Shown piece after piece: positions 1 through 64,000 of a stretch of 64,000 nucleotides of DNA. Below the pieces are notes generated by a model. That model worked only from the letters and a program-made list of their open reading frames with translations, ran no database searches and had not been told where the DNA came from. The stretch's first letter is position 1. Each line of letters starts with the position of its first letter. The stretch spans positions 25,945 through 89,944 of the forward strand of contig PLCB01000026.1 in the NCBI GenBank assembly GCA_003134695.1, read 5' to 3'. This DNA comes from Candidatus Zemynaea palustris (GTDB taxonomy: Bacteria > Vulcanimicrobiota > Vulcanimicrobiia > Vulcanimicrobiales > Vulcanimicrobiaceae). The position numbers and the translations under genes were made by a program.

Positions 1-456
1 GAACGCTACGTCGACTGCCCGTTTTCCGTCGCCGAGCAGTACGTCAGCGATTATCTCGAGCGGGCGGCAAAGGGCGGTCCAGAGGCGACGGTCCAGCTCC
101 CTCTCGTTGCCGGAAGTTTTACGATAAGCAGGAACGTCGAACTTTCATTCGATCGTAAGCGCGACGGCTACGATCCGGGACGCGCGCATTTTGAATCCAA
201 GATCCTTTGGAAGAGCGGAGCGAAACTGCTCCCCGACTTTTCCGGGGTCATTCGTACGCGGATTGCGGCGCCGGGAACGCTGCTGATCGTCGCGGGGCGC
301 TATTGCCCGCCCCTGGGTTTCTTCGGCACGATGTTCGACCGGCTGATCGGGCGCCGCATCGCGCGAGCGACCCTTCGCGATCTCGCCGAACGGCTCGGCA
401 GATCCCTCGAAAGCCGCGAGGCGCGTTGGCGCGAGCACTTGATCTCCGCGAACTAG
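1..456 (+). CDS. SRPBCC-like protein, 3' part only
   Basis: The frame is open from the first base and stops at TAG 454-456, giving the last 151 residues; the start lies outside the window. The visible part ends in an amphipathic helix rich in Arg, Leu and Glu, as in START/SRPBCC folds. A DFSG motif near residue 85 resembles the FPRFxG motif in the two genes at 1289-1723 and 1720-2286, so the three are probably paralogs. SRPBCC proteins bind hydrophobic ligands, but no ligand can be named from this sequence. It runs towards the phosphatase gene at 513-1277 (convergent, 56 bases apart). Confidence 0.6.
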   Translation, partial: ERYVDCPFSVAEQYVSDYLERAAKGGPEATVQLPLVAGSFTISRNVELSFDRKRDGYDPGRAHFESKILWKSGAKLLPDFSGVIRTRIAAPGTLLIVAGRYCPPLGFFGTMFDRLIGRRIARATLRDLAERLGRSLESREARWREHLISAN

Positions 457-512
457 AACATCCTCAGCCTGGAGATCGGCCGCCTGCTGGAGCGTGCATG
501 GCGGTTGGGAGC

Positions 513-1277
513 TTACCTGATGCAACGCTCGAGAATCTTACCATATCGGCTGAGTGGTTCGGCCGTGCCGACGCGCGCAACGACCACGCCCATATCGTCG
601 TTCTGACGGCCACCTCCGTACGCGCAGGCGGCGTCGAGCACGGCGCGCGCCGGATCGCCGTCCTCGCGCAACGATTGTTTGACGACGCGTGCGACCTGCG
701 CCACGCTGAAAAAATTCTTGGATCCGGCAGGGTGGCTGTCGGCGACGCCGTCGGTCGCGATGACGAGCGTCTCAGTCGTATCGAGGGGAAGCACCGCATC
801 GCAGGCGCGAAACACGAGCGCGATGCCGAGCATCGGCGCGGTCGGTGCGAGTTGCTCGATGCGGCCATCGTCGTGGAGCGCGAACGCGAGGTCGTGACCC
901 GCCGATGCATAAACGAGGGTCCGCGACGGATGGACCAACGCAGCGAAGGCGACCGCGTACGGCGACTCGGCCGCGAGCGTCCGCAACCGGTTGTCCGCGC
1001 AGCCGAGCGCTTGGGCCGGCGACGCGCCCCGCAGAAGCGCGGTGGCGATCGCGTCGCCGATCGCCGAGGAAAGCGGGGCAGGCGCCGCGCCGTGGCCAAT
1101 GACATCGACGACGACGATCACCGCGCGGCCCGAGCCAAGCGGAAGAGCGAAGGCCACGTCGCCGCAGCGTCCATGTTGAGCGTTCGCCGCGCGCACGACG
1201 TCCCAGGTTCGAACGCGCGACGGTGCCGGCGCTGGCGCTAAGAACGCACTGCAAAGGGAAACGGCTGTGCTCGTCAT
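513..1277 (-). CDS. SpoIIE/RsbX-like PP2C serine phosphatase
   Basis: A 254-residue protein consisting of one stand-alone SpoIIE-type PP2C domain. The metal-binding motifs are in order: GD at residues 39-40, VVDVIGHG at 56-63, SAGHD near 125-129, ATDGVAD at 174-180 and NDDM at 226-229. These Asp residues coordinate Mn/Mg in the family, so the enzyme should be active. There is no sensor, GAF or PAS domain, which makes it like RsbX (a short phosphatase acting on STAS-domain anti-anti-sigma proteins) rather than RsbU. No anti-sigma or STAS gene is visible nearby, so the substrate is unknown. It lies 11 bases downstream of the SRPBCC-like gene at 1289-1723, probably in the same transcript. Confidence 0.85.
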   Translation of the reverse strand: MTSTAVSLCSAFLAPAPAPSRVRTWDVVRAANAQHGRCGDVAFALPLGSGRAVIVVVDVIGHGAAPAPLSSAIGDAIATALLRGASPAQALGCADNRLRTLAAESPYAVAFAALVHPSRTLVYASAGHDLAFALHDDGRIEQLAPTAPMLGIALVFRACDAVLPLDTTETLVIATDGVADSHPAGSKNFFSVAQVARVVKQSLREDGDPARAVLDAACAYGGGRQNDDMGVVVARVGTAEPLSRYGKILERCIR

Positions 1278-1288
1278 GCGCGGCTAGG

Positions 1289-1723
1289 TCAAACCGAAAC
1301 CGTGGCGATGATTTCGTCCAGCATCGCACGCGCCGTCGCTTGCGAGAACCGCAACCCCAATTCCACCTCGGCGACGTCGCCTCGCGGCGCGACCGGATCG
1401 TCGTAAGCGCCGTCGAGCTGCAAGCGCGTCATCTCGCCGTCGCTGAGGATGCGTAGTGTCCCGTCGAAACGCGGAAATCGTCCGTGATCGGCGGGCTGCC
1501 AGTGAACGGTGTAACAACCGTCGCCGCCATAGACTCCTCCAGCCGGCTTCACCGTTACGACAACGTCACGCACCAGCGAGATCTCGGTGCCGAGCCCGGG
1601 TAACGCGCAAACCGGATTGACGGCAAACTGCCCGTGATCGAGCGCGTACGTTCGTAACGCGTCGTCGGCTCGAACAGCATCGATGTGCAGCACGGCATCG
1701 CGGCGGATGGGCTGGGCGTTCAT
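1289..1723 (-). CDS. SRPBCC-like protein
   Basis: 144 residues with no signal peptide or membrane segment. It contains the motif GRFPRFDG around residues 81-88, followed by alternating strands and a C-terminal helix, consistent with a START-like fold. The same FPRF motif occurs in the upstream gene at 1720-2286. The ATG overlaps the stop of that upstream gene by four bases (ATGA), so the pair is translationally coupled. Function is unknown; lipid or polyketide binding or carbon monoxide dehydrogenase subunit G-like roles are possible family parallels only. Confidence 0.6.
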   Translation of the reverse strand: MNAQPIRRDAVLHIDAVRADDALRTYALDHGQFAVNPVCALPGLGTEISLVRDVVVTVKPAGGVYGGDGCYTVHWQPADHGRFPRFDGTLRILSDGEMTRLQLDGAYDDPVAPRGDVAEVELGLRFSQATARAMLDEIIATVSV

Positions 1724-2286
1724 AGCCCCGCCGCGGCTCGTTTGTTGGCTTTCGCCGTCTCAACGCTGCGCGAGGATTGCTCCATGAACGTGCCGATCCG
1801 CTGGAGCAAATCGCGACCCGTGCTCTCGGCGATCGCGCGTCCGATCGTGCGATCGAACGCTTCGCCGAGCGCCCCCAGCGGCGGTTCGTATGTGCCGTCG
1901 AGGGCAACAAAGCAGCTCTCGTAGTCGTCGGCGTTCGGAAGCGAGATTCTGCCCGTGAAGCGCGGGAACGGACCACCGGCGACCGGCGCCCACTCGACGG
2001 CGTACGAAACGATCATCGCGCCTTCGTCGTGGACGCGCGTCAGCCGAATGACACAGTCGCGCGCCAGCATTAGGAGCGGCAAACCGGGCAGCACGATCGG
2101 CACCCTGAGCGCCAGCACCGCCGCATCGTCGACGGCATAGTCGGCGAAGAACCGCTCCAGGAATTGCGGAGCCTGGGCGACGGGACAGGCCACGGGTCTT
2201 TTAAGATTCAGGTGGCTGAGCATTTCCCGTAAGCCTACCGGTTCGATATCCGCAAGCGGTGAAGGCGGTGCGAAGTTTCGGCTCAC
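1720..2286 (-). CDS. SRPBCC-like protein
   Basis: 188 residues, probably GTG start at 2286; an internal ATG at the 22nd codon is an alternative. The motif GPFPRFTGRISL lies near residues 105-116, as in the next gene, and the C-terminus is a charged helix. It heads the run 1720-2286, 1289-1723, 513-1277, where two ligand-binding-like proteins precede a PP2C phosphatase. It starts 27 bases after the stop of the 63-residue phosphoacceptor-like gene, so it may share the promoter of the response regulator. Function is not recognised beyond the fold. Confidence 0.6.
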   Translation of the reverse strand: MSRNFAPPSPLADIEPVGLREMLSHLNLKRPVACPVAQAPQFLERFFADYAVDDAAVLALRVPIVLPGLPLLMLARDCVIRLTRVHDEGAMIVSYAVEWAPVAGGPFPRFTGRISLPNADDYESCFVALDGTYEPPLGALGEAFDRTIGRAIAESTGRDLLQRIGTFMEQSSRSVETAKANKRAAAGL

Positions 2287-2313
2287 GAGCGGGTGCCGAA
2301 GGCCGGCAGCCTA

Positions 2314-2505
2314 CTAAGACTCGGGAACGCCTTCTTTCCGCTCCGCGCTGGCGGCCCGGGCCAGAAGGACTTCGATCTCCCCGAGAGCGTGAAGCACCGC
2401 ATCGAGCCGAGCCGGGGTCGGCTCGATGATCCCGTCGCGAAAGCCCTCGACGTTTGCGATCGCGACGGCAAGATGGTTGCGAACCTCGTGGATGACTTGC
2501 CTCAT
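2314..2505 (-). CDS. Stand-alone histidine-kinase phosphoacceptor (DHp) hairpin
   Basis: A 63-residue protein beginning MRQVIHEVRNHLAVA. The segment at residues 5-12 matches the H-box of sensor kinases (HExRN-L), with His6 as the phosphorylatable residue. A second helix (residues 31-52) would complete the two-helix dimerisation hairpin. No ATP-binding domain follows: the frame stops at 2314. Its ATG overlaps the TGA of the response regulator (ATGA at 2502-2505), so the two proteins are made from one message. It may be a phosphotransfer protein (Spo0B/HPt-like) for that regulator, or a kinase reduced to its DHp domain. The N-terminal match is clear; the role is inference. Confidence 0.65.
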   Translation of the reverse strand: MRQVIHEVRNHLAVAIANVEGFRDGIIEPTPARLDAVLHALGEIEVLLARAASAERKEGVPES

Positions 2506-3194
2506 GCCGGCTTGACCATCTTGTAGCCGACACCAAAAACCGTCACGATGTACCGAGGCTTCGTGGGATCGGGTTCGATCCGAGCGCGGAGATTGGCGAT
2601 ATGGCGATCGAGAGTCCGGTCGAAGACGTCGCCGTCGGCGCTGACGCGTTCGAGCAGCTGGTCGCGTGTCAGCGTCTGACCGACGTGCGACGCAAGAACG
2701 TCGAGGATCTTGAACTGGGTCGGCGTAAGCGTCACCCATTTGCCGTCGACGCGGACTTCGTGGGCGACGTTGTCGATGGTGATCGCGCCGATCTGCCGTT
2801 CGGTGGCCGAGGGCTCGTGCTCGGCGCGTTCGCTCCGGCGCAACACGCTCTTCACGCGCGCCACCACCTCCCGCGGGCTGAACGGCTTGCCGATATAATC
2901 GTCCGCGCCCAACTCGAGACCGACGACGCGATCGATTTCGTCGGTACGAGCCGTTAGCATGATGACCGGAACGTCGCGCTCGGCGCGAATCCGCTTCAAG
3001 ACCTCGGTACCCGGAAGGCCGGGAAGATTGAGATCGAGCACGACCAGGTCCGGATGACTCGTGGAGAAGAGTTCAACGGCCATGGGTCCGTCGGACGCCC
3101 GAACCACTTCGAAGCCTTCGTCTTGCAGGTACTGTCCGAGGACGTCCAGCAGGGAGCGCTCGTCGTCGACGATGAGCACTTTGCGATTGGTCAT
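2502..3194 (-). CDS. OmpR/PhoB-family response regulator
   Basis: 230 residues. The receiver domain (residues 5-118) has the acidic pair D10/D11, the phosphoacceptor D54 in VVLDLNLPG, the switch Thr in MLTART near 82 and the conserved Lys in GKPFSPRE near 104. A winged-helix DNA-binding domain of the OmpR/PhoB type fills residues 135-229. It should bind DNA as a dimer after phosphorylation. No full sensor kinase is adjacent; the only partner is the 63-residue DHp-like protein overlapping its stop codon, so the kinase must be elsewhere or noncanonical. Confidence 0.93.
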   Translation of the reverse strand: MTNRKVLIVDDERSLLDVLGQYLQDEGFEVVRASDGPMAVELFSTSHPDLVVLDLNLPGLPGTEVLKRIRAERDVPVIMLTARTDEIDRVVGLELGADDYIGKPFSPREVVARVKSVLRRSERAEHEPSATERQIGAITIDNVAHEVRVDGKWVTLTPTQFKILDVLASHVGQTLTRDQLLERVSADGDVFDRTLDRHIANLRARIEPDPTKPRYIVTVFGVGYKMVKPA

Positions 3195-3212
3195 GCCGGT
3201 TTACTACATGGT

Positions 3213-3242
3213 AAGGAGGGGCCGGCCCTCCGGCCCCTCCTT
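3213..3242 (-). terminator. Perfect 13-bp hairpin between hsp20 and the regulator
   Basis: AAGGAGGGGCCGG at 3213-3225 pairs fully with 3230-3242 around a 4-base loop. It lies 55 bases past the hsp20 stop and 19 bases before the response-regulator start. There is no clear U run on either strand, so it may act as a factor-assisted terminator or processing site rather than a textbook intrinsic terminator. Confidence 0.55.
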
Positions 3243-3296
3243 CTCTTGCGTCAACCCTTTCGATCCGCGACCGTTAGCCGTCGCTGCTGCTGGACG

Positions 3297-3800
3297 TTAA
3301 CCCTGGATGGGGATCGTCTTGCGTTGAATCGATTTTTCGGGCTGCAACGCGATCTTCAAGATGCCGTACTGGATCGTCGCCGTCACTTGTTCGGGATCGA
3401 TCTCCAACGGCAACGTCACCGTGCGCGAGAACGTCCCAGTGCGAAGCTCGTGCCAGTGGTATTTCTTGGCATCCTTCCTTTCGCTCTCGAACTTGCCGCT
3501 GACCATGAGGATGTTGCCGGAGACCTCGATCGTGAGGTCGTCCTTCTGGTATCCGGGGACGGCGAGTTCAACCACGTAGCCGCCGTCCTTCTCATAGAGG
3601 TTGATGGCCGGCGTGGTGGTGAGCGTCGGCAATTCGGGCAATACCCATGGGGCGGCGAACGGCGTCAGCATCGCGCGCCGAAACGCGTTGAGCGGCGCGA
3701 AGAAATCCTCGCCGCACAAGAAGTCGCTGTTAAACATGGGCAACGGGTTCCGATACGTCATCGGCAATTCGTTGGTTTTTTCTGGCGTAAGCGTGGCCAT
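3297..3800 (-). CDS. Hsp20/alpha-crystallin small heat shock protein
   Basis: 167 residues. The alpha-crystallin domain covers about residues 55-155 and includes the strand signature GILKIAL near its end. The tail carries an IPI motif (KTIPIQG), the I-x-I/V element that docks into neighbouring subunits during oligomer assembly. It is an ATP-independent holdase that keeps unfolding proteins soluble in the cytoplasm. The start is supported by GAAGGAG upstream of the ATG at 3800. It is divergent from the universal stress gene at 4024; no CIRCE element is visible in the 223 bases between them. Confidence 0.93.
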   Translation of the reverse strand: MATLTPEKTNELPMTYRNPLPMFNSDFLCGEDFFAPLNAFRRAMLTPFAAPWVLPELPTLTTTPAINLYEKDGGYVVELAVPGYQKDDLTIEVSGNILMVSGKFESERKDAKKYHWHELRTGTFSRTVTLPLEIDPEQVTATIQYGILKIALQPEKSIQRKTIPIQG

Positions 3801-4011
3801 GGAGTTTCTCCTTCGTCTTTTTGCAGGGGACTTAGGCGATGCGCGCTCCGCGCAATCTCGAAAGCTCCACTCTCAAACGTAGACCTGGCATAGGAAGGCC
3901 GGATGAAGGCCGAGCGAAACACTCGTGAATTAGAAGCAACGGAAGTTGGAAGCGCCGGCGCTTGCAACCGATCGGTGAACGTTCGTTCATAGCACATTCT
4001 CGACGGCGCAC

Positions 4012-4017
4012 TACACT
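4012..4017 (+). promoter_or_regulatory. -10 box TACACT placed for leaderless start
   Basis: TACACT ends seven bases before the ATG of the universal stress gene at 4024, so the predicted transcription start coincides with the start codon. There is no Shine-Dalgarno sequence in front of the ATG. No convincing -35 box was found. Confidence 0.4.
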
Positions 4018-4023
4018 CGGCGC

Positions 4024-4950
4024 ATGAAAACGTTCTTGGTCCCCGTCGACGGGTCGGCCGCGGCCGGTGTTGCCCTGACCCTGGCACTGACCCTGACGCG
4101 GTCGCGTGTCGACCAGCTGCTCATCGTCCACGCCATCAATACGGCGGCCGTGGCTGCCGAATGCGTAACGCCGTATGGCGGCGACCCGACCGCCGCGCTC
4201 AATATCCTCGAAGTGGACGAGCGTGAGATTCTCGATGCGGCAGTCGCCCGCGCGCGAGAAGCCGGCGTCCCTGCGACGCCGATCGCAGTTGACGGCGCCA
4301 CGTCGGAAAAGATCGTACAGGTCGCTCGCGACCGCCACGCCGACGCGATCGTCATGGGGACGAGCGGCCGTCGCGGAATCGAACGGCTCGTCACCGGCAG
4401 CATCGCCGAAGGCGTGCTCCGCACCGCCTCGGTTCCCGTCTTTGTCATCCACGAAGGATACACACCGGCGGCCGGCCGAGCTCCCTTCCAGCGAATCCTG
4501 GTCGCAGTTGATGACTCGATCTCGGCGGCGGCGGCGACGCGTTTTGCAATCGATCTCGCCGCCGTCGGCGGCGCTGGGATCGTCTTCTGTCACGTCGTCG
4601 GTGAAAAAGAAGAGTCGTCGAGTACGTTCGAAATCGCGCAAAAACTGGCTGCGGAACGTGGCGTCGAGAGTGCTACGCTCACCGTGCACGGCCGCGATAC
4701 TGCTGAGATTATCATCGCGAGCGCTGAAGCCTCACGTGCCGATTTGATCGCTCTCGGAACGCATGGCCGCCGCGGACTCGATCGCTTCATACTCGGAAGC
4801 GTCGCCGAGGGCGTCGTTCGAAACAGTCCGATCCCGGCCGTCGTGGTTCGCGGCGATCAATCGACGCTACGAACGCGCCACCAGGCGATCGATACGAACA
4901 ATGTGACCGCGGCGAGCTGCATCGCGCCGGCGACGACGAGCAGCGTCTGA
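4024..4950 (+). CDS. Tandem-domain universal stress protein (UspA family)
   Basis: 308 residues with two Usp domains (about 1-143 and 156-275). Each carries the ATP-binding signature G-x2-G-x9-G-(S/T): GTSGRRGIERLVTGSIAEG in the first and GTHGRRGLDRFILGSVAEG in the second, so both should bind nucleotide. Family members normally end at the last strand (AVVVRG); this one continues about 30 residues of low-quality sequence that lies antisense to the 3' end of the gene at 4857-5291. The original stop has probably been lost. No Shine-Dalgarno is present; see the -10 box at 4012. Confidence 0.92.
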   Translation: MKTFLVPVDGSAAAGVALTLALTLTRSRVDQLLIVHAINTAAVAAECVTPYGGDPTAALNILEVDEREILDAAVARAREAGVPATPIAVDGATSEKIVQVARDRHADAIVMGTSGRRGIERLVTGSIAEGVLRTASVPVFVIHEGYTPAAGRAPFQRILVAVDDSISAAAATRFAIDLAAVGGAGIVFCHVVGEKEESSSTFEIAQKLAAERGVESATLTVHGRDTAEIIIASAEASRADLIALGTHGRRGLDRFILGSVAEGVVRNSPIPAVVVRGDQSTLRTRHQAIDTNNVTAASCIAPATTSSV

Positions 4951-5291
4951 GTTGCAATGTTGTGAGCGCTCGAATCGATGAGCGGCTCGCCGACAAGGCG
5001 CAGGACGAGGCCGACGTTTAAAAGCCCGAAGATCGTCCAGACGGCGCCTTCGGGATAACGTCCGCGCGATTTCGGGAAACGCGCGCGATTAACCGGCAAG
5101 AACCACAAAGCAATGCCCATGACGAGGTTGACCAGCCAGCCGACGAATCCGGCATGCGCGTGAACGACGGCAGCCCACGAAGGCGCGGTGACGCCAAACG
5201 CTTTCTCGCCGAGGAGAAACGCGCCGAACGCAAAGGTCAGCACGAGCCACGCTAAACCCGTCTTGACAAACCAACGCGTCTCGATCGGCAT
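4857..5291 (-). CDS. Four-helix membrane protein, heme-copper oxidase subunit I-like
   Basis: 144 residues with about four transmembrane helices. Helix 2 begins with VVHAHAGFVGW (His44 and His46), which resembles the HxH...GW pattern of cbb3-type oxidase subunit I relatives and NnrS-like proteins. Only a fragment of the 12-helix oxidase fold is present, so it is not an oxidase by itself. Its last 94 bases overlap the 3' end of the universal stress gene on the other strand. Function is unknown; heme or NO-related membrane roles are family parallels only. Confidence 0.7.
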   Translation of the reverse strand: MPIETRWFVKTGLAWLVLTFAFGAFLLGEKAFGVTAPSWAAVVHAHAGFVGWLVNLVMGIALWFLPVNRARFPKSRGRYPEGAVWTIFGLLNVGLVLRLVGEPLIDSSAHNIATQTLLVVAGAMQLAAVTLFVSIAWWRVRSVD

Positions 5292-5410
5292 CGTTCACCA
5301 TTCTTTCATAGCATCTGGACATTCAACCCATATCTTGGGGCCATGGCCGTTCAAGGCGCGCTCGGCGTCTTTCTTGTAAAGTAGACCGCGGTGGTACGGC
5401 GGCCTTTGAC

Positions 5411-5851
5411 GTGACGGGCGAACTCAGCGAACCTCAAATCGACGATCTGCTTTTTCGACACTCCGTTGGTCGGCTCGGCTGTCACGACGGGCGGCGCCCC
5501 TACGTGGTGCCGGTGAGCTACGTATACGATGGACGATTCCTCTATAGTTACAGTGCCGACGGTCTGAAGCTTCGTGCGCTGCGTGCTCACCCGCTCGCCT
5601 GTTTTCAGGTCGACGAGATAGACGGCCTTGGAGACTGGCGTAGTATCGTCGCTTGGGGCCGATTCGAAGAACTCCATGATGACGCGGCGCGCGACGCCCT
5701 CGAACGTCTGTCGACGCATCTGCGCGCCTTCGTTGAAACGAGCGCCGGGATAAAAGGCTCCGGGCGCAGCTATGTCGCGCGGGCCAAACGGTGGGGAGTG
5801 ATGTATCGGCTCGTTCTCATCGAGAAGACCGGCCGCTTCGAGCGCAGCTAG
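5411..5851 (+). CDS. Pyridoxamine 5'-phosphate oxidase-like flavoprotein
   Basis: 146 residues from a GTG start. The split-barrel pattern of PNPOx-like proteins is visible: VGRLGCHDGRRPYVVPVSY (residues 19-37), then the strand with YSYS and a region ending in W-RSIVAWGRFEEL. Such proteins bind FMN (some bind F420 or heme) and reduce small substrates; several are annotated as nitroimidazole-resistance proteins. The length matches the single-domain form. No neighbour indicates a substrate. Confidence 0.8.
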   Translation: MTGELSEPQIDDLLFRHSVGRLGCHDGRRPYVVPVSYVYDGRFLYSYSADGLKLRALRAHPLACFQVDEIDGLGDWRSIVAWGRFEELHDDAARDALERLSTHLRAFVETSAGIKGSGRSYVARAKRWGVMYRLVLIEKTGRFERS

Positions 5852-5930
5852 GAGTGGTACCATGCTCCCTCGCTACTCGAACAGCCGGCTCTTGTGTGAC
5901 GTAGGCGGCGAGACGACGCATGCCGTCTTC

Positions 5931-6146
5931 TTAAATAATATAATCGAGCGGGGGATCAGAAGTCGAACAAACTGCATCTCGCGCGCCGGCTTCGGCGAGG
6001 CATTCCCCAACGTCATCGGAGCGCTCGAAGACGAGTTCGCCTTCGCGCAAACCCAACGACGAGCCCAGGCGCGTGCGCCGGAGGGCTGAGTCGCTCGCCC
6101 AGCCGATCGAACGCATGGAGAGCAACAAGAGATCGTCGTGCATCAT
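5931..6146 (-). CDS. Small ORF coupled to the AhbC-like gene
   Basis: 71 codons starting ATGATG. The first ATG overlaps the TGA of the radical SAM gene (6143-6146), which is the main support. The product is soluble and acidic in its second half, with two Cys near residues 49 and 59. I do not recognise it: it is not an obvious PqqD-like or AhbA/B domain. The region is more AT-rich than its neighbours and an unrelated open frame lies opposite, so it could be noncoding. Confidence 0.35.
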   Translation of the reverse strand: MMHDDLLLLSMRSIGWASDSALRRTRLGSSLGLREGELVFERSDDVGECLAEAGARDAVCSTSDPPLDYII

Positions 6147-7315
6147 GTGAGTACCTCGATTTCGTGGTCGTCTAGGTAGCAGCCGGGATCAGAAGCCCAG
6201 AGATTGCCCGTCACCGCGAAAGCACGGGCCCGAAAATTCCCGCCGCAAACATCGAAGAAGCGGCACGAGCGGCAGCGTCCTTCGATATGCTCGCGCCGGT
6301 TGCGGAGCGCGTGCAAGGTCGGATTCGATTCGTCGCTCCAGATCTCGCTGAACGGCCGTTCCTTGACGTTGCCGAATGTGATCTGTCGTAGAAATTGATC
6401 GGGGTGGACGCCGCCCAGCCAATCGATGTCGGCGATCCCGAGTCCCGACGAATTTCCGCCGCCGCCGTTCCAGCGCAGCAAGTCGTAGGCTTTTTGCGCG
6501 CGCGTATCGCCCTGGGCTTCGAGTCGCAAGTAGGCATAGGGCCCGTCGGCATGGTTGTCGACGGTGAGAATCTCGCGCGGATCGCCTTTCGCCACGAGCT
6601 CGCCGGTGCGCGCGAAGATTTTGTCGAGTGCGGCGCGCGTCTCGTCGGCGCCGAGCCGGACGACGTCCTTTCCGCGCCCCGACGGAACCAGATGGTAGAA
6701 GCAGGCGCGCTCGATGTTCTCGTGCTCGATGAAATCGAAGATCGCGTCTAAATCGGCGACGGTGTGCGGTGTCAACGTAAGCCGCAGGCCGACCTTCTGG
6801 CCGACCGCCTTGAGATTGCGGATCCCGCGCACGGCCCGGTCGAAGGCGCCGACGGCGCCGCGGAAGTGGTCGTTCGTCACGCCGATGCCATCGAGTGAGA
6901 TGCCGACGTACGCGAAGGCGAGCGCCTTGATCTTCCACGCCGTGGCCTCGTCGATTAGTGTGCCGTTCGTCGAAAGCGTGAGCTTCAGCCCGAGTGACCG
7001 TGCGTACGCCGCCAGCAGAAGCGTGTCGCGCCGCGCGAGCGGCTCGCCGCCCGAAAAAAGGACCGCTGGGACGCCGAAACCGGCGAGGTCGTCGAGGAGC
7101 CAGCAGCCTTCCTGGAAGCTGAGTTCGCCGCTATATTTCTTCGCGGCGGAGTCGCTGTAACAGTGCGTGCACCGAAGATTGCACGTTCGCGTGACGTTCC
7201 AGACGACGACGGGCCGGCGTTCACGAGCCGAACCGGGCGCGCCCGCGCCGTGACCGTAGCGGAGTGCATCCATCGGCTGATCGAGCCCAAAGAGAATCTT
7301 GGTGACGTTAAACAT
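6143..7315 (-). CDS. AhbC/NirJ-type radical SAM/SPASM protein
   Basis: 390 residues. The radical SAM cluster motif is CNLRCTHC near residue 46, after a segment DALRYGHG typical of heme-modifying AhbC/NirJ proteins. The SAM-binding FSGGEPL lies near 91. The SPASM region at the C-terminus carries CRSCRFFDVCGGNFRARA and ends DPGCYLDDHEIE, again as in AhbC (12,18-didecarboxysiroheme deacetylase, siroheme-dependent heme route) and NirJ (heme d1). The two functions cannot be separated by eye. Neither siroheme decarboxylase (AhbA/B) nor cd1 nitrite reductase is in the window. Its start overlaps the end of the next radical SAM gene by 8 bases. Confidence 0.8.
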   Translation of the reverse strand: MFNVTKILFGLDQPMDALRYGHGAGAPGSARERRPVVVWNVTRTCNLRCTHCYSDSAAKKYSGELSFQEGCWLLDDLAGFGVPAVLFSGGEPLARRDTLLLAAYARSLGLKLTLSTNGTLIDEATAWKIKALAFAYVGISLDGIGVTNDHFRGAVGAFDRAVRGIRNLKAVGQKVGLRLTLTPHTVADLDAIFDFIEHENIERACFYHLVPSGRGKDVVRLGADETRAALDKIFARTGELVAKGDPREILTVDNHADGPYAYLRLEAQGDTRAQKAYDLLRWNGGGGNSSGLGIADIDWLGGVHPDQFLRQITFGNVKERPFSEIWSDESNPTLHALRNRREHIEGRCRSCRFFDVCGGNFRARAFAVTGNLWASDPGCYLDDHEIEVLT

Positions 7316-8432
7316 GCGCGAGGCTCCCGGCGGCGGTCGAGACGTACGCGCATGACGGATCGCTCGCGAACGCGTCGCCGCTCGCGAGATAGGCGCGTGC
7401 CCGTGAGCCGCCGCAGGTGTGCTGAAATTTGCAGAGGCCGCACTTTCCGCCGAACGTCTCGGGGCGGCGCAGGCGCTGCATCACCGGCGCGTCCCGATAG
7501 AGCTCTCCGAGGGATCGCTCGCGGACGTTCCCCATGCGCAAAGGCAGAAAGCCGCTCGGATAGACGTCGCCCTGATGCGACACGAAGACAAAACCGCGGC
7601 CGTCGCCGATGCCGGCGAAGCGCAGCGGCGGCGCGGCCGCCCCGGCCGGGCGCTCGCGCGGCGGAGCGCTCGCGGCGTGTTGCATCAGATACCGGCGGTA
7701 GTGCGGCGCCTCGGTCGTCTTGACGTCGAAGCGTGCGCCTTCGGCGACGGCGGCGAGCCGCGCGAACGCGCGCTCGGTCTCCTGGGCGGAGAGACACATA
7801 TCCGCGGTTGCACGTCCGATCGGGAGGACGAAGAACGCGCTCCACATCGCGACGTCCAAGCCGGCCAGTAGGTCGCCGAACTCTTCGATGCGATGGACGT
7901 TGATCCGCGATAGCGTCGTGTTGATCTGGACGCTTATCCCGTGCTCGCGCGCGACGCGAACCGAGCGCAACGTTCGAGCGTACGAGCCGCGCACGCCGCG
8001 GAACGCGTCGTGTTCGGCGGCATCGGGCGCATCGAGGCTGAGCGCGATACGGCGGATGCCGCCGGCCGCGAGCCTGCGGATGGCCTCGTCGGTCAGCCGG
8101 CCCGTCGCGCTCGGCGAAATCGAGACGGGCAGACCATGGGCGCAACCGTACTCGACGAGCTCGTACAGATCGTCGCGCATCATCGGGTCCCCGCCGGTCA
8201 GAACGAACAGCGGCTTGCCGAAGCCGGCAACTTGATCGATCAGCGTGAAGGCTTCGGCGGTCGAGAGCTCTAGCGAATCGCGCCGCGGCTGTGCTTCTGC
8301 CCGGCAGTGCCGGCACGCGAGCGCGCAGGCGCGGGTCGTCTCCCAAATCACGATGCGCGGCGCGCGGTCGTACGTCGGGGCGAGCGAGGCCCATGGGACC
8401 ATGCCGTGATTTAAGCAACATCGTATGAACAT
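7308..8432 (-). CDS. Radical SAM/SPASM protein of the TIGR04053/AhbD-like type
   Basis: 374 residues. The cluster motif is CALACRHCRAEAQP near residue 36, followed by LTGGDP near 78 and, in the C-terminal SPASM part, CGLCKFQHTCGGSRARAY. The sequence YPSGFLPLRMGNVRERS is characteristic of the TIGR04053 group, relatives of AhbD (Fe-coproporphyrin decarboxylase) and of peptide-modifying SPASM enzymes. It is transcribed first, then the AhbC-like gene, then a small ORF, all overlapping. A shared role in tetrapyrrole modification is likely given the cytochrome cluster on the other side of the divergent promoter region, but a peptide substrate is not excluded. Confidence 0.78.
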   Translation of the reverse strand: MFIRCCLNHGMVPWASLAPTYDRAPRIVIWETTRACALACRHCRAEAQPRRDSLELSTAEAFTLIDQVAGFGKPLFVLTGGDPMMRDDLYELVEYGCAHGLPVSISPSATGRLTDEAIRRLAAGGIRRIALSLDAPDAAEHDAFRGVRGSYARTLRSVRVAREHGISVQINTTLSRINVHRIEEFGDLLAGLDVAMWSAFFVLPIGRATADMCLSAQETERAFARLAAVAEGARFDVKTTEAPHYRRYLMQHAASAPPRERPAGAAAPPLRFAGIGDGRGFVFVSHQGDVYPSGFLPLRMGNVRERSLGELYRDAPVMQRLRRPETFGGKCGLCKFQHTCGGSRARAYLASGDAFASDPSCAYVSTAAGSLAHV

Positions 8433-8625
8433 CTTGTGAACGAACGGCGACTCGCCCCGGATTGGGTCGCTTGCGACAAAAGTCGAAGCGCGCGAAATTC
8501 TCAGCCTGCATTTGATGCGGAATGTGAACGCGTGGTGAACGTCAGCCGCTATGATTTCGCACGGCTTTCGTCAGACGCTGCTAACGTTCAGTTACCGCAT
8601 GTTCGGTAGAAAGCGAAAACACGTT

Positions 8626-8991
8626 ATGAATCTTCGGACTTTTGTCGCAACCCTCGCCGCGACGTTCGTATTTTCGATCGCGGGAGCACTCGCCGACACG
8701 ACGACGACGGCTCCGGGGATCGAATTTACCGCCTCAAATTGGAAGTTCACGCCCGGAACCATCGTCGCCCACCCCGGTCAGACGATCGTCCTGCACGCGA
8801 AGTCGACCGAGGGGATGCACGCGCTCATATCAGATGATCTGGGGATCAAGTCCGTGATGCTCCCACCCGGCAAGACGGTCGACGTTACGTTTGTCGCGCC
8901 GACAAAGCCGGGGAAGTATTACATCCACTGCCACCTTCCGTGCGGACCGGGTCATGACAAGATGATGGTCGAGGTGGACGTGCAGGCATGA
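8626..8991 (+). CDS. Secreted CuA-like cupredoxin
   Basis: 121 residues from the ATG at 8626 (MNLRTFVATL), chosen because it begins a signal peptide cleaved after ALA near residue 23; the frame is open 25 codons further upstream. A single cupredoxin domain follows. Ligands have the CuA spacing of cytochrome oxidase subunit II and N2O reductase: His65 in the first half, then C102-x3-C106-x3-H110-x2-M113. This predicts a binuclear CuA electron-transfer site on a soluble periplasmic protein, without the membrane hairpin of subunit II. The stop overlaps the start of the porin-cytochrome gene by four bases (ATGA at 8988). Confidence 0.82.
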   Translation: MNLRTFVATLAATFVFSIAGALADTTTTAPGIEFTASNWKFTPGTIVAHPGQTIVLHAKSTEGMHALISDDLGIKSVMLPPGKTVDVTFVAPTKPGKYYIHCHLPCGPGHDKMMVEVDVQA

Positions 8992-10184
8992 CACGACCAG
9001 CTATCGTCGCGATAGCGTGCGTCGCGCTTCTTGCGACTGCGTTCTTCGGGCCGTCGAAACCGACGGCGACGGCTCTACCGACGTTCGCTCAGGCCTATCA
9101 CGTCGACTGCAAAGTTTGTCACACGATGGTTCCGGCACTCAATTCCTACGGCCGGTACATCCAACGGACGGGGCTCGCCGCGCTCGATCCAAGCGTCATG
9201 AAGCAGGTCTTGCCGTTTCTCATCAGAGAGGCGGTTAACGGTCGCAGCACCGGCAAGTTAGATGCCACCCAGCCGAACGTCAAGATCACCAGCACGAGCT
9301 TATCCGCCGATGCGGTCGGCTTCATCGGAACGTCCGTCACTTACCGTGCCGAACAGTCATTCTACAGCAACGATGTGAGCGGTGGCGGCTTTGGCAGAGG
9401 TTGGTTTTCCTACAACGACCTGTTCAACAAGAACGGCCACCTGATGGTCGGAAAGCTCGAGCCGTCGACCATGCCCGTGTACAGCAATTGGTCGGACATG
9501 ACGGGCTTTTCCAGCTCAAGCATCGCGGTCGGTAAGCACACGTACGCACTCGGCTCGGCGCGCTGGGGGGCGGCGTTCAACTACGTGCATGCTCCGATCG
9601 ACGCCGAAATCTCCTGGAGTGCAGGCGGAAGTAATCTCATCAGTGCCGCGGATTTCACGACGAACCCCGGCGCCGATAAGGTGCTCCATTACAAACTCGC
9701 CTACGCGACACCCAACAAGCCCTATGAGATCGGAGTGTACGGTGCCTCAGGCGGGTACGTAATCTCGACGACGGCTCTCGATCGCTACTCTGCCAGCGGG
9801 GTGTACGCGCAGCGCGATCCAGTCAACGGCGTCCCTGGAGTCATCCTGTTCTATCAAATTACCTCCGACTCGAACACAGGGACGGGCAGTAAAGGTGCAA
9901 TCGTGCCGGCCGCTGGCCACGCCTATGCGGTAGAACTCTACGAGCCGATCTTCAACGGCGACGTCATGATCGGATTCCGTCCGGTGGAGTTCACCAACAA
10001 CGGCTTCGGAACGATAAAGCACTTCGGCAACTTCGACATCGGCCTACACGACCCACACATTCCGTACCTGTACGCAACCCTCGAATCGGCCTTCGCTGCC
10101 AGTTCGAACGCACCCAACGGCCAGCCGGTCTGGCGCTTCTCGGTCAAGTGGGCCGGACCGATTCGGGGACCCTTCAAACAGTAG
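8988..10184 (+). CDS. Cyc2-like fused monoheme cytochrome-porin
   Basis: 398 residues. A signal peptide (1-30) is followed by one heme site, C41-K-V-C44-H45, and the motif VPALNSYGRYIQ, which matches the P-x-L-N-x-F/Y-G-R pattern after the heme in Cyc2 proteins. The remaining 330 residues are Gly/Ser/aromatic-rich with alternating polarity, as expected for an outer-membrane barrel. Overall length fits the family. Cyc2 members take electrons from extracellular Fe(II). The neighbours (CuA-like protein upstream, triheme cytochrome downstream) would provide the periplasmic path. Iron oxidation itself is inference; the fold assignment is by motif and composition. Confidence 0.7.
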   Translation: MTRPAIVAIACVALLATAFFGPSKPTATALPTFAQAYHVDCKVCHTMVPALNSYGRYIQRTGLAALDPSVMKQVLPFLIREAVNGRSTGKLDATQPNVKITSTSLSADAVGFIGTSVTYRAEQSFYSNDVSGGGFGRGWFSYNDLFNKNGHLMVGKLEPSTMPVYSNWSDMTGFSSSSIAVGKHTYALGSARWGAAFNYVHAPIDAEISWSAGGSNLISAADFTTNPGADKVLHYKLAYATPNKPYEIGVYGASGGYVISTTALDRYSASGVYAQRDPVNGVPGVILFYQITSDSNTGTGSKGAIVPAAGHAYAVELYEPIFNGDVMIGFRPVEFTNNGFGTIKHFGNFDIGLHDPHIPYLYATLESAFAASSNAPNGQPVWRFSVKWAGPIRGPFKQ

Positions 10185-10232
10185 CAACCGGTGAACCGGC
10201 GCATCGTGCCGGGACATAAACACAACACCATA

Positions 10233-10257
10233 AGGACCCGCGTTGGACGCGGGTCCT
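10233..10257 (+). terminator. 10-bp hairpin after the porin-cytochrome gene
   Basis: AGGACCCGCG at 10233-10242 pairs perfectly with 10248-10257 around the loop TTGGA. No U run follows, so it may be a weak terminator or an mRNA-stabilising 3' hairpin that sets different levels for the genes before and after it. Confidence 0.45.
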
Positions 10258-10313
10258 CACTCTAATAGCGGGGGTCCTGGGGACGGATGACAAAGCGTTG
10301 ACCAGGAGGCCGT

Positions 10314-11345
10314 ATGAACTCTCGACTCGCCTTCGTGCTCGCTGTCGGACTCGCCGGCGCGCTGAGCTACGTTCTGCATCTCCGCGCCGAGGTTGCGGTA
10401 GCAGCGGCGCCCGACGGCAAAATGCTCTTTGCTTCGAAATGTGCGGCCTGCCATCAAGCGACCGGTTTGGGTGGCGGCCCTTATCCCCCGCTCGCGGGGA
10501 ACACCGACGTCACGGCGCCGGACACGGCGAACCTGATTCTGACGGTGCTCAACGGCCGGAGCGGTCCGATCCAGGTGAACGGGAAGACGTTCAGCGGCGC
10601 CATGCCGGCGTGGAAAGATCAACTTTCGGACGGCGACCTCGCGGCGGTGCTCACCTATATTCGTTCCGCCTGGACGAACAACGCCGCTGCGGTGACGGCA
10701 CCACAAGTCGCGGCGGCTCGCAATCCTACCGCGCTCAGCGGTGCGCAGATTTTCACCGCCAAGTGCGCGACCTGTCATCAACCCAATGGCGCAGGCACGA
10801 CGGTATATCCACCGCTCAGCGGCAATCCGGACGTCGCCGCGAGCGATCCCAAAGGGATGATCGCGACGATTGTCAACGGGCGCTCAGGACCACTCGTGGT
10901 GAACGGGACGACCTACAACGGCAAGATGCCGACGTGGAAAGGCCAGCTCTCGAACGCCGACATCGCCGCCGTTGCGACGTACGTGCGCTCCGCGTGGAGC
11001 AATAAAGCGTCCGGCGTGAGCGAACAACAGGTCGCGGCCGCCGGCGCTGCGGTGTTGAGCACCGTTGGGGCCTCGATCTTTTCTACCAAGTGCGCGAGTT
11101 GCCATGGAGCGAAAGGGCAAGGCGGCGGAGGCGGAATGTTTCCGGCACTGGCGGGCGATTCGCTCGTGAACGCGGGCGATCCGAAGGGCATGATCGGGGT
11201 CATCGAACATGGACGAAAGGTGATGCCGTCTTGGAAAGGCCAGCTGTCGGCCGGCGACATCGCCGCCGTCGCGACGTTCGTTCGCTCGGCGTGGGGCAAC
11301 AAAGGCGGCCCGGTGACCGAGCAAGACGTTGCGGCCGTGAAATGA
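10314..11345 (+). CDS. Triheme periplasmic cytochrome c (three class I domains)
   Basis: 343 residues. An N-terminal signal/anchor helix (1-31) is followed by three homologous cytochrome c domains with heme sites C43-x2-C46-H47, C151-x2-C154-H155 and C260-x2-C263-H264. Each has a downstream Met axial ligand in a (A/K/V)MP(A/T/S)W motif near residues 97, 205 and 305. The domains clearly arose by internal triplication; the first two are closest to each other. It should shuttle electrons in the periplasm between the outer-membrane cytochrome and an inner-membrane acceptor. GGAG precedes the ATG at 10314, and the stop overlaps the next start (ATGA at 11342). Confidence 0.92.
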   Translation: MNSRLAFVLAVGLAGALSYVLHLRAEVAVAAAPDGKMLFASKCAACHQATGLGGGPYPPLAGNTDVTAPDTANLILTVLNGRSGPIQVNGKTFSGAMPAWKDQLSDGDLAAVLTYIRSAWTNNAAAVTAPQVAAARNPTALSGAQIFTAKCATCHQPNGAGTTVYPPLSGNPDVAASDPKGMIATIVNGRSGPLVVNGTTYNGKMPTWKGQLSNADIAAVATYVRSAWSNKASGVSEQQVAAAGAAVLSTVGASIFSTKCASCHGAKGQGGGGGMFPALAGDSLVNAGDPKGMIGVIEHGRKVMPSWKGQLSAGDIAAVATFVRSAWGNKGGPVTEQDVAAVK

Positions 11346-11707
11346 CAAACGCGCTTGCCGAAAAAGTCTGCGTCCCTTGTCGCGGCGACGTTCCGCCGCT
11401 GACGCGCGAACAGCTCGCACCGCTCCTCTCGCAAATTGATTCCGAGTGGTCGGTTCGCGACGGGCGCGACGAGAAGGGCAGAGATTTTACGCTTCTTTCT
11501 CGGACGTATCGCTTCAAAGACTTCAAGGACGCCATGGCTTATGCGATCCGGGTCGGGGAGATGGCCGAAGAGCAGCAGCATCATCCCGACCTGCACGTCG
11601 CCTGGGGAAAAGTCGGCGTCGAGATCTGGACGCACAAGATTCGCGGATTGACCGAGAGCGACGTCATCTTCGCCGCGAGATGCGACGCGCTGTTCGCGCC
11701 GGGCTAG
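11342..11707 (+). CDS. phhB: Pterin-4a-carbinolamine dehydratase
   Basis: 121 residues. The core EEQQHHPDLHVAWGKVGVEIWTH near 76-100 holds the conserved His-His-Pro triad of PCD/DCoH enzymes, which dehydrate 4a-hydroxytetrahydrobiopterin. Two Cys in an N-terminal CVPCRGD motif near residue 10 are common in bacterial members. No aromatic amino acid hydroxylase is nearby; in many bacteria this family supports molybdopterin or pterin recycling instead. The ATG overlaps the cytochrome stop, so it is co-translated with the redox genes. Confidence 0.9.
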   Translation: MTNALAEKVCVPCRGDVPPLTREQLAPLLSQIDSEWSVRDGRDEKGRDFTLLSRTYRFKDFKDAMAYAIRVGEMAEEQQHHPDLHVAWGKVGVEIWTHKIRGLTESDVIFAARCDALFAPG

Positions 11708-12184
11708 ATGCACCTGCACTACTTCGTCCCACTCCACGGAGCGCGCTGGTCGCTGGGGCTCTTGCTGCTGCGCTGCGTCGTCGGGCTGGCGTTCGTTCTT
11801 CATGGGAGCTCGAAGCTCGCCGACCCCACACACTGGGCGGCTCACATGCTGCCGAGCGCGCCGGGCTGGCTGCAAATGATCGTCACGCTCGTCGAATTCG
11901 GCGGCGGCTTCGTCTTGATTCTGGGGTTCCTGACCCCGCTGGCCGCTTTCCTGATCGGCTGCGACATGACCGTCGCGATCTTCACCGTGCACATTCCAAA
12001 CGGTGGACAATTCGTCGGCGGAAGGGGAGCGTTCGAACTTCCGCTGCTCTATCTGACGGTGATGATATTGCTCTTGCTGACCGGGCCGGGCGCGTTGTCG
12101 ATCGATGCGCTGATCGCCAAATACGTCGCTCGACTGCCTCGCAACACGTCGCAAGCGGCCCCGGGCGACGGGGCGGGGGTCTAA
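11708..12184 (+). CDS. DoxX-family membrane protein
   Basis: 158 residues with four predicted transmembrane helices; GLAFVLHGSSKL in helix 1 and a helix starting FGGGFVLILGFLTPLAAF are typical of DoxX/DoxD-like proteins. These relate to subunits of thiosulfate:quinone oxidoreductase and to redox-stress membrane complexes. The ATG follows the PCD stop with no gap. Being last in the redox operon, it may link it to the quinone pool, but that is inference. Confidence 0.85.
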   Translation: MHLHYFVPLHGARWSLGLLLLRCVVGLAFVLHGSSKLADPTHWAAHMLPSAPGWLQMIVTLVEFGGGFVLILGFLTPLAAFLIGCDMTVAIFTVHIPNGGQFVGGRGAFELPLLYLTVMILLLLTGPGALSIDALIAKYVARLPRNTSQAAPGDGAGV

Positions 12185-12212
12185 GGACAAGGGCCACCTG
12201 CTAGGCTATAAT
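12184..12212 (+). promoter_or_regulatory. Promoter AGGACA-N17-TATAAT
   Basis: A perfect -10 box TATAAT lies at 12207-12212, with a 4/6 -35 box AGGACA at 12184-12189 spaced by 17 bases. The expected start near 12219 gives a message beginning with GGAGGGG, the likely ribosome site of the gene at 12239. Confidence 0.55.
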
Positions 12213-12238
12213 CACTAGCGGAGGGGTGGCGCGCCGCC

Positions 12239-12760
12239 TTGCGCCCGACGATACGCATGAAGATCGATTCGATCAGAACTACCGGCCTGGCGCTTGCCGT
12301 CGCGTTCGGCCTATCGCTCAGCGCCGGCCCCGCGCTCGCGCAGCCGAGCTACGCCGTCCGGCAAGCGACGATTCACGGTCGCATTGCGAGCTTCGACGGC
12401 AAATATGGACTCACGATCCGCGACGATCGCGGTTACGTCGATCGCGTGACCATGCGCGACGGGACCATCATCAATCCGACGGGGTTGCGCTTGGCCGCGG
12501 GGATGCGCGTGACGATCATGGGCGAGCCGGCGGGCAACACGTTCCTCGCGTTCGAGATCGACACGCCGTATTCGATTCAACCGCCGGAATACGCGCCCGG
12601 GTACGCACCGGGTTACGGGTACGCACCGGGATATACGTCTCCATATCCGCCGCCGTACTATCCGGTGTATCCGTATCCGGCTTACTATCCGTATCCGTAC
12701 TACTCGCTCGGCCTCGGGTTCGACTTCTTCTTCGGAGGCGGCCGCGGTCACAGGCGTTAG
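12239..12760 (+). CDS. Secreted small-domain protein with Tyr/Pro-rich tail
   Basis: 173 residues from TTG 12239 (or 167 from ATG 12257; the GGAGGGG at 12220 sits better for the TTG). A signal peptide ends AQP near residue 35. A domain of about 65 residues follows (ATIHGRIASF ... FLAFEIDTPY) that looks like a small beta-barrel (OB-like, similar in style to DUF5666). The tail (residues 115-160) is mostly Tyr, Pro and Gly in YAPGY and YPYP repeats, ending in a Phe/Gly-rich stretch. The same domain occurs in the gene at 46309-47352. Function is unknown; an envelope or surface role is likely. Confidence 0.75.
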   Translation: MRPTIRMKIDSIRTTGLALAVAFGLSLSAGPALAQPSYAVRQATIHGRIASFDGKYGLTIRDDRGYVDRVTMRDGTIINPTGLRLAAGMRVTIMGEPAGNTFLAFEIDTPYSIQPPEYAPGYAPGYGYAPGYTSPYPPPYYPVYPYPAYYPYPYYSLGLGFDFFFGGGRGHRR

Positions 12761-12850
12761 CAGCAATCCAAACGGCGACTTCCAAGTTATTCCGTAAGCG
12801 AGCCGACGGAGGGCCCGGACGCCGCGCGACAAACCTCGTTCGCAAGCGAT

Positions 12851-14803
12851 ATGCTGCAATTCGGGAGACGTCGTGATGGCCAAGAAACGGAAGCGCAAAG
12901 CCGCCCTCCCGAGGCTCGGCCCGCCGTCGAATCTCCGTCCAGCCGGGGCGCACCAGGACAAGCGAAAGAAGACTCGAGCGGAGCGCGAGCGCGAGGCGCT
13001 GAGCGAGGAGACGCCGGACTCCGGCTAACCGGACTCCGGCTGACCGCCCTGCCGCCGTCCGCGGCGTCGCCGCTGGCGATCGGCGGCCTTGTCGTTTTCG
13101 CGGGAGCGCTGTTGGTGCTGGCGGCCAATATGCGGCTCAGTCTTCCGGCATCCGTCGCGGGCCTGCTCATCGTTCTTGCGGCGCTCGGTCTGATCGGTTT
13201 CGTGCTCGGTTTGGTGCGTCGCGCCGATCATCACGAACAGTTGGTTGCCACGAACGACGGTTTGCAACTCGAGTGCGACGCGCTGAAACTGAAGCTCGCC
13301 GATCTGACCGCCACGCACGACGACGCGGTCGCGGTGCTCGGAGCGGCGCCGCTGCACATGCTGCTCATCGATCCGACCTATGAGATTCTCGGGGACTACT
13401 CGCCCGAGCTTGCTACGCTTTTCCGCGCGCACGATTTGCGCGATGAAAACCTCTTGGGCGTCCTGCGGCGCGTCTTGCCGGAACCAAGACTCAAGGCCGC
13501 GCGCGACTTTCTGGCGGCGCTCTTCGACGCGAGGCGCTCGGATGGAGCCATCGCGCGCGCCAATCCGCTGCAGCACGTCGATGCGATGATTCTGGGCGCC
13601 GACGGTTCGAGCACGCCGCACATCGTTTCGTTCGGTTTCAAGCGGATCTATCATGGGGACGCGGTCGAACGCGCGCTGATGTGGGTCGAGGATGTAACGG
13701 AGCGTGTCAGCGACGGGCAGCAAGCGCGCTCGGCCGCCGCGCTCAAGGCGCGACAGTTCGACCTCTTGTTCGAACTCGTCCGGGTCGAAGACGCCGAGCT
13801 CGACCGCTTCGTCGTGGCGGCGCAGGCTGAGGTGCGCGCGATCGACGCGTTGCTGCGAGCCGGCGACGAGCCGCTCGCCGCTCAGGCCGACGTCTTTCGC
13901 GAACGGCTCGGCGACGTGCTGCAGCGCGTGGAAGCGATCGAGAGTGCGGCCGGGGAGGCGCCCTTCCGCTACTTCGAGCGGCGTGCCGGCGCATATCGCG
14001 CGAAGGTCGCCGAACTGGCCGTGCGCGAGGTCCCAGGCGGCGACGATTTCTTGGCGCTCGTCATGGAGCAGTCGGCCTTCCGCGCCGAGTTGGAGGATCT
14101 TCAGGAGCTGCGCGCGCGGCTCGACCGGCCGCCCGCCGAAGGCGTCGAAACGGTGCCGACGGCCGTCGAGACGAGCGACGAGGTGGTGGATGAAATCGAA
14201 ACGCTCGCGCAGCGGCTCGCAAACATGTCGGACAAGGAGATCGTCGTCGACTTCGAAGCCTTCGATACGCGAACGCTGAGCGATGGTCGCCGCGAGATCA
14301 TCAAAGACGTCCTCGCCGAGCTGACGCGAAACGCCGTCGAACACGGCATCGAAGACCCCGAGGCGCGCGAAGTCGCCGGCAAACCGCGCGCGGGTCACAT
14401 CCGGATTCGCCAAACCGGCAACGGTGCGACCGAATCGTTCGCCTTTACGTTTCGTGACGACGGCCGTGGACTCGACGCCCCTCTCCTGCGCGAGCGTGCG
14501 GTCCAGCGTGGATTGCTCGAGCCCGAGCGGGCGGCTACCGCCGACGACTCGCACATTGCGGCGTTCATCTTCGCGCCGGAATTGACCGGCGGCATGAATG
14601 TCGTTAGACGGAAGATCGTCGATGAGTGCGGCGGGAAGATCTCGGTAGACTCGCAGGATGGGACGTTCTGCGAGTTTGCGTTCGTCGTCCCGGAGCCGCC
14701 GGCTAGGGAAGCGCTACTTTTTCGGCCGGCCGAACGCGAACAGTCCGAGGATCGTGCCGGCCATCGCGACGATCGTTTCGGCGACATCGGCCGAATCGGC
14801 TGA
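12851..14803 (+). CDS. Membrane-anchored CheA-like histidine kinase, start uncertain
   Basis: 650 codons from ATG 12851, but the first 70 residues look like a shadow of the small gene at 12876; no ATG, GTG or TTG is well placed between 13029 and the first membrane helix. Two transmembrane helices (about 74-115), a coiled segment (120-155) and a PAS-like region (160-280) precede a helical part and a GHKL ATPase domain. The N-box LTRNAVEHGIEDPEAREVAG near 490, DDGRGLD near 536 and the GG-M motif near 580 are of the CheA type. There is no CheW-like domain and no obvious HPt His. The last 30 codons run antisense into the coiled-coil gene. Confidence 0.8.
   Translation: MLQFGRRRDGQETEAQSRPPEARPAVESPSSRGAPGQAKEDSSGARARGAERGDAGLRLTGLRLTALPPSAASPLAIGGLVVFAGALLVLAANMRLSLPASVAGLLIVLAALGLIGFVLGLVRRADHHEQLVATNDGLQLECDALKLKLADLTATHDDAVAVLGAAPLHMLLIDPTYEILGDYSPELATLFRAHDLRDENLLGVLRRVLPEPRLKAARDFLAALFDARRSDGAIARANPLQHVDAMILGADGSSTPHIVSFGFKRIYHGDAVERALMWVEDVTERVSDGQQARSAAALKARQFDLLFELVRVEDAELDRFVVAAQAEVRAIDALLRAGDEPLAAQADVFRERLGDVLQRVEAIESAAGEAPFRYFERRAGAYRAKVAELAVREVPGGDDFLALVMEQSAFRAELEDLQELRARLDRPPAEGVETVPTAVETSDEVVDEIETLAQRLANMSDKEIVVDFEAFDTRTLSDGRREIIKDVLAELTRNAVEHGIEDPEAREVAGKPRAGHIRIRQTGNGATESFAFTFRDDGRGLDAPLLRERAVQRGLLEPERAATADDSHIAAFIFAPELTGGMNVVRRKIVDECGGKISVDSQDGTFCEFAFVVPEPPAREALLFRPAEREQSEDRAGHRDDRFGDIGRIG
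12876..13028 (+). CDS. 50-residue basic protein overlapping the kinase 5' end
   Basis: ATG 12876 is preceded by GGGAG at 12863-12867, an 8-base spacing. The product is rich in Lys/Arg with a central segment LPRLGPPSNLRPAGAH, and ends in an acidic stretch (SEETPDSG). It looks more protein-like than the Arg/Pro/Ala-rich sequence of the overlapping kinase frame, so the real gene here may be this one, with the kinase starting later. I do not recognise the family. A nucleic-acid-binding or ribosome-associated role would fit the composition, but that is only a guess. Confidence 0.5.
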   Translation: MAKKRKRKAALPRLGPPSNLRPAGAHQDKRKKTRAEREREALSEETPDSG

Positions 14804-15661
14804 CGGCCGCGCGGGCTGCATCGCCGGCTCCATCACCCGCTGCATCGCCGGCTGCATCACCGGCCGTCGCGCCGGCTGTGGGAGCTCGGGAATTTTCGCA
14901 GCGCGCTCTTCGATAACGGGAACCGGTTCCGCCGCACGCGGTGGCTCGACGAGCATCGCGAGCACGTGTTCGGCATCGAGCCCCTCGCGCGCGTCCGTCG
15001 GGTCTTCGGCGATCTCCGCGGGCGCGTCTGTGGGCGCGTGCGCGGCCAACGTGCGGTCGACGTCGTTTTCGGCGAGCGCCACTTCGCCGCGCATCATCCT
15101 GGCCAGCGTCTCGGCGGCGTCGCCCTCCTCGGCGCAGGTCGCCTCCTTTTGCCGCTCCGCCACAATCCGGCGCTCGAGTTCTCCGCGTTCGGCGCGCCAG
15201 CGATTTTCCTCGTCGCGCTCTTTGGTCAGGCGGCTGAGAAAGACCGAAGCTTCGTAGGCGGCGCGCTCTTCCACCGTTTTCTCTTGCAACGCGCGATCGT
15301 GTTCGCCCATGCGCTCGGCGTCGGCGCGCGCCGCGGCTGCGAAAGCTTGCACGGCGCGATAGCCGCCCATCCCCTGTTCGACTTGCTCGCGGCGCTCGCG
15401 AGCCGCCGCTTCGTGCGCGCGGACCTCGCTCAAACTCGCTTCGAGTTCGATGAGCGCGTCGGCGGCCTCGGCGCGCAGGCGGCGCTTCTCGCGCGCGGTG
15501 GCTTCGGCCTCACTCAAGCGCGCCTGCACCGCTTCGAGCGACGCCTGCGCGCGTTTGATCGCCGTCTCGGCGTCGATGCTCCCTTCCCCGGAATTAACTG
15601 CGGCCGACGAAAGGTCGGCCAGGCTTCGATTGAACGTTGAGTCGCTGGAGTCGTGCATCAT
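14714..15661 (-). CDS. Coiled-coil protein with hydrophobic C-terminus
   Basis: About 315 residues from ATG 15661, which overlaps the TGA of the acyltransferase gene. Residues 30-215 are an almost unbroken Ala/Glu/Arg-rich coiled coil. A short repeat region follows (RPVMQPAMQ, RVMEPAMQ, near 275-290) and then a hydrophobic segment AETIVAMAGTILGLFAFG before a basic end, which could anchor it in a membrane. No catalytic motif is visible. The 3' end overlaps the CheA-like kinase by 90 bases on the opposite strand. It might be a structural or signalling scaffold; function is unknown. Confidence 0.65.
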   Translation of the reverse strand: MMHDSSDSTFNRSLADLSSAAVNSGEGSIDAETAIKRAQASLEAVQARLSEAEATAREKRRLRAEAADALIELEASLSEVRAHEAAARERREQVEQGMGGYRAVQAFAAAARADAERMGEHDRALQEKTVEERAAYEASVFLSRLTKERDEENRWRAERGELERRIVAERQKEATCAEEGDAAETLARMMRGEVALAENDVDRTLAAHAPTDAPAEIAEDPTDAREGLDAEHVLAMLVEPPRAAEPVPVIEERAAKIPELPQPARRPVMQPAMQRVMEPAMQPARPSADSADVAETIVAMAGTILGLFAFGRPKK

Positions 15662-17097
15662 CCTGATTCGTTCGATGGACCGAGGTGGAAGTGAATGGGT
15701 GTACGCGGCGCTTCGGCCTGTGCTCGCCATTCAACTGCCGGAATGTCATCGCTGGCGACCTCCCCGGCCGCCGCTACGCCGATGAAGCGCCGTGGGTCGA
15801 AGTAGGACGGATCGAACGAACCGCGCCTGGCGAAACATGCCGCAGCGGCGCGAATCTCGCTGGCGAGGTCGTCGGTGGAGCCGCTTCGTTTGATCAGCAT
15901 CGCGACGTCGCCGTGGGTGAGCGCAGGCGCCATCTCGATAACGGCGCATTCACTCTCGGTCTCGACCGGCGGCAGCGGAGTCTGGAACGTCAGTGGGCCG
16001 AGTTGCATCTTGCCGCGCACGCTCCGGATAAAGGCGCCGACCTGCTCGATCGCCCGTCGGCACATCGCGGGATCGGTGAAGCGCCGGTCGATCGCCAGCC
16101 ACAGAACGATGCCGGCGGCGACGGCGATGACGAACGCATTGGCCGCCGCGGCGGGCAAGCCGAGTGTCGGCGTCGCCTTGCGCATGACGTATGAAGCGAC
16201 GGGTTCGCCGACGAGCGCGATCGCGAACGCGGCGAGGCCGAGTTGCGGCAGGCCCGGGAAGGCGAGCGTCCGCTCCGCCCAGCGTAGCGATCCGCATCCG
16301 ACGACGAGCGCGAACGCGCCGAGCGTCCAGAGCGGGTTCCAGTTCTCGATGCCGCTCATCAGCCGTGGTCCCGGCAGCGTCGAGACGAACGGGTCAAGGA
16401 AGAATGCAGCGACGAAGAAGGCGATCGCAAGCGGCAGCACGCCGCGTGCAATGACCGGGGGACGAACGCGCCAGTCGGCGGCGACGATCCCCAGCATGAA
16501 CGCGGGCAGCGCACCGAGGTCGAAGCGATGCGCCGTCGTGAAGAGATCGGCCGACATCGCGACGGCGATGATGGCGACGAAGACGATCGGGCGGCGCACG
16601 TAGGCGGCGAACAGAATCGGGAAAACGAGGAACGCGCGCATCTGCACGGCCAGCGCCCAGAACGCGTCGTTGCCGAAGTGTTGCTCGGTGAAGAGCGCTT
16701 GGGTGACGATCGAGCGCAGCGGCGGAAGCGCCACTGGATGGCCGAAGGCCGTCAGACCGTAGCGCGCCGCGGCGTACGGAAGCAGTATCGTCACGGCCAG
16801 GACGGCGTAATACGCCGGAATGACGCGGGCGAGACGCCCCAACGCGTAGAGCCGAACGTCGAGTGACGCCGCGCCTTCGTTGCGTAGCGCAGCGAGCGCC
16901 GGATAAGCCAGTACGAAGCCCGAGATGACCAGGAAGATCTCGAAGCCGTGGAGGCCGGCGAAGGCGGCACGATGGGCGATCGGGTGCGGGAAGATCAGGC
17001 CCGGAGCCTGCTCGACGATCTCGTACAGAAGGAAGGCAGCCACCGCGATTGCGCGCAGCGCATCAAGGTAGCCGAGCCGAGGCGTGTTCAGCGTCAC
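15658..17097 (-). CDS. Acyltransferase-3 family membrane protein with C-terminal extension
   Basis: 479 residues, about ten transmembrane helices in the first 345. YLDALRAIAV at the start and GFEIFLVISGFVLAYP near 50-65 are the family signatures. These proteins O-acylate sugars of the cell envelope using cytoplasmic acyl-CoA. The His usually found about nine residues after the Arg in helix 1 is Glu here (LLYEIV), so activity is uncertain. A soluble tail of about 120 residues follows the last helix and shows no known domain. The stop overlaps the start of the coiled-coil gene (ATGA). Confidence 0.82.
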   Translation of the reverse strand: MTLNTPRLGYLDALRAIAVAAFLLYEIVEQAPGLIFPHPIAHRAAFAGLHGFEIFLVISGFVLAYPALAALRNEGAASLDVRLYALGRLARVIPAYYAVLAVTILLPYAAARYGLTAFGHPVALPPLRSIVTQALFTEQHFGNDAFWALAVQMRAFLVFPILFAAYVRRPIVFVAIIAVAMSADLFTTAHRFDLGALPAFMLGIVAADWRVRPPVIARGVLPLAIAFFVAAFFLDPFVSTLPGPRLMSGIENWNPLWTLGAFALVVGCGSLRWAERTLAFPGLPQLGLAAFAIALVGEPVASYVMRKATPTLGLPAAAANAFVIAVAAGIVLWLAIDRRFTDPAMCRRAIEQVGAFIRSVRGKMQLGPLTFQTPLPPVETESECAVIEMAPALTHGDVAMLIKRSGSTDDLASEIRAAAACFARRGSFDPSYFDPRRFIGVAAAGEVASDDIPAVEWRAQAEAPRTPIHFHLGPSNESG

Positions 17098-17228
17098 GCT
17101 CTGGTTATCGGCGCGCAGAGCGCGCGGTGTAGGGGGGACGCCGGGTCCAGGCCCAAAGAGGTGCGGTCGTCACGAGCCGGCCGGCACTGTGCCAGGCTGT
17201 TGGCACTCTCATCGTAGAGAATATCGGC

Positions 17229-20200
17229 ATGGAACGCATCGGGGACCGCATGATCTACTCGGCCGGCGACCTCGTCGACTTCGTCGCCTGCCGCCACCTG
17301 AGCGCGATGGAGGCCCTGGTGGCCCGGGGCGTCGAGCGCCCTCCGCACCTTTCGGAAGAAGACGACTTGGTCTTGGCTGCCGGTCGCGCCCACGAGCGGG
17401 CGTATCTCGAGCGCCTGCGCGCCGAGGGGAAGGAGGTCGTCGACCTCGTCACCGCGCCGTCGTTCGAGGGCCGGCGCACCGCCGCCGCCGCCACCGTCGA
17501 GGCGATGCGCGCAGGCGCCGAGGTGATCCACAACGCGACCTTCTTCGAACCCGACGCCCCCGGAGGCGGCTGGCTCGGCATCGCCGATTTCTTGATGCGC
17601 GTCGAGGGCCACTCCGACTTCGGCGCTTGGCACTACGAGGTCGCCGACACCAAGTTGGCGCGTCACGCGAAAGCCTCGGCGATCGTGCAGTTATGCGTCT
17701 ACGACGAACTCCTCACGCGCGTGCAAGGGGTCGCGCCCGAGAGTATGCACGCGATCCTCGGCGACGGCTCGATCGCGACGTATCCGAGCGAGGATTCTCG
17801 CTCGTATTACCGGCGCTTAAAGGAAGATTTTCTGGCGCACGATTTTGCGGCGCCGTCGTACCCCGTACCGGTGGCGCAATGCGCTCGCTGCCGCTGGTCG
17901 GAGCGGTGCGACGCGCGTCGCCGCGCCGACGATTACCCGAGCCTCGTCGCCGGGATGCGCCGCAGCCAAATCGTGCGGCTTACGTCGTCCGGTATCACGA
18001 CGATGACCGCGCTCGCCGCTGCCGGCGACGACGCGCGGCCAAAGCGCATGGAGGCGGCGACGTTCGAAAAACTTCGCCAGCAGGCGAAACTGCAAGTCGA
18101 TTTCCGCGACGCCGGTAAGATGGAGCCGCTGTTGCTCCCGCCAGCGCCGCCGAAGAAGAACCACGATGGCAGCGACGCCGAACCGGAAGAACGCGGATTT
18201 CGCTCGCTCCCGCCGCCCGATGAAGGCGACCTCTACTTCGACATGGAGGGCGATCCGTTCGGCGGCGAAGAGGGTCTCGAGTATCTCTTCGGCGTCTCGT
18301 ACCGCGAGAACGGCGAGGCGACGTTTCACCCCTTCTGGGGTCACGACTCAGATCAGGAGCGTGCCGCCTTTGAAGGATTCGTCGACTTCGTCTTCGAGCG
18401 GCGCGCGCGTTATCCCAACCTGCACGTGTACCACTACGCAGCATACGAGCCGACGGCGCTCAAACGTCTCGCGGCAACGCACGGAACGCGCGAGGATGAA
18501 ATCGACGTTTTGCTGCGCGAGCGCGTCATGGTCGATTTGCTCAACGTCGTTCGGCAAAGCATCCGCGCCCCGTTCGAGAGCTATTCGCTCAAAGCGATCG
18601 AGCGATTCTATTCGCCGCCGCGCGACGAAGAGATCAAGGATGCGATGGGCTCGGTCGTCATGTACGCGCGCTGGCGCGCGAGCGGCGATCAGAAAATCCT
18701 CGACGACATCGAAGCGTACAATCGACGGGATTGCGACTCGACGCTCGATCTCCACAAGTGGCTCTGCGAGCAGCGCCTCGACGCGATCGAAAGATTCGGC
18801 GACCAATTCCCTTGGCGCAGCGTCGGGATCGAGGGCGAGAAAAAAGGGCCAAAGCCCGATCCCGAGCGCGATCGCGTCATCGCGGCTCTCCTCGCGCCGT
18901 TTGCCGGGCGCGAACCAGCGACGGCGGAGGAACACGCGCGTGCGCTCGTCGCCGCCCTCGTGCACTATCACCGGCGCGAAGCGAAGCCGGACTGGTGGGA
19001 ATACTTCGCTCGCGCCGTGCGTACTCCCGAAGAATTGGTCGAGGACGCAAACGCGATCGGCTGCCTCGAACGCAGCGACGAGTTGCCGCAAGAGGTCGAC
19101 AAGTCGCTGGTGATCCGCTTCCGCTTCCCGCCGCAAGAACATAAGCTGCATGCGGGTAGCGGCGTCATCGATCTCGACGAACGCTCGATAACGATCGTCG
19201 CCCTCGACGACGACGGCTGCACGCTCGACCTCAAACGCGCGAAAAACGTGTGGCATTCAGGCTCCGATCCGCGCGCACTCATCGTCGGCAAGCCGCGCCA
19301 AACCGACGTTCTACGCGACGCGCTCGTCGAGTTCGGCGATGCGTTCGCCGCAGACGGCGCACGCTCGGCATTTCGCGCGGCGGGCGATATCGCGCGCGGC
19401 GAATTCCCGCGCCTGCGGGGCCGCGTCTCGGGTGCACCGATCGACGATGGGCGCGCCGCCGCCGCCGCCCTCACCGAGCTCGCGCTCGGGCTCGACGAGA
19501 GTTGCCTGTTCGTTCAAGGTCCGCCCGGTTCGGGGAAGACGTGGCTCGGCGCTGAGACGATCGTCAACCTCATCGAACGCGGGCTGCGCGTCGGGGTCAG
19601 CGCGAAGAGCCACAAGGCGATCCACAATTTTCTTGACCGGGTCGAAGAAGTTGCGGTCGAGCGCAAGGTTCCGCTGCGCGGCGTCAAGCGGCACTCGGGC
19701 GACGACGAAGGGCTCTATGTGTCCAAGCATCACCTGATCGAGTCGAGCAGCGATTTTGCCGCCTGCACGGACCCGGCGATGCGACTCGTCGCGGGGACGG
19801 CTTGGCTCTTCGCCAACCCGCGCATGCGGCAGAGTGTCGACATCTTGGTGATCGACGAAGCTGGCCAGGTCTCGCTCGCCGACGCGATCGCGAGCGCGAC
19901 CGCGGCGCGCAGCCTGATCTTGCTCGGCGACCCGATGCAATTGCCTCACGTCTCGCGCGGGACCCATCCAAAGGCCGCCGACCTGTCGGTTCTGGAGCAC
20001 TTGCTCGGCGAACACTCGACCGTCACTCCCGAGCGTGGCGTCTTCTTGCGTTTTACGCACCGTCTCCATCCGGAAATCTGTGCGTTCTGTTCCCGGCTCG
20101 CGTATGACGGCCGCCTCGAGTGCCTGCCGGGCTGTGAATTGCAACGCGTCACCTTGCCGTCGCCTTCGTTCGCGGGACTCGAGGGCGCCGGATTGCGCTA

Positions 20201-20729
20201 CGTTGCCGTCCCGACCGAAGGCAACGTCCAGCAATCGATCGACGAGGCGGAGACGATCGCCGCGCTCATCACGGAGTTGCTGCGCGGGTCGTACACCGCG
20301 CGCGACGGCTCGACGCGCTCGCTGACGGAGTCGGACGTGCTGGTCGTGACGCCGTACAACATGCAGGTGCGCCGCCTGCGCCAGACGCTCGCTGCGCGAG
20401 GGTTCGGCGCCGTGCGGGTCGGCACCGTCGACAAGTTCCAGGGCCAGGAAGCGCCGGTCGTCTTCTTTTCGATGGCATCGTCGAGCGGCGAAGAGTTGCC
20501 ACGCGGCGTCGAATTTCTGTTCGATCTCCATCGACTGAACGTGGCCGTCTCACGCGCCCAGGCGCTTGCGATTCTCGTCTGTTCGCCGGCGCTGCTCGAC
20601 ACGGCGTGCGCGAAACCCGAGCAAGTGAAGTTGGTTAACATGTTGTGCCGCTTCGTCGAGCAAGCGACGCCGATATCAGTAGTGGGCGGCAGCGCGGACG
20701 CTAGCGCTGGACCTGCCGAGGTCGGCTAG
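17229..20729 (+). CDS. TM0106-type RecB-like nuclease fused to SF1 helicase
   Basis: 1166 residues. The N-terminal part is a RecB/Cas4-like PD-(D/E)xK nuclease of the TM0106 family (ADFLMRVEG ... YEVADTKLARHAKA near residues 118-145), with a Cys group C218-x2-C221-x5-C227. A predicted RNase H-like exonuclease follows (YFDMEGDP near 335-345, NRRDCDS near 498-504). The C-terminal third is an SF1/Dna2-UPF1-type helicase: Walker A GPPGSGKT at 764-771, Walker B VIDEAGQ near 875 and GTVDKFQGQEA near 1065. It probably processes DNA or RNA ends. It is a single gene with no system partners beside it. The last 18 codons overlap the DUF885 gene. Confidence 0.87.
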   Translation: MERIGDRMIYSAGDLVDFVACRHLSAMEALVARGVERPPHLSEEDDLVLAAGRAHERAYLERLRAEGKEVVDLVTAPSFEGRRTAAAATVEAMRAGAEVIHNATFFEPDAPGGGWLGIADFLMRVEGHSDFGAWHYEVADTKLARHAKASAIVQLCVYDELLTRVQGVAPESMHAILGDGSIATYPSEDSRSYYRRLKEDFLAHDFAAPSYPVPVAQCARCRWSERCDARRRADDYPSLVAGMRRSQIVRLTSSGITTMTALAAAGDDARPKRMEAATFEKLRQQAKLQVDFRDAGKMEPLLLPPAPPKKNHDGSDAEPEERGFRSLPPPDEGDLYFDMEGDPFGGEEGLEYLFGVSYRENGEATFHPFWGHDSDQERAAFEGFVDFVFERRARYPNLHVYHYAAYEPTALKRLAATHGTREDEIDVLLRERVMVDLLNVVRQSIRAPFESYSLKAIERFYSPPRDEEIKDAMGSVVMYARWRASGDQKILDDIEAYNRRDCDSTLDLHKWLCEQRLDAIERFGDQFPWRSVGIEGEKKGPKPDPERDRVIAALLAPFAGREPATAEEHARALVAALVHYHRREAKPDWWEYFARAVRTPEELVEDANAIGCLERSDELPQEVDKSLVIRFRFPPQEHKLHAGSGVIDLDERSITIVALDDDGCTLDLKRAKNVWHSGSDPRALIVGKPRQTDVLRDALVEFGDAFAADGARSAFRAAGDIARGEFPRLRGRVSGAPIDDGRAAAAALTELALGLDESCLFVQGPPGSGKTWLGAETIVNLIERGLRVGVSAKSHKAIHNFLDRVEEVAVERKVPLRGVKRHSGDDEGLYVSKHHLIESSSDFAACTDPAMRLVAGTAWLFANPRMRQSVDILVIDEAGQVSLADAIASATAARSLILLGDPMQLPHVSRGTHPKAADLSVLEHLLGEHSTVTPERGVFLRFTHRLHPEICAFCSRLAYDGRLECLPGCELQRVTLPSPSFAGLEGAGLRYVAVPTEGNVQQSIDEAETIAALITELLRGSYTARDGSTRSLTESDVLVVTPYNMQVRRLRQTLAARGFGAVRVGTVDKFQGQEAPVVFFSMASSSGEELPRGVEFLFDLHRLNVAVSRAQALAILVCSPALLDTACAKPEQVKLVNMLCRFVEQATPISVVGGSADASAGPAEVG

Positions 20730-22487
20730 TAACTCCGGGCCGAGGATCGCGAACGGGCACGACCCGTACGACAGCAAGCGGTCGTGGAAATCGTGCATCG
20801 AAGCGCGAGCGCCGAGGCGGTGGCGATATTCGGTCATCAGGTTCTCGAGTTGAAATCGGCCGACGGTGTAGGAAATCACGTCCCCGGGGCTGAGCGCGAT
20901 GCCGGCGACGGCCGCGTCGGCTTGGCCTTGGGTCGAGCCGGTTTCGCGTGCGAAGTAATTCGCCGCGCGCCGGTACGTCCAGTCGCCGCTCGCCAGTTCG
21001 GCGTCGACGATCGCACGCGCGCCGCGGAGCCGCTCCCATTGCGCGATGTCGAGGCGGCCATCGAGGTCTTCGCCATACAGGCCGAGTTGCATGAGCATCT
21101 CTTCGCCGTAGTAGGCCCAGCCTTCGGAGAAGACGCCGCTCTCAGAGGTCTTGCGCACGAAATCTGGATGCCGGCGCGCGATCGAGAATTGCAGGTAGTG
21201 GCCGGGCATCGCTTCGTGCCCCGCCGTCGACCAGATGCGGTCGCGATCGAAGTCCTGGTAGAGGTCGAGCCGCTTCGCCGCGGCGGCCAGTGATTTCGGC
21301 GGCGTGATGAAATAGAAACCCGTCGTCTCCTTCGCGAAAATGCGCGGCGGATTGATCGACGCGCCGGGCTGCACCGGTTGCAAGAACTTCGGAGTCTCGA
21401 CCACTTGCACGGCTCCGAGCCACGCCGGCAAGGTGATGAGGCGCGACTGTTTGACGAAGGCGGTCAATTCGGCGATGCGGTCGCGGTAGTAGGCGATGAT
21501 CGGCGTCCCCGAGGGGGCCATCCCGCCGCCGGTCGCGGCGCCCAGCGGCGTCCCGCGAACGCGCGCGAGATGTTCGAGCCAGACCTGCTCGGCCCAGCCG
21601 TGCGCCAGTTCGTCGGCGCCCATGCGCCGAATGTCGCCGGCGGTGTACGGCAAGAGTTGCTCGTCGCGTAGCATCGCGTCGTAAGCCGCACGACCGATCG
21701 CATAATTCTCCGGCCACCGCGCGACGTTCGTCTTGATGTGCTTCGCCGAAGCGGTGAGCGTTGCGTCGAGCGCGTCGCGCGCTTTGATGAAGGTCGCGAA
21801 TCCTGAAGCGGTCAGTTGTTCTTTGGCCGTAGCGCTCAACGGACCATTGAGGAAATCCGGTGAGCCGCCGAGTTGCTCGAGACCGACCAGGCCGAACAGG
21901 TGGCCGGGTTGCGTGACGAGTTGTTGACCGGCGACGATATAAGCCGGCGCTTTCTGCATGCGCGAGACGATGCGCGCCCAAGCCTTCGCACGATCCGCCT
22001 TGCTCGCGCCCGCTTCGCCGAGAATCGGCAAATGGAGGAACTGCGTGAACAGCGCGTCGACGATTGCACGCGCGGGCCCCGAGTAGTCTTTCTCGTCGCT
22101 GCGATAGACGGTCAGCGCGCGTTCCATCGAGACGAGTTGCGCCCCCAGCAGCAGCGCGTCGTCGCGCTCGACGAGCGTCGCGCGCGTCAATGGGATCGCT
22201 TTGAGGCCGGCTTGCCAAGCGCGGATCTGCGCGAGGTCGGCGGCGCGGCTGGCAGCCGACGGTGTTCCGAGCTCGCCGTCGAGATCGGTGAGTCCAAGCT
22301 CGGTCGCGACAATCGGATGGCGCTTCGCCCAATCGAAGGTCATGTGACGCGACAGGTCTTGGAGTGCTGCGTAAGTTGCCGATCGCGCCGGCGCGGCAGC
22401 GGAAGCGCATGGCGCGAGTTGAGCCAGGATGAACGCCGCGATCAACGCGCCGACGAGAAACCGAAGTCGAGCCAATACACCCTCCAT
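20676..22487 (-). CDS. DUF885 family exported metallopeptidase-like protein
   Basis: About 603 residues from ATG 22487 (MEGVLARLRF), chosen because a signal peptide starts there and ends in SAAAPA near residue 32. The zinc-type motif HEAMPGHYLQF near residue 420 and the downstream EGWAYYGEEM near 455 are the DUF885 hallmarks. Members are long helical proteins related to M32/M3-like peptidases, several of them exported. The substrate is unknown. The 3' end overlaps the nuclease-helicase gene by 54 bases (convergent). Confidence 0.88.
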   Translation of the reverse strand: MEGVLARLRFLVGALIAAFILAQLAPCASAAAPARSATYAALQDLSRHMTFDWAKRHPIVATELGLTDLDGELGTPSAASRAADLAQIRAWQAGLKAIPLTRATLVERDDALLLGAQLVSMERALTVYRSDEKDYSGPARAIVDALFTQFLHLPILGEAGASKADRAKAWARIVSRMQKAPAYIVAGQQLVTQPGHLFGLVGLEQLGGSPDFLNGPLSATAKEQLTASGFATFIKARDALDATLTASAKHIKTNVARWPENYAIGRAAYDAMLRDEQLLPYTAGDIRRMGADELAHGWAEQVWLEHLARVRGTPLGAATGGGMAPSGTPIIAYYRDRIAELTAFVKQSRLITLPAWLGAVQVVETPKFLQPVQPGASINPPRIFAKETTGFYFITPPKSLAAAAKRLDLYQDFDRDRIWSTAGHEAMPGHYLQFSIARRHPDFVRKTSESGVFSEGWAYYGEEMLMQLGLYGEDLDGRLDIAQWERLRGARAIVDAELASGDWTYRRAANYFARETGSTQGQADAAVAGIALSPGDVISYTVGRFQLENLMTEYRHRLGARASMHDFHDRLLSYGSCPFAILGPELLADLGRSSASVRAAAHY

Positions 22488-22563
22488 CGAGCGACCGCGC
22501 ACGTTCGAGGGGCCGATTCGCCGGCCCTCGAACGCGCCGCTCAACGAAGTCTCAAATCCGCGC

Positions 22564-22636
22564 GGGCGATTAGCTCAGTTGGGAGAGCAGCGCCTTTACA
22601 AGGCGAAGGTCGGCGGTTCGAGCCCGTCATCGCCCA
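22564..22636 (+). tRNA. tRNA-Val (anticodon UAC)
   Basis: A full cloverleaf: acceptor GGGCGAT pairs with ATCGCCC; D arm GCTC/GAGC; anticodon loop TTTACAA with anticodon TAC; T arm GGCGG/CCGTC with loop TTCGAGC. The top anticodon-stem pair is a G-A mismatch. CCA is not encoded; the discriminator is A. The gene's 3' half is covered on the other strand by the end of the acetyltransferase frame. Confidence 0.95.
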
Positions 22637-23051
22637 TATTCACGCTCAAAGTCTTGTGATAGAAGACCTCCGCGTCACCAGGGTCGACATCGACCTCGCC
22701 GCAGCGGCGATACCCGCGACCTTCGAGCAGCCGCTGCATCGCGACGTTGCTGCGGTTCGTCGACGAATACAGCCGCTGGTTTGTGCAACGCTCCTCGACC
22801 CACGCAATGAGCCTGGATGCGAGTCCCTTACGGCGGTATTCCGGCAGGACCGTGACGAGCCAGATGAACGGCAGTGAAAAGAACTCAAGATTCCAAACGA
22901 TGTAGGCGAGGATGTGGCCGTCGAGTTCTGCGACCACCACGTTGCGTCGTTCAAGCGTTCGCTCGAGATACTGCGTCTTATCCCACGGTGCGCTCCGCAT
23001 GACGGCGAGGAGGCCCTCGAAGTCGCCACTGCCGGCCTCACGTATGATCAT
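22596..23051 (-). CDS. GNAT N-acetyltransferase reading into the tRNA
   Basis: 151 codons. The GNAT core is clear: [15 protein letters not shown], then the acetyl-CoA loop [15 protein letters not shown] near 68-82 and [13 protein letters not shown] near 103-115. The acyl acceptor is unknown. The last 12-13 residues ([12 protein letters not shown]) are the reverse-complement translation of tRNA-Val, so the frame has no stop of its own before the tRNA. The functional domain ends around residue 135. Confidence 0.85.
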
Positions 23052-23101
23052 TTCGGGTTCACGGATTCTCTTGGGCGGGGACCGAATCTTCGCAGCCTGG
23101 T

Positions 23102-24493
23102 ATGACCAAGAGGATGGCGCTTACCCGCGCAACGGCCGTATTTGACGGCGGGACCTTCATCTCCGATTTGGGTCGCCGGGTGGCGATTCCGACCGAGAGT
23201 CAGAATCCGGCACGCGGCGCCGCGCTGCGCGAGTATCTCGACGGCGAGATGCGCGCATCGTTCGAGCGGCTTGGCTTCGTTTGCACCGTCCTCCCAAACC
23301 CAAAGGCGAGCGGCGGTCCGTTTCTGGTCGCCGAGCGGATCGAAGCCGACTCGTTGCCGACGATCCTCTCATACGGGCACGGCGACGTCGTGCTCGGCAT
23401 GGAAGGGAAGTGGCGCGACGGTTTGTCGCCGTGGACGCTGACGCGCGACGGCGACCGGCTCTACGGTCGTGGTACCGCCGATAACAAGGGCCAACACTCG
23501 ATCAACATCACGGCTCTCGGGGCGGTCATCGAAACGCGTGGCCGGCTCGGTTTCAACTGCAAGTTCTTGATCGAGACGGGTGAGGAGATCGGCTCGCCCG
23601 GCTTGCGTGAGTTCTGCGTCCTCGAGCGTGAGCGGCTGCGCGCCGACGTCTTGATCGGCTCCGACGGGCCGCGCGTCGGCGCCGATCGGCCGACGATCTT
23701 TCTCGGGACGCGCGGCGCGCTCAACTTCGATCTCAGCCTCAATTTGCGCGAAGGCTCGCACCATTCGGGCAACTGGGGCGGCGCGCTCGCCAATCCGGGG
23801 ATCATCCTCGCGCACGCGCTCGCGAGCATCACGACCTCCAAGGGGAAAATTCTCGTCGACGGCTGGCTTCCGCCCGAATTACCGAAACGCGTTAGCCAGC
23901 TCGTGCGCGACCTCGCGATCGGCGAAGGCGGCGACGGCCCCGTCATCGATCGCGACTGGGGCGAGCCGGGGATGACGACCGCTGAGAAAGTCTACGGCTG
24001 GAACACGTTCGAGATTCTATCGTTCGTCACGGGGAATCCGGAAAAACCGGTCAACGCGATTCCGCCGTCGGCGCGCGCGCATTGTCAGATGCGCTTCGTC
24101 GTCGGCGCCGATCCCGACGGCTTCTTGCCGGCGCTGCGCCGTCATCTCGACGCGCGCGGCTTCCACAACGTCGAAGTCAGTCGTGCCGAGAAAGGGTATT
24201 TTCCAGCGACGCGTCTCGACCCCGATCATCCTTGGGTGCGCTGGGTCGTCGAATCGCTCGCGCGTACGACGGGCAAGGACGTCGCGCTGCTGCCGAACAT
24301 CGGCGGCTCGCTGCCAAACGATATCTTCGCGAACGATCTCGGTTTGCCGACGATTTGGATTCCGCATTCCTATCCGGCCTGCTCGCAGCACGCGGTCAAC
24401 GAGCATCTGCTCGCGCCGGTCGCGCGTGAAGCGTTGCAGATGATGACCGCACTCTTCTGGGACATCGGCGAGTCGCCACCGAAGAGCGCCTGA
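23102..24493 (+). CDS. M20 family metallopeptidase / amidohydrolase
   Basis: 463 residues. M20 signatures are visible: SYGHGDVV near 90 (first metal ligand), [11 protein letters not shown] near 122-132 (bridging Asp) and [10 protein letters not shown] near 160-170 (catalytic Glu pair). A dimerisation domain covers about 210-330. These di-zinc enzymes hydrolyse peptides or N-acyl amino acids in the cytoplasm. The stop overlaps the next start by one base (TGATG), so it is coupled to the tartrate-type dehydrogenase, which suggests a shared catabolic route. The specific substrate cannot be read. Confidence 0.9.
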
Positions 24494-25566
24494 TGCGCAC
24501 CCATCGAATCGCCGCCATCCCCGGCGACGGCATCGGGATCGAAGTCATCGAGGCGGGACTTGAAGTGCTCTCAGCCTTGCAGCAGACCGACGGCGGCTTC
24601 AAGCTCGACGTCAGCACCTTCGATTGGGGCTCGGCGTACTACGGGAAACACGGCCGGATGATGCCCGAGGACGGGTTGGCGCAACTGCGTCCGTTCGACG
24701 CGATCTATTTCGGCGCGGTCGGCAGTCCGAGCATTCCCGATCACATCACGCTGTGGGGCTTGCGAATCGCAATCTGCCAAGGCTTCGATCAATACGCCAA
24801 CGTTCGTCCGACGCGCATCTTGCCCGGCATCGCGAGCCCGCTGCGCAACTGCGAACCAGGCGATCTCGACTGGATCATCGTCCGGGAGAACAGCGAAGGC
24901 GAATACTCGGGCGTCGGCGGCCGCGCGCACGCCGGCTTCCCTGAAGAGGTCGCGATGGAGACCTCGGTCTTCACGCGTCGTGCCGTCGAACGCATCATGC
25001 GCTTTGCGTTCGAACTCGCGGCGACGCGTCCGCGAAAGCATCTGACCGTCGTCACCAAATCGAACGCGCAACGGCACGGGATGGTCCTGTGGGATGAGAT
25101 CGCGGCCGAGGTCGCGCGAGAATTTCCGAGCGTGACGGTCGACAAGGAACTCGTCGACGCGATGACCGTTCGCATGGCGTTGCGCCCGCGCTCGCTCGAC
25201 GTCGTCGTCGCGACGAATCTACACGCCGACATTCTCTCCGATCTGGCGGCGGCGCTCGCCGGTTCGATCGGGATCGCACCGACCGCGAACCTCGACCCGA
25301 CGCGCCGCGCGCCTTCGATGTTCGAACCGATTCACGGCTCGGCGTTCGACATCATGGGCAAGGGTGTGGCGAACCCGATTGGCGCGTTTTGGACTGCGGT
25401 GCTGATGCTCGAACATCTCGGCGAACGCGAGCCCGCGCGACGCTTGATGAACGCGATCGAACGCGTCACCGCGAACGGCCCGCGGACGCGCGATCTGGGC
25501 GGCGAAGCGGGCACCGCCGACGTGACGCGCGCGGTCCGCGACGCAATCGCTGCCGTCCCGGCCTGA
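24493..25566 (+). CDS. ttuC: Tartrate/D-malate dehydrogenase (isopropylmalate dehydrogenase family)
   Basis: 357 residues. Family motifs are IPGDGIGIEVIEAG at the start, GAVGSPSIPDHITLWGL near 75-91, and TKSNAQRHGMVLWDE near 188-202, the last typical of tartrate/D-malate dehydrogenases rather than LeuB. The metal site Asp residues lie in DLAAALAG and its surroundings near 252. It oxidatively decarboxylates beta-hydroxyacids with NAD and a divalent metal. Because no leuB is present beside leuACD, a side activity on 3-isopropylmalate is conceivable, but the motifs favour tartrate or D-malate. Confidence 0.85.
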   Translation: MRTHRIAAIPGDGIGIEVIEAGLEVLSALQQTDGGFKLDVSTFDWGSAYYGKHGRMMPEDGLAQLRPFDAIYFGAVGSPSIPDHITLWGLRIAICQGFDQYANVRPTRILPGIASPLRNCEPGDLDWIIVRENSEGEYSGVGGRAHAGFPEEVAMETSVFTRRAVERIMRFAFELAATRPRKHLTVVTKSNAQRHGMVLWDEIAAEVAREFPSVTVDKELVDAMTVRMALRPRSLDVVVATNLHADILSDLAAALAGSIGIAPTANLDPTRRAPSMFEPIHGSAFDIMGKGVANPIGAFWTAVLMLEHLGEREPARRLMNAIERVTANGPRTRDLGGEAGTADVTRAVRDAIAAVPA

Positions 25567-25641
25567 CGGCTTCGCGAGGCAGCGCAACCGCCCTAACGCG
25601 GCGAAGGTCGTAGGGAACAGTCTCAATTGGAGCACACGGCG

Positions 25642-26439
25642 ATGATCGCAACGAAGAGCTATCAGTTCTTGAACTACGAAACGGACGAGCGGATCGCGAC
25701 GCTCACGCTCGCCAACCCCGAGAAACGCAACGCGCTTTCGAGGGCGACGATGCGGGAGATCATCGGCGCGCTCGACGTCGCGGGCAAGGATCGGGCCGTG
25801 AAGGTCGTCGTCATGCGCGCGCTCGGCCCGGCCTTTAGCGCGGGCCATGACTTGCGCGAGATACGCTGCGCCGGCGATGAGAGCGACGTCGCGGCGTTCC
25901 GCGAGATCTTCGACGTCTGCGTCCAAATGATGGAGAAGGTGCAGAGCATTCCGCAACCGGTCATCGCCGAAGTCGCCGGAATCGCAACCGCGGCCGGTTG
26001 TCAACTGGTCGCCACCTGCGATCTCGCGATTGCCTCGACGGAAGCGAAGTTCGCGACGCCCGGCGTCAAGATCGGGCTCTTCTGCACGACGCCGATGGTC
26101 GCGTTGACGCGTGCCATCGGCCGCAAGCGCGCGATGGAGATGCTGCTGACCGGAGAGTTTATCGACGCCGCGACCGCCGCCGATTGGGGCCTCGTCAACA
26201 AGGTGGTTCCGGCAGAACGGCTGCACGATGAAGTGCTCGCGCTGGCGCGCAAGATCGTGGGGTCGAGCGGCTTTGTCGTCGGCCTCGGCAAGGCGGCGTT
26301 CTACGCGCAGATCGATCTCGACCAAGCGAAGGCGTACGCGTACGCGAAGGAAGTCATGAGCATGAATGCGCTCGCCGCCGACGCGCAAGAGGGCATCGGC
26401 GCCTTCCTCGAACGCCGCTCGCCCGAATGGAAGCAGTAG
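25642..26439 (+). CDS. Enoyl-CoA hydratase/isomerase (crotonase) family
   Basis: 265 residues from ATG 25642, which has GGAG nine bases upstream; a TTG 15 bases earlier is less likely. Oxyanion-hole motifs are AFSAGHDLREIR near 68-79 and EVAGIATAAGCQLVATCDLAI near 112-132. Of the two catalytic Glu positions of hydratases, the second (usually GxExxL) is not clearly present, so it may be an isomerase, hydrolase or decarboxylase of the superfamily. It is separated by 75 bases from the tartrate dehydrogenase and probably shares its operon. Confidence 0.85.
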   Translation: MIATKSYQFLNYETDERIATLTLANPEKRNALSRATMREIIGALDVAGKDRAVKVVVMRALGPAFSAGHDLREIRCAGDESDVAAFREIFDVCVQMMEKVQSIPQPVIAEVAGIATAAGCQLVATCDLAIASTEAKFATPGVKIGLFCTTPMVALTRAIGRKRAMEMLLTGEFIDAATAADWGLVNKVVPAERLHDEVLALARKIVGSSGFVVGLGKAAFYAQIDLDQAKAYAYAKEVMSMNALAADAQEGIGAFLERRSPEWKQ

Positions 26440-26443
26440 CAGT

Positions 26444-28669
26444 TTAGACGCGAACGGTTCGCAAGCGTAGTGCGTTTGCGATCACCGAGACCGAACTGAA
26501 CGACATCGCCGCTGCGGCGATCATCGGCGAAAGCAAGAGTCCGGTTACCGGATAGAGGACGCCGGCCGCGATCGGGATGCCGAGCGTATTATACGCGAAC
26601 GCGAAGATCAGATTCTGCCGAATGTTGCGGATCGTAGCTTCGCTCAAGTGCCGCGCTCGCACGATGCCGCGCAGGTCGCCCTTGACGAGCGTCACTCCGG
26701 CGCTTTCCATCGCGACGTCGGTTCCTGTCCCCATCGCGATACCGACCTGAGCCAGCGCCAGCGCCGGCGCGTCGTTGATGCCGTCGCCTGCCATCGCGAC
26801 GAATCGGCCTTCACTTTGGAGGCGCTTGACGACCGCTGCCTTTTGATCGGGCAACACGTCGGCCATGACTTCGTCGATGCCGAGCCGGCCGGCCACCGCC
26901 TTGGCCGTGGTTTCGTTGTCACCGGTGAGCATGACGATGCGAATTCCGGACTGGTGCAACGCGCTGACGGCTTCGGCGCTCGTCGCTTTGATCGGATCGG
27001 CGACGGCCACGAGACCCGCCGGCATGCCGTCGACCGCGACGAACATGACGGTTTTCCCTTGGTTCCGCAACGCTTGCGCACGCGGCGCCAAGGTTGCGAC
27101 GGCGACGCCGAGATCGTTCATCAACGCGAGATTGCCGAGCGCGACGCTTTGCGTCCCGGTCCGCCCGCGAACGCCTTTTCCCGGAAGCGATTCAAAATCG
27201 GCGACGGCCTCGAGCGGCAGGGAGCGGCTGCGCGCTCCTTCGACGATCGCCGCAGCGAGGGGGTGCTCGCTGGCGCGCTCGAGGGAGGCGGCGAAGCGCA
27301 GGATCGTCGATTCGTTAAAACCCTCACCCGCAACGACGTCTTGAAGACGCGGGCGGCCTTCAGTGAGCGTTCCGGTCTTGTCGACGACGAGCGTGTCGAC
27401 GAGACGCAGCGTTTCTATTGCCTCGGCATTCCTGAAGAGCACGCCGAAGGTCGCGCCTTTTCCGCTCGCCACCATGATCGACATCGGCGTCGCAAGGCCG
27501 AGCGCGCACGGGCAAGCGATGATCAAGACGGCGACGGCGTTAACGATCGCGTACGCCATCGACGGCGCGGGCCCGACGACCGCCCAAACGACGAAGGTTA
27601 CGACCGCGACCGCGATCACAGCAGGGACGAAATAGCCGGAGACCACGTCGGCAAGCTTCTGAATCGGCGCGCGGCTGCGGCTCGCCTCGGCCACCATCCG
27701 GACGATCTGTGCGAGCAACGTCTCGCTTCCGACGCGGCGCGCTTCCATGACGAGCGAGCCGGTTCCATTGATGGTCGCGCCGACGACGGAATCACCGGGT
27801 CCCTTTTCGATCGGGATCGGTTCGCCCGTGATCATCGATTCGTCGATCGAAGAGCGGCCCTCGATGACGACACCGTCGACTGGGACTTTCTCGCCGGGCC
27901 GAACCCGGAGGTGGTCGCCGGCGTGGACGTCGTCAAGGCTGACGTCTCCCTCCGACCCGTCGGCATTGATGCGCCGCGCCGTCTTGGGAGCGAGCCGCAG
28001 CAGCGCTCGGACGGCGGCGTTCGTTTGGCTGCGAGCGCGCAGGTCCATCACCTGTCCGAGAAGGACGAGCGTCGTAATGACCGCCGCCGCTTCGAAGTAG
28101 ACGTCGACCTGCCCCGACATGCCGCGAAAGGACGCGGGAAACATCGACGGCGCGATGGTGGCGACCAGACTGTAAACGTACGCGACGGCGATTCCGAGGC
28201 CGATCAGCGTGAACATGTTTAGGTTGCGTGTCACGATGGAGCGCCACGCTCGCACGAAGAACGGCCAACCTCCCCAGAGCACGACCGGACTGCTCAGCGC
28301 GAGTTCTATCAAACGGATCGCGAAGGGTGGCAGTGGGTTGTAGACTCCCGGGAAATTCTCGCTCATCGCGAGCGCGAAAACGGGGACGCTGAGTGCGGCG
28401 CTGACCCAAAAGCGTCGCGACATGTCGCGAAGTTCCGGATTCTCGATTTCCTCGATCGTGACTTGACGAGGCTCGAGCGCCATTCCGCAGATCGGGCAGT
28501 CCCCGGGCTCGGAGCGAACGATCTGCGGATGCATGGGACAAGTCCACTCGACGCGCGTGGCAGCGAGCGGCGTCGCCGGTTCGAGCGCCATCCCACACTT
28601 CGGGCAGTCGCCGGCCTCGCCGGCCGTGATTTCGGGATGCATCGGGCACGTGTACGGAGGGTTATTCAT
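26444..28669 (-). CDS. Copper-type P1B ATPase with two N-terminal metal-binding motifs
   Basis: 741 residues. Two tandem heavy-metal-binding domains open the protein (YTCPMHPEI...[11 protein letters not shown] and WTCPMHPQI...[11 protein letters not shown], residues 7-67), in place of CxxC ferredoxin-like HMA domains. Eight membrane helices surround the transport motif [11 protein letters not shown]. The phosphorylation loop DKTGT and the hinge [10 protein letters not shown] are intact, so it should be active. It exports Cu(I) or Ag(I) from the cytoplasm. The stop is four bases from the convergent crotonase stop. No chaperone or CueR/CsoR gene is adjacent. Confidence 0.93.
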
Positions 28670-28760
28670 CGCCCGACCGATTATGGGCTGCTATTCCGAA
28701 AACTGCAACCCGGCGCTGAACGCCGCGTGGATGGTCAGCGCGAGAGCGATTCGGATGAAG

Positions 28761-29489
28761 CTACGTCGAGTGACCGCGGTTAAAGGCGATCGTCTCCTCG
28801 AAATCTGCCGGCTTTGACGGGACGCCTGCGAGCAACGCCGAGACGAACGCCTCCGAAGAGGCGTGAGCGAGCGCCGCGTTGTGACGGCGTTCGAATCCGA
28901 TGGTGGACGACGGCTTACCGCTCATCGCCTTTCCGCATGGGCTGCCCGCGATGTGAGCCGGATAGACTTCGACATCATCGGGCAGCGCTAGTATTTTTTC
29001 GTGCAGCGAAGCGTAGAGCGTGCGCGCCGCGCCTTCGTCGCCGAAATCGGGACGTCCGACATCGCCGACGAACAATGTGTCGCCGGTCAGAACGAGCCAC
29101 GGCCATTCGCTGCGGGTACGATCGACGACCAGGAGTGAGATGCTTTCGGGCGTGTGGCCCGGGGTGTGCAGAACACGAACGATCACGTTCCCAAGCGATA
29201 CCACAGAACCATCATCGAGGGGTGTGAAAGGAAAAGCCACATCGGCACTCCGGTGAAGATGGATTGACGCGCCGGTGCGCGCCGCGAGAACACGCTCGCC
29301 GGAACGATGGTCGGCGTGCACGTGGGTCAAGAGGATCGTTTCGATCCGCATTCCGTTTTCGTTCGCGATGGTTTCGTAGTCAGTGACCTCGAACTGAGGA
29401 TCGACGACCGCGGCGCGGCCCTGGCCGCCTCAACCGAAAACGTACGACGCGCAGCCGGTTGCGGAGTTGAGCACCTGTCGAAAGATCAT
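28761..29489 (-). CDS. Persulfide dioxygenase-like MBL-fold protein with in-frame UGA
   Basis: The complete frame runs from ATG 29489 (overlapping the MFS stop, ATGA) through a TGA at 29430-29432 (codon 20) to the stop at 28761, 242 positions. Both sides of the TGA fit the family: residues 1-19 end GCASYVFG and 21-31 read GGQGRAAVVDP. The zinc motif is THVHADH (H56, H58, D60, H61), with TPGHTPE near 110 and TGDTLFVGDVGRPDF near 135. In relatives such as CstB the residue at codon 20 is Cys. The TGA may be selenocysteine, a nonsense mutation or a sequence error. An internal ATG at 29351 would give a protein lacking the first strands. Confidence 0.75.
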
Positions 29490-30733
29490 GAGACGCCCCG
29501 GAGCGGGAACGGAGATGTCACGATGTGCGTTTCGCGCATGCGCGCCGCGACGATGACTCCGGAAGCAAACGTGATCGCCGCGACGGCGACGATCGCGCTG
29601 CGCTGACCGAACGAGTGCGCGACGATTCCGGCGATCAGCGCGCCGAACGCGTAGCCGGCATCGCGCCAGAGCCGGTACACGCCGACCGCCGAGGCGCGAA
29701 CGAGCGGATCGACGACGTCGCCGATAGCCGCCAGCAACGTGGGGTAAACCATCGCCGTACCCGTCCCTAGCAAGACGGCGGCGAACAGCCATGCGCCAAA
29801 GTTGGCTGGGACGAGGAACATCCAGATCGCGAAGGCTTGCAGGCACATTCCTCCGGCAATCAGCCATTTACGGCCGATCGTGTCGGAGAGTGCGCCCGTG
29901 AAGAGTTGCAAGAACCCCCACGTCGCCGGATAGACGGCGGCGAGCACGGCGATATGCCCGACGTCGAGTCCCGCGACCGCAAAGTATAGCGGCAGGAGTC
30001 CCCATGCTAAGCCGTCGTTGAGATTGTTGACGAGCCCGGCTTGGCTGATTGAGAAAAGCGTCGGGTTGCGCCACGAGACTTCGGCGAAGAGTTGCCCAAA
30101 CGCGGCTGAAGGTCCAGCCGCTTTACCCGCTTCGAAGCGCGCGTGGCCGTGCGTCTCGCGCACCGCGAATACCGAAAGGACGAGGCCGACGGCGACGGCG
30201 ACCAAACCGAGCGCGAACGGCCACGGCCGCAAACCGTAATGCTCGGCGATGACGCCCGAGAGATACGCGGCGACGCCGACGGAAAGATATCCTGCGAATT
30301 CGTTGAGCCCCATCGCAAGCCCGCGTTGTTTTGGCCCGACGAGATCGATCTTCATGACGACCGTCATCGACCAGCACAAACCTTGGTTGATGCCGAGCAG
30401 CACGTTCGCGAAGATGATCCAGCCCCACGCCGGCGCGAACATGAGCAGAAACGGTATCGGAAGCGCAAACAACCATCCGGCGACGAGCAGCGGCTTCCGT
30501 CCGGTGCGATCGGCGGCGCGCCCAGCGTAGAGGTTGGCGAGCGCTTTCGTGAAGCCGAACGTCACGATGAAGGAGAGCACCGCCGTCTCGGAGGCTAACC
30601 CGAAAACGCGCTGGCCGGCGAGCGGTAAGACGTCGCGTTCGATTCCGACCATCGCGCCGACGAATGCGTTGACGAGGACGAGCAGCCAAAACCGACCGGC
30701 GTTCGCGCGCAGGCCCAGTCGATAGGCGGTCAC
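29486..30733 (-). CDS. MFS transporter
   Basis: 415 residues from GTG 30733, which overlaps the TGA of the ArsR-rhodanese gene (GTGA); longer versions of the frame only add a shadow of that gene. Twelve transmembrane helices are predicted. The loop AGRAADRTGRKPLL near 78-91 is the MFS signature A, repeated weakly as GALSDTIGRKWL in the second half. Position in an ArsR-rhodanese/MFS/MBL operon suggests export of a sulfur- or metalloid-related compound; the substrate is unknown. Confidence 0.9.
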   Translation of the reverse strand: MTAYRLGLRANAGRFWLLVLVNAFVGAMVGIERDVLPLAGQRVFGLASETAVLSFIVTFGFTKALANLYAGRAADRTGRKPLLVAGWLFALPIPFLLMFAPAWGWIIFANVLLGINQGLCWSMTVVMKIDLVGPKQRGLAMGLNEFAGYLSVGVAAYLSGVIAEHYGLRPWPFALGLVAVAVGLVLSVFAVRETHGHARFEAGKAAGPSAAFGQLFAEVSWRNPTLFSISQAGLVNNLNDGLAWGLLPLYFAVAGLDVGHIAVLAAVYPATWGFLQLFTGALSDTIGRKWLIAGGMCLQAFAIWMFLVPANFGAWLFAAVLLGTGTAMVYPTLLAAIGDVVDPLVRASAVGVYRLWRDAGYAFGALIAGIVAHSFGQRSAIVAVAAITFASGVIVAARMRETHIVTSPFPLRGVS

Positions 30734-31395
30734 GCCGAACGCGCGGTGGCGAGCCCTAACTCTTCCCATTCGGGGAAGCCGATACGCATGCGCCGAGCGC
30801 GGTAGCCACGCTTGCGGAGAATCTCCACCGCCTCGTCGGCGAAGGTACAGTACGGGCCGCGGCAATACGCGACGACCTCGCAGGTTTTTGCAAACGGCAG
30901 CCGTCGGCGCTTGCCCAGCTCGTCAATCGGCAGCGTTTGCGCGCCGTCGATGTGGCCAGCGTCGTATTCTCGAACGGGACGTACGTCGAGGACGACGAGC
31001 GACGGATCGCCTAGTCTGCGCGCGACTTCATCCGCGGAAACGTCGCTCCCCGAGGGGCGCGCAAGGTGGAGTTGCACGATACGATGCAGCTCGGCGTCAT
31101 AGCGCTCGGCCGTCTGGCGGAGGACGCGCAATAAGCCGGTGATCTCGCGCGAGGCGAGCCGGTAAAAGACTCGCGTCCCTTGTTTGCGCGTCGCGACCAG
31201 ATTCGCACCGAGCAACCGTCGCAAATGCTGCGAGGCGTTCGCGACGGACAGATCGAGCTCCAGCGCGAGTTCCTCGACGCTCCGTTCGCTCTGGGCGAGC
31301 AAGTCGACGAGCTCGAAACGCCGCGGGCTTGCGAGGGCGGCGGCGATCTCGGCGAACCGGGGATAAAGGGCGTCCTTAAATGCTCTCGTGGCCAT
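30730..31395 (-). CDS. ArsR-family regulator fused to a rhodanese domain
   Basis: 221 residues. An ArsR/SmtB winged helix fills residues 10-100 (LSVANASQHLRRLLGANLV is the recognition helix). It lacks the ELCVCDL metal-binding motif of arsenic sensors. A rhodanese domain covers 115-215, with the active-site loop CRGPYC (Cys178 and Cys183), which accepts a sulfane sulfur. Such fusions can sense persulfides through the rhodanese Cys. It is the first gene of the operon and has a palindromic operator over its own promoter at 31401-31418. The ATG lies about one base from the predicted transcription start. Confidence 0.92.
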   Translation of the reverse strand: MATRAFKDALYPRFAEIAAALASPRRFELVDLLAQSERSVEELALELDLSVANASQHLRRLLGANLVATRKQGTRVFYRLASREITGLLRVLRQTAERYDAELHRIVQLHLARPSGSDVSADEVARRLGDPSLVVLDVRPVREYDAGHIDGAQTLPIDELGKRRRLPFAKTCEVVAYCRGPYCTFADEAVEILRKRGYRARRMRIGFPEWEELGLATARSA

Positions 31396-31400
31396 GTGGT

Positions 31401-31418
31401 AGTATATTCAATTGAATA
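31401..31418 (-). promoter_or_regulatory. -10 box TATACT and palindromic ArsR operator
   Basis: TATTCAATTGAATA at 31405-31418 is a perfect 14-base palindrome; a further ATTGAA half-site follows at 31420. It overlaps the -10 box TATACT (31401-31406, minus strand), six bases from the regulator's ATG. This is the expected place for autorepression by the ArsR-rhodanese protein. Confidence 0.7.
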
Positions 31419-31492
31419 ATTGAAGACCTTTCGGATTCCGGGATATTCCACGTCGCCAGGACCCGGACCGCGCCACAGACGAGTGAGCGACG

Positions 31493-31792
31493 GTGTCGCG
31501 CCACTTCGTAAGTGAGGCGCTCGAGCCGAAGGCCGAGAGTTTCGATGCGTCCACGATTGCGCGCGGCGAGCCTTCGCTGCCGGTGTCGTTCAGGTGGCGC
31601 GAGCGCGAACTCGTCGTCGAGGCGTTACTGCGAACGTGGCGCTCGCACCGCATGGACCGGGGCGAGAAGTACGTGGCGCGCCACTACTTCGAGTTTGCCG
31701 TCGCCGGAGGGAGCACGGCAATCGTCTACTGCGAACGGCAGACACGCAAGCCCGGCGCGCCACGCTGGTGGCTCTACACGATCGAAGACTGA
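31493..31792 (+). CDS. DUF6504-like small protein
   Basis: 99 residues from GTG 31493. Recognisable family pattern: FVSEALEP near residue 5, SFDASTIARGEPSLPVSFRW at 16-35, RGEKYVARHYFEF at 56-68 and CERQ...RWWLYTIED at the end. These small proteins are common in Actinobacteria and relatives next to DNA polymerase or mutagenesis genes, but no such neighbour is here. Function is unknown. Confidence 0.7.
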   Translation: MSRHFVSEALEPKAESFDASTIARGEPSLPVSFRWRERELVVEALLRTWRSHRMDRGEKYVARHYFEFAVAGGSTAIVYCERQTRKPGAPRWWLYTIED

Positions 31793-31809
31793 GTTCGCGG
31801 GCAGCGGGA

Positions 31810-32328
31810 TCAGTCGGGGAGTGCAGCGATCTCCGCTTCGGTGAGGCGCCGGAAAGCATACCGGTAGCCGCTGTACACCGCGAAACCGTAAAAGAAGAGA
31901 TCCATTACCTGGAACCCCTCTTTGAGGAACAGGAGCGCTAGCGCGGGCGTGAGCTTCGCGACGATCGTGAGGGCCGGAACCTTCGCGTATTGCGCAACCG
32001 TGACGATGGTCGCGCCGAGATTGCCCGCGACGCAACCGAGGAACGACAACACGGCGCCCGCGATTCCGAAACTACGATCTACGCCGCGGCCGAGCGTGCG
32101 AACGCCGAAGCCGACGATGAATCCGACGGCGAGCGCCATATAGCCGATCTGAAAATGCGTCGCCGCGGTGATCGCCGCCCAGAGAGCCGCCGCGACCGCT
32201 GCCCCGATCAGGCCGCCGACGATTCCGAGCGTCAGGCTCTGGTGCGCCCGAATGTTTCCGATGAGCCCCATGAGCGCGATCTGCCGCGCACTCGGTTGTT
32301 CGTGGTCGAGCGAATGGTCAGTCTGCAT
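31810..32328 (-). CDS. Conserved integral membrane protein
   Basis: 172 residues. A soluble N-terminus of about 30 residues precedes four transmembrane helices. Conserved-looking motifs are GFIVGFGVRTLGRGVDRSFG (near 66-85) and FLGCVAGNLGAT (near 94-107), seen in uncharacterised membrane proteins of many phyla. It stands 18 bases upstream of the metX stop on the same strand but after it in transcription, so it may be read with the methionine operon. Function is unknown. Confidence 0.7.
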   Translation of the reverse strand: MQTDHSLDHEQPSARQIALMGLIGNIRAHQSLTLGIVGGLIGAAVAAALWAAITAATHFQIGYMALAVGFIVGFGVRTLGRGVDRSFGIAGAVLSFLGCVAGNLGATIVTVAQYAKVPALTIVAKLTPALALLFLKEGFQVMDLFFYGFAVYSGYRYAFRRLTEAEIAALPD

Positions 32329-32346
32329 CGCGAGCAGCTTCGACGC

Positions 32347-33390
32347 CTAGTTCGTCACCGCTTCCAGGCCGGCGTAGAGCGGTGCCAGCCGTGGGGCGAC
32401 CAGCGCCCTCAAATGTTCCGGCTCGGCGAGGAACGCGTCGTGGCCGTGATTCGAGATCAGTTCCAAGTAGACGCTGTCTGCGCCGGCGGCCGCGAAACGC
32501 TCCGCCGCGGCGCGGACGTACTCGGGCAAGAACAGCCAGTCGCTCCAGATGCCGACGAACGTGTAGGCCGGGTGCGGGTCGGAGAGCACGCGGTCGCGCG
32601 TGTCGAACAGATCCATCGCGCGCGTCACCGTGAGATAGGCCTGCGGATCCATCCGGGCCGAGAAAAGTTTACCCTGATGGTCGAGATAACCCTCGACGTC
32701 GAACCGGTCGTTTGCGTGCTTCGTCGGGTCGCCGCCTTTGCGGTCGAACTTGCGGCCGTGCCGTTCTCCCAGCAGCGCTTCGCTCTTGTAGGTGAGCATC
32801 GCGATCTTTCGCGCAAGTTCGACCCCGGCTTGCGGCGTCGCGCCGATCGCGATCGCTTCGCGTGCGACGGCGTTGAGCGCGATGCCGAAAGCGGAGAACC
32901 AGTCGTACGCGCCGACGATCAGCGCGCGATCGACGTGCCTCGGTGTCTGCAGCGTCCACTCGAGCGCCTGCATCCCGCCGAGCGAGCCGCCCGCGACGAC
33001 GGCGAGGCGCTCGATGCCGAGCGCTCCCAACGCGAGCCGTTGCGCGCGCACCATGTCGGAGACACCAACGACCGGAAAATCGGCGCCGTACGGTTTTCCG
33101 CCCGGCCCGAACGAGGTGGGTCCGGTGGAACCGTAGCAACTCCCGAGCACGTTCACGCCGATCACCGCCAAGGCGCGCGTATCGAGCAACTTACCCGGGC
33201 CTGCGATCTCGCCCCACCAATCGGCGACGCGGCTCGAGCCGGTCAGCGCGTGATTGACGAGCGCGACGTTGCGTCCGTCGGCGCGCGGTTCGCCGTAGAT
33301 GCTGACGCGCTGGACGACGGCGGGCAGCGTGACGCCGCAATCCAGCGTGAACGCGCCGATATTGACGTCGCGCTCGAGGGTCGGTTCCGT
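32347..33390 (-). CDS. metX: Homoserine O-acetyltransferase with no ATG/GTG/TTG start
   Basis: 347 residues if translation starts at ACG 33390. Family sequence is continuous from that codon (NIGAFTLDCG, then NHALTGSSRVADWW), and the first normal start codon (TTG 33189) would remove 67 residues including the HALTG oxyanion motif. The alpha/beta-hydrolase triad is present: nucleophile Ser in GGSLGG near 135, Asp in IWSDWLF near 288 and His in SNHGHDAF near 322. It activates homoserine with acetyl-CoA (or succinyl-CoA) for sulfhydrylation by MetY. ACG sits one base after the metY stop, suggesting coupled reinitiation. Confidence 0.9.
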   Translation of the reverse strand, partial: TEPTLERDVNIGAFTLDCGVTLPAVVQRVSIYGEPRADGRNVALVNHALTGSSRVADWWGEIAGPGKLLDTRALAVIGVNVLGSCYGSTGPTSFGPGGKPYGADFPVVGVSDMVRAQRLALGALGIERLAVVAGGSLGGMQALEWTLQTPRHVDRALIVGAYDWFSAFGIALNAVAREAIAIGATPQAGVELARKIAMLTYKSEALLGERHGRKFDRKGGDPTKHANDRFDVEGYLDHQGKLFSARMDPQAYLTVTRAMDLFDTRDRVLSDPHPAYTFVGIWSDWLFLPEYVRAAAERFAAAGADSVYLELISNHGHDAFLAEPEHLRALVAPRLAPLYAGLEAVTN

Positions 33391-33391
33391 C

Positions 33392-34703
<1,312 letters not shown>

Positions 34704-34711
<8 letters not shown>

Positions 34712-36023
34712 GGGACCCTTCCTGATAGGCGTGGGGATCGACATCTTCCCAGAGTGGAATGATGCTTTGCGCGACGATGGCGTGCGCGGCAAGAATGGCT
34801 TCGATTCGCACCGGAGCTTCGCCGTCGACCCGTTCGGTGCGGATCGCGGGGACGCCGTCGAGTGCCCTCGCCTGAAAGCCGGCTGCGAGCAGGGCCTCGC
34901 GCGCGGGCCGTGCATCGCGCAGCGAATGCAAGCGAACGATGCGTGGCAACGGGATGGACGGCTCGTGCGCCGTGGTGACCGGCGTCAGCGAATCGTCGAC
35001 CGGCAGAATCCCGACGTGACGGCCCACGCCGATGTGCCGTAGGACGGCGACGACGTCGCTGATCACCGCCGACGCTGTCGGCGCTCCGCCCGCGCCGGCA
35101 CCGGCGAACGTCAGCGAACCCGAGTTTCGGCCCGTGATGCGGATGCAGTTTTGCGGGCCGGCGGGCTGCGCGAACGGATGATCGGTATGGACGAACGCCG
35201 GCGTCACCAGCGATGCGTCGCGACGCGCGCACGCGACCAGCTTCAAGCGATATCCGAGCCGCTTGGCGAGCGTGACGTCGTCGGGCGTTAGGCGGGTGAT
35301 GCCCACGCGTGGAATCTCGCTCGTGACGAGGCCGCGCCCAAACGCCAGCTGGGCGAGGATCGCGAGCTTGTGCGCCGCGTCGACGCCCTCGACATCGTTC
35401 GTGGGATCCGATTCGGCGAAGCCCAGACGCTGCGCTTTGGCGAGAGCGCTCGCGTAACTCTCGCCCTCGAACATCGCCGAAAGGATGAAATTCGTCGTCC
35501 CATTGAGGACGCCGCCGACCTCGAGGATCTCTTCACCGGCCAATGACGCGGTCAGCGTTCGAACGATCGGGATCGCGCCCCCGACGGCGGCTTCATACGT
35601 GATCGTGACACCGCGCGCGTGGGCGAGCGCTCGCAATTCCGGTCCGCGCGTCGCCAGGAGATCTTTGTTGGCGGTCACCACGTGCTTCCCGCGCAGCAGC
35701 GCCGTCTCGACCAAGTCGGCGGCGACGCCGGTGCCGCCGATGCACTCGATCACGACGTCGACCGCCGGATCGAGCACGACCGAACGGGCGTCGGCGGTCA
35801 GCAACGATCGAGGGATCCGATCGGTGCGCGGCTTGCCGAGCGAGAGCACGGCAATCGCCTCCAGCGTGAACGCGACACCGCTGCGAGCGGCGATCGCGGA
35901 GGCCGAGCCGATGAGCAGATTCGCGACGCCGCTTCCGACCGTGCCGCATCCGAGGAGGGCGATGCGAACAGTATCACGGTCGAGTTGGGTGCGACCCGCG
36001 TGCGCTGGGTGAGTGAGCGACAA
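34704..36023 (-). CDS. hom: Homoserine dehydrogenase
   Basis: 439 residues from TTG 36023. The NAD(P) site is [12 protein letters not shown] near 24-35. NKDLLA near 118-123 and the substrate region [20 protein letters not shown] near 200-220 carry the catalytic Lys. A C-terminal ACT domain (about 350-430) suggests feedback control by threonine or another amino acid. It reduces aspartate semialdehyde to homoserine, the branch point to methionine and threonine/isoleucine. It is first in hom-metY-metX with a promoter at 36059-36088. Confidence 0.94.
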
Positions 36024-36058
36024 GCGATCCGTCCGGTGTTCAGGAGTGAAGTCGTCCC

Positions 36059-36088
36059 ACTATACCGAACCCCGCGCCGGTGCGTCAA
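36059..36088 (-). promoter_or_regulatory. Promoter TTGACG-N18-TATAGT for hom-metY-metX
   Basis: On the minus strand TTGACG (36083-36088) and TATAGT (36059-36064) are separated by 18 bases. The predicted leader to the TTG start is only about 28 bases, too short for a SAM riboswitch. Confidence 0.6.
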
Positions 36089-36114
36089 GTAAGCCTACTC
36101 AAGACAAGACGGGC

Positions 36115-38115
36115 GTGAGCGCGCCGCGGCGTTACCGCCTCGCGTTGACCGTCGCGCTCGTCGCTGGGCTGCTCGCCGCGCTCTTTGTCGCAGCCTATCG
36201 CGCGAAGGAAGAGCGAGCCTCGCGGCGCGTCGAGCTTGCGATGGACTATCCTGATTTCTCGGCGCTGGCGCGGTCCTATGCATATAATGAAGAGCAGTTG
36301 CTCGTCGCGCTGCGCCGCGCCGGCCTGACGTCGCTCGCCGTCTCGGAAGAGTTGGGGGCGAACGTCGACAGCGGGACGGCCGCCGTGCTCCTACCCGGCG
36401 CGCAGCTCATCGCGCAAGCGAGGCTATCGCCGCTCAGCGAGCCGACGCTCGCGCGGCTGGCTCGCCGGAGCGCGCTGCGCGCCGACGAACTCTATCTTCT
36501 GATCTACGACCCTCGCGAGGTCGCGCGCTATCGCCAGGCCGTTGGGCTCCATCTCGGTCCGCATGCGGTCCGCACGCTCCACGCTTCGAGTCCGACGATT
36601 CTCGCGATCCGCTCGCAATATGATTTCTTCAGCACGCTCGGGCTCGGCTTTCCGGCCGAACCGATGGCGCTTGCGAGCCGGCTGCAACTCCTGCTCGTGC
36701 CGCGCATCCAGAACGACGAGCGCTTCGGGAAACCCGAGATCGACGCGCTGTTCGCGAGTTTCATGAACGGCGAAAAGCCCAGCACCGCGATCTTCTTCGG
36801 GGCGCGCAACGAGGTGCTCGGCTACCCCGACCACCTCGACGACGTCGCCGCCGATCTCAAAGCCACCGGCATCAACTTCGGGTCGATCGAGGTGTACGAC
36901 CGCAACCAGATCCAGAAGGGGAACGAGGGGCTGGCCGAGCGCGCGATCGAGCGCACGACGCGCGTCCAAGCGATTTCGAAACTCGAACTGGACAAGTTGG
37001 ACTTCGAGACGGTGATCGCGCGTTATCTGCTCGGCGTCCGCGAACGAAATGTCCGCGTCGTCTATCTGCGCCCGTTCTTGCATCAGCAAAACGGTCTTTC
37101 GCTCGAGATGACCAACGTCGAGATGATCCGGCGCATCGCCGACGGGCTCCGTCAGCGCGGCTACAAGTTGGGGCGCGCGACGCCCGTCCCGCTCTTTCCG
37201 ATCAATCCCCTCATCATCGCGCTCGTTTCGTTGACGGTGCCGACCGTTTATCTGTTACTGTTCGAAGCGTTCGGGATTCGGCGGCCGCGGCTGGTGTGGG
37301 CGCTCTTAATCCTCGACCTGATCCTGCTCGCGCTCGGTTATGCGCTTCATCACGATCTTGTCGTCCGCAAGTTTCTCGCGCTCGCCGGCGCGATCGGCTT
37401 CGCAACGCTTGCGGTCGTCGCGATCCCGCGTGCGTTCACGGCGCCCGAGCCGCGCAAGTTTTTTGGGTGCGTCGTGGCGGGACTGCGGACCGTCGGCGCG
37501 GCGCTCGGAGTCTCGGCGCTCGGCGCGCTCGTCGTCGTCGGCCTCGTCTCGGTTCCGCTGTTGATGGAAGAGATCGATACCTTCACCGGCGTGAAATTGG
37601 TGATCGTCGTCCCCCCGCTGTTGGCTTTCCTTTTATACGTCTACACGCGCCGCTTTGGGAACGAGCCGCCCGGAATCGGCCAAAGCGCGTTCGCGCCGGT
37701 GCGCATCTATCAACTGGCGATCTTAGGCGTGCTGCTCGGCTCGGCGTATATCTACCTCGCCCGCAGCGGGAATACGAGCGACATCACGCCCTCGTCATTC
37801 GAGTTGGCCCTGCGGTCGAATTTGACGGCGTTGCTCGGCGTCCGGCCTCGCTTCAAGGAATTCTTGATCGGCTGGCCGCTCCTGATGCTCTTGCCGGCGC
37901 TCCGTCTCGAGCACCGGCGCCTGACCGGCTGGATCTTCGCCGTCGCAGCCGCGGTTGCGACCTCGGACGTCGTCGACACGTTTTCACATCTGCACACGCC
38001 GCTGCTCGTCTCGCTTTTGCGCGTGATCAACGGGACGGTGATCGGCTGCATCGTCGGCGTGCTGCTGATCGCGATCTACCGCGTCGCGCTCGCGACGCGG
38101 CCCGCACGCGATTGA
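36115..38115 (+). CDS. DUF5693 family membrane protein
   Basis: About 666 residues from GTG 36115; the frame is open 34 codons further upstream but those overlap the hom promoter. One N-terminal helix (about 8-30) is followed by a large extracytoplasmic domain (40-390) with SYAYNEEQLLVALRRAGLTSLAVSEE-type sequence, then seven or eight helices. The DUF5693/CsaB pairing is recurrent in Gram-positive and Terrabacteria genomes, suggesting work on a wall polymer or its export. csaB follows after 10 bases. Confidence 0.82.
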   Translation: MSAPRRYRLALTVALVAGLLAALFVAAYRAKEERASRRVELAMDYPDFSALARSYAYNEEQLLVALRRAGLTSLAVSEELGANVDSGTAAVLLPGAQLIAQARLSPLSEPTLARLARRSALRADELYLLIYDPREVARYRQAVGLHLGPHAVRTLHASSPTILAIRSQYDFFSTLGLGFPAEPMALASRLQLLLVPRIQNDERFGKPEIDALFASFMNGEKPSTAIFFGARNEVLGYPDHLDDVAADLKATGINFGSIEVYDRNQIQKGNEGLAERAIERTTRVQAISKLELDKLDFETVIARYLLGVRERNVRVVYLRPFLHQQNGLSLEMTNVEMIRRIADGLRQRGYKLGRATPVPLFPINPLIIALVSLTVPTVYLLLFEAFGIRRPRLVWALLILDLILLALGYALHHDLVVRKFLALAGAIGFATLAVVAIPRAFTAPEPRKFFGCVVAGLRTVGAALGVSALGALVVVGLVSVPLLMEEIDTFTGVKLVIVVPPLLAFLLYVYTRRFGNEPPGIGQSAFAPVRIYQLAILGVLLGSAYIYLARSGNTSDITPSSFELALRSNLTALLGVRPRFKEFLIGWPLLMLLPALRLEHRRLTGWIFAVAAAVATSDVVDTFSHLHTPLLVSLLRVINGTVIGCIVGVLLIAIYRVALATRPARD

Positions 38116-38125
38116 CGAGCACTCG

Positions 38126-39211
38126 GTGCGCTTCTTAGTCAGCGGATACTACGGCTTCGGCAATCTCGGCGACGAGGCGCTGCTCGCCCAACTCGTCACG
38201 CAACTGAAGACGCGCTATCCGCTCGCGACGATCGACGTCCTTTCGCAGCATCCGGCGGAAACCGCTCACCAATACGGCGTCGCGGCGACGCCGCGCATGG
38301 ACCTCGTTGCGGTCCGCAAGGCGATCGAACGCAGCGACGTCGTCCTCTCCGGCGCCGGCGGTCTGTTGCAAACGGCGACCAGTTTCAAGAGCCTGCTCTA
38401 TTATGCCGGCGTCGTTCGCACCGGCGTTCGGGCCGGGAAGCGGACGATGATCTTCGCACAATCGATCGGCCCGCTCGATTTTTGGGGGAAGCAGACCGTG
38501 AAGGAATGCTGCAGGGGCATCGCCGCCGCAACCGTGCGCGACGAGCGCTCGCGCGCGTTGCTCGCGTCGATTCTGCCGGGCGTCGAAATCGAGCGAACGG
38601 CCGATCTGGTCTTTCTCTACGATCCACCCGACGAGCCGGTCGATCTCGTGCCGTCCGGTCTCGGAGCGGAGAGCGAACCGCTCGTCGTCGTCGCTGTGCG
38701 CAAGACGACGCACTTCGACACGGTCGCGCCGACGATCGCGGCCGCCGTCGACCGTCTGGCCAACGAACATGGTGCGCGCGTCGCATTCATTCCGTTCGGC
38801 GGTCAACCCGACGCCGAGACGGCGACGGCGATCATTCGCAAGTGCCGCTCGAAGCCGGTTCTCGTCGAACTCGACGGCATCGACGCGATCGCGACGGCGA
38901 TCGCGCGTGCGCGGCTCGTCATCGGAGTCCGCCTGCACGCCTTGATCTTGGCGGCGCGATTGGGGGTCCCGTTTCTCGCGGTCGCGTACGACCCGAAAGT
39001 GCTCGGCCTGTGCGAGGATCTCGAGTATCCGCTCGAGCCGCTCTGGTCGGCGCCGTCGCTCGGCCGCGGTGCCGCGCCGCCCGACGCACTCGTCGACTCA
39101 GCCTGGACGCGGCACGACGAGTTAGCGGCGAATCTTCGCGAGAAGTACCCCGCGCAACGCGCGCTCGCCGAGAAAAACTTCACCGTCCTCGCCCGCGTCG
39201 CCGGCTCTTAG
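38126..39211 (+). CDS. csaB: Polysaccharide pyruvyl transferase CsaB
   Basis: 361 residues from GTG 38126. The N-terminal motif GYYGFGNLGDEALL is diagnostic of CsaB, and SGAGGLLQ near 73-80 and RLHALILAARLGVPFLAVAYDPK near 270-292 belong to the GT-B-like fold. It transfers pyruvate from PEP to a sugar of a wall polymer; in Bacillus and Thermus the ketal is the ligand for SLH domains of S-layer proteins. No SLH protein is in the window. Confidence 0.92.
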   Translation: MRFLVSGYYGFGNLGDEALLAQLVTQLKTRYPLATIDVLSQHPAETAHQYGVAATPRMDLVAVRKAIERSDVVLSGAGGLLQTATSFKSLLYYAGVVRTGVRAGKRTMIFAQSIGPLDFWGKQTVKECCRGIAAATVRDERSRALLASILPGVEIERTADLVFLYDPPDEPVDLVPSGLGAESEPLVVVAVRKTTHFDTVAPTIAAAVDRLANEHGARVAFIPFGGQPDAETATAIIRKCRSKPVLVELDGIDAIATAIARARLVIGVRLHALILAARLGVPFLAVAYDPKVLGLCEDLEYPLEPLWSAPSLGRGAAPPDALVDSAWTRHDELAANLREKYPAQRALAEKNFTVLARVAGS

Positions 39212-39299
39212 CCCGTGGCCGGGTTCCGATCCGCCCAGCGCCGAATATGATCCGGACGATCTTCTCCGACAAAGCCAGCCGCTAGTAAAGGCCGTCACC

Positions 39300-41135
39300 A
39301 TGCCGCAATCGTATCGCGCGCCGCTGCGCGACATGCAATTCGTGCTCAAGGAACTCGCCCGGATCGACGAGGTCGCAAAGCTCCCCGGCTTCGAAGAGGC
39401 CAGCGACGTCGCCGATGCGATCTTGGAAGAAGCGGCCGTCTTTGCGAGCGAGGTGCTCGACCCGCTCAACGTCTCCGGCGACAAAGAGGGCTGCACGTGG
39501 CGCGACGGCGAGGTCACCACGCCGAAGGGCTTCAAGGAAGCCTATCGGCAGTTCGCGCGCGCGGGCTGGATCGGTCTTCCGGTACCGAGCGAATACGGCG
39601 GCCAGGGCTTGCCGCAATTGATGGTCGGGCCGACGCACGAGATGTGGAACGCGGCCAACGTCGGGTTCGCGAACGCTCCCGGGCTCAACCAAAACGCGAT
39701 CGAGACCCTCGAGTTGACGGGCTCGGACGAACAGAAGCAACGCTACATCCCTAAACTCGTCTCGGGCGAGTGGACCGGGACGATGAACCTCACCGAGCCG
39801 CAAGCCGGGAGCGATCTGGCGGCCGTGCGCACGAAGGCGACGCCCGAAGGCGACCACTATCGAATCAGCGGGTCGAAAATCTTCATTACCTTCGGCGAGC
39901 ACGATCTCGCGGCGAACATCGTGCATCTCGTGCTGGCGCGTCTGCCCGACGCGCCGGAGGGGACGAAGGGCATCTCGATGTTCGTCGTTCCGAAGTTCTT
40001 GGTGAACGCCGACGGGTCGCTCGGCGAACGCAACGACGTTCACTGCGCCTCGATCGAGCACAAGCTCGGGATCAACGGCAACCCGACGTGTACCATGAAC
40101 TACGGCGAGAAGAGCGGCGGCGCGATCGGGTATCTCGTCGGCCAGCCGCATCGCGGCATGGAATACATGTTCATCATGATGAACGCGGCGCGCTATGGCG
40201 TCGGCGTTCAAAGCATCGGTATCGCGGATCGCGCCTATCAGAGCGCACTGGCCTTCGCGAAGGAACGCGTCCAGGGCCGGGACCTCAAGGATCTCGCATC
40301 CCGCTCGGCCGCGCCGGTGACCATCGTCCACCATCCCGACGTGCGCCGAATGTTGATGTCGATGAAGGCGCAGATCGAGGCGATGCGCGCCCTCGCATAC
40401 GTCACGGCGGCGTCGCTCGATCACGCGAATCGGCACCCGGACGAAAAAGTACGCGCGGAGCACCGTGCCTTCATCGAACTGATGACGCCGGTCGTCAAGG
40501 GGTGGTCGACCGACACGGCGATCGAGATTTGCTCGACGGCCCTCCAGGTCTTCGGCGGGATGGGCTATATCGAAGAGACGGGGATCGCGCAGCAGTACCG
40601 CGACGTGCGGATTACCGCGATCTACGAGGGGACGACCGGCATTCAGGCGCTCGACTTGGTCGGCCGCAAACTTCTGCGCGACATGGGCAAGACCGCGATG
40701 CGCGTCATCGGCGAGATAAAAGCGTTCGCGGCTACGCTCGAGTCATCGTCGAACGCCGACGTGCGCGCGATTCGCGAGCAATTGCTCAAAGGGCTCGACG
40801 CCCTCGTCGCTGCCTCGCAGTCGATCGGCAAGAGCGCGACGAGCGACCTTCCGGCGAGCATGGCGTGCTCGGTGCCGTACCTCAAACTCTGGGGGATCGT
40901 CGCCGGCGGCTGGCAGATGGCGCGCGCCGCGGCGATCGCGGAGCAGAAGCTCGCCGCGAACGACGTCGAGGCCGAATTCTACAAGACCAAGTTGGCCACG
41001 GCGCGCTTTTACGCCGATCACGTGTTGAGCCAAGCCGCGTGGCTGCGCCATCAGATCGTCGAAGGCTCGGCGAGCGTCATGACGGTCACCGAAAACGAAT
41101 TCGACCTCGATCGAAAGGTGATGACGCCGGCTTAA
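39300..41135 (+). CDS. Acyl-CoA dehydrogenase (long form, DmdC/FadE5-like)
   Basis: 611 residues. PLRDMQFVL at the start and the extended C-terminus are typical of the 590-610 residue ACAD group that includes DmdC. FAD-binding motifs are MNLTEPQAGSDLAA near 162-175 and QVFGGMGYIEE near 417-427; the catalytic base is Glu in YEGTTGIQALDL near 442. It introduces the alpha-beta double bond in an acyl-CoA. The thiolase gene follows after 11 bases, consistent with beta-oxidation or degradation of a specific acyl-CoA. The exact chain specificity cannot be read. Confidence 0.9.
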   Translation: MPQSYRAPLRDMQFVLKELARIDEVAKLPGFEEASDVADAILEEAAVFASEVLDPLNVSGDKEGCTWRDGEVTTPKGFKEAYRQFARAGWIGLPVPSEYGGQGLPQLMVGPTHEMWNAANVGFANAPGLNQNAIETLELTGSDEQKQRYIPKLVSGEWTGTMNLTEPQAGSDLAAVRTKATPEGDHYRISGSKIFITFGEHDLAANIVHLVLARLPDAPEGTKGISMFVVPKFLVNADGSLGERNDVHCASIEHKLGINGNPTCTMNYGEKSGGAIGYLVGQPHRGMEYMFIMMNAARYGVGVQSIGIADRAYQSALAFAKERVQGRDLKDLASRSAAPVTIVHHPDVRRMLMSMKAQIEAMRALAYVTAASLDHANRHPDEKVRAEHRAFIELMTPVVKGWSTDTAIEICSTALQVFGGMGYIEETGIAQQYRDVRITAIYEGTTGIQALDLVGRKLLRDMGKTAMRVIGEIKAFAATLESSSNADVRAIREQLLKGLDALVAASQSIGKSATSDLPASMACSVPYLKLWGIVAGGWQMARAAAIAEQKLAANDVEAEFYKTKLATARFYADHVLSQAAWLRHQIVEGSASVMTVTENEFDLDRKVMTPA

Positions 41136-41146
41136 CGGGTTCGAAA

Positions 41147-42397
41147 GTGGACGACGTCTTTATAGTCGGGGCCTTCTCGACCGCATTCGGAAAGCGGCCG
41201 CAGGACAGCCTCAAGGATCTGACGCGCGAGGCCTACCTCGGCGTCCTCTCGGACGCGGGGATGAGCGACGGGCGCGACGTCGAGTTCGCGTACTTCGGGA
41301 ACTGCGCGATGCACCGCGTCGGGCAGACCAGCATCCGCGGCCAGGTCTGTTTTACGCCGCTGGTCCGGGAAGGTCTCTTTCCGGAACGCGTTCCGATGAT
41401 CAACGTCGAGAACGCGTGCGCGACCTCATCGTCCGCGATCCACAGCGCTTGGAAGGACGTCCTCGCGGGCCAAAGCGATCTCGTGCTCGCGGTCGGCGTC
41501 GAGAAGATCTACGAACCCGCGCCGGGCGCGAGTTCGATCTCCGACTTCGGCGGCGGCATCGACCAACTCGACCCGCAGGAGTGGGTCGACTACTATCGCG
41601 CGGCCGCCAATCAAACCGGCAAGGCCTTCGAGCCGGGTTCGGATCGCAGCATCTTCATGGATACGTACGCGATGCAAGCACTCTACCACATGCGCCGCTA
41701 TGGAACGACGCAACGGCAGCTCGCGATCGCCGCCGCGAAGACGCACAACAATGGCGCGCTCAATCCGAAGGCGCAGTACCGCTTCGAGATGACGCCCGAA
41801 GCGGTACTCGAAGATCGCGTCGTCTCGTATCCGTTCACTCGTGCGATGTGCGCGCCGATCGGCGACGGTGCCGCCGCGGTGCTCGTCTGCAGCGCCGACT
41901 ATCTCCAGGGCCTCGACGCCAAGGTGCGCGACCGCGCGGTCAAGATTCGGGCGAGCGTGCTGACCGGCGGGAAATACCGTGCGCTCGACGAGCGCGGCCT
42001 TTCGCACGTCGCCGCGCGCAAGGCCTACGAGATGTCTGGGCTTACGCCGCAGGACGTCGACATCGCCGAAGTCCACGACGCGACCTCGTTCTCCGAGATC
42101 TATCAGAGCGAGATGCTCGGTTTCTGCCCCGAAGGGGAGGGCGGAAAATTCATCGAGAGCGGCGCGGCGCATCGCGACGGCCGATTACCGCTCAACGTTT
42201 CCGGCGGGCTCGTTTCGAAAGGGCATCCGGTCGCCGCGACCGGAGCTTCGATGGTGGGTGAGCTCGTTCAGCAGTTGCGCGGAGAGGCGGCGCAACGGCA
42301 AATTCCCGACGTCGAGATTGCGCTCGCGGAGAACGGCGGCGGCGTGATCGGTTTCGACGAGGCCGTGTGCTCGGTGATCGTCTTAGAACGCACATGA
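41147..42397 (+). CDS. Thiolase (SCP2/acetyl-CoA C-acyltransferase type)
   Basis: 416 residues from GTG 41147. The nucleophile Cys is in NVENACATSSSAIHSAW near 85-101; HDATSFSE near 310 and GHPVAATGASMV near 362-373 supply the other active-site His residues. These features match SCP2-type thiolases, which cleave or form beta-ketoacyl-CoA. It lacks a partner with a zinc-ribbon OB domain (DUF35) often seen with this type. It forms an operon with the acyl-CoA dehydrogenase. Confidence 0.9.
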   Translation: MDDVFIVGAFSTAFGKRPQDSLKDLTREAYLGVLSDAGMSDGRDVEFAYFGNCAMHRVGQTSIRGQVCFTPLVREGLFPERVPMINVENACATSSSAIHSAWKDVLAGQSDLVLAVGVEKIYEPAPGASSISDFGGGIDQLDPQEWVDYYRAAANQTGKAFEPGSDRSIFMDTYAMQALYHMRRYGTTQRQLAIAAAKTHNNGALNPKAQYRFEMTPEAVLEDRVVSYPFTRAMCAPIGDGAAAVLVCSADYLQGLDAKVRDRAVKIRASVLTGGKYRALDERGLSHVAARKAYEMSGLTPQDVDIAEVHDATSFSEIYQSEMLGFCPEGEGGKFIESGAAHRDGRLPLNVSGGLVSKGHPVAATGASMVGELVQQLRGEAAQRQIPDVEIALAENGGGVIGFDEAVCSVIVLERT

Positions 42398-42454
42398 ACG
42401 GACGGCGCGCCCGGTAAGGACCGCGGCAGCGCCGGGCCGAACCCGGGGGGTTCG

Positions 42455-45277
42455 ATGTCAGCCAAGGAGACGGTCGGCACGGATTACCGCGCGACGCTGA
42501 ATCTGCCGAAGACGGAATTTCCGATGCGCGCGGAGCTGCCGAAGCGCGAGCCCGAGCGCGTCAGGTTTTGGCAGACCGAAAACATCTACCAGCGCCGGCT
42601 CGCGCGCAACGCGAGCAATCCCAAGTGGATTCTTCACGATGGGCCGCCCTACGCCAACGGCGAAGTCCACATGGGGACGTTTCTGAATCGGGTGCTCAAG
42701 GACGTCTTCGTCAAGTTCCATCTGCTCGACGGAAAGTACGCCAACTTCGTCCCCGGCTGGGACATGCACGGTTTGCCGATCGAGTTCGAGACGTTGCGCC
42801 ATCTCAAGCTCGACTTCAGGACGGTCGACCCGATCGAGCTGCGCGCCAAATGCCGCGAGCGCGCGCTATACTGGCTCGGCATTCAGCGCGACACGTTCCT
42901 GCGGCTCGGCGAATTCGGGCACTTCGAGCGCCCGTACCGAACGATCGACAAAGAGTTCGAGGCGACGATCGTCGAGACGCTCGGCGATCTCGCCGAGGCC
43001 GGCCAGCTCTACAAGGGTTTGCGCTCCACGCTCTGGTGCATCCACGACGAGACGGCGCTCGCCGAAGCCGAGATCGAGTACAAGGATCGCGTCTCGCCGT
43101 CGATCTACGTGCGCTTTGCGGCCGACGCCGAGCAACGCGCCGACATCTTGACTCGCGTCGGCGCGGCAGGCTCGTCGGAGACGCTGCCGCTGTCCGTTCT
43201 GATCTGGACGACGACGCCGTGGACGCTGCCCGCCAACGCGGGCATCGCGCTCAAGCCGGAAGCGCAGTACGGCGTCTATCGTCGTGGTGACGAGTTGCTC
43301 GTCGTCGCCGACGTGCTGGCCGGCGAGGTCTTCGGACGCGCGCCCGGTCCGAGCGCGACGCGCGTCGGCGGCGGTCCCGGCAGCGCGCTCGTCGGCGCAA
43401 AGGTCCGCCATCCGTTCATGGAGCGCGACTCGGAGATCGTCGGCGCCGACTACGTCGAGCTCGATAGCGGAACCGGCGCGGTGCACACTGCGCCCGGCCA
43501 CGGCGCCGACGACTTCGACACCGGCGTCAAGTTCGGGTTGCCGATCATCAATCCGGTCGACGCGCGCGGGATCTTCACGAACGAAGCGGGCCCCTATGCC
43601 GGCTTACAGATCTTCGATGCGAACGAGCGGATCGTCACCGATCTCGCGGCGACCGGGAAACTGTTCGCAAGCGAAGAGTATAGGCACTCGTATCCGCACT
43701 GCTGGCGCTGCAAGAACCCGGTCATCTTCCGCGCGACTTCACAGTGGTTCATCGCGATGGACGTCAACCGCCTGCGCAAACGCAGCGCGGCGCGGGTGCT
43801 CGACGTCCGCTGGATTCCGGCTTGGGGCGAAGGCCGGATGCTGCAGATGATCGAGAACCACCCGGAGTGGTGCATCTCGCGGCAGCGCACGTGGGGAACC
43901 CCGCTGCCGGCGCTCGTTTGCCTGGATTGCCGCGAATCGTTCATCGACCCGGAGGTCGCGCGCACGGCCGGTCGCGTTTACCGCGAACGCGGCGCGGAGA
44001 GTGCGAACGCCTCCGATCTGTGGTGGACCGAGCCGCTCGCAACGTTCGTGCCGCCCGGTTTCGCCTGTCCGAAGTGCCGCGGCTCGAACCTCGAACGAGA
44101 ATACAATATCGTCGACATCTGGTTCGAGTCCGGCGTCACCCATCGCGCGGTCTTGCGCCCGGATCCCGAACTGCACTGGCCGGCCGACCTCTATCTCGAG
44201 GGCAGCGATCAATATCGCGGCTGGTTTCGCAGCAATCTGATCACGGCCGTGGCGACCCAGGGCGCCGCACCGTATAAGACCGTCGTGTCGACCGGTTGGG
44301 TCGTCGACGCCGACGGCCGCGCGATGCACAAGTCGACCGGAAACTACGTCGGTGCACTCGCGGCCATCAACAAGTACGGAGCCGACGTCTTGCGCTTGTG
44401 GACGTCCTCTGTCGACTTCACCGCCGACATGCGCTTCGGCGATACGCTTTTAGATTCGATCGGCAGCGTCTATCGAAATCTGCGCTACCGCCTGCGCATG
44501 CTGCTCGGATTGATCGACGATCTGACGCCCGCAGACGTGCTTGCGCGAGAGGATCTGGAACCGATCGACCGGCTCGCGCTGGCGAGGCTCGACGACCTCG
44601 CGCGCGCGCTGACGCTCGCGTACGAGGAGTTCAGGCTGCACGACGTCTATCTGGCGCTGATCGCCTACGACGGCGAGGACCTCTCGAGTTTCTACATCGA
44701 TCTTCTGAAGGATCCGATGTACTCCGGCGAGCGCGCGGGGAAGCGGCGCCGCAGCGCGCAGAGCGCGTTGTTCACGATCTTGCGCTCGCTGTGCGCGCTG
44801 CTTGCGCCGTTGCTCTCGTTTACCGCCGAGGAGGCTTGGCAGCACGTCCCCCAGCGCTTGCGTGGCGAGGCGGCCTCGGTCTTCGATCTCGAGATGCCGC
44901 GCGGCAGCGAGCGCGGGACGCACGAGGTCGCGGAGCTCGCGATGTGGGCGCGGCTCAAGCGCATGCGCGGCACCGTCGCGGCGATGGAAGGGATGCGCGA
45001 CTACCAATTGCAGGCGCACGTCCACGCATCGGCGGCGCTCGAGCCCGCGCTGCGCGCCCTCGGCGACAATCTGCGCGAAGCGCTCGTCGTCTCCGCCGTC
45101 ACGCTGTTGGTCGATCCGGCACTCGGCGCCGAGGCCGAGCCGCGCGTCGAACTGCTCCCCGCCGTCGGCGAGAAATGCACGCGCTGCTGGAAGACGCTTC
45201 CGCTCGGTGGCGATGTCAGGCATCCGTTGCTCTGCGCGCCCTGCGCCACGATCGTGCGCTCGCTTCTAGGCGAATAG
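42455..45277 (+). CDS. ileS: Isoleucyl-tRNA synthetase
   Basis: 940 residues, full length. The class I signature region is GPPYANGEVHMGT (residues 63-75) with HMGT instead of HIGH; the second signature is AMHKS at 623-627 instead of KMSKS, in DADGRAMHKSTGNYV. An editing domain (about 190-390) and a C-terminal zinc site CTRCW...CAPC (near 907-930) are present. It charges tRNA-Ile with isoleucine. The substitutions keep the first His, the Gly, the Met and the second Lys, so it should work. No T-box precedes it (57-base gap). The threonine dehydratase-like gene follows after 5 bases. Confidence 0.96.
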   Translation: MSAKETVGTDYRATLNLPKTEFPMRAELPKREPERVRFWQTENIYQRRLARNASNPKWILHDGPPYANGEVHMGTFLNRVLKDVFVKFHLLDGKYANFVPGWDMHGLPIEFETLRHLKLDFRTVDPIELRAKCRERALYWLGIQRDTFLRLGEFGHFERPYRTIDKEFEATIVETLGDLAEAGQLYKGLRSTLWCIHDETALAEAEIEYKDRVSPSIYVRFAADAEQRADILTRVGAAGSSETLPLSVLIWTTTPWTLPANAGIALKPEAQYGVYRRGDELLVVADVLAGEVFGRAPGPSATRVGGGPGSALVGAKVRHPFMERDSEIVGADYVELDSGTGAVHTAPGHGADDFDTGVKFGLPIINPVDARGIFTNEAGPYAGLQIFDANERIVTDLAATGKLFASEEYRHSYPHCWRCKNPVIFRATSQWFIAMDVNRLRKRSAARVLDVRWIPAWGEGRMLQMIENHPEWCISRQRTWGTPLPALVCLDCRESFIDPEVARTAGRVYRERGAESANASDLWWTEPLATFVPPGFACPKCRGSNLEREYNIVDIWFESGVTHRAVLRPDPELHWPADLYLEGSDQYRGWFRSNLITAVATQGAAPYKTVVSTGWVVDADGRAMHKSTGNYVGALAAINKYGADVLRLWTSSVDFTADMRFGDTLLDSIGSVYRNLRYRLRMLLGLIDDLTPADVLAREDLEPIDRLALARLDDLARALTLAYEEFRLHDVYLALIAYDGEDLSSFYIDLLKDPMYSGERAGKRRRSAQSALFTILRSLCALLAPLLSFTAEEAWQHVPQRLRGEAASVFDLEMPRGSERGTHEVAELAMWARLKRMRGTVAAMEGMRDYQLQAHVHASAALEPALRALGDNLREALVVSAVTLLVDPALGAEAEPRVELLPAVGEKCTRCWKTLPLGGDVRHPLLCAPCATIVRSLLGE

Positions 45278-45282
45278 AGCGC

Positions 45283-46248
45283 GTGGCGACGACGGCTTCG
45301 GCCTTTCCAAGCCTCGACGACGTGCGAGAGGCGCGCCGCCGCATCACCGGTTACGCGGACACCACCCCGCTCGTGCTTCGCGACGGCCTCGGCTACAAAC
45401 TCGAGTTTCTGCAGCACACGGGCTCGTTCAAGGTGCGCGGCGCCTTCAACGCGGCGCTTCAATTATCTCAGGCAGAATGCGCTCGCGGAGTAGTCGCGGT
45501 GAGCGGCGGCAACCACGGGCTCGCGATCGCCTACGTCGGCAAGGTCCTCGGCATTCCGGCGACGGTCGTGATGCCGAAGGCGACGCCGCAGTTTGTGGTC
45601 GAGCGCGCGACGGCCGACGGTGCGCGGGTCGTTCTGACCGAGACGATCGCAGAAGCGTTCGCACGCGTCGACGAGCTGGCACGCGACGGGCTGGCGCTGC
45701 TGCACCCCTTCGATGACGTTCGCGTCATCGCGGGGCAGGGGACGCTCGCCTTGGAGATGCTGGAGCAGATGCCGGAGGTCAAGACGCTGGTCGTTTCGAT
45801 CGGCGGAGGCGGGCTGATCTCCGGCGTCGCGTCGACGATCAAGCAGATGAAACCCGACGTGACGATCGTCGGCGTCGAAACCAAGGGCGCCGACGCGATG
45901 CGCCAAGCGCTCGACGCCGGCCGGCCGGTGACGCTCCCCGGAATCACGTCGATCGCGCGCACGCTGGGCGCGCCCTCCGTCTCAGAACGCACGCTGCACG
46001 CCGTTCGGCGATACGTCGATGATGTGGTCGTCGTCGACGATCGTGACGCCGTGGCGGCGATCATCGAACTTCAGGAAAAACTTGGCGTGCTCGTCGAGCC
46101 CGCCGCGTCGTGCACGCACGCGGCGCTGGGTCTCGGGCTGGTCGAGCGCGTGGGTCCGACGCTGCTGCTCCTGTGCGGTTCGAACGTGCGGTTCGACGAA
46201 GTCGTCGGCTGGCGGCAACGGTTCGGAGATTCTTCCGCAGTCTGCTAA
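45283..46248 (+). CDS. Threonine/serine dehydratase-like PLP enzyme
   Basis: 321 residues from GTG 45283. The PLP lysine is K50 in HTGSFKVRGA; the phosphate-binding glycine loop is VSIGGGGLISGV near 166-177; a Ser-Gly-Gly-Asn loop SGGNHG lies near 74. It has no ACT domain, so it resembles catabolic threonine dehydratase or serine racemase rather than biosynthetic IlvA, a copy of which is at 57494. It follows ileS directly, a link to isoleucine supply. The stop codon abuts the A-run of the opposing terminator. Confidence 0.88.
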   Translation: MATTASAFPSLDDVREARRRITGYADTTPLVLRDGLGYKLEFLQHTGSFKVRGAFNAALQLSQAECARGVVAVSGGNHGLAIAYVGKVLGIPATVVMPKATPQFVVERATADGARVVLTETIAEAFARVDELARDGLALLHPFDDVRVIAGQGTLALEMLEQMPEVKTLVVSIGGGGLISGVASTIKQMKPDVTIVGVETKGADAMRQALDAGRPVTLPGITSIARTLGAPSVSERTLHAVRRYVDDVVVVDDRDAVAAIIELQEKLGVLVEPAASCTHAALGLGLVERVGPTLLLLCGSNVRFDEVVGWRQRFGDSSAVC

Positions 46249-46281
46249 AAAAAAATCGCGCCGGTCCTGAGACCGGCGCGA
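46247..46281 (-). terminator. Intrinsic terminator of the secreted repeat protein
   Basis: An 11-bp perfect stem (46256-46266 with 46271-46281, loop CTGA) is followed on the minus strand by nine T residues (46247-46255). It ends the transcript of 46309-47352, 28 bases after its stop. Confidence 0.9.
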
Positions 46282-46308
46282 CGCTTCGTGGTGTACTAGG
46301 CCAAGAAG

Positions 46309-47352
46309 TTAGTGACCGTGGTTGTTCTGGTTGCCGCTTCGCGTATTGTCGCTCCGCGTCGAAGATCCGGCGCGGACCGTCGAGCCGGCGCTGCGCGAGT
46401 TTTGCCCCTGCGGTGCGCCGCGATAGCCCGTGTTGCCGTTGTTCCGCGCGCCGTAGTTGGCGTTGCCGCCGCTCCGCGCGCTGTAGTTAGTGTTGCCGCC
46501 GCTCCGCGTGCTGTAGTTGGCGCTGCCGCCGCTCCGCGTGCTGTAGTTTGGATTGCCGTTGGTATTGCTGCTCCAGGTGCGGGTCGGTGTGGTATAGCCG
46601 CTATTGTTGTTGCGGGTGCCGTTATAGTTGCCCGTGCTGGTGTTGCCGCGGTAGCCCGTGTTGGCGCTGCCGTTACGAGTCGTCGTATAACCGCGATTGC
46701 CGTTCGATGAGTAGCCCGTGCGAGGCACGAAGCCGTTGCGGAAGCCGTTGCTGCCGCGGAAGCGAACGTCGCTGCGAACCGCCCAGAAGTTGTTGCGGTC
46801 GAAGTTATGCCGCTCGAAACGGTAGCCGCCGCCGAAGAAGGCGAAGTCGAGCACGAACGACGGGCCGTATCCGTAGGAATATCCCGGATACCACCAGCCC
46901 GGTCCGTAGTAGACCGACACCGGGGCCGGACCTTCGTACGCGTAGGGCGTGTCGATTTCGTTCGCCGAGAAGACAGAGCCGGCGCCAAAACCGGTGATCG
47001 TCACTTCCATCCCCGGCGCCAGCGTGAGGCCGGTCGGATTGATGATCGTTCCCTGATGCAGCTCGATGTTATCCATGTAGCCGTTGTCGTCGGTCACCGT
47101 GATTTCGAAGGTGGCGTTGATCGAGTAGATCCGGCCGTGGATGGTCTCTTCCTGAGGCTGGCCCTGAGGTTGGCCGTAACCCTGAGGTTGGCCGTAACCC
47201 TGAGGTTGGCCGTAACCCTGAGGTTGGCCGTAACCCTGAGGTTGGCCGTTAGGCGGCCCGTACTGCGCGGACGCGACCGCCGGAAGGAGTAAGCCAGCGG
47301 TCGCCAGCGTTGCCGCGAGCATCCGCGAGAAGACTTTGAGAGAGGTGAACAT
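46309..47352 (-). CDS. Secreted protein with repeat regions, paralog of 12239-12760
   Basis: 347 residues. A signal peptide ends ASAQ near 29. A GYGQPQ repeat region (31-65) precedes the same small domain as in 12239-12760 ([11 protein letters not shown] ... [19 protein letters not shown] ... [12 protein letters not shown], about 68-135). A Tyr/Gly/Trp/Phe-rich stretch follows, and the last 170 residues are Asn/Ser/Gly/Arg-rich with ten-residue repeats of the [10 protein letters not shown] type. It looks like an intrinsically disordered envelope or matrix protein. AGGAAG precedes the ATG at a good distance, and a strong terminator follows it. Confidence 0.8.
47164..47249. repeat. 18-bp tandem repeat in coding sequence
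   Basis: The unit CTGAGGTTGGCCGTAACC occurs four times without change and then in a partial fifth copy. It encodes GYGQPQ units of the secreted protein. The exact identity between copies indicates recent expansion, probably by slippage. Confidence 0.9.
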
Positions 47353-47492
47353 GTGGACTTCCTTTGAGGGCCGGTTTGAGGACCGGCGTATGCCTTGATG
47401 ATACTGCCGTCGTCTGAGGAACGCATGAGAATCCAGGCGAGTGCTGGGAATTTGCTGGGGAGCGGCAGAGTCTCCCCTTGGTGCCTTTGCTC

Positions 47493-47528
47493 GACAAGAA
47501 AAGCGGGGCCGCCTCGCGCAACCCCGCT
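47493..47528 (-). terminator. Intrinsic terminator after ilvC
   Basis: On the minus strand AGCGGGG...CCCCGCT (47522-47528 with 47502-47508) encloses a GC-rich loop and is followed by TTTTCTTGT. It lies 27 bases after the ilvC stop. Confidence 0.75.
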
Positions 47529-47554
47529 CTCCTGGTCTCTGAATTTCAAGGGAG

Positions 47555-48616
47555 CTACATCATGCGAAAGCCGTGGGCTCCGCCCGAGGCATGCCAGCTC
47601 GGCGCCGACTCGACCGCCTCCGGCGCGTCCTTGCGCAGCCACGGCATCAGCGCGCGCAGTCTGCGGCCGACCTCTTCGATCGGGTGCGCGGCCCCCTGCC
47701 GCCGGAACTCGTCGAAGCGCGGTTTTCCGGCCGCATGCTCGGCGACCCACTCTTGGGCGAAGGCGCCGCTGCGGATCTCGGCCAGGAACTCACGCATCGC
47801 CGCGCGCGAGGGCTCGCCGATAACACGCCTGCCGCGCGTGTAGTCGCCGTACTTCGCGGTGTTGCTGACGCCGCCGCGCATCCCTTCGATGCCGCGCTCG
47901 TACATCAAGTCGACGATCAGCTTGAGCTCGTGCAGGCACTCGAAATACGCCATCTCGGGTGCATATCCGGCTTCGACCAGCGTCTCGTATCCGGCTTTGA
48001 CGAGTTCGGTGACGCCGCCGCACAGAACGGCCTGCTCGCCGAAGAGATCGGTTTCGGTTTCCTCGCGGAACGTCGTCTCCAACACGCCGGCGCGACCGCC
48101 GCCGATCGCCGAGGCGTAGGCCAGCGCCAGATCGCGCGTGTCGCCGCTCGGATCTTGCGCGACCGCGATCAAACACGGAACGCCGCGCCCGGCCTCGTAC
48201 TCGCTGCGCACCAGGCGTCCGGGCCCCTTGGGTGCGACCATGAAGACGTTCGCGTGCGGCGGCGGCGTGATCGTTCCGAAGTGGATCCCGAAGCCGTGCG
48301 CAAAGCCGAGGTAGACGCCACGCTTCAGATTCGGCGCGATCGAGCGCAGATAGAGGGCCGGTTGCTCTTCGTCCGGCGCGAGGATCATCACCACGTCGGC
48401 GCGCGCCGTCGCGGCGGCGATCGAATCGTGCGCGACTCCGTCCGCGGCGCAGATCGCTGCCGATGCCGAGCCCTCGCGCAGCCCGACGACTACGTCGTAG
48501 CCGGAGTCTTTGAGATTGCGCGCGTGAGCTCGGCCTTGACTGCCGTAGCCGACGAGCGCGATCGTCTTCCCTTGCAATTTTTCCGGACGCGCGTCGCGGT
48601 CGTACAGGGCGTTCAT
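47555..48616 (-). CDS. ilvC: Ketol-acid reductoisomerase, class I
   Basis: 353 residues from ATG 48616; AAGGAG lies eight bases upstream, while the GTG two codons earlier is too close to it. The NADPH site is [13 protein letters not shown] near 24-36. The metal-binding core is [16 protein letters not shown] near 189-204, with a further Glu in the following helix. Length is that of class I enzymes. It converts acetolactate or acetohydroxybutyrate to the dihydroxy acid. The start overlaps the ilvN stop (ATGA). Confidence 0.96.
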
Positions 48617-48831
48617 TGACACATCTCCTTATCGTCGTCGAGTAGTCGATTGAGTTGAGCATCCAACCGGCGCAGCGCATCGTGCGAGCCGGCGAATTCA
48701 ATTCGGGCGTCGTAGCGGTTGTCGTCGCGCGCGCGGACCTCGACGCTGCGGTACGAGCAGCCGAGCCGGTGCGTCAGCCCGACGATGCGTTCCAAGATCC
48801 GCCAGTCGTGCAACACCAGCGCGAGCGTCAT
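48613..48831 (-). CDS. ilvN: Acetolactate synthase small subunit, single ACT domain
   Basis: 72 residues forming one ACT-like domain ([20 protein letters not shown] at the start). It is about half the usual IlvN/IlvH length (near 160), and closer to the IlvM form of E. coli. The canonical valine-binding Gly/Asn motif of IlvN is not evident, so valine feedback may be weak or absent. The ATG overlaps the ilvB stop and the stop overlaps the ilvC start. Confidence 0.82.
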
Positions 48832-50540
48832 GCCGGCACCGCATCGTCCAAGGGTCGCGCTTCCATCATCTCGTTGACCGACGTTCCGGCGGGGATCAGC
48901 GGCCAGACGTTTTCTTCCGGATAGCACGCGCAGTGCAGTAACGCCGGACCGTCGCTCGCGAGCATTCGCACGATCGCAGCGTCGAGCGACGCCGCCTCCG
49001 TGACGCTTGCGCCCCCGATGCCGTAACCGCGCGCGATCGCGACGAAATCCGGATTGTCCGAGAGGTCGACGGCCGAGTAGCGGCGTTCGTAGAAAAGTTC
49101 TTGCCACTGCCGCACCATTCCGAGGCGCCGGTTATCGATCAAGAGGATCTTGACCGGCAGTTCGTAGCGCGCGATCGTGGCCAGCTCGGCTATGGACATC
49201 TGAAAGCCGCCGTCGCCGACGATCGCCGTGACCGAACGCGCCGGAAACGCGAACTGCGCCCCGATTGCCGCCGGGAGGCCGAAGCCCATCGCGCCGAGTC
49301 CGGCCGAGGTCAGGAAGTTGCGCGGATGCGAGGCGCGCTGTCGCTGCGCCGCCCACATTTGATGTTGGCCGACGTCGGTCGAGACGATCGCGTCCTCCGG
49401 TGCGTGCGCGAAGAACCGATCGAGGACGCTCGTCGCCGACAACTCCCCGTGGGGCGTCCGGTCCGGAGGGGGCGGACCGCCCAAGGCCTTCGCTTCGCGC
49501 CCCCAGGCGGCAAACGACGGACGCGATTTCATGCGAGCGAGCCGTTGCGCCAGTTGAGCCAGCGTGTAGCGCAGGTCGCCGCGCAACGCGATGTGTGGCG
49601 AAATCACTTTTCCGAACTCGCTGGCATCGACGTCGGCATGGACGACCGTCGCGCCGCGGGCGAAGCGGTCGGGGCGGCCCGTGACGCGATCGTCGAAACG
49701 CATCCCGAACGCGAACAGCACGTCGGCCTCGTTGACGGCGAGGTTCGCCGCCTTCCAGCCGTGCATCCCGAGCATCCCCAAGAACCGCAAGTCACCGGGT
49801 TCGGCGCAGCCGAGGCCGTTGATCGTCGCGGTGTGCGGCAGTTCGAGCAATGCGCAGAACTCGCGGAAAAGGTGCGTCGCACCCGCGCTGCGCGCGCCGC
49901 CGCCGACGATTGCGACCGGCCGCCGCGCCCCGCGGATCAGGTCGATCGTCGCGTCGAGCGCGTCGTCGTCGGCCTTCAACGTGGGTTGCGTGCGTCGCCG
50001 CGGCGCGAGTGGATTGAAGCGCGCGCACGGTGCCTTCAAGACATCTTGCGGCACGTCGACGAGCACCGACCCCGGTCGAGGACCGCGCGCCAAGCGAAAG
50101 GCTGCGCGCAGCGTCCGTTCGAGTTGGGCGACGTCGCGCACGCAGACGCTGCGTTTGGTCACCGAGCCGGTGATGGATGTCACGTCGGCTTCCTGAAACG
50201 CGTCGGTTCCCATGAGCGGCGTGCGTACTTGGCCCGTGATCGCGACGACCGGCACGGAGTCCATCTGCGCGTCGAGCAGCCCGGTCACGAGATTCGTCGC
50301 CCCCGGACCCGAGGTCGCGAAGCAGACGCCAACCTTTCCGGTGGAGCGCGCGAACCCGCCGGCGGCGAAGGATGCGGCTTGCTCGTGACGGGTCAGGATG
50401 TGACGGATCGAGTGGCCGTACAACGCGTCGTACAAGGGCATGATCGCGCCGCCGGGATACCCGAAGACCGTCTCGACGCCCTCGTCGGCGAGGACGTCGA
50501 GGATGAGTTGAGCGCCGGTCGAGGCGGCGGTGTCGGGCAC
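48828..50540 (-). CDS. ilvB: Acetolactate synthase large subunit
   Basis: 570 residues. The catalytic Glu is in ILTRHEQAASFAAGGFAR near 43-60; FAD/Gln regions follow; the ThDP-Mg motif is VGDGGFQMSIAELATIARY ... LLIDNRRLGMVRQWQ near 440-485. It condenses pyruvate with pyruvate or 2-ketobutyrate. It is first in ilvBNC and lies behind a leader peptide and attenuator (50557-50690). Confidence 0.96.
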   Translation of the reverse strand: MPDTAASTGAQLILDVLADEGVETVFGYPGGAIMPLYDALYGHSIRHILTRHEQAASFAAGGFARSTGKVGVCFATSGPGATNLVTGLLDAQMDSVPVVAITGQVRTPLMGTDAFQEADVTSITGSVTKRSVCVRDVAQLERTLRAAFRLARGPRPGSVLVDVPQDVLKAPCARFNPLAPRRRTQPTLKADDDALDATIDLIRGARRPVAIVGGGARSAGATHLFREFCALLELPHTATINGLGCAEPGDLRFLGMLGMHGWKAANLAVNEADVLFAFGMRFDDRVTGRPDRFARGATVVHADVDASEFGKVISPHIALRGDLRYTLAQLAQRLARMKSRPSFAAWGREAKALGGPPPPDRTPHGELSATSVLDRFFAHAPEDAIVSTDVGQHQMWAAQRQRASHPRNFLTSAGLGAMGFGLPAAIGAQFAFPARSVTAIVGDGGFQMSIAELATIARYELPVKILLIDNRRLGMVRQWQELFYERRYSAVDLSDNPDFVAIARGYGIGGASVTEAASLDAAIVRMLASDGPALLHCACYPEENVWPLIPAGTSVNEMMEARPLDDAVPA

Positions 50541-50556
50541 GATGTAAAGCTCCTCA

Positions 50557-50590
50557 AATGAAAAGAGCCCCGCCGGTTCGGCGAGGGCTC
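50557..50590 (-). terminator. Attenuator terminator of ilvBNC
   Basis: On the minus strand GAGCCC-TCGCCG pairs with CGGCGGGGCTC (50565-50590, one bulged base), followed by TTTTCATTT. It sits between the leader peptide and the ilvB start, the position of an intrinsic attenuator. Confidence 0.85.
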
Positions 50591-50624
50591 CGCGTATTCT
50601 CTGTGACCCGTCTTACGCGAAAGC

Positions 50625-50690
50625 TTATCTGCGCCGAACCGATGGCTGGCAAATAAGGGTGACGACGACGAGGACGAGACCGCGTAACAT
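50625..50690 (-). CDS. ilvL: ilvBNC leader peptide, branched-chain-rich
   Basis: A 21-residue peptide, MLRGLVLVVVTLICQPSVRR plus one Arg. Nine of residues 2-13 are Leu, Val or Ile (three Val codons in a row). It starts one or two bases after the predicted transcription start and ends 35 bases before the terminator hairpin. Ribosome stalling on the Val/Leu/Ile run under starvation would favour antitermination, as in enterobacterial ilv operons. Confidence 0.8.
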   Translation of the reverse strand: MLRGLVLVVVTLICQPSVRRR

Positions 50691-50698
50691 GTTCACAT

Positions 50699-50728
50699 GT
50701 TGTATCGTCATTTCGGGGCAAAAGTCAA
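50699..50728 (-). promoter_or_regulatory. Promoter TTGACT-N18-TACAAC for ilvBNC
   Basis: On the minus strand TTGACT (50723-50728) and TACAAC (50699-50704) are separated by 18 bases. The expected start at 50691-50692 almost coincides with the leader-peptide ATG at 50690. Confidence 0.6.
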
Positions 50729-50811
50729 CTCCACGCCACATGAAACTTTCTTTCTTCCGTAATCCGAAATGCGCGGCGCCCGGCCTCGGGCACGGCTCGG
50801 CGTGCTCATGC

Positions 50812-50840
50812 TTGACGCCTTCAGCGCCGACGAGTACAGT
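50812..50840 (+). promoter_or_regulatory. Promoter TTGACG-N17-TACAGT for leuACD
   Basis: TTGACG (50812-50817) and TACAGT (50835-50840) are separated by 17 bases. The predicted start at about 50847 is the A of the leader-peptide ATG, so the leader is leaderless. Confidence 0.65.
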
Positions 50841-50846
50841 ACGGAC

Positions 50847-50915
50847 ATGGCTGACGGCATCAACAGCGCCCTCGCGCTCTCGATTCTCCTCCTTAGCGAG
50901 CCCACTTCGGGATAG
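50847..50915 (+). CDS. leuL: leu operon leader peptide, Leu-rich
   Basis: A 22-residue peptide with five Leu codons (positions 9, 11, 14, 15, 16) and two Ile (5, 13); the control run is ILLL. AGCGA/TCGCT at 50895-50920 can form a hairpin around its last codons, and an intrinsic terminator follows at 50944. This is the layout of leucine attenuation. The start codon coincides with the predicted transcription start, so no Shine-Dalgarno is present. Confidence 0.8.
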   Translation: MADGINSALALSILLLSEPTSG

Positions 50916-54027
<3,112 letters not shown>

Positions 54028-54028
54028 C

Positions 54029-54568
54029 GTGGTTCTTGAAGGGAACGTTCTGCCCGTCGATCGCGCCAACGTCGACACCGATCAGGTCATCCCGGCATTT
54101 CTGCTGACCGGCATCACGTCGGTCGGACTCGGCGTGCATCTGTTCAAAGGGATGCCGGGCGGACTCGATCTGTTGGCGGCGCATCCCGACGCGTCGATCG
54201 TCGTGACGCGCGAGAACTTCGGATGCGGCAGTTCGCGCGAACATGCCGCCTGGGCGCTCGCCGACCGCGGCTTCCGCGCCGTCGTCGCGCCGAGTTTCGC
54301 GCGCATCTTTCAGGAGAACGCGTACAACAACGGCGTCGCGCCGATTGTCGTCGACGCCGGCGAGATCGATGCGCTGATGGCGGCGCCGAGCCTAAAGATC
54401 GACTTGGAAGCGGAGACCATCGCGACGTCCGATGCTCGCGTCATCACATTCGCGCTCGATCCGCTGCGCAAGCGCTTCCTGCTGGAAGGCGGTTATCTCG
54501 ACTTTCTCGCCAACAAACGCGACGCCGTCCGCAGCTGGCTCAGCCGTAGCGGCTCGACCGTCGAGTGA
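54029..54568 (+). CDS. leuD: 3-isopropylmalate dehydratase small subunit
   Basis: 179 residues from GTG 54029. NVDTDQVIPAFLL near 14-26 and NFGCGSSREHAAWAL near 63-77 are the swivelling-domain signatures of LeuD. Length matches the short LeuD type. It completes leuACD; no leuB follows, as the next gene is on the other strand. Confidence 0.94.
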   Translation: MVLEGNVLPVDRANVDTDQVIPAFLLTGITSVGLGVHLFKGMPGGLDLLAAHPDASIVVTRENFGCGSSREHAAWALADRGFRAVVAPSFARIFQENAYNNGVAPIVVDAGEIDALMAAPSLKIDLEAETIATSDARVITFALDPLRKRFLLEGGYLDFLANKRDAVRSWLSRSGSTVE

Positions 54569-54577
54569 CCCGCTGAC

Positions 54578-56704
54578 TCACAGTCTGGGATTGAATTCTA
54601 AACTTTTTGCCAAGAACGCGTAGAAGTCAGCCGTCATCGCAATTGCCTTGTCCGTCGTCAAGCCGGCGAAGTGTCCTTCGTTCGTTTCAACGCGAAGCAG
54701 GATTGGAGCTCCGTCTGCCTGCGCGTGCTGAAGCGCCGCTGCAAACTTAAAGGAATGCGACGGATGTACGCGGTCGTCGTGATCCGCCGTCGCGATAAGT
54801 GTGGGCGGATAACGCGTTCCATCCTTGACGTTATTCAGCGGAGAATATGCATACAACGTCTTGAACTGTTGCTCGGAGGCCTCGGCTGAGCCATACTCGG
54901 GAATCCAAAACTTCCCGATAGTGAACTTCTGGTATCGTAACATGTCGAACACGCCTTCTTCAGCGATCACTGCGCCGAAGAGATCGGGCCGCTGCGTGAC
55001 GACGGCTCCCACGAGGAGTCCACCGTTCGAGCCTCCGTTGACTGCGAGCTTCGGCTTGGAGGTGATCTTGCGATCGATCAGCATCTGCGCGGCGGCGATG
55101 AAGTCGTCGAATACGCGCTGCTTGTTGGCCAGCATCCCGGCCTCGTGCCAGGTTTCGCCGTACTCGCCGCCCCCGCGTAAGATTGCGACGGCGTACGCAC
55201 CGCCCATCTCGAGCCACATGGCATTCGCCTGATAGAAATAAGGATTCCAGGAGATGTTGAACCCTCCATAGCCGGAGAGTATCGTCGGCGTCGAGCCGTT
55301 GAGCGGCATGTCCCTGCGATGTACGACGAAGACCGGTACCCTCGTTCCGTCATTCGACGTGGTGAAGATTTGCTCGGTAACGTACGGCTTCGGGTCGAAG
55401 GCGATGGCCGAGCGGAATACGAGCGTGCTCTTGGCCGTCGTCGGAGCGTAGCGGAAGATGGCTAAGGGATACGCCCATGATTCAAATGTGTAATAGACGG
55501 CCGGATCGTTGCGCCGCCCACCGAGGTATGCGGTCCCGATAAACGGGAGGGCAATCGTCTTGACCAGACGCCCGTGCAGATCGACGACGCTTAGCACGGA
55601 ATGGGCGTCGTGTAGCCGTGCGACATAAAAGTTGTTCCCGACGAGTAAGACTTGGTCGATCTTATCGGCGCCTTCCGGCACGATATCATGTAAGACGTGC
55701 GCTTGATCGGTAAGATCGAGCCAGGCAACGCGATTTCGCGGTGCGTTCAGGTTCGTCTTTATATAAACCCGCGATCCATCATTGCCCAGAATCGAATACT
55801 GAACATTGTCTTGCAATGGGAAGACGGCGCGAAAGCTGGTGTCGGCTTCGCTACGATATTTCCATGCGAGCGAGTTTCCGTTTACAGCGGTGAGTTGGAA
55901 GAACGAATAGCGTTGATCGTCCATAATGCGAATGCCCGCCAACTCGCTGCCTTTCGCCGCATAGACCAACCGATCCGACGACTGAGGCGTGCCCAATCGA
56001 TGGAACCGGAGTTTTAACGCGCCGAGCGGAGCTAGCGTTTGGTTCGCGGCGTTCGGCGCGTCGTAGCCTCGGTAATAAAAACCCGTGTCGCCGAGCCATG
56101 TCGGAAACGAGTATTTCGACCAGTACAAGACGTCGGGCTCGTCTTTGCCGGTTACGACCGACTTCACGTGCCAGGTCAGCCAGTCGGAACCCCCCGTCTG
56201 AGTCGAATACGCCATGAGCGTCCCATCGTACGTGAAGGAGACTCGACCGAGCTGCACGGTCCCATCCTTTGAAAGCGCGTTGGGATCGAAGAATGATCGG
56301 GCGGGTCCGGTCTCCGAATCGCGGATATAGAGTACGGACTGCGTTTGCAAGCCGCTGTTGCGGAAATAGAACCAGTGCTTACCTGCACGGAAAGGTGGAT
56401 TGACTTTCTCGTAATCGTACAACTTCCGATATGCCGCGGCGATAGCGGCACGTTGCGGAATCGCATCCAGATACGAGCGCGTCAGCTCTCCTTCGGCTTT
56501 GACCCACTGGGCGGTCTGGGGAGAATCGACATCTTCCATCCAACGATACGGATCGGCGACGGTCGTTCCGAAATAGCTATCAATGACGTCGCCGCGAGGC
56601 GTAGCCGGATACGTGGGCGCGGTAGTCGCAGCGTGTGACGGCGGGCTATAGAGCGCCACGACCAGCGCCGTGAAGGCGAATAGGATGCGTGCCAATCCAA
56701 TCAT
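54578..56704 (-). CDS. Prolyl oligopeptidase family serine peptidase (S9A), exported
   Basis: 708 residues. A signal peptide ends SHAATT near 27. A seven-bladed propeller (about 90-440) covers the alpha/beta-hydrolase domain. The triad is Ser near 560 in NGGSNGGLLVG, Asp near 643 in DHDDRVHP and His near 678 in NEGHFAG, all intact. YGGFNISWNPYF and GGGEYGETWHEAG are further S9A marks. It cleaves short peptides after Pro. Its base composition is visibly more AT-rich than neighbouring genes, a sign of transfer. Confidence 0.95.
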   Translation of the reverse strand: MIGLARILFAFTALVVALYSPPSHAATTAPTYPATPRGDVIDSYFGTTVADPYRWMEDVDSPQTAQWVKAEGELTRSYLDAIPQRAAIAAAYRKLYDYEKVNPPFRAGKHWFYFRNSGLQTQSVLYIRDSETGPARSFFDPNALSKDGTVQLGRVSFTYDGTLMAYSTQTGGSDWLTWHVKSVVTGKDEPDVLYWSKYSFPTWLGDTGFYYRGYDAPNAANQTLAPLGALKLRFHRLGTPQSSDRLVYAAKGSELAGIRIMDDQRYSFFQLTAVNGNSLAWKYRSEADTSFRAVFPLQDNVQYSILGNDGSRVYIKTNLNAPRNRVAWLDLTDQAHVLHDIVPEGADKIDQVLLVGNNFYVARLHDAHSVLSVVDLHGRLVKTIALPFIGTAYLGGRRNDPAVYYTFESWAYPLAIFRYAPTTAKSTLVFRSAIAFDPKPYVTEQIFTTSNDGTRVPVFVVHRRDMPLNGSTPTILSGYGGFNISWNPYFYQANAMWLEMGGAYAVAILRGGGEYGETWHEAGMLANKQRVFDDFIAAAQMLIDRKITSKPKLAVNGGSNGGLLVGAVVTQRPDLFGAVIAEEGVFDMLRYQKFTIGKFWIPEYGSAEASEQQFKTLYAYSPLNNVKDGTRYPPTLIATADHDDRVHPSHSFKFAAALQHAQADGAPILLRVETNEGHFAGLTTDKAIAMTADFYAFLAKSLEFNPRL

Positions 56705-56814
56705 TGCTTACCTTCTCGAGATCTCTGACGTTCTGCGAACGGCTTGAGTGACGAGATTGGGCGCCACTGGCTCTCCGCCTTTCGATCAGCCGTGATGGCG
56801 TGCCGCCACCTAAA

Positions 56815-56843
56815 TTGACAGCGTGACAATATGTATATACAAT
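56815..56843 (+). promoter_or_regulatory. Promoter TTGACA-N17-TACAAT
   Basis: A perfect -35 box TTGACA (56815-56820) and the 5/6 -10 box TACAAT (56838-56843) are 17 bases apart, the best promoter match in the window. It drives the MazEF-type pair; the start is expected near 56850. Confidence 0.8.
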
Positions 56844-56855
56844 GTTCACACATTG
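56832..56855 (+). promoter_or_regulatory. Palindromes over the toxin-antitoxin promoter
   Basis: TGTATATACA (56832-56841) is a perfect 10-base palindrome and CAATGT-TCAC-ACATTG (56840-56855) is a perfect 6-bp inverted repeat. Together they cover the -10 box and the start site, as expected for an antitoxin operator. Confidence 0.65.
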
Positions 56856-57155
56856 AGGAAGAATTCAGGGTCTCGGAGGCTTCCGAACGGGGTTTCTGCG
56901 CTGGTTGAAGAGGCGCGGGTTTTCAAGGCTGGCAATAGCCTCGCAATTCGCATCCCAAGTGCCGTAGCCAAAAAACTGGATTTCGAAGACGGTTCAGAAC
57001 TCGAAATGGCCGTCGATCGAGGGGGGCTGTGGATCAGACGCGGCAGGCCGCGGCGTCTAAATTTGCGCGCGCTGATCGAGGGGATCACGCCGGAGAACGT
57101 TCATGGCGAGGTATCGACGGGCCGAGCGATCGGTCGCGAGGTACTTGAAGATTGA
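56853..57155 (+). CDS. AbrB/MazE-type antitoxin
   Basis: About 100 residues from TTG 56853; the start is uncertain, since the family sequence begins near ARVFKAGNSLAIRIP (56922 onward) and no good start lies close to it. The swapped-hairpin AbrB DNA-binding motif is KAGNSLAIRIPSAVAKKLDF. The C-terminal tail should bind the toxin. The stop overlaps the toxin start (TTGA at 57152). It probably represses its own promoter through the adjacent palindromes. Confidence 0.82.
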   Translation: MRKNSGSRRLPNGVSALVEEARVFKAGNSLAIRIPSAVAKKLDFEDGSELEMAVDRGGLWIRRGRPRRLNLRALIEGITPENVHGEVSTGRAIGREVLED

Positions 57156-57493
57156 GCGCGCTTCAGGTACCTGAGGTCGGCGACATTGCGTATCTCGATT
57201 TCGATCCCCAAGCGGGACACGAACAGTCGCGACGCCGGCCTGCTCTTGTTCTAACCCCTTCGGGATACAACGCGAAGGCTGGTCTCGCGATCGTCGCCCC
57301 AATCACTTCCAAGGTAAAGGGATATCCGTTCGAAGTGTCGCTGGGCAAGGGCCTACCGATACAAGGCGTCGTCTTGGCGGATCAATTAAAGTCGCTTGAT
57401 TGGCGCGCCCGAAGATTCAAGTTCGTCTGTAAGGCTCGTAGGTCAGCGCTGCAGCACACGCGGCAGCTCGTCGGCGAGCTACTCGGCGTTTAG
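57152..57493 (+). CDS. MazF/PemK-type endoribonuclease toxin
   Basis: 113 residues from TTG 57152. Family motifs are VGDIAYLDFDPQAGHEQSRR (residues 9-28, with the catalytic Arg), RPALVLTP near 29-36 and IVAPITSKVKGYPFEV near 47-62. GVVLADQLKSLDW near 72-84 is also conserved. It should cut mRNA at a short site; the cleavage sequence cannot be read. It ends directly before the ilvA start, with no gap. Confidence 0.9.
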   Translation: MSALQVPEVGDIAYLDFDPQAGHEQSRRRPALVLTPSGYNAKAGLAIVAPITSKVKGYPFEVSLGKGLPIQGVVLADQLKSLDWRARRFKFVCKARRSALQHTRQLVGELLGV

Positions 57494-58717
57494 TTGTTGG
57501 TTGAGTATTCGGATGTGACCGCGGCGGCGGACCGGATTGCCGATCAGGTCGTGCGCACGCCGGCCGTGCGCGCGCCGTCGCTGATCGAGCGCAGCGGCGC
57601 GAACGTCTGGCTGAAGCTCGAGACGCGGCAACGCACCGGTTCCTTCAAGGATCGCGGCGCCGCGAACCGATTGCTGCAACTCAGCGAAAGCGAACGCAAG
57701 CACGGCGTGATCGCGATGTCGGCCGGGAATCACGCGCAGGCAGTCGCGTATCAAGGGACGCGGCTCGGGATTCCGACGACGATCGTCATGCCCGAACCGA
57801 CGCCGTTCACCAAAGTGCGCCGCACCGAAGCGTTCGGTGCGAAGGTCGTGCTGACGGGCGAAGGCCTCACCGAAGCCGGCGAATACGCGACGCGCGTCGC
57901 CGCCGAACGAAATCTTACGCTCGTCCCTCCCTACGACGACGCGCGGATCGTCGCCGGACAAGGAACGGCCGGACTCGAGTTTGTCGCTGACGTCCCCGAG
58001 CTCGACGTCCTGCTCGTGCCGGTCGGCGGCGGCGGCCTCATCGCGGGCGTCGCGCTCGCGGCGAAGCATGTGAAGCCCGGTATCGAGATCATCGGCGTTC
58101 AGACCGAGCAGTATCCTTCGCTGCAACGCGTCTTGAACGGGTTGCCGCCGCTGCACGGCGCCGCAACGATCGCCGAAGGGATCGCGGTCAAATCGATCGG
58201 CCAAATTCCGCTTGCGATCGTCCGCGAACTCGTCTCCGACGTCATCCTCGTCTCCGATCAGGCGATCGAGTTCGCGATCCATACGCTGCTCGAAGAAGAG
58301 AAGCTACTGGCCGAAGGTGCGGGCGCCGCCGGCGTCGCGGCGTTGCTCGAGCATCGCGATCGCTTTCGCGGCCGCAACGTGGGGATCGTCCTGACCGGCG
58401 GCAACCTCGACACCGGCTTGCTGGCCAACGTGATCATGCGCGTGCGATTGCAAGAAGGGCGGGTCGTGCGGATGCGGGTCGGCATCAGCGATCGGCCCGG
58501 CGTACTCGCCGACGTCGCACGCGTCATCGGCGAGTGCGGCGCGAACATCCTCGACGTCACGCACCAGCGGATGTTTGGGGACGTCTCTTCGAAGAACGCC
58601 GAACTCGATATCACCTGCGAGACGCGCTCGCCGGCCGACCTCGACCGCATTCGGGCGAGACTGAATGAGGCCGGCTACTCGACCAGCCTCCTCGAAACGA
58701 CCGCTCGCAGCCGCTAA
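57494..58717 (+). CDS. ilvA: Threonine ammonia-lyase with ACT domain
   Basis: 407 residues from TTG 57494, immediately after the toxin stop. PLP lysine K52 is in RTGSFKDRG; the phosphate loop VGGGGLIAGVAL lies near 176-187. A single ACT domain fills about 328-405, giving the short form of IlvA (two ACT domains in E. coli). It deaminates threonine to 2-ketobutyrate for isoleucine. It may be transcribed with the toxin-antitoxin pair, as no separate promoter is visible. Confidence 0.92.
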   Translation: MLVEYSDVTAAADRIADQVVRTPAVRAPSLIERSGANVWLKLETRQRTGSFKDRGAANRLLQLSESERKHGVIAMSAGNHAQAVAYQGTRLGIPTTIVMPEPTPFTKVRRTEAFGAKVVLTGEGLTEAGEYATRVAAERNLTLVPPYDDARIVAGQGTAGLEFVADVPELDVLLVPVGGGGLIAGVALAAKHVKPGIEIIGVQTEQYPSLQRVLNGLPPLHGAATIAEGIAVKSIGQIPLAIVRELVSDVILVSDQAIEFAIHTLLEEEKLLAEGAGAAGVAALLEHRDRFRGRNVGIVLTGGNLDTGLLANVIMRVRLQEGRVVRMRVGISDRPGVLADVARVIGECGANILDVTHQRMFGDVSSKNAELDITCETRSPADLDRIRARLNEAGYSTSLLETTARSR

Positions 58718-58723
58718 GCCTAG

Positions 58724-59416
58724 TCAGATGCCGGCGAGGATGCGGGCGTCGTGGGCGAGGTCGGCGGGCGCGACGTCGGGCGGATAGAGTGCGACGATCT
58801 TGCGCGCTCGATCGACGAGGTAGATCGCCTCGCCGTGAACCACGTCGTTCGTCTTCGCGTCGACGACGACGTCGAACGTCGACCAAATCGGCTTGAGTTC
58901 GGACTTCTTCGCCGTCAGACCAACGAACTGCGGATCGAACTGCGTCACGAATCGACGCAGTGCCGCCGGATCGTCGTGCGCCGGATCGACGGTGACCATC
59001 TCGACGCGGACGCCGGAAGACTTCGGGAGGGTGCGATACGCCTTCGCCAACGTCGCCAGCGCGAGCGGGCACGCCTCTTTACAATGCGTGTATCCGAAGA
59101 AGACAAAGGTCGCGGGCGAACTTGCAGCGACGAGCGGCGCCGGCCGGCCGCGCTGGTCGACGAGCATTGCCGCCGGCGCGCTCCGTTCCGGGGCGAACGG
59201 CGTTCCGCGCAGTGCGTCATATGCGTGCCGGCTGGTCCATGCAGAATACACTTGGACGCCGACGATGAGCGCCACCAGCGTCAACGCTGTAACCCCCACT
59301 ATTCCGGCGACCCTTCGCGTAGTCACTCCGAGTCGCTCCGCGTCTGCGTTGAGCAAAACCTTTTTTGCGCGCGCGGGTTGTGCGCCGTGGCGCTCGTCGC
59401 GTTGATGTTCGTCCAC
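58724..59416 (-). CDS. SCO1/SenC family copper protein
   Basis: 230 residues. One transmembrane helix (about 36-58) anchors a thioredoxin-like domain. The copper site is C112-x3-C116 in THCKEACP with His194 in VVHGEAIYLV. SCO proteins deliver copper to the CuA site of cytochrome oxidase, or act as thiol reductases for it. A CuA-like protein is encoded at 8626-8991, a plausible client, though no oxidase operon is here. Confidence 0.92.
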   Translation of the reverse strand: MDEHQRDERHGAQPARAKKVLLNADAERLGVTTRRVAGIVGVTALTLVALIVGVQVYSAWTSRHAYDALRGTPFAPERSAPAAMLVDQRGRPAPLVAASSPATFVFFGYTHCKEACPLALATLAKAYRTLPKSSGVRVEMVTVDPAHDDPAALRRFVTQFDPQFVGLTAKKSELKPIWSTFDVVVDAKTNDVVHGEAIYLVDRARKIVALYPPDVAPADLAHDARILAGI

Positions 59417-59551
59417 GAACCGGTCGGGTTGTTCCTCTTCTCGGCGGCGTTCGGCCTCAATTACATCGCAACCGTGTCATCGCAATTCGCGACGTCCCAC
59501 GCCAGAGCGCCCAACCAGTTCCCGCTTAGCGATTCCCCTCAGGTGCCGCAC

Positions 59552-59866
59552 CTAAATTGGTTCGAAGTGCGAGAACATGTTTTGGAATTCGGCCAAGTTG
59601 GACGGCGTCTCGTACCAGCAGGCTGACTCGAATCGTTTCCATAGCGCGAGGATGACCGGATTTTTGTGGGCGCCCAAGATGGCTTCTTTGGAAACCCACT
59701 CGAAAATCTCGACGATGGTTCCATCTTCTGCGCGCATCACGATCGGCGTCCGTTCGGTAACGAGACCCTCGGCGCGCAAGGGCGGGAGATGGTTGCGTAC
59801 GAGCTCGGCCAACTCGTCTTCGCAACCGGGTCTCGGCTTATAACACGCGACAGAGATCGATCCCAT
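59552..59866 (-). CDS. ABM-like small protein
   Basis: 104 residues with the ferredoxin-like pattern of antibiotic-biosynthesis-monooxygenase (ABM) domains: VACYKPRPGCEDELAELV at the start, then a strand with IVEIFEWVSKEAI and a helix with PVILALWKRF. Members are small dimeric oxygenases or stress proteins. No His/Trp catalytic set can be assigned. It lies 24 bases upstream of the ilvE stop on the same strand but is transcribed after it. Confidence 0.65.
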   Translation of the reverse strand: MGSISVACYKPRPGCEDELAELVRNHLPPLRAEGLVTERTPIVMRAEDGTIVEIFEWVSKEAILGAHKNPVILALWKRFESACWYETPSNLAEFQNMFSHFEPI

Positions 59867-59890
59867 GAACTGCCTCCGCGAGCGATGCTC

Positions 59891-60799
59891 TCAGATATAC
59901 GTAAGCCAATTGTTGAAGCCCTGGTCGCCGCCGCGGGCGGCGTTTGCATAAACGGCCCGCAGCTTCTCCGTGATTGGATGCGACGACGGAAAGATGCGAT
60001 CGTCAACCGACAAGATCGGGATCACCTCCGCGGCGGTGCCGGTGAAGAACGCCTCGTCCGCGTTCATGAGATCGTCGACCGTGATCGGGCCGATCGACGA
60101 CGCGATGCCCTCACGTTCGGCAATTTGCAGAATCGAATCGCGCGTGATGCCGTACAAGACGTCGGCCGAGGCGTCGTTGGTGCAAATTGCGCCGTTCTTC
60201 ACGATGAAGAGGTTTTCGCCGGTTCCTTCGGCGACGTCACCGCGCACGTTGAGCAAGATCGCTTCGTCGTAGCCGCGATCCTTCGCGTCCTGCAGCGCCA
60301 GAACCGAGTTGGTGTAATGACCACCGGCCTTGACGGTAGCAGGCAGCGCAAGCGAAGAGAATTTCTGGATCGGCGAAATCGTCGCGCGAAACCCCGGCGC
60401 GTCGCCACTCAGGGGCGGGAAACCGAAGACGGCGATCATCACGTGCGTCGAGCAGCGCAGGCTCGGGGCCAGCGCAATCGTCTCGTCGCCGAACCAGGCG
60501 AGCGGACGGAGATACGCGTCGTCCATCCCGCTCTCGCGCAGTGTCTGGACACAGACGTCGTGCAGTTGCTCGAGCGAGTAAGGGATCTTCAACCGGTAAT
60601 GCCGCGCCGAGTCCAGGAGGCGGCGCAAATGATCGTCGAGCCGAAAGATTGCGACGCCGCGCGGCGTCGGATAGGCGCGGATGCCTTCGAAGACGCTCGT
60701 GCCGTAGTTGAGGCCGTGCGCGAGGAGCGGGGCGTGGGCGTCGCCGGGCGCGACGAGTTTGCCGTCGAGCCAGTACGTGCGCGGGGGCGCGTTCGTCAC
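59891..60799 (-). CDS. ilvE: Branched-chain amino acid aminotransferase
   Basis: 302 residues from GTG 60799 with AAGAAGG upstream. Class IV PLP fold: HGLNYGTSVFEGIRAY near 28-43, the PLP lysine in KAGGHYTNSVLA near 158, and EGTGENLFIV near 189-198. Last step of Leu, Ile and Val synthesis, transferring nitrogen from glutamate. It completes the set of branched-chain genes in this window except ilvD and leuB. Confidence 0.93.
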   Translation of the reverse strand: MTNAPPRTYWLDGKLVAPGDAHAPLLAHGLNYGTSVFEGIRAYPTPRGVAIFRLDDHLRRLLDSARHYRLKIPYSLEQLHDVCVQTLRESGMDDAYLRPLAWFGDETIALAPSLRCSTHVMIAVFGFPPLSGDAPGFRATISPIQKFSSLALPATVKAGGHYTNSVLALQDAKDRGYDEAILLNVRGDVAEGTGENLFIVKNGAICTNDASADVLYGITRDSILQIAEREGIASSIGPITVDDLMNADEAFFTGTAAEVIPILSVDDRIFPSSHPITEKLRAVYANAARGGDQGFNNWLTYI

Positions 60800-60822
60800 G
60801 TAGCCTTCTTTGCGCCGCCTTG

Positions 60823-63072
60823 TTACGTGCCTGCGCCGCTGCCGATCCGGACCAGATATTTTACGATCCAGCGCTGGATCGTCGCGTTGGCGGCCGGCGT
60901 GCCGTAGTTGACGAAAACCTCGCTGTTGTTGCGGAAGCGCTGATGATATGCGGCGGCGAGATTCAACCCGGGCGAAGCGAAGCCGCCGGTGCCCGAAATC
61001 GAACGCAGCGACAGCGAGAAGCTCGCTTCGTCGCCGAGCGAGTCGGTCAACGAAATGCGGCGGAGATTTTGGCCGTCGCGCGTCGTCAACGAAGGATTGG
61101 AGGTCGGGAAGGTCTCGAGCGTCCCGTCGTACTCGAGGCCGAGCGAAAGCCGGCGGCCGATCGGGCGCGACGTCGTAAGGGTATAGAGACTCAGATAGGT
61201 CGGCCGGACGGTTCCGTCGGCGTTGAACGTGGTGAACGGCCCCCACTGCGTGTAGAAGTCGATCGGCGTCGGCGTGCCGTCCTTGTAGCCGAGCGTGACG
61301 TTGTGCCCGTAGAACGGCACCGTGACACCGCCCGCGTAACCGACGCCGTAACCAACCGGCGCGAGACCGTTTTCATAAAAGCGCACCGCGCTGTACCCCG
61401 GACCGAAGTTTAGGTGAAGCTGGTTGCGAAACTGGAAGTCGAGGTTGGCCCCGAAATCCACTTCGTGGGTCGCTCCCGAGCGATCGACGAACCGGTCGGC
61501 GGTTGCGAAGAACTCGACTCGCTTGAAGATGCCGCGCTTCGGATTTCCGTTGAAGTCGACGTACGACATGGGACCGTTCAGGTCGGCCAAGTTCGTGAAG
61601 CCGTCGATCGGGTTCCACATCGGGCCAACCCCACGATAACCGACGAAAACTTCGTAGTTGCCCTTGTGGACGTCGACGAAATCTTCGGTCTTGTAGGCCA
61701 GACGCGACGTCGTCCCGGGCACGTTACTCCCGCGTTCGGCGCCGTAGTCGAGAGCGTAGACGAAGCCGTTGTGGAGATTTCGGCCGGCGACGGTCGCATC
61801 CCACGTCACGTCGTTGTCCGCGAAGGGGTAGGCCGTCGAATTGCCGTCGGCGTGATGCGCGCTGACCGCATCGAAAGAGTACGAGAAGGTGTGATCTGAA
61901 AGGATGTGCTTGAACGCGAGCACTGAATCGTTGAAGCCTGCTCCGTTCACGTCGATCAAGCCGATCTGCTGAAGACCGTACGAGCCTTCGATCTTGTGGC
62001 CTTGTTCGAACGGACCGATGCCGGGCGAGTACCAAATCAGATTCGGCGCTTGATTGATGCCGACCAGCGATACGGGGTTGAAGAAGTTGGCGCCCTGCGC
62101 AAAGAATGGCCGGTACTCCGTCAGGTTGCGCCGGAATTCTTGGGGCGCGATCGTCTGCTGATCGATCTCGACGTTCGAGAAGTCGGGCGCAAACGCGCCG
62201 ACGTAGGCGATCGACCCCAGGAGCGGGACGTTCACGTCGAGTCCGTAATTCCGCGTCCCCTCCGGCGCGAAGACGCCGGTCGCCTGTTGATAGACGTTTC
62301 GATTGCCTCCGACGCTGTCGAGCGCGAAGAGTTCCGCGCGCGGTTTCGGCCGCGCGGAATTGCCCGCAATCTTGATGCCGTCGACGTACGGCCAAAAGCG
62401 CGCGTCGGTCAACTGCGGGAAGCCACCGTTATTCGGCGAGTCGGTCATGATCGGATCGTAGGCCCACGTCTCGTTCTCGTTGACGGCGGCGATGTGGCGG
62501 ATCAGGTTGAAGCGCCAGCGTTGCACGGCGCCGTTGCTCGCGCGTAAGACGTTGAGCGGGACGATCAGCAGGGCGTCCCAGCCGTCGTCGATGCGTTTGG
62601 TCTGAGCGACCCATTGCGGACTGTACCGCGCCGATTCGGTCGCTTGCTGGTAGCGCACTCCCGCCGGCGTCACCTCGAAGTAGTAGGCTTGGCCGTTCCC
62701 GCTCGTATCGATGCCGACCCCGGCGAAGTCGTCGATGCCGAAACCGACGTTGTTGGTCGTCTGAGTCGCGGTGATCGGCGTGTTCGTCTGAACGCAGTGG
62801 ATCGCGACGTACACGTTGGTGGCGTCGAAGACGATTCGCGCCGTGGTGGGCAGTTTCGCGGGCGTTCGGGTGGTGACCGTCTCAAAGCCGTCGAGCAGCG
62901 GAGCTCCGGCCCAAGCGGGCGCGTTCAAGTCGAACTCGGGCGGCTTTTCAACGTAGATCGCCGGGAAGGACTTGCTCGCGTCGACGTATGCGGAAACCGG
63001 CGCGCAGCAGAGTGCGACGCATGCCACGAGCGCCGCCGGATAGCGCGAAGCCGTCGAGGTTCGTTCGAGCAT
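60823..63072 (-). CDS. Outer-membrane protein with CBM9-like domain (DUF5916 type)
   Basis: About 749 residues from ATG 63072, chosen since a signal peptide (MLERTSTASR...APVSAYV) begins there. Residues 40-215 form a CBM9-like beta-sandwich (LNAPAWAGAPLLDGF; VYVAIHC; GFGIDDFAGVGID). The rest is a DUF5916-type barrel with alternating aromatic strands (GYRGVGPMWNPIDGF, YLSLYTLTTSRPIGRR). It probably lies in the outer membrane; in other phyla it is a carbohydrate-binding or unknown surface protein. It supports a diderm envelope. Confidence 0.85.
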   Translation of the reverse strand: MLERTSTASRYPAALVACVALCCAPVSAYVDASKSFPAIYVEKPPEFDLNAPAWAGAPLLDGFETVTTRTPAKLPTTARIVFDATNVYVAIHCVQTNTPITATQTTNNVGFGIDDFAGVGIDTSGNGQAYYFEVTPAGVRYQQATESARYSPQWVAQTKRIDDGWDALLIVPLNVLRASNGAVQRWRFNLIRHIAAVNENETWAYDPIMTDSPNNGGFPQLTDARFWPYVDGIKIAGNSARPKPRAELFALDSVGGNRNVYQQATGVFAPEGTRNYGLDVNVPLLGSIAYVGAFAPDFSNVEIDQQTIAPQEFRRNLTEYRPFFAQGANFFNPVSLVGINQAPNLIWYSPGIGPFEQGHKIEGSYGLQQIGLIDVNGAGFNDSVLAFKHILSDHTFSYSFDAVSAHHADGNSTAYPFADNDVTWDATVAGRNLHNGFVYALDYGAERGSNVPGTTSRLAYKTEDFVDVHKGNYEVFVGYRGVGPMWNPIDGFTNLADLNGPMSYVDFNGNPKRGIFKRVEFFATADRFVDRSGATHEVDFGANLDFQFRNQLHLNFGPGYSAVRFYENGLAPVGYGVGYAGGVTVPFYGHNVTLGYKDGTPTPIDFYTQWGPFTTFNADGTVRPTYLSLYTLTTSRPIGRRLSLGLEYDGTLETFPTSNPSLTTRDGQNLRRISLTDSLGDEASFSLSLRSISGTGGFASPGLNLAAAYHQRFRNNSEVFVNYGTPAANATIQRWIVKYLVRIGSGAGT

Positions 63073-63183
63073 CGCCAATATAGCCGTCGGTCGGCCAAAA
63101 AGTTGCACGTTGAGAGCGTACGGGAACTCGACCCGGCAATCAATCAACGAAACCTCATTCGGGTCTGAGAGTTCTCATCGGCG

Positions 63184-64000
63184 TTAGGTGGGGTTGGGCG
63201 TCTCCCGAGCGAGCGCGGCGAGGCTCGCATCCCGGAACGCCGGCCACTCGTCGCGTTCGATCGCCGCGCGACTTTCGGCGACCAGGTCGAGCAGCACCGC
63301 GAGGTTATGGTATGAGAGCAGGCGCGGCCCGAGCATCTCGCCGGCCCGGAAGAGATGCGAGAGGTACGCGCGGCTGAAGGTCGAGCAGACCGTGCAGGCG
63401 CAGCGCTCGTCGACGGGCCGAAAATCGCGCCCGTAGACGGCATTCCGGAGATTGAGATCGCCGCCGCGCGTGAGCGCGCGGCCGTTGCGGCCGCAGCGAG
63501 TCGGGTAGACGCAGTCGAACATGTCGATCCCCGCGTCGATGGCGCCGAGCAGATCGCGCACCGTGCCGATACCCATCAGGTAGCGCGGCTTCTCGCCCGG
63601 CAAGAGTTCGGCGGCGAAGCGCGTCATGCGATCCATCTCGGCGCGCGACTCGCCGACCGAGAGCCCGCCGATCGCGTAACCGGGGAGGTCGAGCTCGACC
63701 AACGCTCGCGCGCTGCGCGTGCGCGCGCCCTCGTCGAGGCCGCCTTGGATGATGCCGAACAGCAACGTCTGGGGACGCGAGCGCGCCGCCGCGCCGCGCT
63801 CGGCCCACAGCGTCGTCCGCCGCACCGCCTCCTCGATCTCCTCGGAAGACGCCGGCAGTTTCACGCAGACGTCGAGGGCCATCGCGATGTCGACTCCGAG
63901 TGTCTCTTGAAACGCGACGACATTCTCGGGGGTGAAGTGATGCTCGCTGCCGTCGAGATGCGAGCGAAAGCGCACGCCGTCGTCATCGAGAACGCGACGC
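63184..64000 (-). CDS. tgt: Queuine tRNA-ribosyltransferase, 5' end outside the window
   Basis: About 272 of the usual 370-380 residues are visible; the N-terminal third, with the first catalytic Asp, lies beyond base 64000. FGIIQGG, GYAIGGLSVGE, YLMGIGTV and GIDMFDCVYPTR (nucleophile Asp) are all present. The zinc site C-x-C-x2-C...H is in CACTVCSTFSRAYLSHL and the following YHN segment. It replaces guanine 34 by preQ1 in tRNAs for Asp, Asn, His and Tyr. Confidence 0.96.
   Translation of the reverse strand, partial: RRVLDDDGVRFRSHLDGSEHHFTPENVVAFQETLGVDIAMALDVCVKLPASSEEIEEAVRRTTLWAERGAAARSRPQTLLFGIIQGGLDEGARTRSARALVELDLPGYAIGGLSVGESRAEMDRMTRFAAELLPGEKPRYLMGIGTVRDLLGAIDAGIDMFDCVYPTRCGRNGRALTRGGDLNLRNAVYGRDFRPVDERCACTVCSTFSRAYLSHLFRAGEMLGPRLLSYHNLAVLLDLVAESRAAIERDEWPAFRDASLAALARETPNPT

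Follow-up and report, generated by a model that had tools for sequence, protein, structure and literature searches.

The closest described relatives of the protein considered here are the persulfide dioxygenases (PDOs), enzymes of sulfur detoxification within the metallo-beta-lactamase (MBL) superfamily. In AcPDO the iron ligands are H57, H113 and D130, the second histidine of the THxHADH motif is not among them, and a GSH-binding tyrosine (AcPDO Y173) is conserved in all three PDO types (PMC6060420). On the side of selenium, a 2026 review counts 119 prokaryotic selenoprotein families or subfamilies, and as far as its Table 1 goes, none of these is an MBL-fold protein or a PDO (PMC13188914). 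A literature search for an earlier MBL-fold selenoprotein likewise returned none, with unpublished annotation being possible. Here we describe an MBL gene whose product we predict to represent a new family of bacterial selenoprotein, in which selenocysteine (Sec) takes the place of a cysteine found in one group of PDOs.

A metallo-beta-lactamase gene with a single in-frame UGA

The window, by which we mean the whole stretch of 64,000 nucleotides that was analyzed, derives from Candidatus Zemynaea palustris (contig PLCB01000026.1). On its minus strand, a frame of 242 codons (28761..29489; Pfam Lactamase_B 5.7e-13) extends from ATG 29489 to a stop codon at 28761-28763, and its sole internal stop is a TGA at codon 20 (29430..29432). 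Read in order, the gene consists of MIFRQVLNSATGCASYVFG-TGA-GGQGRAAVVDPQFEV...THVHADH... up to the terminal stop, and reading through the one TGA yields a PDO-like protein of 242 aa with U20. An earlier note on this DNA had reported this TGA with family sequence on both sides, in agreement with our reading of the frame, and had proposed a candidate selenoprotein, a proposal now backed by Sec machinery, by the presence of UGA or Cys at codon 20, and by a SECIS-type element. We are close to certain that the UGA at 29430-29432 is decoded as selenocysteine and that the MBL protein is a selenoprotein; the selenium itself is a prediction from computation, and a very likely one. In these uncultured Eremiobacterota-type bacteria, ordinary annotation would reduce the gene to a truncated standard ORF of 196 codons starting at ATG 29351.

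Protein family, fold and active site

By sequence, the nearest solved structures are the MBL-rhodanese proteins 3tp9 and 3r2u, followed by PDOs, and a Foldseek search with an AlphaFold2 model built on the window and contig sequences (pLDDT 91.4) ranked 3tp9, 3r2u, human ETHE1 and M. xanthus PDO first. Sequence and fold thus agree with the earlier description of the gene as persulfide dioxygenase-like, the activity being predicted, and on this basis we regard a PDO function as reasonably probable. The principal alternative is that the protein is a selenoprotein of another kind, i.e., a glyoxalase II-like hydrolase or other MBL enzyme, acting for example on a different compound of sulfur, selenium or a metalloid that the ArsR/MFS unit described below would handle; we give this reading a substantial minority of our confidence. 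The MBL protein matched no selenoprotein model in NCBIfam, where all matches fell below cut-off, including the sulfur transferase/dioxygenase Blh and the best partial match, GloB (81.7 vs 200.8 bits), which would suit a hydrolase; but the closest solved structures, by sequence as well as by fold, are of the CstB type and the ETHE1 type.

The active site can be read in both directions. His56, His112 and Asp137 align with the iron ligands of AcPDO, and these positions are conserved, His112 being replaced (by Tyr) in the G059 copy only. At the second histidine of THxHADH, the copies in G036, G059 and Rokubacteria as well as several Cys orthologues have Gln, which could point away from a PDO, but this histidine does not bind iron in AcPDO. 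The GSH-binding tyrosine is absent from the MBL protein, where the alignment has HIAGSPC in place of HDY, and the substrate may therefore differ from that of known PDOs. Finally, Pfam detects the MBL domain only, with no fused rhodanese domain on the 242-aa chain, but a rhodanese-bearing regulator adjoins the MBL gene.

In the AlphaFold2 model, Sec20 is the last residue of strand 13-20 and precedes a turn. By alignment it corresponds to a Cys of CstB, as the earlier note had expected for CstB-type relatives, and Cys185 is common to nearly all homologues. Cys or Sec occupies position 20 in 32/41 sequences that have Cys13 and in 9/65 that lack it. A redox pair formed by Cys13 and Sec20 was considered and rejected because, in the model, both residues lie on this same strand, seven residues apart, too far to bond.

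Gene neighborhood

The MBL gene is part of a conserved unit with the order ArsR-rhodanese / MFS / Sec-MBL. In the window, it is preceded on the minus strand by an MFS transporter gene (29486..30733, starting at GTG 30733; Pfam MFS_1 1.3e-40) and by a gene for an ArsR-type HTH fused to a rhodanese domain (30730..31395; Pfam HTH_5 and Rhodanese). Start and stop codons overlap at both junctions within the unit, as ATGA (29486-29489) for the MBL ATG and the MFS stop, and as GTGA for the MFS GTG at 30733 and the ArsR-rhodanese stop. A four-base overlap had earlier been claimed for every other junction of this operon as well; it is confirmed where the MBL ATG meets the MFS stop, but the rule is limited to the three-gene unit, given the gap of 91 bases between the MBL gene and the gene downstream of it. 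The latter (26444-28669) encodes a heavy-metal P-type ATPase with two N-terminal HMBD motifs, and was rejected as a member of the unit because, as a neighbor of the Sec gene, it is not conserved elsewhere.

We searched 149 genomes of the phylum for UGA-containing copies of the gene and additionally scanned GTDB contigs, of which 80 were kept. Among these 80 contigs, an MFS gene like that of the window stands beside every Sec form and, apart from these, only beside the homologues on L081, L083, L128 and L146. The ArsR-rhodanese gene is kept in most neighborhoods: none was seen in the vicinity of G010, L128 or L146, G036 and L084 have contigs that stop too early to judge, and the order in L083 is ArsR-rhodanese, MBL, MFS. 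Its product is a probable sulfane-sulfur-sensing regulator, and the window copy (30730-31395) is a candidate for a direct sensor of sulfane sulfur.

UGA or cysteine at codon 20

In 13 other genomes of the 149 searched, the best match contains exactly one TGA, and in all 13 it falls at the same codon, within GCASYVFG-TGA-GGQGRAAVVDP or close variants of it. These genomes belong to families f1 (six genera), f3 (G016) and f8 (G010), and the scan of GTDB contigs added one further UGA copy, on a Rokubacteria contig (L084, ~55% identity). Protein identity between the UGA copies and the window copy ranges from 53 to 77%, and codons 1-19 are as conserved as the remainder of the gene, indicating that the frame is translated across the UGA. 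For 14 independent orthologues each to have one TGA, and at this very codon, is far beyond chance.

Because the MFS gene adjoins every Sec form and only four other homologues, the orthologue set comprises 15 UGA copies (the window copy counted) and four Cys copies (L081, L083, L128 and L146, all with the MFS neighbor), with no third state at codon 20 within the set. Close relatives thus have UGA or Cys at this codon, the pattern for which the earlier note had suggested looking, and where there is a stop it is always TGA, never TAA or TAG. Farther out, the homologues are mostly longer frames (~450-550 codons), and the residue at this position is Gly, Ser, Asp or Cys. With columns 13 and 20 left out, a quick tree joined the Sec forms to the four Cys forms and to three Ser forms as a single group of 21 (SH-aLRT 96), and three changes were needed for the Sec label. 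In several genomes (G010, G057, G077, G124 and G130), the Sec form coexists with another, longer homologue, which marks the Sec gene as a paralogue in its own right. The copy in G127 (L034 / G127:C310:20014-20725) is split by a frameshift near codon 147, which is either real or an assembly error.

A stem-loop after the UGA

RNAalifold, applied to 14 sequences, returned a stem-loop that starts from the UGA, with UGAG pairing with CUCA and GGCCGC with GCGGUC around a three-base loop. The proposed SECIS occupies 29395..29432 of the window (minus strand) and is made up of a lower stem, UGAGG/CCUCA (29428-29432 with 29395-29399), a 6-bp apical stem, GGCCGC/GCGGUC (29415-29420 with 29406-29411), and the loop GCC (29412-29414). 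Codon choice supports this predicted structure independently of folding: in 11 close copies, the fraction of identical codons at the same amino acid is 0.92 at codons 25-32 versus 0.51 gene-wide, and codons 24, 25, 27-32 and 34 show zero variation, whereas the third base of codon 26, which is a loop position, uses all four bases. In addition, the SelD genes of the source genome and five relatives have a 6-bp stem with a three-base loop at the identical distance after their UGA (+13..18 with +22..27). The sequence of the SelD stem-loop differs from that of the MBL element, and the share of window positions at which six pairs form in this register is 0.4%.

The window's own element has an only moderately low fold energy, which beats ~93% of synonymous shuffles (133/2000 were as low). 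Bacterial SECIS elements vary; the G010 and Rokubacteria copies have another form, CUGUGG-UGGAU-CCACAG at +23..+39, and G016 has no clear form of the element after the UGA. A different hairpin, GCGGC-CAGG-GCCGC (+5..+18), to which the earlier note had drawn attention, is present in the window, but among 15 sequences it retains 5/5 pairs in nine and only 1-4/5 in six, and the third bases of codons 22-23 vary freely. It was accordingly rejected as the SECIS: a SECIS-type element does follow the UGA, but it is not the hairpin that was originally pointed out.

Machinery for selenocysteine insertion

The source assembly (2.70 Mb, 61 contigs, 96.7% complete) encodes SelA (1.5e-139), an adjoining SelB (295 bits, with its C-terminal part) and SelD (6.9e-116), all matching above the curated cut-off. 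SelD (G000:C28:18196-19122, L018) is itself a selenoprotein, with an in-frame TGA within LTALSSGGGUASKVG, a known Sec site. Across the phylum, SelA is present in 121/149 genomes and in 12/14 of those that carry the UGA gene, the two without it being G121 (83% complete) and G059 (91% complete). The types of SelD differ among genomes, with one Sec-type and one Cys-type in G121 and Cys types only in G119 and G124; in the Rokubacteria genome, a Sec-type SelD accompanies SelA.

An intact tRNA-Sec (69-77 bits) was found in nine of the 13 UGA-bearing relatives checked, and five selC genes tested with ARAGORN were all classified as tRNA-Sec with anticodon UCA. In the source assembly, the Rfam model detected ordinary tRNAs only and no tRNA-Sec, and ARAGORN found no selC on the selAB contig. 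With the selC of G036 as a query, however, the 5' half of the gene was recovered (97% over 38 bases; G000:C55:73172-73209, L076:1499-1540): this segment, CTTCAAATC, ends right after the anticodon and is followed by unrelated sequence, and a pattern search of the source assembly for the 3' half found nothing. Our reading is that part of the assembly is rearranged or missing here; the 5' half may have been left behind at an integration site or may mark an assembly join. An intact selC is the one item for Sec decoding that was not found in this assembly: of the machinery that the earlier note had proposed to look for, SelA, SelB and SelD are present, but selC is represented by its 5' half only, though it is intact in those nine relatives.

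The absence of an intact selC from the organism's own assembly would fit a UGA that is read by non-Sec means, such as a near-cognate tRNA (e.g., Trp), or that serves as a regulated readthrough site without selenium. So would G059, in which no SelA, SelD or selC was found though the UGA gene and the stem are kept; since it lacks SelD and selC and has Tyr for His112 (as well as Gln for the second His of THxHADH), this lineage may be losing its Sec system. We nevertheless consider readthrough of this sort very improbable, given that the codon is invariably TGA, that the residue alternating with it in syntenic orthologues is Cys, that the genome has SelA, SelB and a Sec-type SelD, and that the RNA element matches that of SelD. 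Still more improbable is that the gene is a pseudogene, or that its TGA arose by nonsense mutation or by an error of sequencing, with perhaps only the 196-codon ORF from ATG 29351 being made: that ORF exists and the G127 copy is frameshifted, but the same TGA, with no other stop, in 14 further genomes with the protein conserved on both sides, along with strong codon-level constraint around it, refutes a local event of either kind, the two alternatives that the earlier note had allowed for.

Proposed mechanism

The conserved UGA, the exchange between Sec and Cys, the Sec machinery, the RNA element, the fold and the synteny are all computational results; from these we go on to infer an enzyme activity, a role for Sec, a mode of regulation and a transport step. 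SelB and tRNA-Sec would decode the TGA at 29430-29432 as selenocysteine, guided by the stem-loop that starts at the UGA, to yield a 242-aa MBL-fold enzyme of the PDO type with Sec at residue 20, the place of the CstB-type Cys. A mononuclear iron site (His56, His112 and Asp137 by homology) would probably oxidize the sulfane sulfur of a persulfide. For Sec20 we put forward, as a hypothesis that we regard as doubtful, the role of a reactive selenolate accepting or presenting the sulfane sulfur, or else of a redox switch near the active site. Control of the unit would fall to the ArsR-rhodanese protein as a sensor of sulfane sulfur, and the MFS protein would serve as the exporter of a product or substrate. 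It is conceivable, though less likely than not, that the locus represents the founding Sec family of the metallo-beta-lactamase superfamily: a Sec-dependent PDO in which a Sec20 selenosulfide carries sulfane sulfur to a non-heme iron, with a rhodanese-bearing ArsR regulator.

The predicted selenoprotein would add to the MBL-fold superfamily a family absent from the 2026 inventory, to the extent of its Table 1, and would place Sec in persulfide chemistry, beside the Sec-containing sulfide:quinone reductase and rhodanese listed there (PMC13188914). Because a single conserved gene cluster exists with either a Sec or a Cys version of the protein, the benefit of selenium in sulfane-sulfur chemistry can be tested directly.

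Comparison with known systems

The Sec-type SelD of the same genome has its presumed decoding in common with the MBL gene, and its stem-loop follows the UGA in an equal register, but the two proteins are unrelated. ETHE1 and the type I PDOs (4chl, 4ysb, AcPDO) resemble the MBL protein in fold (TM 0.86-0.87), in the positions of the iron ligands, in THxHADH and in the Arg of GRPDF, at 29-31% identity, but they have the GSH-binding Tyr that it lacks, and the M. xanthus PDO has Asp at the position of Sec20. Closer still are the CstB-type (type III) PDO-rhodanese proteins of S. aureus (3r2u) and A. acidocaldarius (3tp9), which include the best sequence match (1.6e-51), match the MBL protein in fold along its full length (TM 0.91-0.94), and share the Cys185 region GSPCGK. 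They differ in having Cys instead of Sec and in bearing C-terminal rhodanese domains on the same chain, and type III PDOs have Phe or Tyr where the MBL protein keeps His61 (PMC6060420). The nearest parallel in the use of selenium is provided by the Sec-type sulfide:quinone reductase type III and the Sec rhodaneses, which, as entered in Table 1 of the review, have folds different from that of the MBL protein but likewise have Sec replacing a reactive Cys in a protein of sulfide or sulfane-sulfur metabolism (PMC13188914).
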